A DNA stretch of 34,857 bases from a virus. Positions 1-34,857 of the stretch are shown one piece after another. Below the pieces are notes generated by a model. The model saw only the letters and a program-made list of their open reading frames with translations, made no database searches and was not told the origin of the DNA. The position numbers were made by a program, and so were the translations under genes. Within the stretch, counting starts at the first letter, position 1. The number at the start of each line of letters is the position of its first letter. The stretch lies in the IMG/VR virus record IMGVR_UViG_3300025168_000021, positions 1 to 34,857 of that record; one strand, given 5' to 3'.

Positions 1-127
1 ATGTATTAAATCCTCTTTGTTTTTACCTGATATGGCATGATTGATCTTCTTATTCATTACAGATTTATTACCTCTAGGCAAGTTGGCAGTCCTCACATTT
101 TTTAATACTTCTTTCGCTTCTTGTTTC
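1..127. repeat. Terminal direct repeat, copy 1
   Basis: These 127 bases are identical to 34731-34857. An exact repeat of this length at both contig ends is what an assembler leaves when a circular or terminally redundant molecule is closed, so the unit genome is 34,730 bp. The repeat lies inside coding sequence: bases 1-57 are the first 19 codons of the nuclease gene whose full copy is at 34350-34787, and 74-127 are the end of the 31-aa gene upstream of it. No terminase-site-like structure is visible, so I read it as an assembly overlap and not as a biological end. Confidence 0.95.
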
Positions 128-169
128 CAGTTCCTTTCTACAACCTTTACAGATAATCCTACTTCTCAT
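74..169 (-). CDS. 31-aa zinc-ribbon mini-protein
   Basis: The product has two Cys pairs (C-K-G-C near residue 7 and C-E-D-C near residue 25) separated by a basic helix, the pattern of a minimal zinc knuckle. The ATG overlaps the stop of the upstream gene as ATGA. The stop TAG is followed by AGAGGTAATAAATCTGTAATG, so the ribosome-binding site of the next gene (the nuclease, across the circle junction) lies just after it. This tight coupling supports a real gene despite its size. Function is unknown; DNA, RNA or protein binding is an inference from the Cys pairs. Confidence 0.6.
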   Translation of the reverse strand: MRSRIICKGCRKELETRSERSIKKCEDCQLA

Positions 170-351
170 GTTGTATTCCCACTATCTGTTTCAATACTTT
201 GTTGGATTCGGTCAAAATTTCTTTCTCTCTGCATCTCTCTATCTGAATCTATATCTCCCTCACATTTATTACAAATAGAATAAAGGTCTCCCATATCATC
301 TATCCCTGTTTCATATCCTTTACCTTTACATCTGGAACATTTAATCTTCAT
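166..351 (-). CDS. 61-aa DnaJ-like zinc-finger protein
   Basis: It starts MKIKCSRCKGKGYE and has a second CNKCEG pair, so the two halves resemble a CxxCxGxG zinc repeat of DnaJ, without a J domain. The C-terminal half is acidic and helical. The ATG at 351 was chosen because it lies inside the end of the preceding zinc protein (stop 341-343) and begins directly at the conserved zinc motif; an upstream ATG at 411 would add a stretch that reads as the zinc gene in another frame. It is part of the operon downstream of the MCM gene. Role unknown. Confidence 0.65.
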   Translation of the reverse strand: MKIKCSRCKGKGYETGIDDMGDLYSICNKCEGDIDSDREMQRERNFDRIQQSIETDSGNTT

Positions 352-463
352 TGTGTGTCCTGTCTCCATACATACATTGGTTGCATACTTCGTTATGGCT
401 AAATAAATCATTCTCTACCAAATCTTTTTTACTATTACACAATTTACATTTACCTACTGCCAT
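341..463 (-). CDS. 40-aa zinc-ribbon mini-protein
   Basis: The product begins MAVGKCKLCN and has a second pair CNQC about 19 residues on, a minimal two-knuckle zinc ribbon with an acidic middle. It overlaps the preceding coiled-coil gene by 14 bases and the next gene by 11 bases, which fits translational coupling. Function not recognised. Confidence 0.6.
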   Translation of the reverse strand: MAVGKCKLCNSKKDLVENDLFSHNEVCNQCMYGDRTHNED

Positions 464-575
464 TTTTTAATTTCTCTACCTCTGCTCTTAATGTTACAAT
501 CTGTTTAACCAAATCTTCTACATCATATCTTAAACATCTAAAATCATAATCATCTTCCACACTTTCCAAGGTCAT
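450..575 (-). CDS. 41-aa coiled-coil mini-protein
   Basis: Starts at an ATG that overlaps the MCM stop codon as ATGA (572-575). The sequence is acidic at the N-terminus, then forms an amphipathic helix with heptad-spaced V, L, I and L (residues about 18-38). It may be a small partner of the helicase, an inference from position only. A similar 43-aa helix protein precedes MCM at 2713-2844, so the helicase gene is flanked on both sides by mini coiled coils. Confidence 0.55.
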   Translation of the reverse strand: MTLESVEDDYDFRCLRYDVEDLVKQIVTLRAEVEKLKNGSR

Positions 576-2686
576 TGTTTTTTTAACACTCCCACCTTTG
601 GCTCATATAGCCAACCACTTGTTTTTCTGTTTTCAACATATCTTATGATACCATCATCACTATAAAACATTTTAGAGTTTTTCATTAGTTCATCAGCCAA
701 GTCATGAATGAATACAAAGCCATTTTCATTGTCTTTTGCCAGTGTTCTAAAACAATCCTCAAAGTATGAGTCCTTGTTAGTTGAATGTCCTCTTAGATCC
801 ATCTGAGATATGCCCTTTGATACGTTCATGCCAAGAGTGCATAGACATTCCTGATAAAATTTAATCACGTTCTCTACTACCTCTGTGTCTATTGTGGTCT
901 TGAATAGTAGTTTGGACCATGCTTCACATAGTCTTTGTATTCCCTCCATCTGTCTGGTCTGTATCTGTAGGGACCCATCTTCCTGTTCTATCTGTGTAAA
1001 TTCTACAAATTTATTAATTAATAATTCTTCGGCTTCTGATGTGAATGTTGGTTTTAGTTTTCTTAGATAATTTAACAGTCCTTTAACCCATTCGGAAGAT
1101 GCCACTTGGTCTCCATCTCCTCTTTTATTTTTAGAAATATGTGCCATCTTTGCTCTAATTTGATTTTCGTTAGAATCATGTTTCAATCTGATCATTAGGT
1201 CAAATCTGGATATGGTTGAAGCATCAAAAGGTAAATTATCAATAAGGTCTTTAGATTCATTCCATCTTTCTGCTTCTGGATTACATGATGCTATAACCGT
1301 GGTTTTACATTCTGCATCTCCTTGATGGCCACCCTTGTTATACTTGGCTCTTTGCTGTTCCATAGCCACGTTAAGTTTTTTCTGTTCTTGTTTTGGCATT
1401 TTATCGTATTCATCTACCATTAAATGTCCACCGTTATTCATAATCATGGCTCCCTGTCTGAGTATTTTCATGCCATCGTATTCGTCTAATGCAAATAATA
1501 TGCCTACACCTGTGGTATTGGACCCATCTATCATAGATGATTTACTGGCAATTTTATTGGCAAATTTTACCATCTCAGATTTACCCGTATCAGCTTCTCC
1601 TACCAGCATTAGATGGGATTCTTTTCTATACCCATCAAAATCTGATCCACCCAATAGTGCCAGGTATAGGGCCTTTTTCTCTAATTCTCTACCGTATATC
1701 TTAGGGCAGAATGAATCAATTAACTTTTTAACATACTCTGATTCCTCTGTTGTAGCAAACTCTTTGGCAACTTTTAGTTCCTGTTGAGTTAACTCTACCT
1801 CTGCTTTTTCTTCTAAATCTTGGATTGATATTGTGTCAATTACCAATGTTTTTTCTGTCTCCATTTTGGCACCATTCTTAGGCTCCTGAGTAGAATAAAC
1901 ACCAATAAATCGTTTGGTTTGACCTGTTGCAATATTGTTGGTATCGTCTCCATGAAGAATTGCCTTTATCATAACTGGATTATTGTTCTTTGCCTTATTC
2001 TCTATTTCCTGAATTAATATATTTTGAATGTATTTACCTGTCACCACATCTAACTTTTTTGGTGTGGGTCCCACAATAACACAATCAAACTGGACTACCT
2101 TACCAAGAAAATTCTCCCTTAAATCAGATAAAGTAATTACTGGAATATTACAAGTAAAGGTTATCTTAACTTTCTCTATTGTTTTATAAAATGAGTCTAT
2201 TTTTTCATCAAGATTAAACTTGGTTATTTCTTGTTTAATGATTGTCGATTTGGATTTATCTACGTCTCCTGCTATCTGTTCTATTCTTTCTGTTAATACA
2301 TCATCGGCCATATTATTCACTTTAATGGTGGCCCATTTCTTAATCCAATATCCTGCTATTGCATTATGAACGGCATCTTTTACTATTTTACCTAGGTCAT
2401 GTGATGCAGATTGGATTAGTTCCATGTCTGATATGTCTATATGGTATGATCCTTTCATAATTACTTTGGATAGATCAGTATTCATTAGATATTCCTTTAA
2501 TTCGTCTTGTTGTCTTGATACTGTTTTGTTTGATTCATCATCTTTTATCTCATATAAACATAATTCCATATCAATAAACCTACTGAATGTTTCTTCCATG
2601 GTCTTACCTTTACTTGTTTTACTAGCTTTGAATTTATTATAATCATCTTTTGTGCCAGAATATTTGAAAGAAATTATATCACTCAT
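572..2686 (-). CDS. mcm: MCM-family replicative DNA helicase
   Basis: About 704 aa. It is a hexameric 3'-5' helicase that would unwind the viral origin and fork using the host replisome. Residues about 190-285 look like the MCM N-terminal OB region. The AAA+ core is clear: Walker A GEADTGKSE near 363, Walker B HLMVDEYDKM near 421, the MCM signature AMEQQ near 441, sensor 1 ASCNP near 467 and arginine finger SRFDL near 493, then a C-terminal helical/winged region. Usual MCM Walker A is GDPGTAKS; the TGKS form here is closer to a classical P-loop. I see no N-terminal zinc-binding Cys set. The ATG at 2686 is preferred over an in-frame GTG at 2695 because it lies about 20-24 bases after a TTTAAA box. 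Confidence 0.95.
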   Translation of the reverse strand: MSDIISFKYSGTKDDYNKFKASKTSKGKTMEETFSRFIDMELCLYEIKDDESNKTVSRQQDELKEYLMNTDLSKVIMKGSYHIDISDMELIQSASHDLGKIVKDAVHNAIAGYWIKKWATIKVNNMADDVLTERIEQIAGDVDKSKSTIIKQEITKFNLDEKIDSFYKTIEKVKITFTCNIPVITLSDLRENFLGKVVQFDCVIVGPTPKKLDVVTGKYIQNILIQEIENKAKNNNPVMIKAILHGDDTNNIATGQTKRFIGVYSTQEPKNGAKMETEKTLVIDTISIQDLEEKAEVELTQQELKVAKEFATTEESEYVKKLIDSFCPKIYGRELEKKALYLALLGGSDFDGYRKESHLMLVGEADTGKSEMVKFANKIASKSSMIDGSNTTGVGILFALDEYDGMKILRQGAMIMNNGGHLMVDEYDKMPKQEQKKLNVAMEQQRAKYNKGGHQGDAECKTTVIASCNPEAERWNESKDLIDNLPFDASTISRFDLMIRLKHDSNENQIRAKMAHISKNKRGDGDQVASSEWVKGLLNYLRKLKPTFTSEAEELLINKFVEFTQIEQEDGSLQIQTRQMEGIQRLCEAWSKLLFKTTIDTEVVENVIKFYQECLCTLGMNVSKGISQMDLRGHSTNKDSYFEDCFRTLAKDNENGFVFIHDLADELMKNSKMFYSDDGIIRYVENRKTSGWLYEPKVGVLKKQ

Positions 2687-2700
2687 AACAACCACTTGAA

Positions 2701-2714
2701 AAGCTTTAAAGCTT
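2701..2714. promoter_or_regulatory. Palindromic TATA/operator of the MCM gene
   Basis: The 14-base perfect palindrome AAGCTTTAAAGCTT contains TTTAAA, centred about 20 bases before the MCM start codon, where an archaeal TATA box for a leaderless message would sit. It also overlaps the stop codon of the upstream gene. A palindrome over a TATA box is a natural operator for a dimeric repressor that blocks TBP; the repressor is not identified. Confidence 0.55.
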
Positions 2715-2844
2715 AACGGTAGGAATCTCCTTTATTGTAGAAGTATCTGATTTCCTCTTTACATTCCAAGATTCTTTTATTAAAATATTCTATCTTTTTA
2801 TTCAATTCTGCCAATATTTTTAAATCTGCTTGAGTCAATTCCAT
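2713..2844 (-). CDS. 43-aa coiled-coil mini-protein
   Basis: It starts MELTQADLKILAELNKKIE, is almost entirely an amphipathic Lys/Glu/Ile helix, and has one Cys. Its ATG shares one base with the stop of the upstream zinc-ribbon gene (TGATG at 2842-2846). The stop lies in the palindrome that fronts the MCM gene. Probably an oligomerising helix; function unknown. Confidence 0.55.
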   Translation of the reverse strand: MELTQADLKILAELNKKIEYFNKRILECKEEIRYFYNKGDSYR

Positions 2845-3071
2845 CAATATCTACCAATATCCTTGTTTAATAATCTTTTAGATTTGGCATTTCTTGGAGC
2901 TATTGCTAACCTGGTTCCACAGCATGGACAGTATGTCAATTCCTTGATATAATACTCGCATTTTCTACATCTAAAAAATCCATTCCTAAAAGCATTTCTG
3001 TGGATTCTTGTGGTTTTATATTCTTTTTTAAAAGCATCAGATACACAGATATTTTTACAGATACAATGCAA
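2844..3071 (-). CDS. 75-aa zinc-ribbon protein
   Basis: An N-terminal C-I-C...C group is followed by a basic stretch and a clear zinc ribbon CRKC-x(9)-CPCC-GTRL at residues about 35-54; the CPxCGTRL form is the typical second knuckle of a rubredoxin-like ribbon. The basic C-terminus suggests nucleic-acid binding. The start is TTG directly after the stop of the DNA glycosylase gene (TAAATTG). Role unknown. Confidence 0.7.
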   Translation of the reverse strand: MHCICKNICVSDAFKKEYKTTRIHRNAFRNGFFRCRKCEYYIKELTYCPCCGTRLAIAPRNAKSKRLLNKDIGRY

Positions 3072-3072
3072 T

Positions 3073-3408
3073 TTAATTTATCTCCATTTTTATACAATTA
3101 CAATCCTTTATAGATAAAGATTTCTCTTGGTTATCCCACGATTTAGGCATTTTATTTAACATGGGAATACTGTCAGAATTTGGTAAATCTTTAAAATGAT
3201 AACCACGTTTTGTTGCTTCATCTACCAATTTAGAATGGCGATATACCAAAGCATTAAGATTATTTCTGAATCTGACAGTTTCAGGGTGTTTGGAATATCC
3301 TTTTTTATTGTTGGTAATAACTGACCAAATACAAAGTGTTTCCCTATGCTCTGCTAGTAAATGATTTTTACATAATCTGCTAGGTTGAATATTATCCCAA
3401 ACTCTCAA
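3073..3408 (-). CDS. T4 endonuclease V-like pyrimidine-dimer DNA glycosylase
   Basis: A 111-aa protein with the signature of the Pyr_excise family: RLCKNHLLAEHRE at residues 11-23, GYSKHPETVRF near 37-47, and RHSKLVDEATKRGYHF near 57-72. Family members cut the glycosyl bond at UV-made cyclobutane dimers and nick the abasic site. His16, Arg22 and Glu23 fall at the same numbers as in T4 DenV, where Glu23 is catalytic. DenV uses the amine of Thr2; here residue 2 is Arg, so the nucleophilic N-terminus differs. The TTG start overlaps the upstream stop (TTGA). It fits a sunlit-water virus that repairs its own DNA. Confidence 0.85.
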   Translation of the reverse strand: MRVWDNIQPSRLCKNHLLAEHRETLCIWSVITNNKKGYSKHPETVRFRNNLNALVYRHSKLVDEATKRGYHFKDLPNSDSIPMLNKMPKSWDNQEKSLSIKDCNCIKMEIN

Positions 3409-3590
3409 TATCTGCCACCATCATAGTTTTTATTAAATCTTGGCTTCGTTCTGATTTTTCTACTGCAATTTGGACAATACATTCCTGGACAATCTTTCTT
3501 TAATATCCAACCTGACTTGTGACCATCATCACAGTTCCTACAAAAATTATGTGTTTTGTATGATGTGTAAAAACTTTCTCTTAATTTCAT
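3405..3590 (-). CDS. 61-aa zinc-ribbon protein
   Basis: It has FCRNCDDGHKSGWILKKDC followed by YCPNCSRKIR, two Cys pairs about 18 residues apart, with a basic C-terminus. It ends in DGGRY, similar to the DIGRY end of the 75-aa protein at 2844-3071; the two may be diverged relatives flanking the DNA glycosylase. Its ATG shares a base with the stop of the HNH-like gene (TAATG) and its stop overlaps the glycosylase TTG. Function unknown. Confidence 0.7.
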   Translation of the reverse strand: MKLRESFYTSYKTHNFCRNCDDGHKSGWILKKDCPGMYCPNCSRKIRTKPRFNKNYDGGRY

Positions 3591-4009
3591 TACTTATGTC
3601 TCCTATAAGACCTCTTATTACCTTTGCGTTTTGTTTTTTTTGTCATTTTAACTGCCACTACCAATCTTGTAAAGTTTTCCTTTTTCATTCGTGAGAGTCC
3701 ATTTCTATGGTGGTCTATTCTAGTATGTATGCCATTTTTAATTAACAAAAATCTATCTGGGTTTTTTTCTACGAATGGTTGTAATGCCTTAATATATTCT
3801 TGCCTACCTTTTTCTCCTTTAGGAAAATTGGATCTTATTGCATCTGTATTAAGATACCATAAATGATGAATAACGAATCCTCTACGCTTGAATTTTTCAT
3901 GAGTTACAAAACATCTATTATTAAAATAGGTTTGAGCAAGGTATGCCATAATATCCGTGGCTTCATCATTCAAGTTTTTCCTTCCATTCATCATTATTAT
4001 AGTTATCAT
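3590..4009 (-). CDS. HNH-like endonuclease
   Basis: Up to 139 aa. The core CFVTHEKFKRRGFVIHHLWY (residues about 33-52) has the adjacent His-His of a beta-beta-alpha metal nuclease, followed by GRQEYIKALQPF, RFLLIKNGIHTRIDHHRNGLSRMKK and a very basic tail. The spacing IHH...Y...H..IDH..NG resembles HNH nucleases, although the first Cys/His ligands are not in the classical CxxC form. Expected role: cutting or nicking DNA. The start is uncertain: ATGs at 4009, 3994 and 3991, or a later ATG at about 3949, are all in frame, and the first lies within the upstream gene. Confidence 0.6.
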   Translation of the reverse strand: MITIIMMNGRKNLNDEATDIMAYLAQTYFNNRCFVTHEKFKRRGFVIHHLWYLNTDAIRSNFPKGEKGRQEYIKALQPFVEKNPDRFLLIKNGIHTRIDHHRNGLSRMKKENFTRLVVAVKMTKKTKRKGNKRSYRRHK

Positions 4010-4181
4010 GGAACCATTCCCTAGAATATTTTAAAAAGTCTTTTAACAATACCTCTTCCCATTCATACAAAAGTTCTATACTAGATTCATCAGAATTTAA
4101 ATATGTATTCCAATTTCTTAGACACTCTATAAATTTCTCATTCTTGTAATAGTCTGCATTAGAAAAAAGTGTTTGGGCCAA
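3966..4181 (-). CDS. Hypothetical acidic 71-aa protein
   Basis: Rich in Trp, Glu and Asn, with a predicted helix-only fold and no Cys. A TTG start directly follows the stop of the upstream gene (TAATTG). It overlaps the HNH-like gene, which suggests coupled expression and possibly a nuclease partner or inhibitor, but nothing in the sequence identifies it. Confidence 0.6.
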   Translation of the reverse strand: MAQTLFSNADYYKNEKFIECLRNWNTYLNSDESSIELLYEWEEVLLKDFLKYSREWFHDNYNNDEWKEKLE

Positions 4182-4607
4182 TTATTTACTGTCCTTTATA
4201 GCCTTGACCTCGGCTAGTCCTATTAGTTGGTTGATAGTAGCACTAACAATAGATCCAAATTTGTCTGAATTTACACTTAGAGTTGGGTGTAATTTTTTAA
4301 CGTCTTGATATGCCAAGGCTCTAAATCTATCTAAGCCTCCCATAATTACGTCTTCCTCTTTTGTGTGTTCACCTGCATCTACCCATTCAACTTTTTGCTC
4401 TGGCTGTGCCATAGTTTGTATGTTTGGTGTGGTTGTAGGTATGGAACCTTTACATTCTCCAGTTTTTGTGTAGTGTGCTTTACCATCTTTTCCTTGCCAT
4501 TGCAAAGATACTGTTCCATTGTACTCTTTTTCGTTACAATATATAGTAGCTCCACAGCTAAAACAAGGTCCCGTAGAATCCTTTTCCTTTGTTGGATTTT
4601 TAGGCAT
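4182..4607 (-). CDS. 141-aa protein with N-terminal zinc finger
   Basis: Residues about 15-52 carry a CFSCGATIYC group and a later H-Y-x(7)-C, resembling a compact zinc-binding module found at the ends of single-strand DNA-binding and repair proteins. A Pro/Thr/Gln linker (about 55-75) leads to a helical C-terminal domain (about 85-141) with GLDRFRALAYQDVKKLHPTLS. The linker-plus-two-domain layout suggests a nucleic-acid-binding accessory factor of the replication operon; no family recognised. Confidence 0.65.
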   Translation of the reverse strand: MPKNPTKEKDSTGPCFSCGATIYCNEKEYNGTVSLQWQGKDGKAHYTKTGECKGSIPTTTPNIQTMAQPEQKVEWVDAGEHTKEEDVIMGGLDRFRALAYQDVKKLHPTLSVNSDKFGSIVSATINQLIGLAEVKAIKDSK

Positions 4608-4911
4608 TGTTATTATTGGTATTGGTCGTTCTATTTAATCTTATGTTTTTTGGATTGTCTTTTCTATCTTTCCATTCTTGGCGTTTGTAGGTCTTTCTTT
4701 TCTTGTTGTGTTGTGTTTTGTTTTCAATATAATATAATCTGCTTTGTAAGTTACCTATCTTTTTTTTATTATCCAGATATACCTCTAAATTATTATATGC
4801 TGATCTTCTTCCAAGAAAATGACATGGACCACAATGCTGGGAATGGACCCAAGAATGGGCTGTATTTTTACTTTTTGTGTGGTTAGCCTTGCCACATAAT
4901 TTACACCTCAT
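4600..4911 (-). CDS. 103-aa zinc-finger protein, paralog of its neighbour
   Basis: It starts MRCKLCGKANHTK, followed by HSWVHSQHCGPCHFLGRRS. The next gene upstream (4915-5061) starts MRCKSCGK and has HCWEKSQNCFKCHYLGINQ, so the two are tandem duplicates with the frame C-x2-C...H-x-W-x2-SQ-x-C-x2-CH-x-LG. The extra C-terminal half is Lys/Arg/Asn-rich and probably contacts nucleic acid. It overlaps the downstream gene by 8 bases. Confidence 0.7.
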   Translation of the reverse strand: MRCKLCGKANHTKSKNTAHSWVHSQHCGPCHFLGRRSAYNNLEVYLDNKKKIGNLQSRLYYIENKTQHNKKRKTYKRQEWKDRKDNPKNIRLNRTTNTNNNNA

Positions 4912-4914
4912 TTT

Positions 4915-5061
4915 TTATATCTCCTGCTTCTTTATGCTGTTTGATAAGTTTTGATTTATTCCAAGATAGTGGCACTTAAAACAATTCTGTGACTTTTCCC
5001 AACAATGTTTTCCCGTACAGCCACAGGACTTGAATGTCTTTCCACATGACTTACACCTCAT
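4915..5061 (-). CDS. 48-aa zinc-finger mini-protein, tandem paralog
   Basis: Eight Cys and two His in 48 residues: MRCKSCGK, SCGC, HCW, QNCFKCHYLG. It matches the first 40 residues of the 103-aa neighbour position by position. Its ATG overlaps the stop of the upstream 51-aa gene (start 5061, stop 5051-5053). Both paralogs are preceded by the same ATAAAAAATGAGGTGTAA string. It may bind two zinc ions; function unknown. Confidence 0.65.
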   Translation of the reverse strand: MRCKSCGKTFKSCGCTGKHCWEKSQNCFKCHYLGINQNLSNSIKKQEI

Positions 5062-5206
5062 TTTTTATGCCTCTACTCTGTCTCCGTTTAACATTATATC
5101 TCTCTCTCATTTTACTGTTATTTATTGACCTGCATTTATGACAATTTCTAATATTTAATGATTCTAGGTTAAATTCACATTTACAAGTAACACATTTTAT
5201 TTTCAT
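5051..5206 (-). CDS. 51-aa basic zinc-knuckle protein
   Basis: It begins MKIKCVTCKCEFNL with a second pair CHKCRS about 18 residues later, followed by a strongly basic tail (RERYNVKRRQSRG). The pattern is a zinc ribbon with an arginine-rich arm, consistent with nucleic-acid binding. It overlaps the next gene by 11 bases. Unassigned. Confidence 0.65.
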   Translation of the reverse strand: MKIKCVTCKCEFNLESLNIRNCHKCRSINNSKMRERYNVKRRQSRGIKNEV

Positions 5207-5214
5207 AAGGAATT

Positions 5215-5337
5215 CTATTTTTTTTGTTTATTTATATCTTTGAGTTGGATATTAATTTCTTCTATAATTCTATCTCTTTTAATTATTTCCTGTTTTAATG
5301 CAATAACATAATCAAATATGTCCACTATTGTTGGCAT
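5215..5337 (-). CDS. 40-aa coiled-coil mini-protein, first gene of the early operon
   Basis: It begins MPTIVDIFDYVIALKQEIIK and continues as a charged amphipathic helix. It is the first gene after the end of the tail module and lies about 24 bases downstream of a TTTAAAT box, so it probably heads the replication/repair operon that runs down to 74 and across the junction. Function unknown. Confidence 0.55.
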   Translation of the reverse strand: MPTIVDIFDYVIALKQEIIKRDRIIEEINIQLKDINKQKK

Positions 5338-5357
5338 GATATTATTTAAAATACTGT

Positions 5358-5367
5358 GATTTAAAGA
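5358..5367 (-). promoter_or_regulatory. TATA-like box of the replication/repair operon
   Basis: On the minus strand ATCTTTAAAT sits about 24 bases before the ATG at 5337, the spacing expected for a leaderless archaeal transcript. A second TTTTAAAT copy lies at about 5343-5350. The first overlaps the stop of the distal fibre gene. Confidence 0.45.
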
Positions 5368-6381
5368 TTATGGCTCTATTGCTATTTGTTGAGAAAAGCC
5401 AGATGGGAATCTTACCATCAATCTAGTCTTACCACTTAATTCCTGAGCGAACAATCTAAGATGATTTGATGTTGGTGCCGATGGTTCGTTTCTTTCTTCC
5501 AATTCTAGCCAACCATTTCTAATATCTAATCCGTCTGCATCTATCTCTACCTCTGTAGTTCCATTAACTTTAAAATAATGTGAATCGGTGTCGGTAGTGT
5601 TATAATGTAGGGACCCAGTGTAAGCTGTTATTGATGTATTTGTGGCTGTTGGTAAGGCTGAGTCTGCCAATACAAATTCTCCATTTACTTGGAGATCGGA
5701 TTGCATAAGTACATCATTAACAATACCAATACCACTGTTATTAGCTTCAAATTGAAGATCACCACCTGTAACAATTTTAATAGAGTCGTCTGTGCCTGAA
5801 TAAATTTTACTATCTCTGTCAACATCAAAAAACATATTCTGTCCATTAATGTTTAATTGAGCTGTAAATAATCCATCTATCTCTATTGTGTCTGATGCTG
5901 TTGAGTTACCTAAAATTACATCTCCTGATACTGTTAAATCTTCTGTTACAGTTACGGCATCTGCATAGACTGTGCCTATTGTACTTGCCGCAGTTCCAAA
6001 ATCTATTGCTGGTGCCAATACTGTATTTTTGAAAGTTACATTAGTTGGTCCAATGTTTAGGAGTGACGTTGATCCTACCTTGAAATCTAAAAATTGACCT
6101 GATGCCACTGTGCTAGTTATGCCAGCTCCACCACCAACTGTGGATAAATCCAATCTTGTTGTACTATCAATTCTTAAACTGTTTAGATACATTGTTTTTG
6201 TTTTTAATGCATCTTGTCCAACTCTATCTGTTTGACCACCTGATACCTGTGGTGCGTTGACAGGCATACCTCTAAACGTTGAGGACATACCTGTAATATC
6301 CTGTCTAGATTGGGCGTATTGCTTGGCTTGTGTTCTTTCTATATCAGAATCACGATTAAACACGCTTCTTGGTTTACCCAT
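5368..6381 (-). CDS. Distal tail fibre / appendage protein
   Basis: A 337-aa beta-rich protein of alternating short T/V/G/D strands, the texture of trimeric phage fibres. The middle (about 60-260) has shaft-like segments such as TVTEDLTVSGDVILGNST; the C-terminus (about 295-337) has a compact tip-like block EERNEPSAPTSNHLRLFAQ followed by KTRLMVRFPSG. Likely role: host attachment at the tail end. It is the last gene of the tail operon and starts where the hub gene stops (6381). No exact family assigned. Confidence 0.7.
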   Translation of the reverse strand: MGKPRSVFNRDSDIERTQAKQYAQSRQDITGMSSTFRGMPVNAPQVSGGQTDRVGQDALKTKTMYLNSLRIDSTTRLDLSTVGGGAGITSTVASGQFLDFKVGSTSLLNIGPTNVTFKNTVLAPAIDFGTAASTIGTVYADAVTVTEDLTVSGDVILGNSTASDTIEIDGLFTAQLNINGQNMFFDVDRDSKIYSGTDDSIKIVTGGDLQFEANNSGIGIVNDVLMQSDLQVNGEFVLADSALPTATNTSITAYTGSLHYNTTDTDSHYFKVNGTTEVEIDADGLDIRNGWLELEERNEPSAPTSNHLRLFAQELSGKTRLMVRFPSGFSQQIAIEP

Positions 6382-9170
6382 TATGTGAAAATCTTAACTC
6401 CCTTAATTCTACGTTTTAATCCACCTATTCCAGTTGGTGGCTTTGTTATACTGTATTCAATACGCTTGGCAGTTAATTGAATTTTATTGGCTGTTTCATT
6501 TGAATTAGGAGAATCCACTTTTACTATTTCTGAGTTTTCAAATAAGAATGAATCACCGAAATCAATATCAAACATATCATCTCCAGACGTTTCTAGATTG
6601 TATTCCCTATGTTGGAATTTTTCTATCTCTAGCTGTGACTTTGCATCATTAAGCAGTTGGTCATATAACGTAATATCAGGTCTTTGAATGAATACAGGCT
6701 CTAAGTTAATTTCTGTATTCTGTCCACTTGTTACTAATAATGGCTTGATGAATCTAAAGGCATCTAGAAACAGATCAACCTCTCCTCCATTTAATGTTTC
6801 AAAAGTTACGGTAACATTTTCATCATCTAATATTGATGCTGTTGGATTAAATCTGCCAAATTTATCGTAAGATGTAAGCCATTCAATGCCTATAAACTTT
6901 ACATTTCTCCATTCAAAGATGTTGATTATCTCCAAATCTTTTGGTGGTATTAATGTAAACTGTCTTTCTAATCCATCTGCAGGTCGTCTACCTCTATACA
7001 CTTTGAATGATGATATTGGTAACCTTACATCTTGCCAGTGATTACTAAATTCTATCTCATAGTCCGAATAAACCACATTGTCTGAGGTATCAATCATGAA
7101 GCATCTCATTCTATGATTGGCATCCAAGTCGGGTCCCGAGTTCTTTGTCAACTTTGTCATAAATGCTATGGCACTAATCTGTCCTAAATCTTCCGTACTG
7201 CTTCCCTGATTGAATCCTCTCTTACCATCATGAGTTAAATGGGTATTTTGAATATCAATGGTTGATGGTTCTGTGGTTGTTGATGGTGTTGCTCTGGCAG
7301 TAGATCCACCACCGTAAAGACCACCAACTCCTTCAGTAGTTGCATTATAGGTATTGCTTGGAAATGGGACCCTAAAACAGGCCCAAGCACCACGTTTATA
7401 AAAATTACCTGATGGACTTTTAGCATCTAGTGTTGCACTTGCAATATTGCCCCATGTATATCTAAATCTTAATGCCGAATCAATATTTTTACCAAACGTG
7501 CCACCAATCTTAGTTATGTCTGGATATGTCGTTGAATCTGTTATGGCACTTCTGGGTGTTCCGTTAATGTGGTCCACTCCTTCTACGTTAGTAACTGAGT
7601 TAAATGGGTGGAAACAATCATTGGCATAAAAGGTGGTAGATAAATCTTTCCAAGTAGGTGTTGTATTAAAATCATTTCCCTCATAAATTTTTCCTTCATC
7701 AATAACGGCAACTTGTACTTGGTCATTGGTTGTGCTAAAAGTGTACTTTGTACTCCATGCAGAACCATTCCATTCAACTATCTGATTTGAAAATGCAGAT
7801 AAATCTCCAGATGCACTACTTGAGGCTGTATGGGTTGTGTAATTTGTTGTATTATTAATTACTAATACTCTAAACCCTCTTGGAAATCCATCCCTAGTAT
7901 GGTCATAGGAATATCCTTGTTTTAATGTGATACTATCTCTAGCAAACAAATCCAACTGAACATCACTATTTGCTTTTACATCTACCCAAGTCCTAAAGAA
8001 ATTTTCGTCCCAAATTACCAAGTTGTGGTCCCACATACATTCTCCACCATTATTATTATCTGGGTCCCCTCCCATGTTTTTCCAAAGTCCTGCCTTATCA
8101 TCTGTCCATGGTGAGTATTGTATAGTATTACCAAATTCTTCTGCCATATCTATCCTATTCCAAGAACTTGTATTTCCTGAGCTTGGTGGAGTGTTACCTT
8201 GATTGTTTATCACTTGAGATTCATAATGTTTTCCTCTGCCATTTGTCTGTCTTACTTGTACTTTGGCACCAAGTGCATAAGAAACACTGGCATCATATTC
8301 AGGTCTGAATCCAAACTGTATCACTTGAGAATCATATCGGCTAAATTCTACAGGCAAACTACCATGATCAGGTGATCCCCATGACATTAAATTGGTTCCT
8401 GTTTCTGATGTTATCTGTGCCTCTTGGGACCCAACTGTTTTAGGATTAGTTACCTTGGCATTTTTAATTGTAATGCTTGGAGTATTGTCTCCAGACGTTC
8501 TTAATCTAAGTTTAATTTCATCAACTGCATCAGCTACAAAAGATAACTCATAGAAAGTTAAAGCTCCACCTGCCGATACTGATGCACCAAATTTATCCAC
8601 TAAATCCATATATCTATTATATATTGTTTCCTCGTTTAATCCATAGTCATAATTATTGTAGGTCCATGATGGTAAATCGTTACCTACTGTGCCATTCCAA
8701 ACTGTATCGTTGTTTATTAATTCTGGCTGCCTACTGCCTCTGTTTTCTTCATATATTTCTCCTATATCATCGGCCACAGTTTTACCACTTGCAAAATAAA
8801 ATGGCTTTGTAAAATGAATCTGTTGGGTATGATATTCAATACCGAGACATTCTATGGTCAATAGGGTCCCACCTTGATTCTTATCCTGTGCTGGAGACAA
8901 TGATATTATTTCAAAAAATCTATCATAATTGTTACTACCCAAATCCGTTACCTGTATTCTTATTCTGTCTCTTTTTTCTATTATGTTACCATTGGTTATG
9001 TATAGTCCGTTTAATGCTCTAAGCGTTAGCATGGCTTCATTTACCTCTCCAGTTCCTGCATCTGTGAATAACGGTAATGCTGATATATCAGGTGTTATGT
9101 TTGCTGTGGTAGAATAGTTGTCGGATTCATCATACCAAGTAACAATTAGGCTAGTATAGTTAGATGGCAG
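6381..9170 (-). CDS. Tail hub / tip protein with non-standard start
   Basis: The largest gene, up to 929 aa. The N-terminal region (VNEAMLTLRALNGLYIT, then DRIRIQVTDLGSNNYDRFFEI) is of the kind seen in hub or baseplate-like tail proteins; the middle has many W/N/D carbohydrate-binding-like beta stretches and the C-terminus has a KIQLTAKRIEYSITKP block. The first ATG is at 9032, but the frame is open for 46 more codons with protein-like sequence (LIVTWYDESDN, then LPLFTDAGTGE). The only upstream start-like codon is CTG at 9170, 9 bases after GGTGGAG. It overlaps the previous gene by 11 bases. Start by CTG or by frameshift is unresolved. Confidence 0.7.
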   Translation of the reverse strand: MPSNYTSLIVTWYDESDNYSTTANITPDISALPLFTDAGTGEVNEAMLTLRALNGLYITNGNIIEKRDRIRIQVTDLGSNNYDRFFEIISLSPAQDKNQGGTLLTIECLGIEYHTQQIHFTKPFYFASGKTVADDIGEIYEENRGSRQPELINNDTVWNGTVGNDLPSWTYNNYDYGLNEETIYNRYMDLVDKFGASVSAGGALTFYELSFVADAVDEIKLRLRTSGDNTPSITIKNAKVTNPKTVGSQEAQITSETGTNLMSWGSPDHGSLPVEFSRYDSQVIQFGFRPEYDASVSYALGAKVQVRQTNGRGKHYESQVINNQGNTPPSSGNTSSWNRIDMAEEFGNTIQYSPWTDDKAGLWKNMGGDPDNNNGGECMWDHNLVIWDENFFRTWVDVKANSDVQLDLFARDSITLKQGYSYDHTRDGFPRGFRVLVINNTTNYTTHTASSSASGDLSAFSNQIVEWNGSAWSTKYTFSTTNDQVQVAVIDEGKIYEGNDFNTTPTWKDLSTTFYANDCFHPFNSVTNVEGVDHINGTPRSAITDSTTYPDITKIGGTFGKNIDSALRFRYTWGNIASATLDAKSPSGNFYKRGAWACFRVPFPSNTYNATTEGVGGLYGGGSTARATPSTTTEPSTIDIQNTHLTHDGKRGFNQGSSTEDLGQISAIAFMTKLTKNSGPDLDANHRMRCFMIDTSDNVVYSDYEIEFSNHWQDVRLPISSFKVYRGRRPADGLERQFTLIPPKDLEIINIFEWRNVKFIGIEWLTSYDKFGRFNPTASILDDENVTVTFETLNGGEVDLFLDAFRFIKPLLVTSGQNTEINLEPVFIQRPDITLYDQLLNDAKSQLEIEKFQHREYNLETSGDDMFDIDFGDSFLFENSEIVKVDSPNSNETANKIQLTAKRIEYSITKPPTGIGGLKRRIKGVKIFT

Positions 9171-9672
9171 AGTTCAAATCTCCACCTAATGCTAATGCTA
9201 TGGTATATTCAACCAGGTCTTTTTTCTCTCCTATGTATTTGAAAGTTATATTCCTAATATGATAACCAAAAGTTGATTCTGGTATAACATTCCATTGAGG
9301 TGCGTTATCTAGCTGTAAGCCATATCTACCTTTTGTGTAACCTGTTACGGTGTTACCATCTTGGAGCCATTTGCTAAACTTGTTAGCCAAGTTTGTGGCA
9401 TTATCATAGTCGGCATTACCACTGACACCTCTAATAATTATATCCAGTCCCTCAATTCCCATGTCTTGAATTTCATTATTGTTTGCATCTACTGAGGCAT
9501 TTTCTGGAATTGATCTTCTAAATTCTACTGCTATATCTTCAATATATGCACCACCTGATGGCACTTTTGCTGTATTGTTAAATGACTGACTATGAGTAGT
9601 TCCTGCCGTGGCACGTTCTCCGTCTGCGGCACTGGCTTGTACTTGCCAGATGTATGCGTTTTCTCCTGCCAT
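9160..9672 (-). CDS. Tail protein (tube-like)
   Basis: 170 aa, beginning MAGENAYIWQVQASAADGE and ending in a beta-rich block (FGYHIRNITFKYIGEKKDLVEYTIALALGG). Size, fold texture and place between the hydrophobic-segment protein and the hub fit a tail tube or distal-tail protein. Its 3' end overlaps the hub reading frame, which is shifted by +1 relative to this one; see the finding on the hub start. Confidence 0.6.
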   Translation of the reverse strand: MAGENAYIWQVQASAADGERATAGTTHSQSFNNTAKVPSGGAYIEDIAVEFRRSIPENASVDANNNEIQDMGIEGLDIIIRGVSGNADYDNATNLANKFSKWLQDGNTVTGYTKGRYGLQLDNAPQWNVIPESTFGYHIRNITFKYIGEKKDLVEYTIALALGGDLNSAI

Positions 9673-10427
9673 TATTGATTAAACACTCTTCCTGGTTTCC
9701 CTACCTTAGTCTTTAAATCTGTTCCTGTTGACACTCCACTCGTTCCAGGTTGAGAAAATGCTGAATCCATATATCTATCTATTTGTCCTGTGGCACTTAA
9801 ACCTCTCGTTGACACTATCTGTCCAGCTCCACCTCTTAAACCACCTATTGATGTTACAATAATATTACTGAATCCTTGCCTTAGTTTCTGTTTTTCTTCC
9901 CTGCTTCTAAAGGCAAATATTTCACGTTCTATATCTCGTTTAAATCTTCTGTCTAACATTCTACCTGGTTTCAATAATTCGTTTATGATAAATTTTACAG
10001 CTTCCATTATGATTAATGCAAGGCCAATAATACCTGCACCTTTGGCTAATTTTTTAAATACGGTTCCCATCATAAATTGGACAGGGTTTGTTGCCAATGA
10101 CCTGACATTACCAAATTGGGCTGAGGTCATGGATTGAATTTCTCCCATGTTACCTTTATCAAATAATCCCACTTTCTTTGTCAATGATGTAACTGCTTTT
10201 TCTTGAATTTTATCTTTGGCTTCATCATCTGTCTTACCAAAACTTTTAGATTTGTTTGTTTTGTCATTACCTGCCAATAGTTTGTTAATCTCAGCTTCTA
10301 AATCTGGATTCTCCTCTGCATTGATAGCTTGGACATAATTTGTATGTCCAGGACTGGCTGATGTATATTGGGCATCTTCTATCATTGTACGGATCATACC
10401 GTTGATTAGTTCACTTAATGAAGCCAA
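9672..10427 (-). CDS. Short tape-measure candidate with hydrophobic segment
   Basis: 251 aa. An N-terminal helical region is followed by a single hydrophobic stretch (GAGIIGLALIIMEAVKFIINEL, about 130-151) then a basic helix and a Gly/Ser-rich tail. It sits between two tail-tube candidates and the hub, where siphoviruses keep the tape measure. 251 aa is short for a tape measure and would mean a short tail or a different tail type. The TTG start at 10427 has a good ribosome-binding site (AGGAGAT) that overlaps the previous stop. Confidence 0.5.
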   Translation of the reverse strand: MASLSELINGMIRTMIEDAQYTSASPGHTNYVQAINAEENPDLEAEINKLLAGNDKTNKSKSFGKTDDEAKDKIQEKAVTSLTKKVGLFDKGNMGEIQSMTSAQFGNVRSLATNPVQFMMGTVFKKLAKGAGIIGLALIIMEAVKFIINELLKPGRMLDRRFKRDIEREIFAFRSREEKQKLRQGFSNIIVTSIGGLRGGAGQIVSTRGLSATGQIDRYMDSAFSQPGTSGVSTGTDLKTKVGKPGRVFNQ

Positions 10428-10436
10428 TTAAATCTC

Positions 10437-10856
10437 CTAAGATATTGAAATATCGTCACCTGTAATTCGGACAAATATATCAATACTGACTTTACCCTCT
10501 GATGGTTTGTTAATATCATATTCTCTTAAAATTCCTGTGGCTGCAAAAGTCTTGGTGGTTCCTGATACGTCTTTTGCTTTAATCAACCAACTTCTTGGTG
10601 TCATATCTCCATCAGAATCAATTTGGCCTAAAGTGTTTAAATCTGATAATTCAGGTGTAGAAACTAATAAGGTTGCTGTAAAATAATTATCTCCTTTACC
10701 ATAACTGAATAATGCACCACCATCGGTTGTGGCAATTCTATCTTCAGGTCTTCCAATATGCAAGGACAAGTTGGTTAACAGTATGTAATTACCTGTTGAT
10801 GTTTCCAACGTTAGCTCAGAAGCATTAACAATTTCAGCAATTTCTCCAACGCCCAT
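10437..10856 (-). CDS. Major tail tube protein candidate
   Basis: 139 aa, beta-rich throughout, ending KPSEGKVSIDIFVRITGDD, a pattern like the last strands of phage tail-tube subunits. It has its own upstream T-rich/TATA region (10897-10920), as expected for an abundant virion protein. Placed directly before the tape-measure candidate. The alternative is that the 170-aa protein at 9160-9672 is the tube and this is a neck/completion protein. Confidence 0.55.
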   Translation of the reverse strand: MGVGEIAEIVNASELTLETSTGNYILLTNLSLHIGRPEDRIATTDGGALFSYGKGDNYFTATLLVSTPELSDLNTLGQIDSDGDMTPRSWLIKAKDVSGTTKTFAATGILREYDINKPSEGKVSIDIFVRITGDDISIS

Positions 10857-10896
10857 AAAGCATTAATCTGATTATTGTGATAATAGAAGTAATTTA

Positions 10897-10918
10897 ATAA
10901 AAATAAAAAGAGAAAAAA
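10897..10918 (-). terminator. T-rich terminator and possible late-promoter element
   Basis: The minus strand reads CCTTTTTTCTCTTTTTATTT directly after the stop of the 75-aa gene, as archaeal factor-light terminators do. The same stretch precedes the tail-tube gene by about 45-60 bases and shares TTTCTCTTTWT with sequences before other structural genes, so it may also serve as a promoter region. Confidence 0.5.
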
Positions 10919-10927
10919 GGATTATAA

Positions 10928-11155
10928 TTAATCCATTTTGATTGCTTTTGTTAGATACTCTTGATGATCAGCATGGCTTAAAATATGCAAGTTTGATTTA
11001 CCTCCACTTACACCTGCACCATAACCACTGAATTTAAACCCACTTGCAATTAGTTTGGTGATTGTTTTTTGTAAATCTCCACCATATTTCATATCTGCAA
11101 ATTCTTGAAGGGTATCTGCCATGTTTTCAGTAACTTCATAAGTTATTGTTTCCAT
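10928..11155 (-). CDS. 75-aa putative ribbon-helix-helix regulator
   Basis: The first 40 residues (a short beta strand TITYEVTENM, a helix DTLQEFADMKYG, then DLQKTITKLIASGFKF) have the strand-helix-helix order of a CopG/Arc-type DNA-binding dimer; the match is by pattern only. A Gly-rich linker and a His-containing tail follow. It is a single-gene unit with its own TTTTGCTTAAAAACATA promoter and T-rich terminator, divergent from the plus-strand gene at 11233. That arrangement is common for a regulator and its target. Confidence 0.5.
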   Translation of the reverse strand: METITYEVTENMADTLQEFADMKYGGDLQKTITKLIASGFKFSGYGAGVSGGKSNLHILSHADHQEYLTKAIKMD

Positions 11156-11187
11156 ATTATCTATTCCAACACGTTCTATATATAACT

Positions 11188-11203
11188 ATGTTTTTAAGCA
11201 AAA
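11188..11203. promoter_or_regulatory. Shared GCTTAAAAACATA promoter box between divergent genes
   Basis: Minus-strand TTTTGCTTAAAAACATA ends about 33 bases before the ATG at 11155. The same TTTTTAA/TTAAAAA core lies about 36-42 bases before the plus-strand ATG at 11233, so one TATA region may serve both directions. This is one of five near-identical copies in the genome. Confidence 0.65.
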
Positions 11204-11232
11204 CTTATTAAGGTCATGTTGTAACGTAATAC

Positions 11233-11613
11233 ATGAGAAAACAACTACTCAACAACGGTAAAGACGTTAGATGTGAATGTGATGAAGGTCATAAGGTTAC
11301 TCTATGTAGATTAACCACTGATGATTTAGTTACTTACACAGTAGATGAAGTTACCAGTGAAGCATTAAGTGGATATTTAACTGTAAAATGTCCAAAATGT
11401 CCAAGAGGTGGTATATGGTCTGGTCTTGTAAAAGAAGATGCAGATGGAAAATATGTGAAAGATTTGTCAAGTAAGGCAACAAGTTATCTAAGTGTAGATT
11501 TAGATAAAATCACTTATGATGATATTCCACTACCAACTGGAAGTGTATCACAAATGGTCAACCAAAATGCTCGTAGAGCAAATGGCACTTCTAAAGAATG
11601 GTTCTGCCAATAG
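11233..11613 (+). CDS. 126-aa zinc-binding protein, one of two plus-strand genes
   Basis: It has CECDEGHKVTLC near residues 14-25 and CPKCPRGG near 53, giving two Cys clusters, then a C-terminal domain ending in NARRANGTSKEWFCQ. The frame is open on the plus strand inside the otherwise minus-strand structural operon, and is followed by a T-rich stretch and a convergent tail gene. Its composition resembles the minus-strand zinc proteins. Possible regulator or packaging/virion accessory; not recognised. Confidence 0.75.
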   Translation: MRKQLLNNGKDVRCECDEGHKVTLCRLTTDDLVTYTVDEVTSEALSGYLTVKCPKCPRGGIWSGLVKEDADGKYVKDLSSKATSYLSVDLDKITYDDIPLPTGSVSQMVNQNARRANGTSKEWFCQ

Positions 11614-11624
11614 GTAGACCAAAC

Positions 11625-11636
11625 TTTTTATTTTTA
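11625..11636 (+). terminator. T-rich terminator of the plus-strand gene
   Basis: CTTTTTATTTTTATG follows the stop codon at 11611-11613 by 11 bases and runs into the end of the convergent minus-strand gene. No hairpin is seen, as is usual for archaeal termination. Confidence 0.5.
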
Positions 11637-12134
11637 TGCTCTGACTATAACTTGGAATTTAATTGATCTACCTTTGACTCTATCTCCTTTAAATAGGGCT
11701 GGTAAATCCATTATCTGCGTTACTCTAGATGATTCTGCCACTCTGGTTGATTCGGTTCCTGATGTGTTTCTTAGGTCATAGTTTGCCTCTAGTTTCTCAA
11801 TAATTAGTTTAGTGAAATCATCTATTTTTTCTTCTGTTGTTGGTCCATCTTTAGCTTCTACCACAAAAATAATTTTAATTCTTATGTCATATTCATCTCC
11901 TTTATGGATATTATTTTCAATTACTGCCACATGATTTATGTTGGCCACAACATCATCACTGGTTACCCACAGTCTTGGTAATGGTGGTTCCTGTATTGCC
12001 TTAGGGCTTGGACTTCCTGCCTCAATTTTTCTAAACTTTGTTTTGTCTGATGGTGTTGAGTCATAAAGATTGGTATCACTTTGTAATATTTCCACTATTC
12101 TTTGTTTAATTGCAAAAAGGTCTATGGTTGTCAC
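11634..12134 (-). CDS. Tail completion / neck-type protein
   Basis: 166 aa. It starts MTTIDLFAIKQRIVEIL, contains DEYDIRIKIIFVVEAKDGPTTEEK near 85-105 and ends KGRSIKFQVIVRA. The order of a helix, a central beta strand pair, then a helix with FTKLIIEKLEANYDL is like tail-terminator proteins that cap the tube, and the gene lies between head-side and tail-side genes. It overlaps the Ig-like gene by 4 bases. Assignment is by pattern and position. Confidence 0.5.
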   Translation of the reverse strand: MTTIDLFAIKQRIVEILQSDTNLYDSTPSDKTKFRKIEAGSPSPKAIQEPPLPRLWVTSDDVVANINHVAVIENNIHKGDEYDIRIKIIFVVEAKDGPTTEEKIDDFTKLIIEKLEANYDLRNTSGTESTRVAESSRVTQIMDLPALFKGDRVKGRSIKFQVIVRA

Positions 12135-12475
12135 AGTAGCGTTTCACCGACATTCAATGTTTTAATGTTTGAATAGAATACGGTTCCACCTGCCAAAGAA
12201 TATTTGGCCTGTATATGCCAGACACCAGGTAAAAGTGAGAATATTGCCGATGATGTAGTAAAAGACCATATTCCGTCTGTGCCTCCATCTGCGTTAGTAG
12301 CTGTGGCTGTATGGTCAGTTAAATTACCATCTGGGTCCCTAAGATATATTACTACGGCAGTAACATCATTTAGATCAATTACCGTATCCGTACTACCTGA
12401 CCTTGACTTGGCTGTGCCTTTGATTATAGTTCCAACATCTTCTGATTGAATAGTTATTTGGGTCCCATTAGCCAT
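12131..12475 (-). CDS. Ig-like (BppU N-terminal type) virion protein
   Basis: 114 aa, a single beta-sandwich with the hallmarks VIDLNDVTAVVIYLRDPDG and LLPGVWHIQAKYSL, typical of Ig-like modules in phage baseplate and fibre anchors (BppU N-terminal type). Likely a structural adaptor for the repeat protein made from the overlapping upstream gene. A second protein of this texture is at 23760-24092. The ATG overlaps the 604-aa gene end by 8 bases. Confidence 0.65.
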   Translation of the reverse strand: MANGTQITIQSEDVGTIIKGTAKSRSGSTDTVIDLNDVTAVVIYLRDPDGNLTDHTATATNADGGTDGIWSFTTSSAIFSLLPGVWHIQAKYSLAGGTVFYSNIKTLNVGETLL

Positions 12476-14282
12476 TATCTACATTCATATCTCCAGAATT
12501 AAAAGCACTAAATCGGGTCATGTCTCCCATGTCCTGTTGCGTAGATGTTATGAAATTACTTAGATTGATAAGGCTTAATGTGATAAAGTCACCTGCATCT
12601 ACTTCAAAGGCTATTAATCTGAATTGGATAGCTGTTCCTACAATTCCAACTGTATCTGAAATATATTTTACTATACCTGATACGAAATTCTTTGAATCTG
12701 TTAGTTGTAGAATATCGTTAATGATTTTTGCAAATCCTAAAGCATTATTCTTTGTTTCTGTAATTCCGATAGTTGATGATATTCTTCTAAAGAGTAAGCC
12801 AAATCTTTCTGATGATTCAGTAATACCAATGGCTTGAGTGAAGTTTCTTTTTAATACACCTAATCTGTTACTGGCTTCTGTAATACCTACTGTTTGGCTA
12901 AAGTTTCTGATCTGATCTCTTAATCTGTTAAATGATTCAACCACGTTAAGCTGATCAGTTATTACCTTTAATCCACCATGTAATTTTTGTGATGATTCAG
13001 TTAATCCATTTACCATGTTTAATATCTTAATTGCCACTAATTGATCTAATTGATAGAATCCTGCTTCATCTTCTTGTAATATACCACCTGTGCCATCTTC
13101 TAAAGATAAGACATTAACATCAGTAACTATTTTATTTAATGCTGATTCTACAGATACAATAAATGATGTAGCTATTTTTACAAATCCTGTTACATGATTA
13201 GATAATACTGTTAAGCCTATTGTATCTGAAATATGTCTGATTAATACATTATTCTTGACTGCTGTTTCAACTATACCGGCTGTTTCATTGAATACTTTTA
13301 CAGCTACTTCTAAATGATAGCCACCAGATCCATCTTCTAGTTGGTAGTGTTCTGCGTTAGTTCCTTCTAATAGGAGATTCAATGTGGTGGTTTCAGTTAA
13401 TTTGGTTTCAGTTAATCCTATTACTGATGATACAACTTTCTTAATTACATTGTAAGCCTCACTAACTTCTGTTAATCCTATTGTATCTGAAATATTCTTA
13501 AAGACATTCATTAATCTATTACTGTTTTCAGTAACACCTACTGTTTCATTAAATACTTTGACAGGGTGTTCTTGGACATAATTTCCTGTACCATCTTCTA
13601 GATATAATGTTCCTGATCCATCTTCTAAAGTAAATTCAAATAATGATGGCTCTGCCTTACTTGCAACACTAAACAATCCAATTATATCTGTTACAGCATT
13701 TTTGAAAAATGTCCTATCCCTGTTTGATGATTCATCTATGCCAACTGTTTCATTGACATTTCTTACCTGCTCTCTTAGTCTATTGGTTGATTCTGTATTG
13801 CCAACTATTTCATCTATGTTTCTGTTTAATCCAATAACGTTATCATCTGCTTCCGTAAATCCAATGGTGTCACTAAAGTTTCTAATTAATGATCTTAATC
13901 TGTTCTTTGAGGCTGTAATACCTAAAATTTCATCTAAATTCCTGACCTGGTTTCTTAGCCTGTTCTTAGATTCAGTTAGTCCAATTATGTCGTTGATTTC
14001 CTTCTTTAATCCCCTTACATAGTTTTGGGTTTCAACAATTCCTATGGTTTCATTAGAATGATAGAATGGCTCATCTTGCCTATAATATCCGTCACCTGAT
14101 TCTAAATAATACGCACCCTCTTGAGCTTCTAATAGGAATACAGATTGTTCAGGCAAACGTGTTTCAGTTAATTCTATTGTTTGATTGACTACTTTGATAG
14201 GAAAATCTTGACGATAACCACCTGATGAATCTTCTAAAAAATAACTTCCAGAGCTATCTTCAAGAAGGAATTGCTCACTCAA
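12468..14282 (-). CDS. 604-aa repetitive fibre-like protein
   Basis: Built from two alternating repeat types. Type A (about five copies) is a double-ladder LE(D)-x-G-x-Y-x-LE-x-G-x-Y-x-Q followed by KV-x-N-E-T; type B (about a dozen copies, roughly 28-34 residues) is N-R-L-R...V-R-N-x-x-x-T-I-G-I-T-E-S. The repeats are regular beta-strand units expected to stack into a long rod. The last 60 residues (GDFITLSLINLSNF...) look like a separate cap. The start is TTG at 14282, with a stop shortly upstream in frame. Role: long side or tail fibre by inference; family not recognised. Confidence 0.7.
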   Translation of the reverse strand: MSEQFLLEDSSGSYFLEDSSGGYRQDFPIKVVNQTIELTETRLPEQSVFLLEAQEGAYYLESGDGYYRQDEPFYHSNETIGIVETQNYVRGLKKEINDIIGLTESKNRLRNQVRNLDEILGITASKNRLRSLIRNFSDTIGFTEADDNVIGLNRNIDEIVGNTESTNRLREQVRNVNETVGIDESSNRDRTFFKNAVTDIIGLFSVASKAEPSLFEFTLEDGSGTLYLEDGTGNYVQEHPVKVFNETVGVTENSNRLMNVFKNISDTIGLTEVSEAYNVIKKVVSSVIGLTETKLTETTTLNLLLEGTNAEHYQLEDGSGGYHLEVAVKVFNETAGIVETAVKNNVLIRHISDTIGLTVLSNHVTGFVKIATSFIVSVESALNKIVTDVNVLSLEDGTGGILQEDEAGFYQLDQLVAIKILNMVNGLTESSQKLHGGLKVITDQLNVVESFNRLRDQIRNFSQTVGITEASNRLGVLKRNFTQAIGITESSERFGLLFRRISSTIGITETKNNALGFAKIINDILQLTDSKNFVSGIVKYISDTVGIVGTAIQFRLIAFEVDAGDFITLSLINLSNFITSTQQDMGDMTRFSAFNSGDMNVDNG

Positions 14283-14369
14283 TCTTTCATTTTAACATTA
14301 CAGGCGTGGTCAATAATTAAGTTAAGAGAAACAAACATGGTATTATTCATCTATATCGGTTAATAGTAA

Positions 14370-14474
14370 CTATTCAAATATTGAGCCACATTTTACGCAT
14401 ACAGCGTGTTTATCGTATGTTTCTGATACAAAAAACTTCCAATGGCAACATGGACATTCCTTGTTATAATTCAT
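14370..14474 (-). CDS. 34-aa zinc-ribbon mini-protein
   Basis: CPCCHWKFFVSETYDKHAVC then VKCG gives two Cys pairs about 20 residues apart, a full minimal zinc ribbon. It lies between the glycine-rich adhesin and the 604-aa repeat gene, in a 238-base gap with no other coding. The remaining bases on the low side (14283-14369) hold a TTTCTCTTAACTTAATT promoter-like stretch for the repeat gene; the high side (14475-14520) is AT-rich with TATTAAATAATG just before this start. Confidence 0.65.
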   Translation of the reverse strand: MNYNKECPCCHWKFFVSETYDKHAVCVKCGSIFE

Positions 14475-14520
14475 TATTTAATGATATTATCAAAATTACT
14501 ATTAATAAGAGTTTGTTTAT

Positions 14521-15375
14521 TTATACTGCATATCTTAAAATTATAATTCCATTATTTCCTGCACTTCCAGTAGTTGATTGACTGTTACTTGTTCCTCCTG
14601 CTCCTCCACCACCTGCATTTCCTGAACCTGCTCCTGCTGACAATGTAGTTTTTCCTCCACCTCTGGCACCACCTGCGTAAGTAGTTCCATTCCAATCAGT
14701 TCCATTTCCACCTGTACCTCCTCGATCCCCACTTGCGGCTCCACCGGCTGCACTTGCGCCTCCACCGCCACCTGCGCCTTTACTTCCTCCAGAAGCTCCA
14801 GTTCCACCTGCATTTCCTTGACCTGATGTGCCAGATCCTCCACTACCACTTCCTGCACCACCTCCAGATCCTCCAGAGCCACCACTATTTCCACCATTAT
14901 TTCCAAATCCTCCAGAGCCACCATATCCTCCTCCAACAGTAGCTACAGCAGTTCCATTAGCTGTCATTGTGGAAGCTTGTCCTTGTCCACCATCACTTGC
15001 TGAACTTCCTGCTGTTCCACTAATGCCACCTTTACCCACGCTAATAGTTACGTTAGAGTCTTGATCAGATAATGTTCCAGATAATAATCCACCTCCTCCA
15101 CCGCCACCAGAATAAAAATTGCCTGATCCACCTCCTCCTGCAACTATAAGGTATTCAATATCTGCCGAGCCTGAATTTATTGTTAATGTTGAAGTGTAAA
15201 AATTACTTGATCCACTATAATTGAATGTATGGTACTTGTAACCACCTGTTTCTGATTCTGTTCCACCACTAGCATCAATTCCTCCTGCTCCAGAACTTTG
15301 AGACACACCAAACCAAATACCTGTATGAGGGGATCTTAATTGTTTATCTTTAAAAAATTTTTCAATATCTTTCAT
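14521..15375 (-). CDS. Glycine-rich tail-tip adhesin
   Basis: 284 aa. A short helix and NYSGSSNFYTSTLTINSGS-type beta region lead to the signature YLIVAGGGGSG, then about 190 residues of Gly/Ser/Ala/Asn repeats, ending GSAGNNGIIILRYAV. This is the glycine-rich domain of phage receptor-binding fibres, where Gly-rich loops form a polyglycine-II bundle and tune host range; the GIIIxRY end is typical. The ATG at 15375 overlaps the stop of the upstream fibre (TAATG); a longer reading with MASGWCFNI is only the overlap read in another frame. Probably carried at the tip of the upstream fibre. Confidence 0.85.
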   Translation of the reverse strand: MKDIEKFFKDKQLRSPHTGIWFGVSQSSGAGGIDASGGTESETGGYKYHTFNYSGSSNFYTSTLTINSGSADIEYLIVAGGGGSGNFYSGGGGGGGLLSGTLSDQDSNVTISVGKGGISGTAGSSASDGGQGQASTMTANGTAVATVGGGYGGSGGFGNNGGNSGGSGGSGGGAGSGSGGSGTSGQGNAGGTGASGGSKGAGGGGGASAAGGAASGDRGGTGGNGTDWNGTTYAGGARGGGKTTLSAGAGSGNAGGGGAGGTSNSQSTTGSAGNNGIIILRYAV

Positions 15376-16874
15376 TATGTTAAAGCACCAACCACTTGCC
15401 ATGTATCTGTTGCAATTTTAATACAAGTTGCAGAGTTATGTCGGGCTGTGATGATTGGAGCTGTTGCTGTTCCACCTGCACTAGCTATTGTAACACCTGA
15501 TCCTTGAGCAAAGGTAGTCAATCCTGCACCTATTGATATGAATGTGAGGCTACTTCCTACTGGATATGCTACACTAGAATTTGGTGGAATAGTTAATGTT
15601 ATTGCTGATCCATTGTCTAATGTTACAACTTTACCTGCATCAGCTAATACAGGTGTGTAAGTTGTGCCAGTTTGTGCATTTATTGAAAATGTTAAAGTTG
15701 GATCATTTATTGTTAATCCTGTTGATAAGTGTGCTGAATCTATTGAAGCATCTGTATAATGCTCTGAATCTATGGCATCATCAGCGATCTTAGTTCCATT
15801 TACACAATCAGCGGCTAGATGAGCCAAGTCTATTGAGGCATCAACATATTGATCACTATCGACACTATTAGCACTCATGTGAGCTAAATCTATTGAGGCA
15901 TCTGTGTAATGTTCACTATCTATGGCATTATCGGCAATTTTAGTTCCATCAACTGAATCTGCTGAAAGATGTGCTAAATCGATTGATCCATCTACATATT
16001 GATCACTATCAACTGAATTTACTGATAAATGTGCCAAGTCAATAGAGCCATCTACATATTGATCTGAATCTATACTGTTTGCACTCATGTGGACTAAATC
16101 TATTGATCCATCTGTATAATGCTCACTATTAATGGCATCATCTGCTAGTTTTGTTCCATCTACACTATCAGCACTTAAATGAATTAAATCTATTGAACCA
16201 TCAACATACTGATCACTATCAATGGAATTAATACTCATGTGAGCTAGGTCAATACTTCCATCTGTTATATGTTCACTATCAACGGCATCATCAGCTAATT
16301 TAGTTCCGTTAATAGCATCTCCAGCGATATATGCTTGTGCTATTGCTGTGCCATTCCAAACACCTGTTGCAATAGTTCCAGTTGTTACTATGCTAGATGA
16401 TCCTGCAACAGGTGATATTCCTGCCTCTGCTAATGTTTGATTTTCCCATACAGAGCTAGTGCTGTTATATTGTAATAATTCATTATCTCCTACTGATGTA
16501 ATTGTTGTATCATTTAATTCTGAAATAGTGTCCTCTGTTGCAATTTGAGCATCAACATAAGTTTTAACTGCTTTTGCACTTGCGATTGTATCGTCACTAC
16601 CTGATACCGATGATAAATCTGTGTCTAATACACCTGATTTAAGATTATCAACTTCTATATTTGTTATTGTGTTATTATCTACATCTATTGATTTATTTGT
16701 AAAAGTGGTTGTATTTGAGGCTGTAATAGCACTTGCATTAATGAAAGTTGCGATTTGAGTTATGGTTGCTTTTCTTGAGGCAGGTGTTCCAGATGGATCA
16801 TCAACTATTGCAACAAGATCCTCTCCTGCTACTGCTGATATTGCTCCAAGTGCAGAAATCTTAACATCAGCCAT
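15375..16874 (-). CDS. Decapeptide-repeat tail fibre
   Basis: 499 aa. N-terminus MADVKISALGAISAV...EDLVAIVDDPSGTPASRKAT is the virion-anchor type common in marine phage fibres. Residues about 190-388 are tandem 10-residue units (SIDLAHLSAD, SVDGTKIADD, AIDSEHYTDG and SVDSDQYVDG types), followed by a C-terminal domain with AGKVVTLDNGSAITLTIPP and TFAQGSGVTIASAGG, a family known from fibres of bacteriophages in the sea. A strong ribosome-binding site (GGAGG) lies about 10 bases before the ATG. Likely shares an attachment organ with the glycine-rich adhesin downstream. Confidence 0.85.
   Translation of the reverse strand: MADVKISALGAISAVAGEDLVAIVDDPSGTPASRKATITQIATFINASAITASNTTTFTNKSIDVDNNTITNIEVDNLKSGVLDTDLSSVSGSDDTIASAKAVKTYVDAQIATEDTISELNDTTITSVGDNELLQYNSTSSVWENQTLAEAGISPVAGSSSIVTTGTIATGVWNGTAIAQAYIAGDAINGTKLADDAVDSEHITDGSIDLAHMSINSIDSDQYVDGSIDLIHLSADSVDGTKLADDAINSEHYTDGSIDLVHMSANSIDSDQYVDGSIDLAHLSVNSVDSDQYVDGSIDLAHLSADSVDGTKIADNAIDSEHYTDASIDLAHMSANSVDSDQYVDASIDLAHLAADCVNGTKIADDAIDSEHYTDASIDSAHLSTGLTINDPTLTFSINAQTGTTYTPVLADAGKVVTLDNGSAITLTIPPNSSVAYPVGSSLTFISIGAGLTTFAQGSGVTIASAGGTATAPIITARHNSATCIKIATDTWQVVGALT
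15710..16307 (-). repeat. Tandem 30-base repeats coding decapeptides
   Basis: About 20 units of 30 bases within the fibre gene, arranged in blocks of 20 and 30 residues. Units are diverged at third codon positions, so they are old or are under selection for diversity. The regular lattice offers sites for recombination that would lengthen or shorten the fibre. Confidence 0.85.
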
Positions 16875-16875
16875 T

Positions 16876-17004
16876 CTATTCTGTGCCTCCTAACACTATA
16901 TTGATTCTTTCAGCATGAAATATTTTGGCATCCATGCCACCATGAGATTTAGCAGGTGTATGATTTAGACGGTTTAACATCTCAAACATGGCTCTAAGAC
17001 TCAT
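16876..17004 (-). CDS. 42-aa virion-module mini-protein
   Basis: MSLRAMFEMLNRLNHTPAK then a His/Gly stretch (SHGGMDAKIFHAER). It starts 2 bases after the upstream stop and ends 2 bases before the fibre start, with the fibre's GGAGG site inside its last codons. No Cys. Possibly a small virion or assembly protein coupled to the fibre. Confidence 0.55.
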   Translation of the reverse strand: MSLRAMFEMLNRLNHTPAKSHGGMDAKIFHAERINIVLGGTE

Positions 17005-17006
17005 GA

Positions 17007-17654
17007 CTATTGATTCTCAAATGCGTGATTTACGAATACCTTTAAGGTGTCAGAGCTTGTCTTTGCAAAGCTTGTAAATGAAAATACTGATAATAATTTT
17101 GAGGCATTTACTGGACTAGCTATCGCATGAATACAACCTTGTTCAACGTTTGCATCATTCCAGGCACTTGCGGAATAATTTACTGCATAAGATACGGCAT
17201 CAGTTGCATCTCCAGTATTATCCGTATCGGCTGTATCATTCGTCTTAGGATAGCCACTTGTGAAAACCTGTCTTGATCCTGAAATTTTAGAAGATCCACT
17301 TACATCAAAGTTTGTGAATGTATCGGTTTCTGCTTCTGTATAGGCAGTTGTTCCCATTTCAAATCTTCCAGTATCTTCAAAGTTTTCATTAGTTGCAGGT
17401 GTTTCTCCTGCACCCATTTTAGCATAATAAATTTCACCGTCATTGGTTACGAGGTTATGTGTATAGTCAAATTCTTTAATCATATCTACACTTCCAGATG
17501 GGCTTACTTCTGGGAATGATAAAACCCTTATCACATTATCTGCTCTAGATTGATCAGATAAATATCTTGTACTGTCAGCCCAAGATTCAAAAGATTCTGT
17601 TTTGTTTTCATTGATTCTATTATTTAGATTCCAAGATGATGGTAGTTCAAACAT
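17007..17654 (-). CDS. Structural protein upstream of the fibre genes
   Basis: About 215 aa, with SWADSTRYLSDQSRADNVIRV, then THNLVTNDGEIYYAKMGAGE and a Thr/Asp/Ser-rich beta region ending VFVNHAFENQ. The texture is that of a phage decoration or fibre-anchor protein. In-frame ATGs at 17681, 17663 and 17654 are possible; the first lies inside the promoter-like CTCTTTATG string, so the start at 17654 is preferred. Exact role unassigned. Confidence 0.6.
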   Translation of the reverse strand: MFELPSSWNLNNRINENKTESFESWADSTRYLSDQSRADNVIRVLSFPEVSPSGSVDMIKEFDYTHNLVTNDGEIYYAKMGAGETPATNENFEDTGRFEMGTTAYTEAETDTFTNFDVSGSSKISGSRQVFTSGYPKTNDTADTDNTGDATDAVSYAVNYSASAWNDANVEQGCIHAIASPVNASKLLSVFSFTSFAKTSSDTLKVFVNHAFENQ

Positions 17655-17676
17655 TATAATCATACTCACAATTTTT

Positions 17677-17694
17677 AACATAAAGAGAATTAAT
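17677..17694 (-). promoter_or_regulatory. TTCTCTTTAT promoter-like element
   Basis: The minus strand has AATTCTCTTTATGTTAAAAAT, similar to the elements at 18105-18120 and 24141-24157, about 30 bases before the proposed start of the structural protein. Confidence 0.4.
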
Positions 17695-17699
17695 ATTAC

Positions 17700-18080
17700 T
17701 TACCATAATCTATACACATCTTCCTGTCTGTATCTATCATTAAATCTTTGAACATCATAGGATAAACCTTCAATGCTTCTTTCTTCTATGATTCCATTAA
17801 TTGTATCGGTAAACATATCCTTCCAAAACTTTGCTGTCTCATTATCTCCCCTTTTGCCTCTGAATAGTGAACATACATAGTAATTGGCAGACATTTTAAC
17901 ATCTGCTAGAATACTTGGCACTTTTAGTGGGATTCTTTCGTCATGTTGTTTTAAAATGTTGTCTAAATGCTGATTTGCTACGGCTCCAAAGCGGTTTATC
18001 AATTCATCATCTACTGTATCTGTAATTTCTATGTTAAGTAGGTCTTTTACTGCATTTATTCCGTAATAATTACCAGCCAT
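17700..18080 (-). CDS. Head-tail connector (gp6-like)
   Basis: 126 aa, mainly helical: YGINAVKDLLNIEITDTVDDELINRFGAVANQHLDNIL, then IPLKVPSILADVKMSANYYVCSLF and a C-terminal helix with ERSIEGLSYDVQRFNDRYRQE. This order (short N-terminal helix, two long helices, C-terminal arm) and size match HK97 gp6-type adaptors that dock on the portal. Position between capsid and tail genes agrees. It has its own TTCTCTTTAT element. Confidence 0.6.
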   Translation of the reverse strand: MAGNYYGINAVKDLLNIEITDTVDDELINRFGAVANQHLDNILKQHDERIPLKVPSILADVKMSANYYVCSLFRGKRGDNETAKFWKDMFTDTINGIIEERSIEGLSYDVQRFNDRYRQEDVYRLW

Positions 18081-18104
18081 TGTATTCTTTAACTGATTTT
18101 TAAA

Positions 18105-18120
18105 ATAAAGAGAAATAATA
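18105..18120 (-). promoter_or_regulatory. ATTATTTCTCTTTAT promoter-like element
   Basis: The 15-base string ATTATTTCTCTTTAT occurs here and again at 24141-24157, each time before a head gene start and followed by an AT-rich TATA-like stretch (TTTTAAAAAT here). Probably a late promoter. Confidence 0.5.
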
Positions 18121-18125
18121 GATGA

Positions 18126-18605
18126 TTAGAGGTAAAGTTCACCTGAAATGATGGCATTTACATAAGTATTCCATAATTGATGTTGCCTACGGTAGAATCT
18201 TTTGTTATGGACACCTTTAACTCTAAAATGTGCTATTTCATGGGTTAATACTTCACCTAATGCCATTGTGTCTTTTAGTAATATGAAAATCCGTTTGTTT
18301 GTTTCCTCATTTCTATATCCTAGAAAATTTAAATCTCCTGCTCTTTTTGTAAGGAAAGTGTTTTGGAAGCAAATTGATTTTTTCTTACCACTATTATGAC
18401 AATGAGCTCCATTACCACTATGAGCATGATCAGGACATTTCCTCATATTTATCAAAGTTTTACTTTGTAATTTTGGCATATCAATATGGTGACTTTTTAA
18501 CATATTATATTGACTTTTTAGTATTTCCAAAGTAGAATCACTATCATAAGATTCCATTTTTCTAACTTGTGCTTTTTTCTGTTTGTGTAATATTGTTAAA
18601 GTCAT
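18126..18605 (-). CDS. SprT-like zinc metallopeptidase
   Basis: 159 aa. The active site VLTHEIAHFRVKGVHNKRF (HEIAH at 122-126, third His at 133) has the HExxH-x(6)-H spacing of SprT/Wss1-type peptidases, which cleave DNA-bound or partner proteins. The middle carries a Cys/His cluster (CPDHAHSGNGAHCHNSG, about 57-72) that could bind a second metal. Within the head operon it might process virion or host DNA-bound proteins; substrate unknown. Confidence 0.75.
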   Translation of the reverse strand: MTLTILHKQKKAQVRKMESYDSDSTLEILKSQYNMLKSHHIDMPKLQSKTLINMRKCPDHAHSGNGAHCHNSGKKKSICFQNTFLTKRAGDLNFLGYRNEETNKRIFILLKDTMALGEVLTHEIAHFRVKGVHNKRFYRRQHQLWNTYVNAIISGELYL

Positions 18606-18808
18606 TATGAAAACATCTCCTTATTCATAAAGTCTAATGCCTTACCTATATTTCTGCAAAGATGGCACTTTCTGTATTGGACTTTATTCAATCTAAGGTT
18701 ACAATGAAAATTCCTTTGATTTTTGTAAGTATAGATTCTTGAATCTTTGTAGATTACTTTGGTTGTAAATTTTACTTTACATTTTTTACAAGTGATTTGT
18801 TTTTCCAT
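18605..18808 (-). CDS. 67-aa zinc-ribbon protein
   Basis: Two Cys pairs, ITCKKCKVKF at the N-terminus and RKCHLCRNIG near residue 48, with a basic aromatic linker. Stop overlaps the SprT-like gene start and the ATG overlaps the upstream gene stop, so the three form one coupled unit. Function unknown; nucleic-acid or peptidase-partner roles are both possible. Confidence 0.65.
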   Translation of the reverse strand: MEKQITCKKCKVKFTTKVIYKDSRIYTYKNQRNFHCNLRLNKVQYRKCHLCRNIGKALDFMNKEMFS

Positions 18809-19047
18809 TATGATGATCCCTCTCCAAGTGTTTTCATATAATTACACCAATGGCATTCTTGAACATCATTATATTTTTTTCCTTGTTTAGTGTGACATTT
18901 AGGACAACAATGATCCGTACATATTTTTGGAACACCTACTCTTTTCTCTTTTGGTTGGAATCTTTCTGGATCATAACAGTATGTTACACATTTTGATGGC
19001 ACATTACCCCACCCACAAAGTTGGCATTTCACAATTTCTATTTCCAT
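18808..19047 (-). CDS. 79-aa multi-zinc protein
   Basis: Eleven Cys and several His in 79 residues: CQLCGWGN, CVTYC, CTDHCCPKCH and ECHWC. It can form two or three zinc sites. It heads a three-gene unit (this protein, the 67-aa zinc ribbon and the SprT-like peptidase) with its own TTTTGCTTAAAAAC promoter, placed just after the capsid terminator. Unrecognised. Confidence 0.65.
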   Translation of the reverse strand: MEIEIVKCQLCGWGNVPSKCVTYCYDPERFQPKEKRVGVPKICTDHCCPKCHTKQGKKYNDVQECHWCNYMKTLGEGSS

Positions 19048-19071
19048 ATAGGGTATTGGATTAGAGGTTTA

Positions 19072-19088
19072 TAAGTTTTTAAGCAAAA
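19072..19088 (-). promoter_or_regulatory. GCTTAAAAAC promoter box
   Basis: Minus-strand TTTTGCTTAAAAACTTATAA ends about 25 bases before the ATG at 19047, an ideal leaderless TATA spacing. It is one of five copies of the element. Confidence 0.7.
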
Positions 19089-19118
19089 AAAGTTGACCAA
19101 ATGGTTAAATTTTGTTGA

Positions 19119-19135
19119 TAAAAAAATAAAAAAAA
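19119..19135 (-). terminator. T-rich terminator of the major capsid gene
   Basis: After the capsid stop (19149) the minus strand reads CTCCTTTTTTTTATTTTTTTATC. A GTTGACC...ATGGTTAAA element lies between this and the next promoter; the same element follows the terminator at 24617-24630. Confidence 0.6.
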
Positions 19136-19148
19136 GGAGTGTCTAAGA

Positions 19149-20588
19149 TTAATCGGTTGTACTGATTCTAACAATAGATGTTGAATCAATAACCCCGGCC
19201 TTAGTTCTCCAGGTCGTATTTACCCTCACTTGGTTGTCCTCACCGATCTCATGCATTTTCACAGTAACATCACGTTTGATACCAATTCCATAACTGTGTT
19301 TTGGGACACACATATAGGCATTAACTGCATTATTGGTACTATTGTTTTTGTGTTCTACTGCGTTTGTAACAATTAACTGGACTCCCATAAATTGTTCCAA
19401 CTCGGCCTTAAGCCAAATATCTGGAGCACTTCTGGTTGCCAATGATGTTACATTGGTGCTGGTGATTAGTTCTCTCCATTGTTGCGGATCTAAGAAGCAA
19501 ATTGGTTTAATTCCTCCCCGTAGATACCCCTGGTTTTCCAAATATTCTCTTCCGAATGCAATACCTGTCTCGTCCATAGCCATGGAGGCTACATCTGATG
19601 ATGTGATAGTTGCACCTGTATCACCACGAATCCAAAGTCCAGGAGTTAAAGTTCCTTCTTTTGAAATAGTGTCCAACATATCGGTTGCCACGAAATCTTC
19701 GTATGAAGCGGCAGATCCTTCTACTATTGCTTGGAGCAAATCGAAAGGACTGTTTTCCACCTCATCAAAGTCTCCAACAAGATATACACCAGTAATTGTG
19801 CTTGGTGTAACTTCTACACTTGTAAAGGTTTGAGTGGCTTCTGATGGTGTTGTACCAACGGTTTGTGAACCGTTAGCTGGAATAGTTGTTTTGAAAAATC
19901 TTGCTCTGTCCATACCTGCTTCAATGCGTTTAGTCTTTGCAAATTGAAACACTGGTTTGAAAGAAATGCCACCTGGAATTATTGCAACATCAGTATCTAA
20001 ATCCTGTGTTGCATGGGTACCAGAAATGGATACGGCTTCTTTAAGTTGTAAAGGACTGTCTCTGAATGATTCAGATACGGAACCTTGTCTGTCTCGGGTC
20101 TGTTTGGTGTTGATGCTTCTTAGAGATTCTAATGAAATATCAAACTCAAATTTACCGAATTTTCTTAAAGATGGAGCCATCTGCTCGGCTACTTGACTCC
20201 AGGTCTTATGACCGTCGTCTAGGCCTACTTGGGCTGATGGTTTCTTTTCTGCTAGAGCTTTAATGGATTGTTCAATGGCGCTAAGTCTCTTGTTGTTCTC
20301 TGTTGCAATAGATGTATTTGTTTTACCAATATCATCAGTTTTATCAGAGCCATTTGGTTCACATATACCAGAGTCTTTGTTTAATGAATGACCTTCTGGA
20401 CATTGTGTTCCTTCAACTTCTTGACTTCCACCTACGTCGGCACCAGATGATGCTACGTCGGCTTCTACATCAGTAGTTTTAGGATCTCCAAATGCAGATT
20501 CTTTAGCTACACATTTTCCTTGTGAGATATCGAAGTGTTGTCCCTCGGGACATTCTTCGTTTTCTGATTTTTTACAATCGCAAGGCAT
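19149..20588 (-). CDS. Major capsid protein, HK97 fold, with Cys-rich N-terminus
   Basis: 479 aa. Residues about 165-479 fit an HK97-type capsid subunit: DTDVAIIPGGISFKPVFQF, a beta-rich E-loop/spine region, PICFLDPQQWRELI, QFMGVQLIVTN and the C-terminal KRDVTVKMHEIGEDNQVRVNT strand set. Residues about 85-160 are helical, as in the delta (scaffolding) domain removed by the prohead protease. Unusually the first 80 residues carry two CPEG-x-x-x-x-x-x-x-G-x-C modules (Cys 13/26 and 63/76) after a CDC start. Gene order (protease, KTSC protein, capsid, connector) supports the call. Confidence 0.85.
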   Translation of the reverse strand: MPCDCKKSENEECPEGQHFDISQGKCVAKESAFGDPKTTDVEADVASSGADVGGSQEVEGTQCPEGHSLNKDSGICEPNGSDKTDDIGKTNTSIATENNKRLSAIEQSIKALAEKKPSAQVGLDDGHKTWSQVAEQMAPSLRKFGKFEFDISLESLRSINTKQTRDRQGSVSESFRDSPLQLKEAVSISGTHATQDLDTDVAIIPGGISFKPVFQFAKTKRIEAGMDRARFFKTTIPANGSQTVGTTPSEATQTFTSVEVTPSTITGVYLVGDFDEVENSPFDLLQAIVEGSAASYEDFVATDMLDTISKEGTLTPGLWIRGDTGATITSSDVASMAMDETGIAFGREYLENQGYLRGGIKPICFLDPQQWRELITSTNVTSLATRSAPDIWLKAELEQFMGVQLIVTNAVEHKNNSTNNAVNAYMCVPKHSYGIGIKRDVTVKMHEIGEDNQVRVNTTWRTKAGVIDSTSIVRISTTD

Positions 20589-20625
20589 GGCATTTCTTTA
20601 AATAGTGATTAGATAAGAAGTAATT

Positions 20626-20787
20626 TTATTGTTTTTTATTCCAACCTCTGTATGCTTCGTCTGTCTCACACATTAGACATGAGTTAAAAAAACTAGGTTT
20701 GCCACATTTATCGCATTGGTTTATCTCTCTTAGGTAGTCCTTGCCACTAAATGACTTTTTGAGTCCATTGATAAAATTAACAATCAT
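20626..20787 (-). CDS. 53-aa zinc-ribbon mini-protein
   Basis: NQCDKCGKPSFFNSCLMC: two Cys pairs 14 apart, a neat zinc ribbon, preceded by a short basic helix and followed by an acidic/aromatic tail. The ATG overlaps the end of the KTSC-domain gene by 11 bases. It sits just before the capsid gene; the 37 bases between hold TATTTAAAG, a possible capsid promoter. Confidence 0.65.
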   Translation of the reverse strand: MIVNFINGLKKSFSGKDYLREINQCDKCGKPSFFNSCLMCETDEAYRGWNKKQ

Positions 20788-21529
20788 GTAAGGTCTTTAT
20801 CTCCCTGTTGAAAAATGCTCCTTTACTGGCTGCTCCCTCAAATGAATCAAACAATCTTTCCGATACTCTACAAAAATGATATGTATTACCATTTAGTATA
20901 ATATCCATTTCTCTGCTTTCCCTATCCCATAACACATTACCTACAAATGATGATGAGTGAGTAAATGCCCTAAATTCTGGGTTTCCTACTGTGTCTGATT
21001 TTTGTTGACCTATTGATGTGGGATTATCACTTATTTGTTGTTTAATATCGTCTGGAATAGGCTCACTCTTAATATCTGATACAGATTTATTTGTAGGTGC
21101 ATTTAATATTGTCAATGCTAATCCTGCCACTGATGCACTAAACGTGGCTGTTAAAATAATTGATAATTCAGGCTTATTAATAGATGTTAATGCCTTAATA
21201 TTCATATCAGATAAATCATCAAACTCAATATCGGCTATATTAGCATCTAATTTCATTTTTTTTAATAAATCTCTCCTTTGTTGTGGTTTTAATTCAATCC
21301 ATAACTTTTTTAGTTTATCTTTACTAATTGATTCCGTTACTGTATATTTATCATGTAAATAATGCTCTACCTCTTTCCAATGTTCGTCTAACGCTTCATT
21401 AAACTGAAATCCTCTTGGCACTTTTGCAATTTTCTTTTTTTTCTTAATGTCTGCTCTGGCTGTGGGTCCCGCTAGGTTAACATCTTCTAGTCGTTTTTTT
21501 TTGCGTGTAATTCGCCACAGTCTGGACAA
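20777..21529 (-). CDS. KTSC-domain protein, possibly made by -1 frameshift from the prohead protease
   Basis: Up to 250 aa. A lysine-rich N-terminus and helical domain (about 35-115) lead to a hydrophobic segment (ELSIILTATFSASVAGLALTIL, 121-142), an acidic linker and a C-terminal KTSC domain (about 191-247: SSFVGNVLWDRESREMDIIL, then FEGAASKGAFFNREIK). KTSC domains occur in phage capsid-associated proteins; their role is unclear. It has no ATG near its 5' end. TTG at 21529 is the only usual start, 43 bases inside the protease gene. The alternative is fusion through the A9 slippery run. It may be a scaffold or minor head protein. Confidence 0.7.
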   Translation of the reverse strand: MSRLWRITRKKKRLEDVNLAGPTARADIKKKKKIAKVPRGFQFNEALDEHWKEVEHYLHDKYTVTESISKDKLKKLWIELKPQQRRDLLKKMKLDANIADIEFDDLSDMNIKALTSINKPELSIILTATFSASVAGLALTILNAPTNKSVSDIKSEPIPDDIKQQISDNPTSIGQQKSDTVGNPEFRAFTHSSSFVGNVLWDRESREMDIILNGNTYHFCRVSERLFDSFEGAASKGAFFNREIKTLHDC

Positions 21530-22056
21530 GCTTCTACATTTAGATGATTCAAAATCTGATCTATACTTTTGGTCATTTTTGTATAGTCCTGTCCTACTTC
21601 TAGTGGATTATGATGGTTACATTCCTCTATATATCTCTCCATTACATTTACTGTTGTTTCTGGAACCCCTGGTGTTTCTGTCAATGCTAGTCCTACTGGA
21701 TTTAATCCATAAGGCATTGAAAAACAATCTCCGGGCCCGTTACAAATTTCCCGTAAATCAGTTGGATTAGCTTCTATACTGGTGAATAATGTTTTATTTT
21801 TAGCCAAACTTGCGGCACCTTCGTTGGTAATTTCTCCCTCATAATATACTGTCTCTAAACTTGGATTATAATGAAAAGTGGCAGTTCCGATAACTTGACC
21901 TGGATTATGTTCCCAATTCAGTGGAACCTCTACACCATCAAATCTTTCTAATTCGGCTTTGGTGTATAGATTGTTATTTCTGCTAATTCTGGGAATTAAT
22001 GCCACACCAGAGATTTTTGCCGTTTCATTTATTTTAGTATAAGCTTCTAATTTCAA
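21487..22056 (-). CDS. Prohead maturation protease
   Basis: 189 aa. Begins MKLEAYTKINETAKISGVALIPRISRNNNLYT and has EVPLNWEHNPGQVIGTATF (candidate catalytic His50) and LFTSIEANP (candidate Ser93), with a beta-rich core like the herpes/HK97-type capsid serine proteases. Function: trims the capsid delta domain before maturation. Its C-terminus ends in a zinc knuckle-like CPDCGELH and an A9 run. The TTG start follows a TTTAATTAAAAAAAT TATA-like stretch by about 10-20 bases. Confidence 0.75.
   Translation of the reverse strand: MKLEAYTKINETAKISGVALIPRISRNNNLYTKAELERFDGVEVPLNWEHNPGQVIGTATFHYNPSLETVYYEGEITNEGAASLAKNKTLFTSIEANPTDLREICNGPGDCFSMPYGLNPVGLALTETPGVPETTVNVMERYIEECNHHNPLEVGQDYTKMTKSIDQILNHLNVEACPDCGELHAKKND
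21493..21503 (-). other. A9 slippery run in the protease/KTSC overlap
   Basis: The minus strand reads GCAAAAAAAAACGAC. In the protease frame the last seven bases are A-AAA-AAC, the textbook -1 slippery heptamer; a -1 slip puts ribosomes into the KTSC frame. Nine A in a row could also give transcriptional slippage. Confidence 0.45.
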
Positions 22057-22094
22057 TGTTATTTTTTTAATTAAACTGATAATAAGTAATAATA

Positions 22095-22175
22095 GATTGA
22101 CCTCAATGACAGGTTTAACTCCTGTGGTACTCTCACGAAATACGTCTTGGTCAATCCATGAGTATTTACATACTC
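22095..22175. other. Structured intergenic element (nested stem-loops)
   Basis: Between the coiled-coil/TM gene and the prohead protease lie 151 non-coding bases. GATTGACC (22095-22102) pairs with GGTCAATC (22149-22156), 8 of 8. Inside, ACAGG (22109-22113) pairs with CCTGT (22121-22125). Just beyond, GAGTAT (22160-22165) and ATACTC (22170-22175) make a perfect 6-bp hairpin with a 4-base loop. It is not a tRNA: the T-arm-like stem is not next to the closing stem. Candidate structured RNA, regulator of head genes, or packaging/recombination site. Confidence 0.5.
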
Positions 22176-22207
22176 GATAAAATATAGATGTTTTACTCTA
22201 ATTTAAG

Positions 22208-22441
22208 TTATTTCAATCCTTGCAAAACTTCAACTACTGCAAACAATATGCCCATTCCTGCTATTACGATATAGAATTTTCTGTCCTTGTTGGCTTGTTT
22301 GCTCTCTATTTCTTTAAAATGGGTCCCTAATTCATACTCCACTTTCATCAGTCGTTCACATAGTTTCTCTATCTTTTCCTCAAAGGTGTCTAATCTGTCC
22401 AAGATCCTTTTAGTCAAATCATCAAACTCGGTCATTGACAT
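22208..22441 (-). CDS. Coiled coil with C-terminal membrane segment
   Basis: 77 aa. Residues 5-52 form a charged coiled coil (DLTKRILDRLDTFEEKIEKL and following heptads) and 57-74 a hydrophobic segment (YIVIAGMGILFAVVEVL). This layout is that of XhlA-type small phage proteins linked to holins, and also of membrane-anchored assembly factors. It overlaps the portal gene end by 10 bases, unlike the lysis cassette 7 kb away, so a head-assembly membrane anchor is possible. Confidence 0.65.
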   Translation of the reverse strand: MSMTEFDDLTKRILDRLDTFEEKIEKLCERLMKVEYELGTHFKEIESKQANKDRKFYIVIAGMGILFAVVEVLQGLK

Positions 22442-23763
22442 TCACATCTACGTTTAGTACATAATGCGTGTTGGCCCTCCTTGCACATCTTACACATTAT
22501 TTTTGGCTTTGCTTTTACTTGAGATACCTGTTTAATATTTTCTTTAATAAAATTTTCTTGTTTAATATCTTGAGCATTTTTGGCTATTGTAGATTGTACG
22601 TCTTGTTTGGCTTTTATTTCATCATCATCAGGTAGTTCCATTCCCGTATTAGTTCTAAACCAATCTCGGCCCTCATTAGTGGTCATGATGCCAGTATTGA
22701 CCAAATCTTTGACCTGATCTACTTCTAACTCTACCACGTTTTGAGTGGTGAATCCAACAACTAGCATTACCTCATCTGGATCAAATCCGTTTTGGATTAG
22801 TACGGAATCAAAAATCTCTGTCTTTAGTTTGTTGGCCAAATATCTCTGATAACCCCTAACCCTTTTCATTACGATATTGTCCGTTGTCTCTGATGATGCT
22901 CTAGATGTAAAGTCTCCCGTCATTATATCGTGGGGGAACTGGGTCCCGAGTTCAAAGGTTTTTTCTATATGTGTAATATAATCTGTATATTTGCTGTTAC
23001 CTTGAGTTTCAAAGAAATCAATCTCTGGTTTAATCTTCTGGACCCTTTTGTCTCCTGGCTTGTATCTTTGCCATCTTACTGCTTCTTTTTCTAAATATGT
23101 ATCTGATGCTCCCGGGTAGGTAATGGTCGTGATGGGATACGCATTATTCAAGATGATGGCTCCCATTGCATCTTCTATACCCCACATAATTTCTATTAAT
23201 GGTGCTGTTGTCCTGTTTCCTACTGTTCTTGGAATTGCCAGTGAATAGAATAGTGACTTACCCCATGGTTGTCTTGAATAGCTTGTTAAGTTAAACTCTA
23301 CAAATTTACCTGTCTTGCCCTCTCCCAACTTTTCTGTCTGTCCATTCTGTGTTCTATGTTCATAAAATTCCAGTTTTCCAGTTGGGTCCCTTTTCTTAGA
23401 TATGATGGTTGACATATCTACTTCCATCACATCATCTATGGAATTTTCATCTAGTTTCTCCAAGATTCCATTACCTGTAATTAATACAGTAGTAACCAAT
23501 GATTCAAATTTATCATAAAAATTGGTCTTTCTTATCCATTGTTGAATTAGATCTTTAGCTTCCTCATTATCAGAGTTTACGGTCATTTCTGTGCCAGTGA
23601 TTAATTCCGAATAAGATGATATGGCTATTTGTAGCTGTGGTGTCCTGTCATGAAATTTTAGTAACTGATCAAAAGTAATGTGGGTTGGTTGCTCTCTGCT
23701 AAAATCACTTCTTACTATCTTTGCCAGTGGCACTTTGGCTTCTACTATTTTAGGTAATGTCAT
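22432..23763 (-). CDS. Portal protein with C-terminal zinc tail
   Basis: 443 aa. Typical portal features: an N-terminal wing helix (FDQLLKFHDRTPQLQIAI), a clip/stem region with IEIMWGIEDAMGAIILNNAYP and a C-terminal wing with FELGTQFPHDIMTGDFTSR, and ETTDNIVMKRVRGYQRYLANKL. Dodecameric portals form the DNA entry channel and bind the terminase. The last 20 residues (CKMCKEGQHALC...RRCEC, six Cys and one His) are an unusual zinc-binding tail, possibly in contact with DNA or the terminase. Overlaps the Ig-like gene by 4 bases. Confidence 0.85.
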   Translation of the reverse strand: MTLPKIVEAKVPLAKIVRSDFSREQPTHITFDQLLKFHDRTPQLQIAISSYSELITGTEMTVNSDNEEAKDLIQQWIRKTNFYDKFESLVTTVLITGNGILEKLDENSIDDVMEVDMSTIISKKRDPTGKLEFYEHRTQNGQTEKLGEGKTGKFVEFNLTSYSRQPWGKSLFYSLAIPRTVGNRTTAPLIEIMWGIEDAMGAIILNNAYPITTITYPGASDTYLEKEAVRWQRYKPGDKRVQKIKPEIDFFETQGNSKYTDYITHIEKTFELGTQFPHDIMTGDFTSRASSETTDNIVMKRVRGYQRYLANKLKTEIFDSVLIQNGFDPDEVMLVVGFTTQNVVELEVDQVKDLVNTGIMTTNEGRDWFRTNTGMELPDDDEIKAKQDVQSTIAKNAQDIKQENFIKENIKQVSQVKAKPKIMCKMCKEGQHALCTKRRCECQ

Positions 23764-24092
23764 GCACTGGGACCCTCAAGGATAAGGAGTTCTTGCCTGT
23801 TTAGAGTTGATTCTTTTACTCCTGTTTTAGACAATTCAAGTTTAACATTATAGATGTTTGGTGGTGGCATCTCATTTTCATTAACTGCATATTCAAAAGT
23901 GCCTCCAGTGGCAGAAGTAATACTGGCAGTTTTACCAAAATAATCGCCCCATCTATAATTTTTATATAATCTAATCTTAACTGTATATCCTGTTAGGTTT
24001 TTCTTTTTTGTGTACTGTTGATTGGTATAGATAGTTCCTGTTAATTTACTTTCAGAGCTAAAATCATCTCTGTACCATTTCGGTTGATCCAT
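23760..24092 (-). CDS. Ig-like (BppU N-terminal-type) virion protein
   Basis: 110 aa from the ATG at 24092, beginning MDQPKWYRDD. The body is a beta-sandwich with GYTVKIRLYKNYRWGDYF and PPPNIYNVKLELSKTG, the same texture as the Ig-like protein at 12131-12475. A TTG at 24116 would add eight residues and is closer to the promoter box. It overlaps the portal start by 4 bases; a head-surface or neck decoration role is inferred. Confidence 0.6.
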   Translation of the reverse strand: MDQPKWYRDDFSSESKLTGTIYTNQQYTKKKNLTGYTVKIRLYKNYRWGDYFGKTASITSATGGTFEYAVNENEMPPPNIYNVKLELSKTGVKESTLNRQELLILEGPSA

Positions 24093-24137
24093 GATTAAAT
24101 ACAATCCATAAGCCAATACAACCTTTTTTAGAATTCA

Positions 24138-24157
24138 ATATATAAAGAGAAATAATA
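24138..24157 (-). promoter_or_regulatory. Late-type promoter of the head module
   Basis: The minus strand reads TATTATTTCTCTTTATATAT. It shares 15 bases with 18105-18120 and contains TTTATATAT as a likely TATA box, 22-30 bases before the TTG at 24116. The adjoining 24158-24244 holds no gene that I can support: it is AT-rich with a short ATGTAtcTACAT inverted repeat. Confidence 0.55.
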
Positions 24158-24244
24158 GACTTTAATTCAGGCTGATGATGTATCTACATTCTTTCAACCT
24201 GGCCGTATATACTAATTAAAACATGATAAAATATATTAAAAGAA

Positions 24245-24334
24245 TTAACCAATTGGAGAATAGTCATTTTGGTCTAATTCTCTTGCCATTACTCTGTCTT
24301 TGTATCTATAACAAGGAAGGATCTTAGGTGTCAA
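24245..24334 (-). CDS. 29-aa mini-protein
   Basis: The TTG start overlaps the stop of the upstream gene (AATTGAC). The peptide begins MTPKILPCYRYKDRVMARE and ends DYSPIG. The amino-acid make-up is protein-like and the overlap suggests coupling, but there is no domain and the start is weak. Confidence 0.35.
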   Translation of the reverse strand: MTPKILPCYRYKDRVMARELDQNDYSPIG

Positions 24335-24486
24335 TTTAATCCACCATAGGCTACATGATAACCATAGCCTTTACTTGCGTAATAAAGAATGGAATCTTTT
24401 GTGTAACTTGTTTTAAATAATGTTTCAAGAACAGAATCTATTTTTTCCTGTGAGGCGTTTTCTATTGCTAATTGTTCAAAAATCAT
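24331..24486 (-). CDS. 51-aa hypothetical protein
   Basis: From the ATG at 24486: a helical protein (MIFEQLAIENASQEKIDSVL) with a Tyr/Gly-rich C-terminus (YYASKGYGYHVAYGG). A further in-frame ATG at 24528 lies only a few bases after the GCTTAAAAAG promoter box, too close for a transcript to include it, so the shorter form is preferred. Single-gene cassette; function unknown. Confidence 0.55.
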   Translation of the reverse strand: MIFEQLAIENASQEKIDSVLETLFKTSYTKDSILYYASKGYGYHVAYGGLN

Positions 24487-24528
24487 AGCAATATTAATTC
24501 CTGCGTTGTTTTGTACTGTTTTATTCAT

Positions 24529-24544
24529 ATCTTTTTAAGCAAAC
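24529..24544 (-). promoter_or_regulatory. GCTTAAAAAG promoter box
   Basis: Minus-strand GTTTGCTTAAAAAGATA, a copy of the five-member element, about 45 bases before the preferred start at 24486. Confidence 0.6.
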
Positions 24545-24616
24545 TTGGTATATTTATAGATTGTTATTGAATAAAGTTGACCTAGACCAGCTGAAAAGCT
24601 GATAAGCTTAATGGTT

Positions 24617-24630
24617 AAAATAAAAAAAAA
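24617..24630 (-). terminator. T-rich terminator
   Basis: After the stop at 24642 the minus strand reads CATCTTTTTTTTTATTTTAACCAT. It continues into AAGCTtatcAGCTT and AGCTtttcAGCT inverted repeats and GGTCAAC; the ATTTAACCAT and GGTCAAC ends match the sequence after the capsid terminator. Confidence 0.55.
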
Positions 24631-24641
24631 GATGATTGAAT

Positions 24642-24818
24642 TTAATCAATCTGTCCGAATATGTTTTTTATGTTTTCTTCTGCATCATCACGTTGGACAT
24701 ATACTCTTTTTACAAGTATGCCATCTTCTTTGTGAAGATCAATATGGTGCATACTTGTGGCATTGAATAGACGTTCCACCGTTTTTACAGGCTCTTTGGT
24801 TTTTAAATCCATGCTCAT
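24642..24818 (-). CDS. 58-aa hypothetical protein
   Basis: From the ATG at 24818: MSMDLKTKEPVKTVERLFN, then a His-rich MHHIDLH stretch and KRVYVQRDDAEENIKNIFGQ. The ATG is about 25 bases after a TTTATATTG box, fitting leaderless transcription, while the longer TTG start at 24842 lies within that box. No Cys pairs. Unassigned. Confidence 0.55.
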   Translation of the reverse strand: MSMDLKTKEPVKTVERLFNATSMHHIDLHKEDGILVKRVYVQRDDAEENIKNIFGQID

Positions 24819-24863
24819 AGTTACAGCATCAGATTTAGACAATATAAACCATTAAGGTCAATG

Positions 24864-25085
24864 TTAGTCAGGTATAGGTAAATTTCCGTTAGCTCTGAAC
24901 CATGTCTGAATAATTCTTTTAGTGTGATGTGCCTTGGTTACAGTTTCATTATCTTTAATCTTTTTAAGGTCTTTTTGCTTATCGTCTATCTGTTTTAACA
25001 CATCATTGATGGAATCAACAAGTAATGATAGATATTCCTCATGCGTTAATGGTTGCCTATTGTTCAATGTATAATCTCCAACCAA
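24864..25085 (-). CDS. 73-aa helical hypothetical protein
   Basis: Two helices: LTHEEYLSLLVDSINDVLKQI with a charged coiled-coil continuation, then TKAHHTKRIIQTWFRANG. The start codon is TTG at 25085; a short basic 21-codon frame overlaps it. No domain recognised. Confidence 0.5.
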   Translation of the reverse strand: MVGDYTLNNRQPLTHEEYLSLLVDSINDVLKQIDDKQKDLKKIKDNETVTKAHHTKRIIQTWFRANGNLPIPD

Positions 25086-25118
25086 CTCTCTTAAATCTTT
25101 TTCCTTTGAACATGAATT

Positions 25119-25229
25119 TCATCTTTTTATTATTCTCCATGAATCCCTAAGATAATAGTGCATAAAACAGCAATAATGATATTCTTGTTTGCATACTTTA
25201 CAATAAATTATTACTAATTCGTTACTCAT
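25119..25229 (-). CDS. 36-aa zinc-knuckle mini-protein
   Basis: IYCKVCKQEYHYCCFMHYY gives a C-x2-C...C-C...H arrangement with a basic C-terminus. Its ATG overlaps the stop of the upstream gene (start 25229, stop 25222-25224). Function unknown. Confidence 0.5.
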   Translation of the reverse strand: MSNELVIIYCKVCKQEYHYCCFMHYYLRDSWRIIKR

Positions 25230-25479
25230 TACTATCTAGTATCTCTGATAATACTGATGTTGGTATGTTGTCGAGGTCTTTCATTTCTTCTTTTATCTTT
25301 TCTATCTTTGCTTCCAATTCCTTGTAGATGGTATATCCGTTGTTTACGTCATTTATGGATTTAGCGTATTCGGCATAAGTGTTGGCAAATAACATGGCCA
25401 AAGAGTTCTTACTGTTTCTTCCTATAGTCTTGCCAGTAGCCTTAATTATAAATTCTTGTAACCTATCTTCATCATTCAA
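25222..25479 (-). CDS. 85-aa hypothetical helical protein
   Basis: Three helices, the last an acidic/basic coiled coil (YKELEAKIEKIKEEMKDL). It overlaps the terminase large subunit gene by 8 bases, so it is made with it; it may be a packaging cofactor. No family recognised. Confidence 0.6.
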   Translation of the reverse strand: MNDEDRLQEFIIKATGKTIGRNSKNSLAMLFANTYAEYAKSINDVNNGYTIYKELEAKIEKIKEEMKDLDNIPTSVLSEILDSNE

Positions 25480-26908
25480 AGGACTCAGTATTCATTAAGA
25501 CACTAGATGATTTATGTATTTCTGTTTCGTTAGTTTTAACCAATTTATTGTCCATCACATCATAATGGCCATAATCAAACTCTTTGAGGTCCCAACAAGC
25601 CATGATGAAACAGTCTCCAATATCAAAGTTTAATTCCTCTTTGTTTATGCCACCCTTTTTGTCAAATTGTGCGGCACGAAGCTGTGAAATTAATTTGGTG
25701 TGTGATGGGTGTATTCTTACCTTGCCCATCTTGACCATCTGGGCTGAATTGATGGCCATCTTACTTCTTAACGATTGAATGTTGGCTGACTCATGGTCCC
25801 TTATCTGTAAACCAAAGTTGATAGGTAATGCTGGAATACCTCTCTCCTCTAGGTCCCTGATAAATCCAGGGTGGGCCGAGTCTATTTTTACATTATCATT
25901 GTATCTGTGGGCCATGTCTTCCATCACATCTAGCATGGCACTTGGCGATGGTCTTGGAAATTCATTGGCCTCTGTAATGTATAATATATCATCTCTTATC
26001 TCTGCACCTAATACACCAAAGTTTGATGATCCAAATGCTGGGTCCCCGTAACAACCTGATCTACCACCAACAACCGTTAAATCATACTCTGTGATTATAT
26101 TGTCCAATGCTTCATACACATCTCCTTTTCCAAATCCGTATTTTAAATTGTATTCCCTTTCAAAGCTTGGAGACTTTTTAGCTGTAATAATATCTTCCTC
26201 TCTGAATACCTTGTTTAGTCCTATTTTATAATCCATGTGCTTCATAATGTAACCGTTGTCTGTTTCATCTTCCATTCTTTCAAACAATCCACCAGGAAGA
26301 TTTGGTGTACTGATTAGCAATATGTGTGGATTGGTCTTTGGAATGTATCTCTCGGCCACTGTTCGTGCCTCATCTTGGTATCTTGAGGGAAAAAAGTCGG
26401 CTTCGTCCAGCATGACTACCTTTGGATTTAAGCCTCTTGCAGGGCTCAAGTGGTTGGTAGGAAATCCCTCTATCCTGCAGCCATTCAGCATTACCACACT
26501 CTCTTTGGTCTTAAACTCATAGTTAAACAAAGATTTGATTCTACCAATGACCTTGTTTGTTAAATCCTGATTGGCACCTGTAATAACAACTACGGAAACA
26601 TCTACCTGGCTATTCTTCCATACATCATCTTTAAGACAATTCCATGCTATCCATCTAATGGTCCATTCGGTAATTCCAAGGCCAGTGGCCTTCTTAACCC
26701 ATAGTTTTTTATTAGATTCTAGTATGGTTGTTAATTCTTCCTCATAGTCAAAGTATTCCAACTTTGTTGGTAATGCTTCCCAAAACTCTTTGAATGATAA
26801 GCCTCTATACTGTGGTAAATTTACTGATATTTCATCTTCATTTTCAATTGGAATCAGTCTCTTTAGTGTTCGGATATCTTCATGGAATTGCTGTTCTTTA
26901 TTGTCCAA
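25472..26908 (-). CDS. terL: Terminase large subunit
   Basis: 478 aa. The ATPase that pumps DNA into the prohead and the nuclease that cuts it. The P-loop form KKATGLGITEW (about 72-82), Walker B VVMLDEADFF (164-173) and coupling motif ISTP (199-202) form the ATPase. The RNase H-like nuclease follows with acidic residues in GDPAFGSS (D289), KIDSAHPG (D343) and NFDIGDCF (D429/D432). Length and order are normal. It overlaps the small subunit gene by 11 bases. Confidence 0.93.
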   Translation of the reverse strand: MDNKEQQFHEDIRTLKRLIPIENEDEISVNLPQYRGLSFKEFWEALPTKLEYFDYEEELTTILESNKKLWVKKATGLGITEWTIRWIAWNCLKDDVWKNSQVDVSVVVITGANQDLTNKVIGRIKSLFNYEFKTKESVVMLNGCRIEGFPTNHLSPARGLNPKVVMLDEADFFPSRYQDEARTVAERYIPKTNPHILLISTPNLPGGLFERMEDETDNGYIMKHMDYKIGLNKVFREEDIITAKKSPSFEREYNLKYGFGKGDVYEALDNIITEYDLTVVGGRSGCYGDPAFGSSNFGVLGAEIRDDILYITEANEFPRPSPSAMLDVMEDMAHRYNDNVKIDSAHPGFIRDLEERGIPALPINFGLQIRDHESANIQSLRSKMAINSAQMVKMGKVRIHPSHTKLISQLRAAQFDKKGGINKEELNFDIGDCFIMACWDLKEFDYGHYDVMDNKLVKTNETEIHKSSSVLMNTESFE

Positions 26909-27170
26909 GATACACCTTTGGTTGATCTAGTCTTTTCTCTGCCAACTTTCTCAAGTGTGATATACCCAATACCAAATCTGCGATATGTGACTTTTGGTTA
27001 GTAGCCTTGATTAATCTGTCCATGTATGCCAATACTAAGTCATTATCAGTCTGTGATGGATTCTCTCCCATAGCCTTTTTAATATTTGTCTCACATAGTT
27101 TGATAATTCTTTCCAATCTTCTGCCATCGCTGTTTAGATTGGACCAATGATTCTTTACCATATTTCTCAT
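26898..27170 (-). CDS. Terminase small subunit candidate
   Basis: 90 aa, all-helical, basic N-terminus, with LERIIKLCETNIKKAMG and LVLAYMDRLIKATNQK. Size and place directly before the large subunit are right for the DNA-recognition subunit, but there is no clear HTH. Just upstream (27171-27213) is an AT-rich promoter-like stretch. Confidence 0.6.
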   Translation of the reverse strand: MRNMVKNHWSNLNSDGRRLERIIKLCETNIKKAMGENPSQTDNDLVLAYMDRLIKATNQKSHIADLVLGISHLRKLAEKRLDQPKVYLGQ

Positions 27171-27213
27171 TTTTTATTCGTGACCATGACTAAAACAGAA
27201 ATAATTAAACTTA

Positions 27214-27369
27214 TTATTCTTTTATTGGGACCCAGATAACCACGCCCTCTACTGTGTTTCTTTTCTCAAAGGCGCATCTAGTATGAAATCTTTGGTGAGT
27301 TGCCTTACGTGTTCCAATAAGGATATCATTCTCCTCAAACTGCATACCACATAGATTACACTCAATCAT
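27214..27369 (-). CDS. 51-aa zinc-finger mini-protein
   Basis: MIECNLCGMQFEENDIL then HQRFHTRCAFEKR: a C-x2-C...H-x3-C finger like small LIM/PARP-type zinc modules. A GGGACCC site lies in its last codons (27227). The ATG overlaps the stop of the 43-aa gene (27362-27369). Unassigned. Confidence 0.65.
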   Translation of the reverse strand: MIECNLCGMQFEENDILIGTRKATHQRFHTRCAFEKRNTVEGVVIWVPIKE

Positions 27370-27493
27370 TCTTAACAATATCCACTAGATTTTCTCCAGT
27401 CGTGTTGTCTATTATGATATCCATGGGACCCACGGTTATGATTATGCACTTATCATTTTTCATAACTATGTCAAAGTCTCCTACTTTAATCAT
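27362..27493 (-). CDS. 43-aa beta-rich mini-protein
   Basis: MIKVGDFDIVMKNDKCIIITV, then PMDIIIDNTTGENLVDIV: short strands of a small barrel or beta sheet. The ATG shares a base with the stop of the 101-aa gene (TAATG at 27491-27495). Function unknown. Confidence 0.6.
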   Translation of the reverse strand: MIKVGDFDIVMKNDKCIIITVGPMDIIIDNTTGENLVDIVKND

Positions 27494-27798
27494 TATAACA
27501 CTCCCAACTCTCTGGCGATACTGTCTAATTGATCACAGTACATATCATCTTGAGCCATTACTACTTGATTCTTTTTGTAGTATCTAATAGTGTAGGTATC
27601 AGAGATTTCCATATATTGAATTGCTACTGAGGTAATTTTCTTTGGATTTTTTGCTGGTTTGATTATTACTGTATTATAACCAACATTGATGCTTTTTCCA
27701 AACTGATTTTGTGTGCCAATGTACTGCAATAAAGGAAAGCCATTGACTTTTGTTTGGTTGAGTTGTTGTACTATTGTTTGTTCTACTGTTGTATTCAT
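27493..27798 (-). CDS. 101-aa hypothetical protein
   Basis: N-terminal helix (VEQTIVQQLNQTKVNGFPLLQ), then a beta-rich centre (YNTVIIKPAKNPKKITSVAIQY, DTYTIRYYKKNQVV) and C-terminal helix (CDQLDSIARELGVL). It heads a three-gene unit with the 43-aa and 51-aa proteins, and has its own GCTTAAAAACATA promoter. No family recognised. Confidence 0.65.
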   Translation of the reverse strand: MNTTVEQTIVQQLNQTKVNGFPLLQYIGTQNQFGKSINVGYNTVIIKPAKNPKKITSVAIQYMEISDTYTIRYYKKNQVVMAQDDMYCDQLDSIARELGVL

Positions 27799-27830
27799 GT
27801 ATTATTTACGGTGGTTCTTCTATATAATCT

Positions 27831-27847
27831 TATGTTTTTAAGCAAAA
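27831..27847 (-). promoter_or_regulatory. GCTTAAAAACATA promoter box
   Basis: Minus-strand TTTTGCTTAAAAACATA, about 33-41 bases before the ATG at 27798. It directly abuts the T-rich terminator of the preceding gene. Confidence 0.7.
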
Positions 27848-27866
27848 AAAAATAAAAAGAGAAAAA
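27848..27866 (-). terminator. T-rich terminator of the 46-aa zinc gene
   Basis: The minus strand reads CTTTTTCTCTTTTTATTTTT ten bases after the stop at 27877, nearly the same as the terminator at 10897-10918. Confidence 0.55.
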
Positions 27867-27876
27867 GTTGTATTGG

Positions 27877-28017
27877 TTATTGTGTTGTTTGCATTCGGTA
27901 GTAAATTCCATCTCTGATAGTAAAGTTCTTGAAAACATACTCACATTCGGAGCATATTTTACTATCATTTCTTTCTGGATATTTACAATTTTCACATTTG
28001 GTGTAAATTATTCCCAT
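27877..28017 (-). CDS. 46-aa zinc-ribbon mini-protein
   Basis: Begins MGIIYTKCENCKYPERND with a second pair CSEC 15 residues on, then YVFKNFTIRDGIYYR. A textbook zinc ribbon with its own GCTTAAAAACATA promoter and its own terminator, so it is an independent small transcription unit. The overlapping 66-codon frame at 27795-27995 is a shadow. Confidence 0.7.
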   Translation of the reverse strand: MGIIYTKCENCKYPERNDSKICSECEYVFKNFTIRDGIYYRMQTTQ

Positions 28018-28050
28018 GGTTATATTAGGCCATACGTTCTATTTATAATT

Positions 28051-28067
28051 ATGTTTTTAAGCAAAAT
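28051..28067 (-). promoter_or_regulatory. GCTTAAAAACATA promoter box
   Basis: Minus-strand ATTTTGCTTAAAAACAT, about 34-42 bases before the ATG at 28017, followed by AATTATAAATAG. It lies just after the stop of the 29-aa zinc gene. Confidence 0.7.
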
Positions 28068-28068
28068 A

Positions 28069-28158
28069 TTAATCATGACATGAACAGCCACAAGCCATGT
28101 GGTACCAATCCTTTATCTGTTTGGTACATTTCTCACAGGTATGGAATTTTTTGGTCAT
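28069..28158 (-). CDS. 29-aa zinc-knuckle mini-protein
   Basis: HTCEKCTKQIKDWYHMACGCSCH: six metal-ligand-type residues in 29. ATGA overlap with the 67-aa gene (28155-28158). It is the last gene of the lysis transcript. Function unknown. Confidence 0.55.
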   Translation of the reverse strand: MTKKFHTCEKCTKQIKDWYHMACGCSCHD

Positions 28159-28358
28159 GGTGGTTCAATCCTCGGGAATGTTATGGCTATCATATCTGCG
28201 TAATCTCTTAACCAATCAACCTCTATCATTACCTGTCCATGGGCTTCATGTGATGCGATACAATCGTATAATGTCCTAGTAATTGCCTTGGTTACTAGCT
28301 CCCATACTTGATCTTCTGTGTATAGGTTTAATTCCTTGGGTCCCTTATCTTGTGGCAT
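28155..28358 (-). CDS. 67-aa hypothetical protein
   Basis: Two helices: EDQVWELVTKAITRTLYDCIAS and VDWLRDYADMIAITF. The ATG at 28358 lies inside the end of the 23-aa TM gene. No recognised family; may belong to the lysis group by position. Confidence 0.6.
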   Translation of the reverse strand: MPQDKGPKELNLYTEDQVWELVTKAITRTLYDCIASHEAHGQVMIEVDWLRDYADMIAITFPRIEPP

Positions 28359-28416
28359 AATACATAGTATAAACTGCTATAATGATTAAAGATGAAATAA
28401 TATAAATCCTATTCAT
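28345..28416 (-). CDS. 23-aa single-membrane-segment peptide
   Basis: After MNR the peptide is one hydrophobic segment (YIISSLIIIAVYTMYYA) and ends in TR. The ATG overlaps the matrixin stop (ATGA at 28413-28416) and the stop overlaps the next start, so translation is coupled. Small one-TM peptides beside lysis genes often act as holin partners or membrane disruptors; that role is an inference. Confidence 0.5.
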   Translation of the reverse strand: MNRIYIISSLIIIAVYTMYYATR

Positions 28417-29108
28417 CGCCTAACGGCTAGGCATAACCAGCGTTTTATGATGTTATACCACTTGAATCTTGACCAGACTCTTTGTCCATATTTTACTCTG
28501 ATTCTGTATATGTCTCTATCAGATAGGTCCAGATTATCTACTGAATAGTATGGGTCCATTACATCACTACCATCTTTGGCACCTGTTACGTCATGTTTTA
28601 GTCCTAGTGTATGACCTAACTCATGGATTAATACTGCATAGATATTGTAAGTTTTTAGTATGTTGTCTGGATAAGCGTTCTCCACTAGCCCTTTCTCTAT
28701 TGCTTTATCTCCTCTAATACCCTTACCTTTTAGGTCCCAGATGTATGAAGCATTAAATACCACCTGTCCTGACACGCTTCCCTGATTTGGGAAATAGGCA
28801 TAGGCCAACACGCTGGGTTTTTCTTTGAAATAATTATCCTCATCTTTTGTCCTGAATCTTATCTCTATGTCCGCTTTAGTATTCCAAGCTGATTTAAATT
28901 TAGTTGGTATTTCAAAGTTCCATGTGGATATTGCCAGATTTACTGCTCTCTTTAACTGTCTTTTGGATATTAATTTTAATGATTCATGGTATTCCACGTC
29001 ATAATATAGCACATCATTATCCCATTTACCCTCCCATTCTGTTTGTTCTGCAATAAATTCTACCTTTCCATTTAATTCATTACGAGCAATAACACAGTTA
29101 GGGTTCAT
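28413..29108 (-). CDS. Matrixin-type zinc metalloprotease
   Basis: 231 aa. The active site HELGHTLGLKHD (162-173) and the Met-turn SDVMDPYY (181-188) define a metzincin of the matrixin (M10) type. Residues about 48-125 carry the expected helix and beta sheet (AVNLAISTWNF, ADIEIRFRT, GQVVFNASYIW). There is no signal peptide; the C-terminus is a basic, aromatic amphipathic stretch (VWSRFKWYNIIKRWL). Archaea without peptidoglycan are enclosed by a protein S-layer, so this is a plausible endolysin-equivalent or entry enzyme. It follows a holin-like gene. Confidence 0.88.
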   Translation of the reverse strand: MNPNCVIARNELNGKVEFIAEQTEWEGKWDNDVLYYDVEYHESLKLISKRQLKRAVNLAISTWNFEIPTKFKSAWNTKADIEIRFRTKDEDNYFKEKPSVLAYAYFPNQGSVSGQVVFNASYIWDLKGKGIRGDKAIEKGLVENAYPDNILKTYNIYAVLIHELGHTLGLKHDVTGAKDGSDVMDPYYSVDNLDLSDRDIYRIRVKYGQRVWSRFKWYNIIKRWLCLAVRR

Positions 29109-29110
29109 AA

Positions 29111-29147
29111 TAAAAATAAAAAAGTGACCTAAAAAAATACTTTTAGG
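29111..29147 (-). terminator. Hairpin plus T-tract between holin-like gene and matrixin
   Basis: CCTAAAA (29128-29134) and TTTTAGG (29141-29147) form a perfect 7-bp stem with a 6-base loop; on the minus strand it is followed by TTTTTTATTTTTATT and, at once, the matrixin ATG. The stem includes the holin-like stop codon. A stem and U-tract here could act as an attenuator that limits or delays protease expression. Confidence 0.55.
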
Positions 29148-29319
29148 CTTTGTTATCTGATTTATGCTTTACATAATCTGCCCCAATTAGCAAAGCTATT
29201 GGTGCCAATAATGCAACGGCCACAGTATCATCTAGGGCTATTTTATCGAGACCTGTCCAAAGTGCTACAAGTCCACCATAAATTCCCAGACCATAATATC
29301 TTAGGTTTCCTGCTGACAT
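29143..29319 (-). CDS. 58-aa two-TM holin-like protein
   Basis: Residues about 8-24 (YYGLGIYGGLVALWTGL) and 32-49 (TVAVALLAPIALLIGADY) are hydrophobic segments separated by LDKIALDD, with a charged tail KHKSDNKA. Two short TM segments and a charged C-terminus are the class II holin layout. It is the first gene of the lysis transcript, about 25 bases after a TAATATATAG box. Expected role: timed holes in the membrane that release the protease. Confidence 0.7.
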   Translation of the reverse strand: MSAGNLRYYGLGIYGGLVALWTGLDKIALDDTVAVALLAPIALLIGADYVKHKSDNKA

Positions 29320-29339
29320 AATAATCGATTAAATTTGCA

Positions 29340-29350
29340 CTATATATTAG
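29340..29350 (-). promoter_or_regulatory. TATA-like box of the lysis cassette
   Basis: The minus strand reads TAATATATAGTGC about 25 bases before the ATG at 29319, good leaderless spacing. Confidence 0.5.
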
Positions 29351-29352
29351 TA

Positions 29353-30315
29353 TTAATTGTATTTTATCTGTGGTATTTCTATGTTTAATTTTTTACATTC
29401 TCGGTATAAATTGATGTTTTCGTTCATTAGTTGAGATATATCCGTTAAACATTTTGGGCATGACCGTAAGTATAATGGATATGTGGTCTCTTTTTCAAAA
29501 AATGCTCTAACTTTTGGCTCTCTGAGGATGCCTATGGAGCCATATTTCTCTGAATAGTCCATTAATTGTGCTATTCTGGCAATGGTCTCGCCTACTTCTA
29601 TGTTAAAACAAGCTGTTATTTTCTCAAATTCTCCAAAGTCTCTCCGTAAATCAATCATTCCTTTACTGTTTTCTATACTGGCCCAGTCTTTGGCGTATTG
29701 CTGTAATTTTTCTTCCACATCTGTTAACTCTTTATCTATTATGGATTGAAGTTCACCAGATTCATTATACCTATTTTTTAATGTCTCTAGTGTTAAGTGA
29801 AATTTATTGGCCAATTTACTCATGGCTGTTAGATATGTATATTGCCTAGTATCTTTTGGTTCCAATCTAAATGTTGTTTCTGCATCTGTTGTTGGTTTTT
29901 TTGGCTTGATTTCTTTGTCTTTTTGCTCTACACCATTAATCTTAATTTCATTATATTGATTTTTTTCTAAAGTTATTGTTGCATCATCTGTCTCAATAGT
30001 TTTCCATTTGTCCTCTTCTAACTGCGACAGGGTGTCGCTTTTATTATAGTTCTGTTTGTAAATGTCTGGAAGATTTCTTTGTATAGTTCTAGCACTTATG
30101 GCTATATCTTCCTTATCAAGTTGTTTAAATAAATAAGCACTAATTCCCTCAATTTTAATATCTATCATGTTATTATCTATTTGATTTCTAATACTGTCTC
30201 CACATCTTGCAATATAATCTCCTAGCGTATGTTTTTCCCATTTATCATAATCTGATTTAAAATCCTGTATTATTTTTCCCCAATGTTCCCGAATAAAATC
30301 TGAATCATTAGTCAT
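29353..30315 (-). CDS. 320-aa protein with HTH-like N-terminus and CPKC tail
   Basis: Residues about 55-90 (EGISAYLFKQLDKEDIAISARTIQRNLPDIYK) read like a helix-turn-helix; 145-260 is a long helical/coiled-coil region; about 285-293 has SCPKCLTD and a later Cys (RECK). It is alone behind a good promoter (TTTATTTATATACTTTATAAATG just before the ATG) and divergent from a zinc mini-gene. A transcription or packaging regulator is possible; no family recognised. Confidence 0.6.
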   Translation of the reverse strand: MTNDSDFIREHWGKIIQDFKSDYDKWEKHTLGDYIARCGDSIRNQIDNNMIDIKIEGISAYLFKQLDKEDIAISARTIQRNLPDIYKQNYNKSDTLSQLEEDKWKTIETDDATITLEKNQYNEIKINGVEQKDKEIKPKKPTTDAETTFRLEPKDTRQYTYLTAMSKLANKFHLTLETLKNRYNESGELQSIIDKELTDVEEKLQQYAKDWASIENSKGMIDLRRDFGEFEKITACFNIEVGETIARIAQLMDYSEKYGSIGILREPKVRAFFEKETTYPLYLRSCPKCLTDISQLMNENINLYRECKKLNIEIPQIKYN

Positions 30316-30399
30316 TTATAAAGTATATAAATAAACAGTAACTAATAAACATTTTGGTTAGAATAAGTAAATGTTAAATACGATAACATCTTATATATA
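30316..30399. promoter_or_regulatory. Divergent promoter region
   Basis: AT-rich spacer between the 320-aa gene (minus) and the 41-aa zinc gene (plus). For the minus gene, TTTATTTATATAC lies about 10-25 bases from the ATG. For the plus gene, TGTTAAATA lies about 22-28 bases from its ATG and TTATATATA directly precedes it. AACATTTTGGTTAG and AACTAATAAAC may be operator half-sites. Confidence 0.5.
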
Positions 30400-30525
30400 A
30401 TGACCAAAATGTCTCAAATATTTACAGTCCACGACCAAGAAATGTGTATAAATTGCAAGGAAACCCTTATAGAATTGCAGCCAGGAAGATACACCTGCCG
30501 TAGTTGTGGCACTACTGATGATTGA
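30400..30525 (+). CDS. 41-aa zinc-ribbon mini-protein, second plus-strand gene
   Basis: EMCINCKETLIELQPGRYTCRSCGTTDD is a compact zinc ribbon of the TFIIB/RNA-polymerase-subunit type (C-x2-C-x14-C-x2-C). Two in-frame ATGs are close (30400 and 30409). The stop is directly followed by the convergent gene at 30526. A promoter-facing single zinc ribbon on the opposite strand is a good candidate for a transcription regulator; this is inference. Confidence 0.65.
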   Translation: MTKMSQIFTVHDQEMCINCKETLIELQPGRYTCRSCGTTDD

Positions 30526-30720
30526 TTATTCTAGAATCCACTCTAAAATTTCAATCTGGGCCTTTTTCTCATTGGCTGTTTCAATGTCATTTATCCTAGT
30601 TCCTACTGCATAAACTGTTTTAATATCCTGTAATAAGATTCGTATATCTTTTTCATTCATCATAATATAATTGGCTACATAGTTCAAAGTTAATAACATA
30701 TATTTCAGGCTGCTATCCAC
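30526..30720 (-). CDS. 64-aa hypothetical protein
   Basis: N-terminal hydrophobic/aromatic helix (LKYMLLTLNYVANYIMM) then a charged helix with IRILLQDIKTVYAVGTRI and ANEKKAQIEILEWILE. The start is GTG at 30720 or ATG at 30699, the latter after an AGGTGG site. Possibly an anti-regulator to its convergent zinc gene; unassigned. Confidence 0.5.
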   Translation of the reverse strand: MDSSLKYMLLTLNYVANYIMMNEKDIRILLQDIKTVYAVGTRINDIETANEKKAQIEILEWILE

Positions 30721-30757
30721 CTATTACAGTTTAGCCCTATTTTTTTGTATCTTTGTT

Positions 30758-30847
30758 TTACCTATAGCCAATAACATGGCATTTACAAGTGCATATATCT
30801 TTTTCCCAATGAACTATTTTACAATCATAGCATATTATTTTGGACAA
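30758..30847 (-). CDS. 29-aa zinc-knuckle mini-protein
   Basis: A TTG start overlaps the end of the glycosyltransferase gene by 13 bases. The peptide has CYDCKIVHWEKDICTCKCH: five Cys and two His in one small module. Between its stop and the next gene (30721-30757) there is AT-rich sequence with no further gene. Confidence 0.45.
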   Translation of the reverse strand: MSKIICYDCKIVHWEKDICTCKCHVIGYR

Positions 30848-31707
30848 CTGTTCAACCTCATACCGTATTCATTGATGCCTTTAGATACTGTTATGTTATC
30901 TTTTCTTTTTAGTTTGTTCTTTCTGAATGGTGTATAATCTACAAAATGATGTGGCCTACCAAACTTATACACCAGTTTGGTCAAATCAGGGTGCATATCC
31001 AACAACATTTTTGACTTTAGATAGGTACCCTCTTTGCTGTAAAACTGTTCCGTATTGCCACCTTTTACCTGTTGGGTCCCAACTTTGTTTTGTAAGAAAG
31101 CATAAAATTGAACAGTACACCAATTATCCTTTAACATTCTTAATGATAAATCCGTATCCTCATTATATCTACCTCTCCATCTGTATGGTGTATCATTTCT
31201 AATTAAATTACATGAATAAATTCTGGTATTCATGCTGAATGGTGGTAGCTTTGAGTTTTGACTGGCAAAGAATCTGTAATTGGGCCCTGCCATGGCAATA
31301 TTTTCATATCTGTCCACAAAGTTTTCCATCGCTGTAAATATACTGGCACTTGTTACCTTATACTTTTTGTTTCTGTTAAGTCTTGCAAACCCTTGGATAT
31401 TGTCGTCCATTACCCAATGAAAATCAAATCCTTTTTCTATTGAATGGTCCCATGCAAAATTTCTGGCTGCACCAGGGCCAGTTACTTTGTTAGTATCTTT
31501 CCAAAACATATCATAATCATCATAGTATTTCTGTGGTTGAATGATAACATTACCATATCTTTCGTCTGTTGCCTTGGTGTATTCATCTACCTCTGTTGCA
31601 TCTACTATGATATTATATGGACACTTCATCTCCTCTAATGATTTTGCAGTATATCTGGTATCATATCTGCCCTTAGATACTATGTATATTGGATATTTTG
31701 GTATCAT
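30835..31707 (-). CDS. TET-associated-type glycosyltransferase (GT-A fold)
   Basis: 290 aa. Begins YPIYIVSKGRYDTRYTAKSL, followed by YNIIVDATEVDEYTKA, then VTGPGAARNFAWDHSIEKG and the metal/nucleotide-sugar motif HWVMDDNIQGFAR (DDN at 101-103), and WRGRYNEDTDLSLRML near 178-193. This order matches the TAGT family of phage and protist genomes, thought to add sugars to hydroxymethyl-pyrimidines in DNA, as part of anti-restriction hypermodification. I see no TET/JBP dioxygenase or thymidylate-synthase-like hydroxymethylase here, so the substrate is open: host-made modified base, DNA, or a virion protein. Confidence 0.8.
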   Translation of the reverse strand: MIPKYPIYIVSKGRYDTRYTAKSLEEMKCPYNIIVDATEVDEYTKATDERYGNVIIQPQKYYDDYDMFWKDTNKVTGPGAARNFAWDHSIEKGFDFHWVMDDNIQGFARLNRNKKYKVTSASIFTAMENFVDRYENIAMAGPNYRFFASQNSKLPPFSMNTRIYSCNLIRNDTPYRWRGRYNEDTDLSLRMLKDNWCTVQFYAFLQNKVGTQQVKGGNTEQFYSKEGTYLKSKMLLDMHPDLTKLVYKFGRPHHFVDYTPFRKNKLKRKDNITVSKGINEYGMRLNSCPK

Positions 31708-31973
31708 TTTTCATCTATCCACGACCAAAGATTATTATCTTTAATCTTTGCTGGGACCCAAAGTGACTTGGTCTTATCTGTGATGTGCTGTCTTACCAAC
31801 TTTGCAAATTCTTGAACATCTGCCTCGTTTTCAAAACTTATGATTATCTTTCTGTAAGCATCATTGGCCTCATTTACAAACTCTGGCATATCTTGCCAAT
31901 CATCAGGTTGGTCTTCCTTAATCTCTTGGTCAAACAGCTTATCTTGGACCTTGTTTACCCATTCGTCACTCAT
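31704..31973 (-). CDS. 89-aa protein of phage DNA-modification neighbourhoods
   Basis: Contains KIIISFENEADVQEFAKLVRQHITDKTKSLWVPAKIKD (about 42-79), a short alpha/beta module often found in phages next to ParB-like or base-modification genes (similar to xITFESEEDMQEFA...KTKSIWxP). The N-terminus is acidic (EIKEDQPDDWQDMP). It overlaps the glycosyltransferase by 4 bases and probably works with it, perhaps by guiding it to DNA. Confidence 0.6.
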   Translation of the reverse strand: MSDEWVNKVQDKLFDQEIKEDQPDDWQDMPEFVNEANDAYRKIIISFENEADVQEFAKLVRQHITDKTKSLWVPAKIKDNNLWSWIDEK

Positions 31974-32079
31974 TATTAATTTCCATTATTTTAAATTCTG
32001 CTTTAGTAAGTCTAGCATCAAATCTATCTACCCAAAACTCTAGCCATTCTAAGCGTTCTTCTACTGTCTTATGACTCAT
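31966..32079 (-). CDS. 37-aa helical mini-protein
   Basis: MSHKTVEERLEWLEFWVDRFDARL then KAEFKIMEINNE: one amphipathic helix rich in Trp, Glu and Arg. It overlaps both neighbours (stop 31966, upstream gene stop 32069-32071). Likely an oligomerising partner; unknown. Confidence 0.5.
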   Translation of the reverse strand: MSHKTVEERLEWLEFWVDRFDARLTKAEFKIMEINNE

Positions 32080-32362
32080 TGACTAAAACACCTAGGTAAG
32101 TTGATTCCATGGGACCCTCTATGAGTTTCTTCATGTTTTCAATCATGTCTATAATAACAGAATCCTTGCCAGTCATTTGGTCTATCTGGTCCCATGATAT
32201 GTTCATCTCTAATTGAATTTGGTGTCCTCTTACTTTTGTTGTGGCGTATGGTATTGCCTTAATTTTTAATGGCTCTCTTAGTCTTGATACCACTTCTTTA
32301 GTCTCATGGAATGTAGATTTAGTATCTCTAGACATTATATCTCCCTCAAAGCCATCAGTCAT
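32069..32362 (-). CDS. 97-aa hypothetical protein
   Basis: From the ATG at 32362, MTDGFEGDIMSRDTKST, then alpha/beta stretches TKEVVSRLREPLKIKAIPYATTKVRGHQIQLEMNISWDQ and IDMIENMKKLIEGP. The longer ATG at 32386 would overlap the 27-aa gene by a wrong frame and is not preferred. Not recognised; located with the glycosyltransferase group. Confidence 0.6.
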   Translation of the reverse strand: MTDGFEGDIMSRDTKSTFHETKEVVSRLREPLKIKAIPYATTKVRGHQIQLEMNISWDQIDQMTGKDSVIIDMIENMKKLIEGPMESTYLGVLVNES

Positions 32363-32438
32363 TGTTATCAATCTCCAAGACTTCATTTATTTTTCTAATC
32401 TGGGCTTCTGCTATTGTAAGCATTTGTTCAAAAGTCAA
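32355..32438 (-). CDS. 27-aa helical mini-protein
   Basis: A TTG start overlaps the stop of the zinc gene (AATTGAC); the peptide reads as one amphipathic helix (FEQMLTIAEAQIRKINEVLE) ending DNND. The next gene ATG lies in its last codons, so its main role may be translational coupling. Confidence 0.35.
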   Translation of the reverse strand: MTFEQMLTIAEAQIRKINEVLEIDNND

Positions 32439-32605
32439 TTTTTATATCCCTCTTCATCACATCTTTCACAACAGGTCGTACAAAAATCTATGGATTTTAA
32501 ATCTTTACCCATGCCATATTCGTGGTCACATATCTCCTCGGATCCACAATTATCACAGAATATATCATAATCATTTATGGTTCTGTCATTCATTCTAACT
32601 ACCAT
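32435..32605 (-). CDS. 56-aa acidic zinc-binding protein
   Basis: FCDNCGSEEICDHEYGMG and FCTTCCERCDEEGY give two or three Cys pairs with one His. It is acidic, unlike the basic zinc mini-proteins of the replication operon, so protein contacts are more likely than DNA. The ATG shares its first base with the upstream stop (TAATG). Confidence 0.6.
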   Translation of the reverse strand: MVVRMNDRTINDYDIFCDNCGSEEICDHEYGMGKDLKSIDFCTTCCERCDEEGYKN

Positions 32606-32814
32606 TATTCCTCTACCTCAAAACTTATCAATCCTGCCTCTACAAAATCATCTAATATAATTTGTAATTTTGGCATGATTTTATATCCAAACTCATTTAA
32701 AACATTACTATTTAATGCACCTTGCTCAAGTACATTTAAAATAAATTGAGCATCTTTACCCGATATTCCATGTTTTTCACAAATCTTATTTAATTTCCAT
32801 AGATCAGTAACCAT
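32605..32814 (-). CDS. 69-aa winged-helix-like protein
   Basis: LWKLNKICEKHGISGKDAQFILNVLEQGALNSNVLNEFGYKIMPKLQIILDDFVEAGLISFEVEE resembles a MarR/ArsR-type winged helix in spacing of helices (residues 5-17, 20-32, 48-58) and a short wing. It starts at TGATG with the C2H2-like gene. A small DNA-binding regulator is possible; pattern match only. Confidence 0.5.
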   Translation of the reverse strand: MVTDLWKLNKICEKHGISGKDAQFILNVLEQGALNSNVLNEFGYKIMPKLQIILDDFVEAGLISFEVEE

Positions 32815-32951
32815 CAGTTTTCATCTACCTTTAATAGTGTATGACCTAACTTTACTACTTTATTAGAGTAGGTCCAATTCTTTTTAAAATGTTTTTCCAT
32901 TGTAGTTACGCTGTTTGTAGAGTAACCACATTCACAATTAAATTCTTTCAT
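32814..32951 (-). CDS. 45-aa single zinc-finger protein
   Basis: MKEFNCECGYSTNSVTTMEKHFKKNW is a C-x-C-x(12)-H-type half finger similar to C2H2 fingers, followed by a basic VKLGHTLLKV tail. The ATG at 32951 is 22-30 bases after a TTTATATTC box (32973-32981), so a leaderless message starts here. Confidence 0.6.
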   Translation of the reverse strand: MKEFNCECGYSTNSVTTMEKHFKKNWTYSNKVVKLGHTLLKVDEN

Positions 32952-32972
32952 GCAATATTAGGACCATAAGAT

Positions 32973-32981
32973 GAATATAAA
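32973..32981 (-). promoter_or_regulatory. TATA-like box
   Basis: TTTATATTC on the minus strand, 22-30 bases before the ATG at 32951. Confidence 0.45.
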
Positions 32982-32991
32982 TCAATATGGT

Positions 32992-33123
32992 CTAATCTTC
33001 TTCATCTTGGTCTGCATTATCCCACCATTCTGGTGGTTCTGACTTTGGTTTTGGATCAATTATTGGATCAATCCATGAGCATGAGGAGCCCAAACATTGT
33101 TTGTTTTTCTTCAACTTCTCCAT
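32992..33123 (-). CDS. 43-aa acidic mini-protein
   Basis: Short basic N-terminus (MEKLKKNKQCLGSSCSW) then a Pro/Asp/Glu-rich tail (IDPIIDPKPKSEPPEWWDN and following). It overlaps the 36-aa frame by 56 bases in another frame; only one may be used, or both. A charged tail of this sort often binds proteins. Confidence 0.4.
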   Translation of the reverse strand: MEKLKKNKQCLGSSCSWIDPIIDPKPKSEPPEWWDNADQDEED

Positions 33124-33178
33124 TTAATAGTTTCTCCAATGTTTCTAAAATAAACTTTTGAACAAAAAAATCAATCAT
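33068..33178 (-). CDS. 36-aa hydrophobic-helix mini-protein
   Basis: MIDFFVQKFILETLEKLLNGE then TMFGLLMLMD: an amphipathic helix with a hydrophobic end. Its ATG lies in the end of the 63-aa gene (CATGATTGA), in the usual coupling style. The long overlap with the 43-aa frame lowers confidence. Confidence 0.35.
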   Translation of the reverse strand: MIDFFVQKFILETLEKLLNGEVEEKQTMFGLLMLMD

Positions 33179-33362
33179 GTTCATTTTCTGCATACTCCTC
33201 TTGGTTTTCTCTAACTATATCGTCATAAATGACATTGAATAGGTTAAATGTTTTTTCATCTTCCTTAGACGGGTGTTTATCTTTAAAGGCTAGATTGTAC
33301 CATCGAATAATTCGGGCATAATGCTCCTCATATATGCCGACATCGTGGTCAATTCTAACCAT
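33171..33362 (-). CDS. 63-aa acidic hypothetical protein
   Basis: EEHYARIIRWYNLAFKDKHPS, then TFNLFNVIYDDIVRENQEEYAE: a two-helix acidic protein. Overlaps the upstream 38-aa gene by 8 bases. Unassigned. Confidence 0.55.
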   Translation of the reverse strand: MVRIDHDVGIYEEHYARIIRWYNLAFKDKHPSKEDEKTFNLFNVIYDDIVRENQEEYAENEHD

Positions 33363-33471
33363 ATAGTGACTCTAACAAATCTTTAATTAAGAAATATATC
33401 TCTTCCTGCTCTGACCTTCTCTTAAAATCTGTTAAGACTATTCTGTCCTCTGTTATTTCTGCATTAACCAT
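33355..33471 (-). CDS. 38-aa charged helical mini-protein
   Basis: EITEDRIVLTDFKRRSEQ then EIYFLIKDLLESLYG. Its ATG lies within the stop region of the phosphoesterase gene (overlap 8 bases) and its stop overlaps the 63-aa start. Function unknown. Confidence 0.5.
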   Translation of the reverse strand: MVNAEITEDRIVLTDFKRRSEQEEIYFLIKDLLESLYG

Positions 33472-34276
33472 GTTCATTTACCTTACTTTTATAAGCATCA
33501 AAAGAAATAGTCATGGTGCCTGGTTTGCTAGTCATGAGTTTGTTACCTTTTTGTTCCATCCATTGATCTTTGTTGTTTGATACTGCCGTAGTAAAACAAC
33601 CACTATTTACCATAATTTGTTCTTTAGAATCCCATGAATTTTTCTTATCATTATAAAAAAATGTGTCTCTTTTTACTGCCATTGGATCGTGTAAATGGCC
33701 CATCTGATAAATATCTGCTTCACAGTTAACCGTTAAATTCTCTAGTGCTTTAAGGGTCCCACCACCACCAGCTCCATGATTGACAAATAGTGTTTTTTTC
33801 ATCATTGATTTACCTTTGAATTGTATATCTAATCTGATAAATCCTTTACTGCCTAAGAATGTCATGTTATTGTATTTGCAATATCTTTTCATGTCTCCCT
33901 CGGTTACCACTCTGGATTTATACTCATGATTACCCCATTGGAGATACCATATCTTTTCCATGCCATAATGTTTAAGATAGTATTCCTGTTCATCATATAA
34001 CTCGGCACATCTTTCGTCCAATTCGTCTTGTTGTTCGGCTAGAGTTCTTAATGATACTGCTTCGTCTTTGAATCTTGGATCACCTGGTAATATTAAGTCC
34101 AGTTGATCTCCACCAAAACTTGTAAATCTATATGGATCATTTAGAATGTCCTTAACTCTCCTTGTAAATAATTCATCTTGAAAATTAGTATTGCCAATAT
34201 GTATGTCTGATAGGTTTTCCCAATGCACTATTGTATCTTTTTTATCTAACTCTATAATTATTTTTTTGGAATACAA
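33464..34276 (-). CDS. Calcineurin-like metallophosphoesterase
   Basis: 270 aa with all five family motifs in order: DIH (24-26), GGDQLD (55-60, usually GDxxD), GNHE (115-118), NHG (166-168) and GHLHD (193-197). This fold cleaves phosphoesters with two metal ions: nucleic-acid ends (SbcD/Mre11-like), nucleotides or proteins. Without an SMC partner and near a PD-(D/E)XK-like nuclease, DNA-end or RNA processing is a fair guess. The start is TTG at 34276, since a stop lies directly upstream in frame; the 31-aa zinc gene overlaps it. Confidence 0.88.
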   Translation of the reverse strand: MYSKKIIIELDKKDTIVHWENLSDIHIGNTNFQDELFTRRVKDILNDPYRFTSFGGDQLDLILPGDPRFKDEAVSLRTLAEQQDELDERCAELYDEQEYYLKHYGMEKIWYLQWGNHEYKSRVVTEGDMKRYCKYNNMTFLGSKGFIRLDIQFKGKSMMKKTLFVNHGAGGGGTLKALENLTVNCEADIYQMGHLHDPMAVKRDTFFYNDKKNSWDSKEQIMVNSGCFTTAVSNNKDQWMEQKGNKLMTSKPGTMTISFDAYKSKVNEHG

Positions 34277-34353
34277 TCATTACAAACTGGTAAATCATCA
34301 ACTAAAGTAACTAATACATTTGACGAAAAACAGACATGGCATAAACTTTTCAT
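34258..34353 (-). CDS. 31-aa zinc-knuckle mini-protein
   Basis: MKSLCHVCFSSNVLVTL then LPVCNDCIPKK: two Cys pairs 19 apart. ATGA overlap with the nuclease stop at 34350-34353, and its end overlaps the phosphoesterase start by 19 bases. The same size and layout as the 31-aa gene at 74-169 just upstream of the nuclease, so the nuclease is flanked by two knuckles. Confidence 0.55.
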   Translation of the reverse strand: MKSLCHVCFSSNVLVTLVDDLPVCNDCIPKK

Positions 34354-34787
34354 ACAAAATATTCTCCAGCTTCTAACTTTGCCAAGTGTTTGCTATATTC
34401 TTCCCATGCTCTATATGTAACCAAAAATTCTGTCAATTCATCTATTGATACATTCTTTAACTCCATTATTTTTCTTAGGTCTTTGATTGATTCATGATTG
34501 ATTAGTATGTATTCCAGATTTATTCTTTCAAAATCTGCATTTCTTTTTAATGTTGATGCCGTTGGCATTTCTAGGGTCCCATGTACTTTGCCATCTGATT
34601 CTATGTATCTGTCCATTTTGCCATAAACGAATTTGATATCCACATTACGTTCCTTGTATTTCTGGGTAAATTTACCATTCTTTATGTTTACCTCTCTATG
34701 TACTCTAAAGCCTGACTTTGTTAATGATGAATGTATTAAATCCTCTTTGTTTTTACCTGATATGGCATGATTGATCTTCTTATTCAT
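34350..34787 (-). CDS. PD-(D/E)XK nuclease, Vsr/DUF559-like
   Basis: 145 aa. NVDIKF (Asp50), YIESDGKVHG (Glu63, Asp65, His69), then LKRNADFERINLEYILIN. The order D...E-x-DG-x-x-H...KR-x-x-F/D is that of very-short-patch-repair-like and DUF559 nucleases. It may act in mismatch repair, recombination or host-DNA attack. The ATG at 34787 follows AGAGGT by 11 bases; the GTG at 34826 lies in the preceding zinc gene in another frame. The gene spans the terminal repeat and so is whole only in the closed circle. Confidence 0.7.
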   Translation of the reverse strand: MNKKINHAISGKNKEDLIHSSLTKSGFRVHREVNIKNGKFTQKYKERNVDIKFVYGKMDRYIESDGKVHGTLEMPTASTLKRNADFERINLEYILINHESIKDLRKIMELKNVSIDELTEFLVTYRAWEEYSKHLAKLEAGEYFV

Positions 34788-34857
34788 TACAGATTTATTA
34801 CCTCTAGGCAAGTTGGCAGTCCTCACATTTTTTAATACTTCTTTCGCTTCTTGTTTC
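34731..34857. repeat. Terminal direct repeat, copy 2
   Basis: Identical to 1-127. Joining the copies restores a continuous operon: nuclease (34350-34787) preceded by the 31-aa zinc gene (74-169) and the MCM group. Confidence 0.95.

Follow-up and report, generated by a model that had tools for sequence, protein, structure and literature searches.

A small two-helix membrane protein paired with exchangeable zinc metalloproteases: a putative lysis module of tailed viruses of thaumarchaeal type

The locus and its genes

The stretch of DNA analyzed here, referred to as the window, is the whole of IMG/VR record IMGVR_UViG_3300025168_000021 (34,857 bases, 35% G+C), in which the minus strand bears nearly all genes. 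An earlier sequence-only reading had described, between positions 28069 and 29350, a chain made up of a TATA box, a 58-aa protein with two transmembrane (TM) segments, a hairpin, a matrixin, a 23-aa peptide and two further small genes, and had interpreted it as a lysis cassette built on a protease. A check of the sequence confirmed that all of these parts are present on the minus strand; they are listed here together with two genes located elsewhere in the window.

29339..29347, minus strand: TATA-like box AATATATAG, 20-28 nt ahead of the tm58 start codon
29143..29319, minus strand: tm58, 58 aa, two hydrophobic segments, holin-like
29109..29148, minus strand: hairpin CCTAAAAGTATTTTTTTAGG (~29128-29147) with a T-rich run, lying over the tm58 stop codon and directly before the matrixin start
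28413..29108, minus strand: matrixin, 231 aa, with the HELGHTLGLKHD zinc motif and the Met-turn DVMDPYY
28345..28416, minus strand: tm23, 23-aa single-TM peptide, the start of which overlaps the matrixin stop (ATGA)
28155..28358, minus strand: 67-aa soluble conserved protein, kept in close relatives and in L035-L040
28069-28158, minus strand: 29-aa ORF, found in few relatives
22208..22441, minus strand: XhlA-like protein, 77 aa, coiled coil and C-terminal TM segment, between the portal and prohead protease genes
21487-22056: prohead protease; its homologue in Nvie-Pro1 is the protease portion of the protease/MCP

The virus and its probable host

An exact direct repeat of 127 bp is found at both ends of the record (1-127 and 34731-34857), which makes it probable that the genome, of ~34.73 kb, is complete and circularly permuted. 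Its genes for an MCM helicase, a large terminase (TerL), a portal, a major head protein (MCP) and tail-fiber-like proteins mark it as that of a tailed virus. TerL has one relative only among 50,697 phage records, that of Nvie-Pro1 (45% over 83%), a provirus of the thaumarchaeon Nitrososphaera. The MCP (33%, E 1e-47), the prohead protease (35%, E 5e-23, to the protease part of the protease/MCP) and the portal (23%, E 3e-11) match the same provirus, and the matches of the MCM, which are weak, all lie in archaeal viruses. From these viral relatives, rather than from a spacer match, we infer that the host is a thaumarchaeon, i.e., an ammonia-oxidizing member of the Thaumarchaeota/Nitrososphaeria.

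The prohead protease and the MCP (19149-20588) are separate in the window, their homologous parts being a single fused gene in Nvie-Pro1. A TET-associated glycosyltransferase (PF20691, E 1.5e-46) is encoded at 30835-31707, which suggests that the DNA of the virus carries modified bases, and a calcineurin-like phosphoesterase, with a weak Pfam match (E 0.004), at 33464-34276.

The matrixin

The 231-aa protein matches the entire Pfam M10 profile (PF00413, positions 1-159 of 159) with an E value of 4.2e-24 and 85.7 bits against a cut-off of 24, and its sequence matches in the PDB are MMP catalytic domains, including MMP-8 at 5e-11. The AF2 model, which is of medium confidence (pLDDT 74.7), has karilysin as its top Foldseek match (8.8e-10). 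H162, E163, H166, H172 and M184, as well as C5, are invariant in 22 sequences, down to 40% identity. Judged by the profile, the MMP sequence matches and the predicted fold taken together, the protein is a matrixin, with proteolysis as its predicted activity. No match to it was found in the 50,697 phage records and none in PHROGs, and a profile scan of bacterial and archaeal genomes gave, among the matches listed, unrelated bacterial metzincins only, the patterns being too general to bear on proviruses. As regards peptidoglycan or pseudomurein hydrolases, the enzyme matched solely metalloprotease families. Since it belongs to a protease family, the matrixin falls, by its sequence, outside the endolysins, and it is in the way it works that the pair described below would resemble a holin and an endolysin.

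The sequence-only reading had offered a secreted or a holin-released protease as alternatives. Its second option fits and its first does not, since the N-terminus, MNPNCVIARN, shows no signal peptide by eye and the protein has no hydrophobic segment, so that, from its sequence, the matrixin is a soluble enzyme of cytoplasmic type. The invariant C5 precedes the catalytic domain in all 22 sequences, with no PRCGxPD motif around it and with an AF2 pLDDT below 50 at residues 1-5. It lies roughly at the position of the cysteine switch of matrixins, and one might suggest that it could hold the enzyme inactive in the cytoplasm.

The membrane protein tm58 and the small genes downstream

In tm58, which had been described as a protein with two TM segments, both segments are present, the first of them being weakly hydrophobic (Kyte-Doolittle peak 1.26, as against 2.14 for helix 2). 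TM topology, like the signal peptides, was judged by eye from charges and hydropathy. With R7 in a basic N-terminal region, an acidic loop (LDKIALDD) and a basic C-terminal tail (KHKSDNK), the predicted topology is that of an N-in/C-in hairpin, and on this reading the protein fits the form of a class II holin, i.e., small, with two TM segments, a charged C-terminal tail and both termini inside. No match to tm58 was obtained in Pfam at E<=1, and in PHROGs it matched unknown families only and no curated holin family.

The proposal of a lysis cassette had been made dependent on conservation of the TM frames, and this is borne out by the pooled pN/pS values of 0.24 for tm58 and 0.45 for tm23 (matrixin 0.15; 67-aa gene 0.11), which indicate that both frames are under purifying selection. 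For the 23-aa frame, it is the value of 0.45 that argues for a gene; between the window and L014, tm23 shows five synonymous changes and one nonsynonymous one. In relatives its start codon is TTG (a TTGA overlap with the matrixin stop); a stop/start overlap of the ATGA kind is the usual sign of coupled translation. It is present in close relatives and absent from those at 57-63% identity and from the L035-L040 clade, and by this distribution tm23 is a real gene confined to one clade. It is possibly an accessory holin or antiholin. The 67-aa and 29-aa genes had also been counted as members of the lysis set, for which no support was found, and this part of the idea was dropped.

Signals around the pair

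At a distance of 20-30 nt ahead of tm58, a TATA-like box is present in relatives with the matrixin and in those with the other enzyme type described below alike, and this spacing implies that the transcript starting at tm58 would be leaderless or nearly so. The hairpin CCTAAAAGTATTTTTTTAGG at the tm58 stop codon has a folding energy of -8.1 kcal/mol (z -2.7), and a hairpin forms at or near that stop codon in 23 of 24 sequences, the exception being L040; the individual z-scores, from -1.4 to -3.7, are modest. Its arms are CCTAAAA/TTTTAGG in the matrixin type, to which the window belongs, as against AATAAGG/CCTTATT in the zincin type, and in both types the gap between tm58 and the enzyme is mostly 31-38 nt, with a T-rich run after the hairpin. 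On the simplest reading, hairpin and T-run would act as a terminator or attenuator, with less enzyme than membrane protein being made as a result.

As a separate observation, a near-identical stretch (87-88% identity) that contains GCTTAAAAACATAA and an A+T-rich, TATA-like part occurs on the minus strand at 28034-28077, 27818-27847 and 11171-11218. Being found ahead of several genes, it looks like a shared promoter element.

Conservation of the pair and exchange of the enzyme

In relatives with 81-89% matrixin identity, the order orf320-tm58-matrixin-tm23-orf67 is kept wherever the contig covers the region. The predicted order of holin-like gene, matrixin and TM peptide thus holds in these relatives and loses its last member in those at 57-63%, where tm23 is absent. 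A profile search for related signal-less matrixins showed a protein of the tm58 family, or of a family with three TM segments (3-TM family), upstream in 35 of the 35 loci with enough upstream sequence, with one gene lying between the TM protein and the matrixin in the two most distant loci, L056 and L058. This agrees with the earlier claim that a small TM protein and the matrixin form a linked pair; taken alone, it could reflect shared descent.

The reverse search, in which tm58 alone served as the query and which was thereby blind to the neighboring gene, returned 57 viral contigs. The gene following tm58 is a matrixin in 23 of them, an unrelated HExxH zincin of ~150 aa in 33 (several of these contigs end within the locus) and neither in 1, so that a metalloprotease-like gene directly follows tm58 in 56 of the 57. 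Clustering at 95% identity leaves 34 clusters, divided 13/20/1 in the same order. The single exception, L175 (4001-4925), has a head-tail connector-like gene directly after tm58 and no enzyme, having apparently lost its zincin. In the tree of tm58, four changes of enzyme type are needed, of which the well-supported branches force at least two, the 58 alignment columns giving weak support elsewhere.

The ~150-aa protein carries an invariant HExxHx13H motif, and no relation between it and the matrixins was detectable in Pfam or PHROGs. Its structure model is of high confidence (pLDDT 89, pTM 0.86); a Foldseek search with the model gave nothing under E 0.001, and its structural neighbors are mostly zinc hydrolases at middling Z, with YbeY as the best (7.5) and MMPs at about 6. 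The model thus points to a likely zincin fold. In the zincin-type contigs G010-G013 no M10 match was found.

As judged from these sequences, the membrane protein has persisted through a replacement of the enzyme at the same place by another family of zinc hydrolases. This exchange goes well beyond the sequence-only reading and strengthens its central claim of a lysis pair. Modularity of this kind is typical of holin-endolysin cassettes, in which likewise the membrane part stays and the enzyme part swaps families, and by this analogy the combination of a kept TM protein with an exchanged enzyme would be hard to explain otherwise.

XhlA-like proteins, the 3-TM family and secreted matrixins

In the zincin-type viruses the gene before tm58 encodes a protein of 63-81 aa in which a coiled coil is combined with a TM segment at the C-terminus. 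The profile built from these proteins (A7) finds the window gene at 22208-22441 with E 3.7e-20, and the family is present in close relatives as well; in the window it lies 6 kb from the tm58-matrixin pair. Its best match in PHROGs is to "hemolysin" (3.4e-4), and that to Pfam XhlA (0.003) is below the cut-off; coiled coils yield many false matches. A comparable arrangement is seen in Nvie-Pro1 (L223, 9235-9743), genes 11-12 of which encode a coiled-coil/TM protein followed by a 69-aa two-TM protein, in the same order as in the zincin-type marine viruses. No sequence relation of the 69-aa protein to tm58 is detectable, and the gene that follows it has, in place of HExxH, zinc-ribbon-like cysteines. 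From their form and order, these two genes are possibly the lysis genes of that provirus.

The 3-TM family (85-87 aa) has a weak match to the LydA holin family (E 0.006, below the cut-off). Among 80 contigs carrying it, a matrixin comes next in 14 and no metalloprotease in 66; in those of the latter that were read, a prohead protease follows. The 3-TM family, at least, can thus, on the gene orders seen, exist without an adjacent enzyme. In ten long contigs of the prohead-protease kind an M10 match is found elsewhere in the contig, and in the nine of these that were read it lies in a matrixin-like protein that is larger and begins with a hydrophobic, signal-like segment. This second matrixin-like type (L204-L213 and L215-L218; records G001, G002, G004-G008, G015, G016 and G018-G022) has 260-310 aa, the motif HE[FLI]GHG/ALGLGH and an apparent signal peptide. 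Both kinds of matrixin occur together in four genomes with the cytoplasmic enzyme (those behind L041, L046, L049 and L058) and also in the one behind L185. From the presence or absence of such signal sequences, it seems that the protease leaves the cell in different ways in different lineages, by a holin lesion in some and by secretion in others.

A putative lysis pair and the alternatives to it

In the model that we favor, with a probability of roughly two in three, tm58 and the matrixin bring about lysis as a pair, tm58 being a class II-like holin that releases the cytoplasmic metalloprotease onto the S-layer; the lesions, the release, the substrate and lysis itself are what we infer here from sequence and gene order. 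According to this model, tm58 would gather in the cytoplasmic membrane, folded into a hairpin of two helices with both termini inside, and form lesions at a set time, late in infection, until which the matrixin, which has no export signal, would be held in the cytoplasm. Once released through the lesions, the matrixin would cleave the S-layer, which consists of protein, or the anchor that holds it to the membrane, following which the cell would burst. The XhlA-like protein (22208-22441) and tm23 may tune the membrane step, and the hairpin and T-run may make enzyme transcripts rarer than holin transcripts. To our knowledge, the S-layer is the sole rigid layer of these hosts, which makes a protease a plausible replacement for an endolysin. 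Several points count against the model: tm58 resembles no curated holin family and its first helix is of low hydrophobicity, the LydA and XhlA matches fall below the curated cut-offs, the 3-TM family is in 66 of 80 contigs not followed by a metalloprotease, the XhlA-like gene of the window lies at a distance from the pair, and a link of the enzyme to the S-layer in particular is presumed.

Other roles for the matrixin have to be weighed against this model. A protease acting inside the infected cell, in host takeover, in degradation of host regulators or in superinfection exclusion at the membrane, with tm58 as its membrane anchor or inhibitor, would likewise have no need of a signal peptide, and the one-to-one link between the neighbors would also suit a complex of an enzyme and its partner. 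A specific inhibitor or anchor is, however, harder to reconcile with the same TM protein standing next to a non-homologous enzyme, and a lysis cassette accounts better for small TM peptides and for a third gene of XhlA-like type, so that we regard this role as unlikely.

It appears still less likely that the matrixin is a virion enzyme, located at the tail tip, that opens the S-layer at entry, with the TM neighbor either unrelated or aiding genome delivery. L019/L041 does have a fiber-like gene two genes downstream of the pair, and the zincin-type viruses place the pair between scaffold and head-tail connector genes; in the window, however, it lies upstream of terL and away from the tail genes, and the link between TM protein and enzyme persists as the pair shifts its position in the genome. 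Moreover, no relative has the enzyme fused to a structural domain, and the 58-aa membrane protein stays when the enzyme family changes. Processing of capsid or tail precursors by the matrixin has very little to recommend it, even though tailed viruses need a maturation protease and the TM gene of the 3-TM viruses adjoins the prohead protease gene: the window has its own, separate prohead protease (21487-22056; E 5e-23 to that of Nvie-Pro1), with which capsid maturation can do without the matrixin, and among the related large viruses there are many whose prohead protease gene is present with no matrixin gene adjacent.

Beyond the window, we consider the odds to be about even that a lysis scheme is shared among the tailed viruses of marine ammonia oxidizers, in which the S-layer is broken with the help of holin-like proteins whose partners are exchangeable cytoplasmic zinc proteases (the matrixin or a zincin not described before) in some lineages and secreted matrixins in others. 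This would amount to an archaeal counterpart of the holin-endolysin system that works by proteolysis. To the question of how tailed viruses leave archaea with an S-layer, the present finding contributes named genes and two exchangeable enzyme families; and as the apparent hosts, the ammonia oxidizers, are very abundant in the ocean, their route of lysis bears on nitrogen and carbon cycling.

Comparison with known systems

Taken by itself, the enzyme resembles the peptidases of MEROPS family M10, such as karilysin and the MMP catalytic domains, in the HExxHxxGxxH motif, the Met-turn and the fold of the catalytic domain, and differs from them in having neither a signal peptide nor a hemopexin domain, in its very short N-terminal segment and in an identity of 20-30%. 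The closest likeness in arrangement is to the PBSX lysis cassette, the order of which is xhlA-xhlB-xlyA (PMC5589764). There, too, a small two-TM protein stands beside a soluble hydrolase without a signal peptide, and the order of XhlA-like gene, tm58 and enzyme in the zincin type corresponds to that of the three PBSX genes, with matches of at best 0.003 (Pfam XhlA) and 3.4e-4 (PHROG hemolysin). In contrast to PBSX, the hydrolase here belongs to the proteases (matrixin or other zincin) and not to the enzymes that digest peptidoglycan, tm58 has no demonstrated relation in sequence to XhlB, and the XhlA-like gene of the window lies elsewhere, 6 kb away. The LysF1a/LysF1b proteins of cluster F1 mycobacteriophages (PMC13056207) likewise combine a two-TM protein with N-in/C-in topology and a one-TM protein in one cassette; tm23, however, is far smaller, lies behind the enzyme and has no shown sequence relation to them, and the hosts of the F1 phages have peptidoglycan.

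As for archaeal viruses, a search of the literature on matrixins or metallopeptidases in them, with subscription journals and preprints mostly outside its scope, gave nothing relevant, and within that scope the cassette is unreported. A review of 2015 states that a holin gene was unknown in isolated archaeal viruses, as was an S-layer-degrading enzyme, and puts forward a holin together with a protease as a hypothesis, without an example (PMC4456609). The pyramids of Sulfolobus viruses are also a virus-coded exit from an archaeon with an S-layer, but in that case one membrane protein, PVAP, forms the pyramid and a protease plays no part (PMC4456609). A further case is the haloarchaeal virus HRTV-DL1, for which, as cited in PMC10384203, a holin-like protein and a surface glycosyl hydrolase have been suggested. 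As far as that citation goes, both proposals pair a disruption of the membrane with an enzymatic weakening of the S-layer; they differ in that the enzyme is a glycosidase in HRTV-DL1, whereas in the thaumarchaeal-type viruses it would be a protease, proposed here on the basis of a comparison of many genomes.
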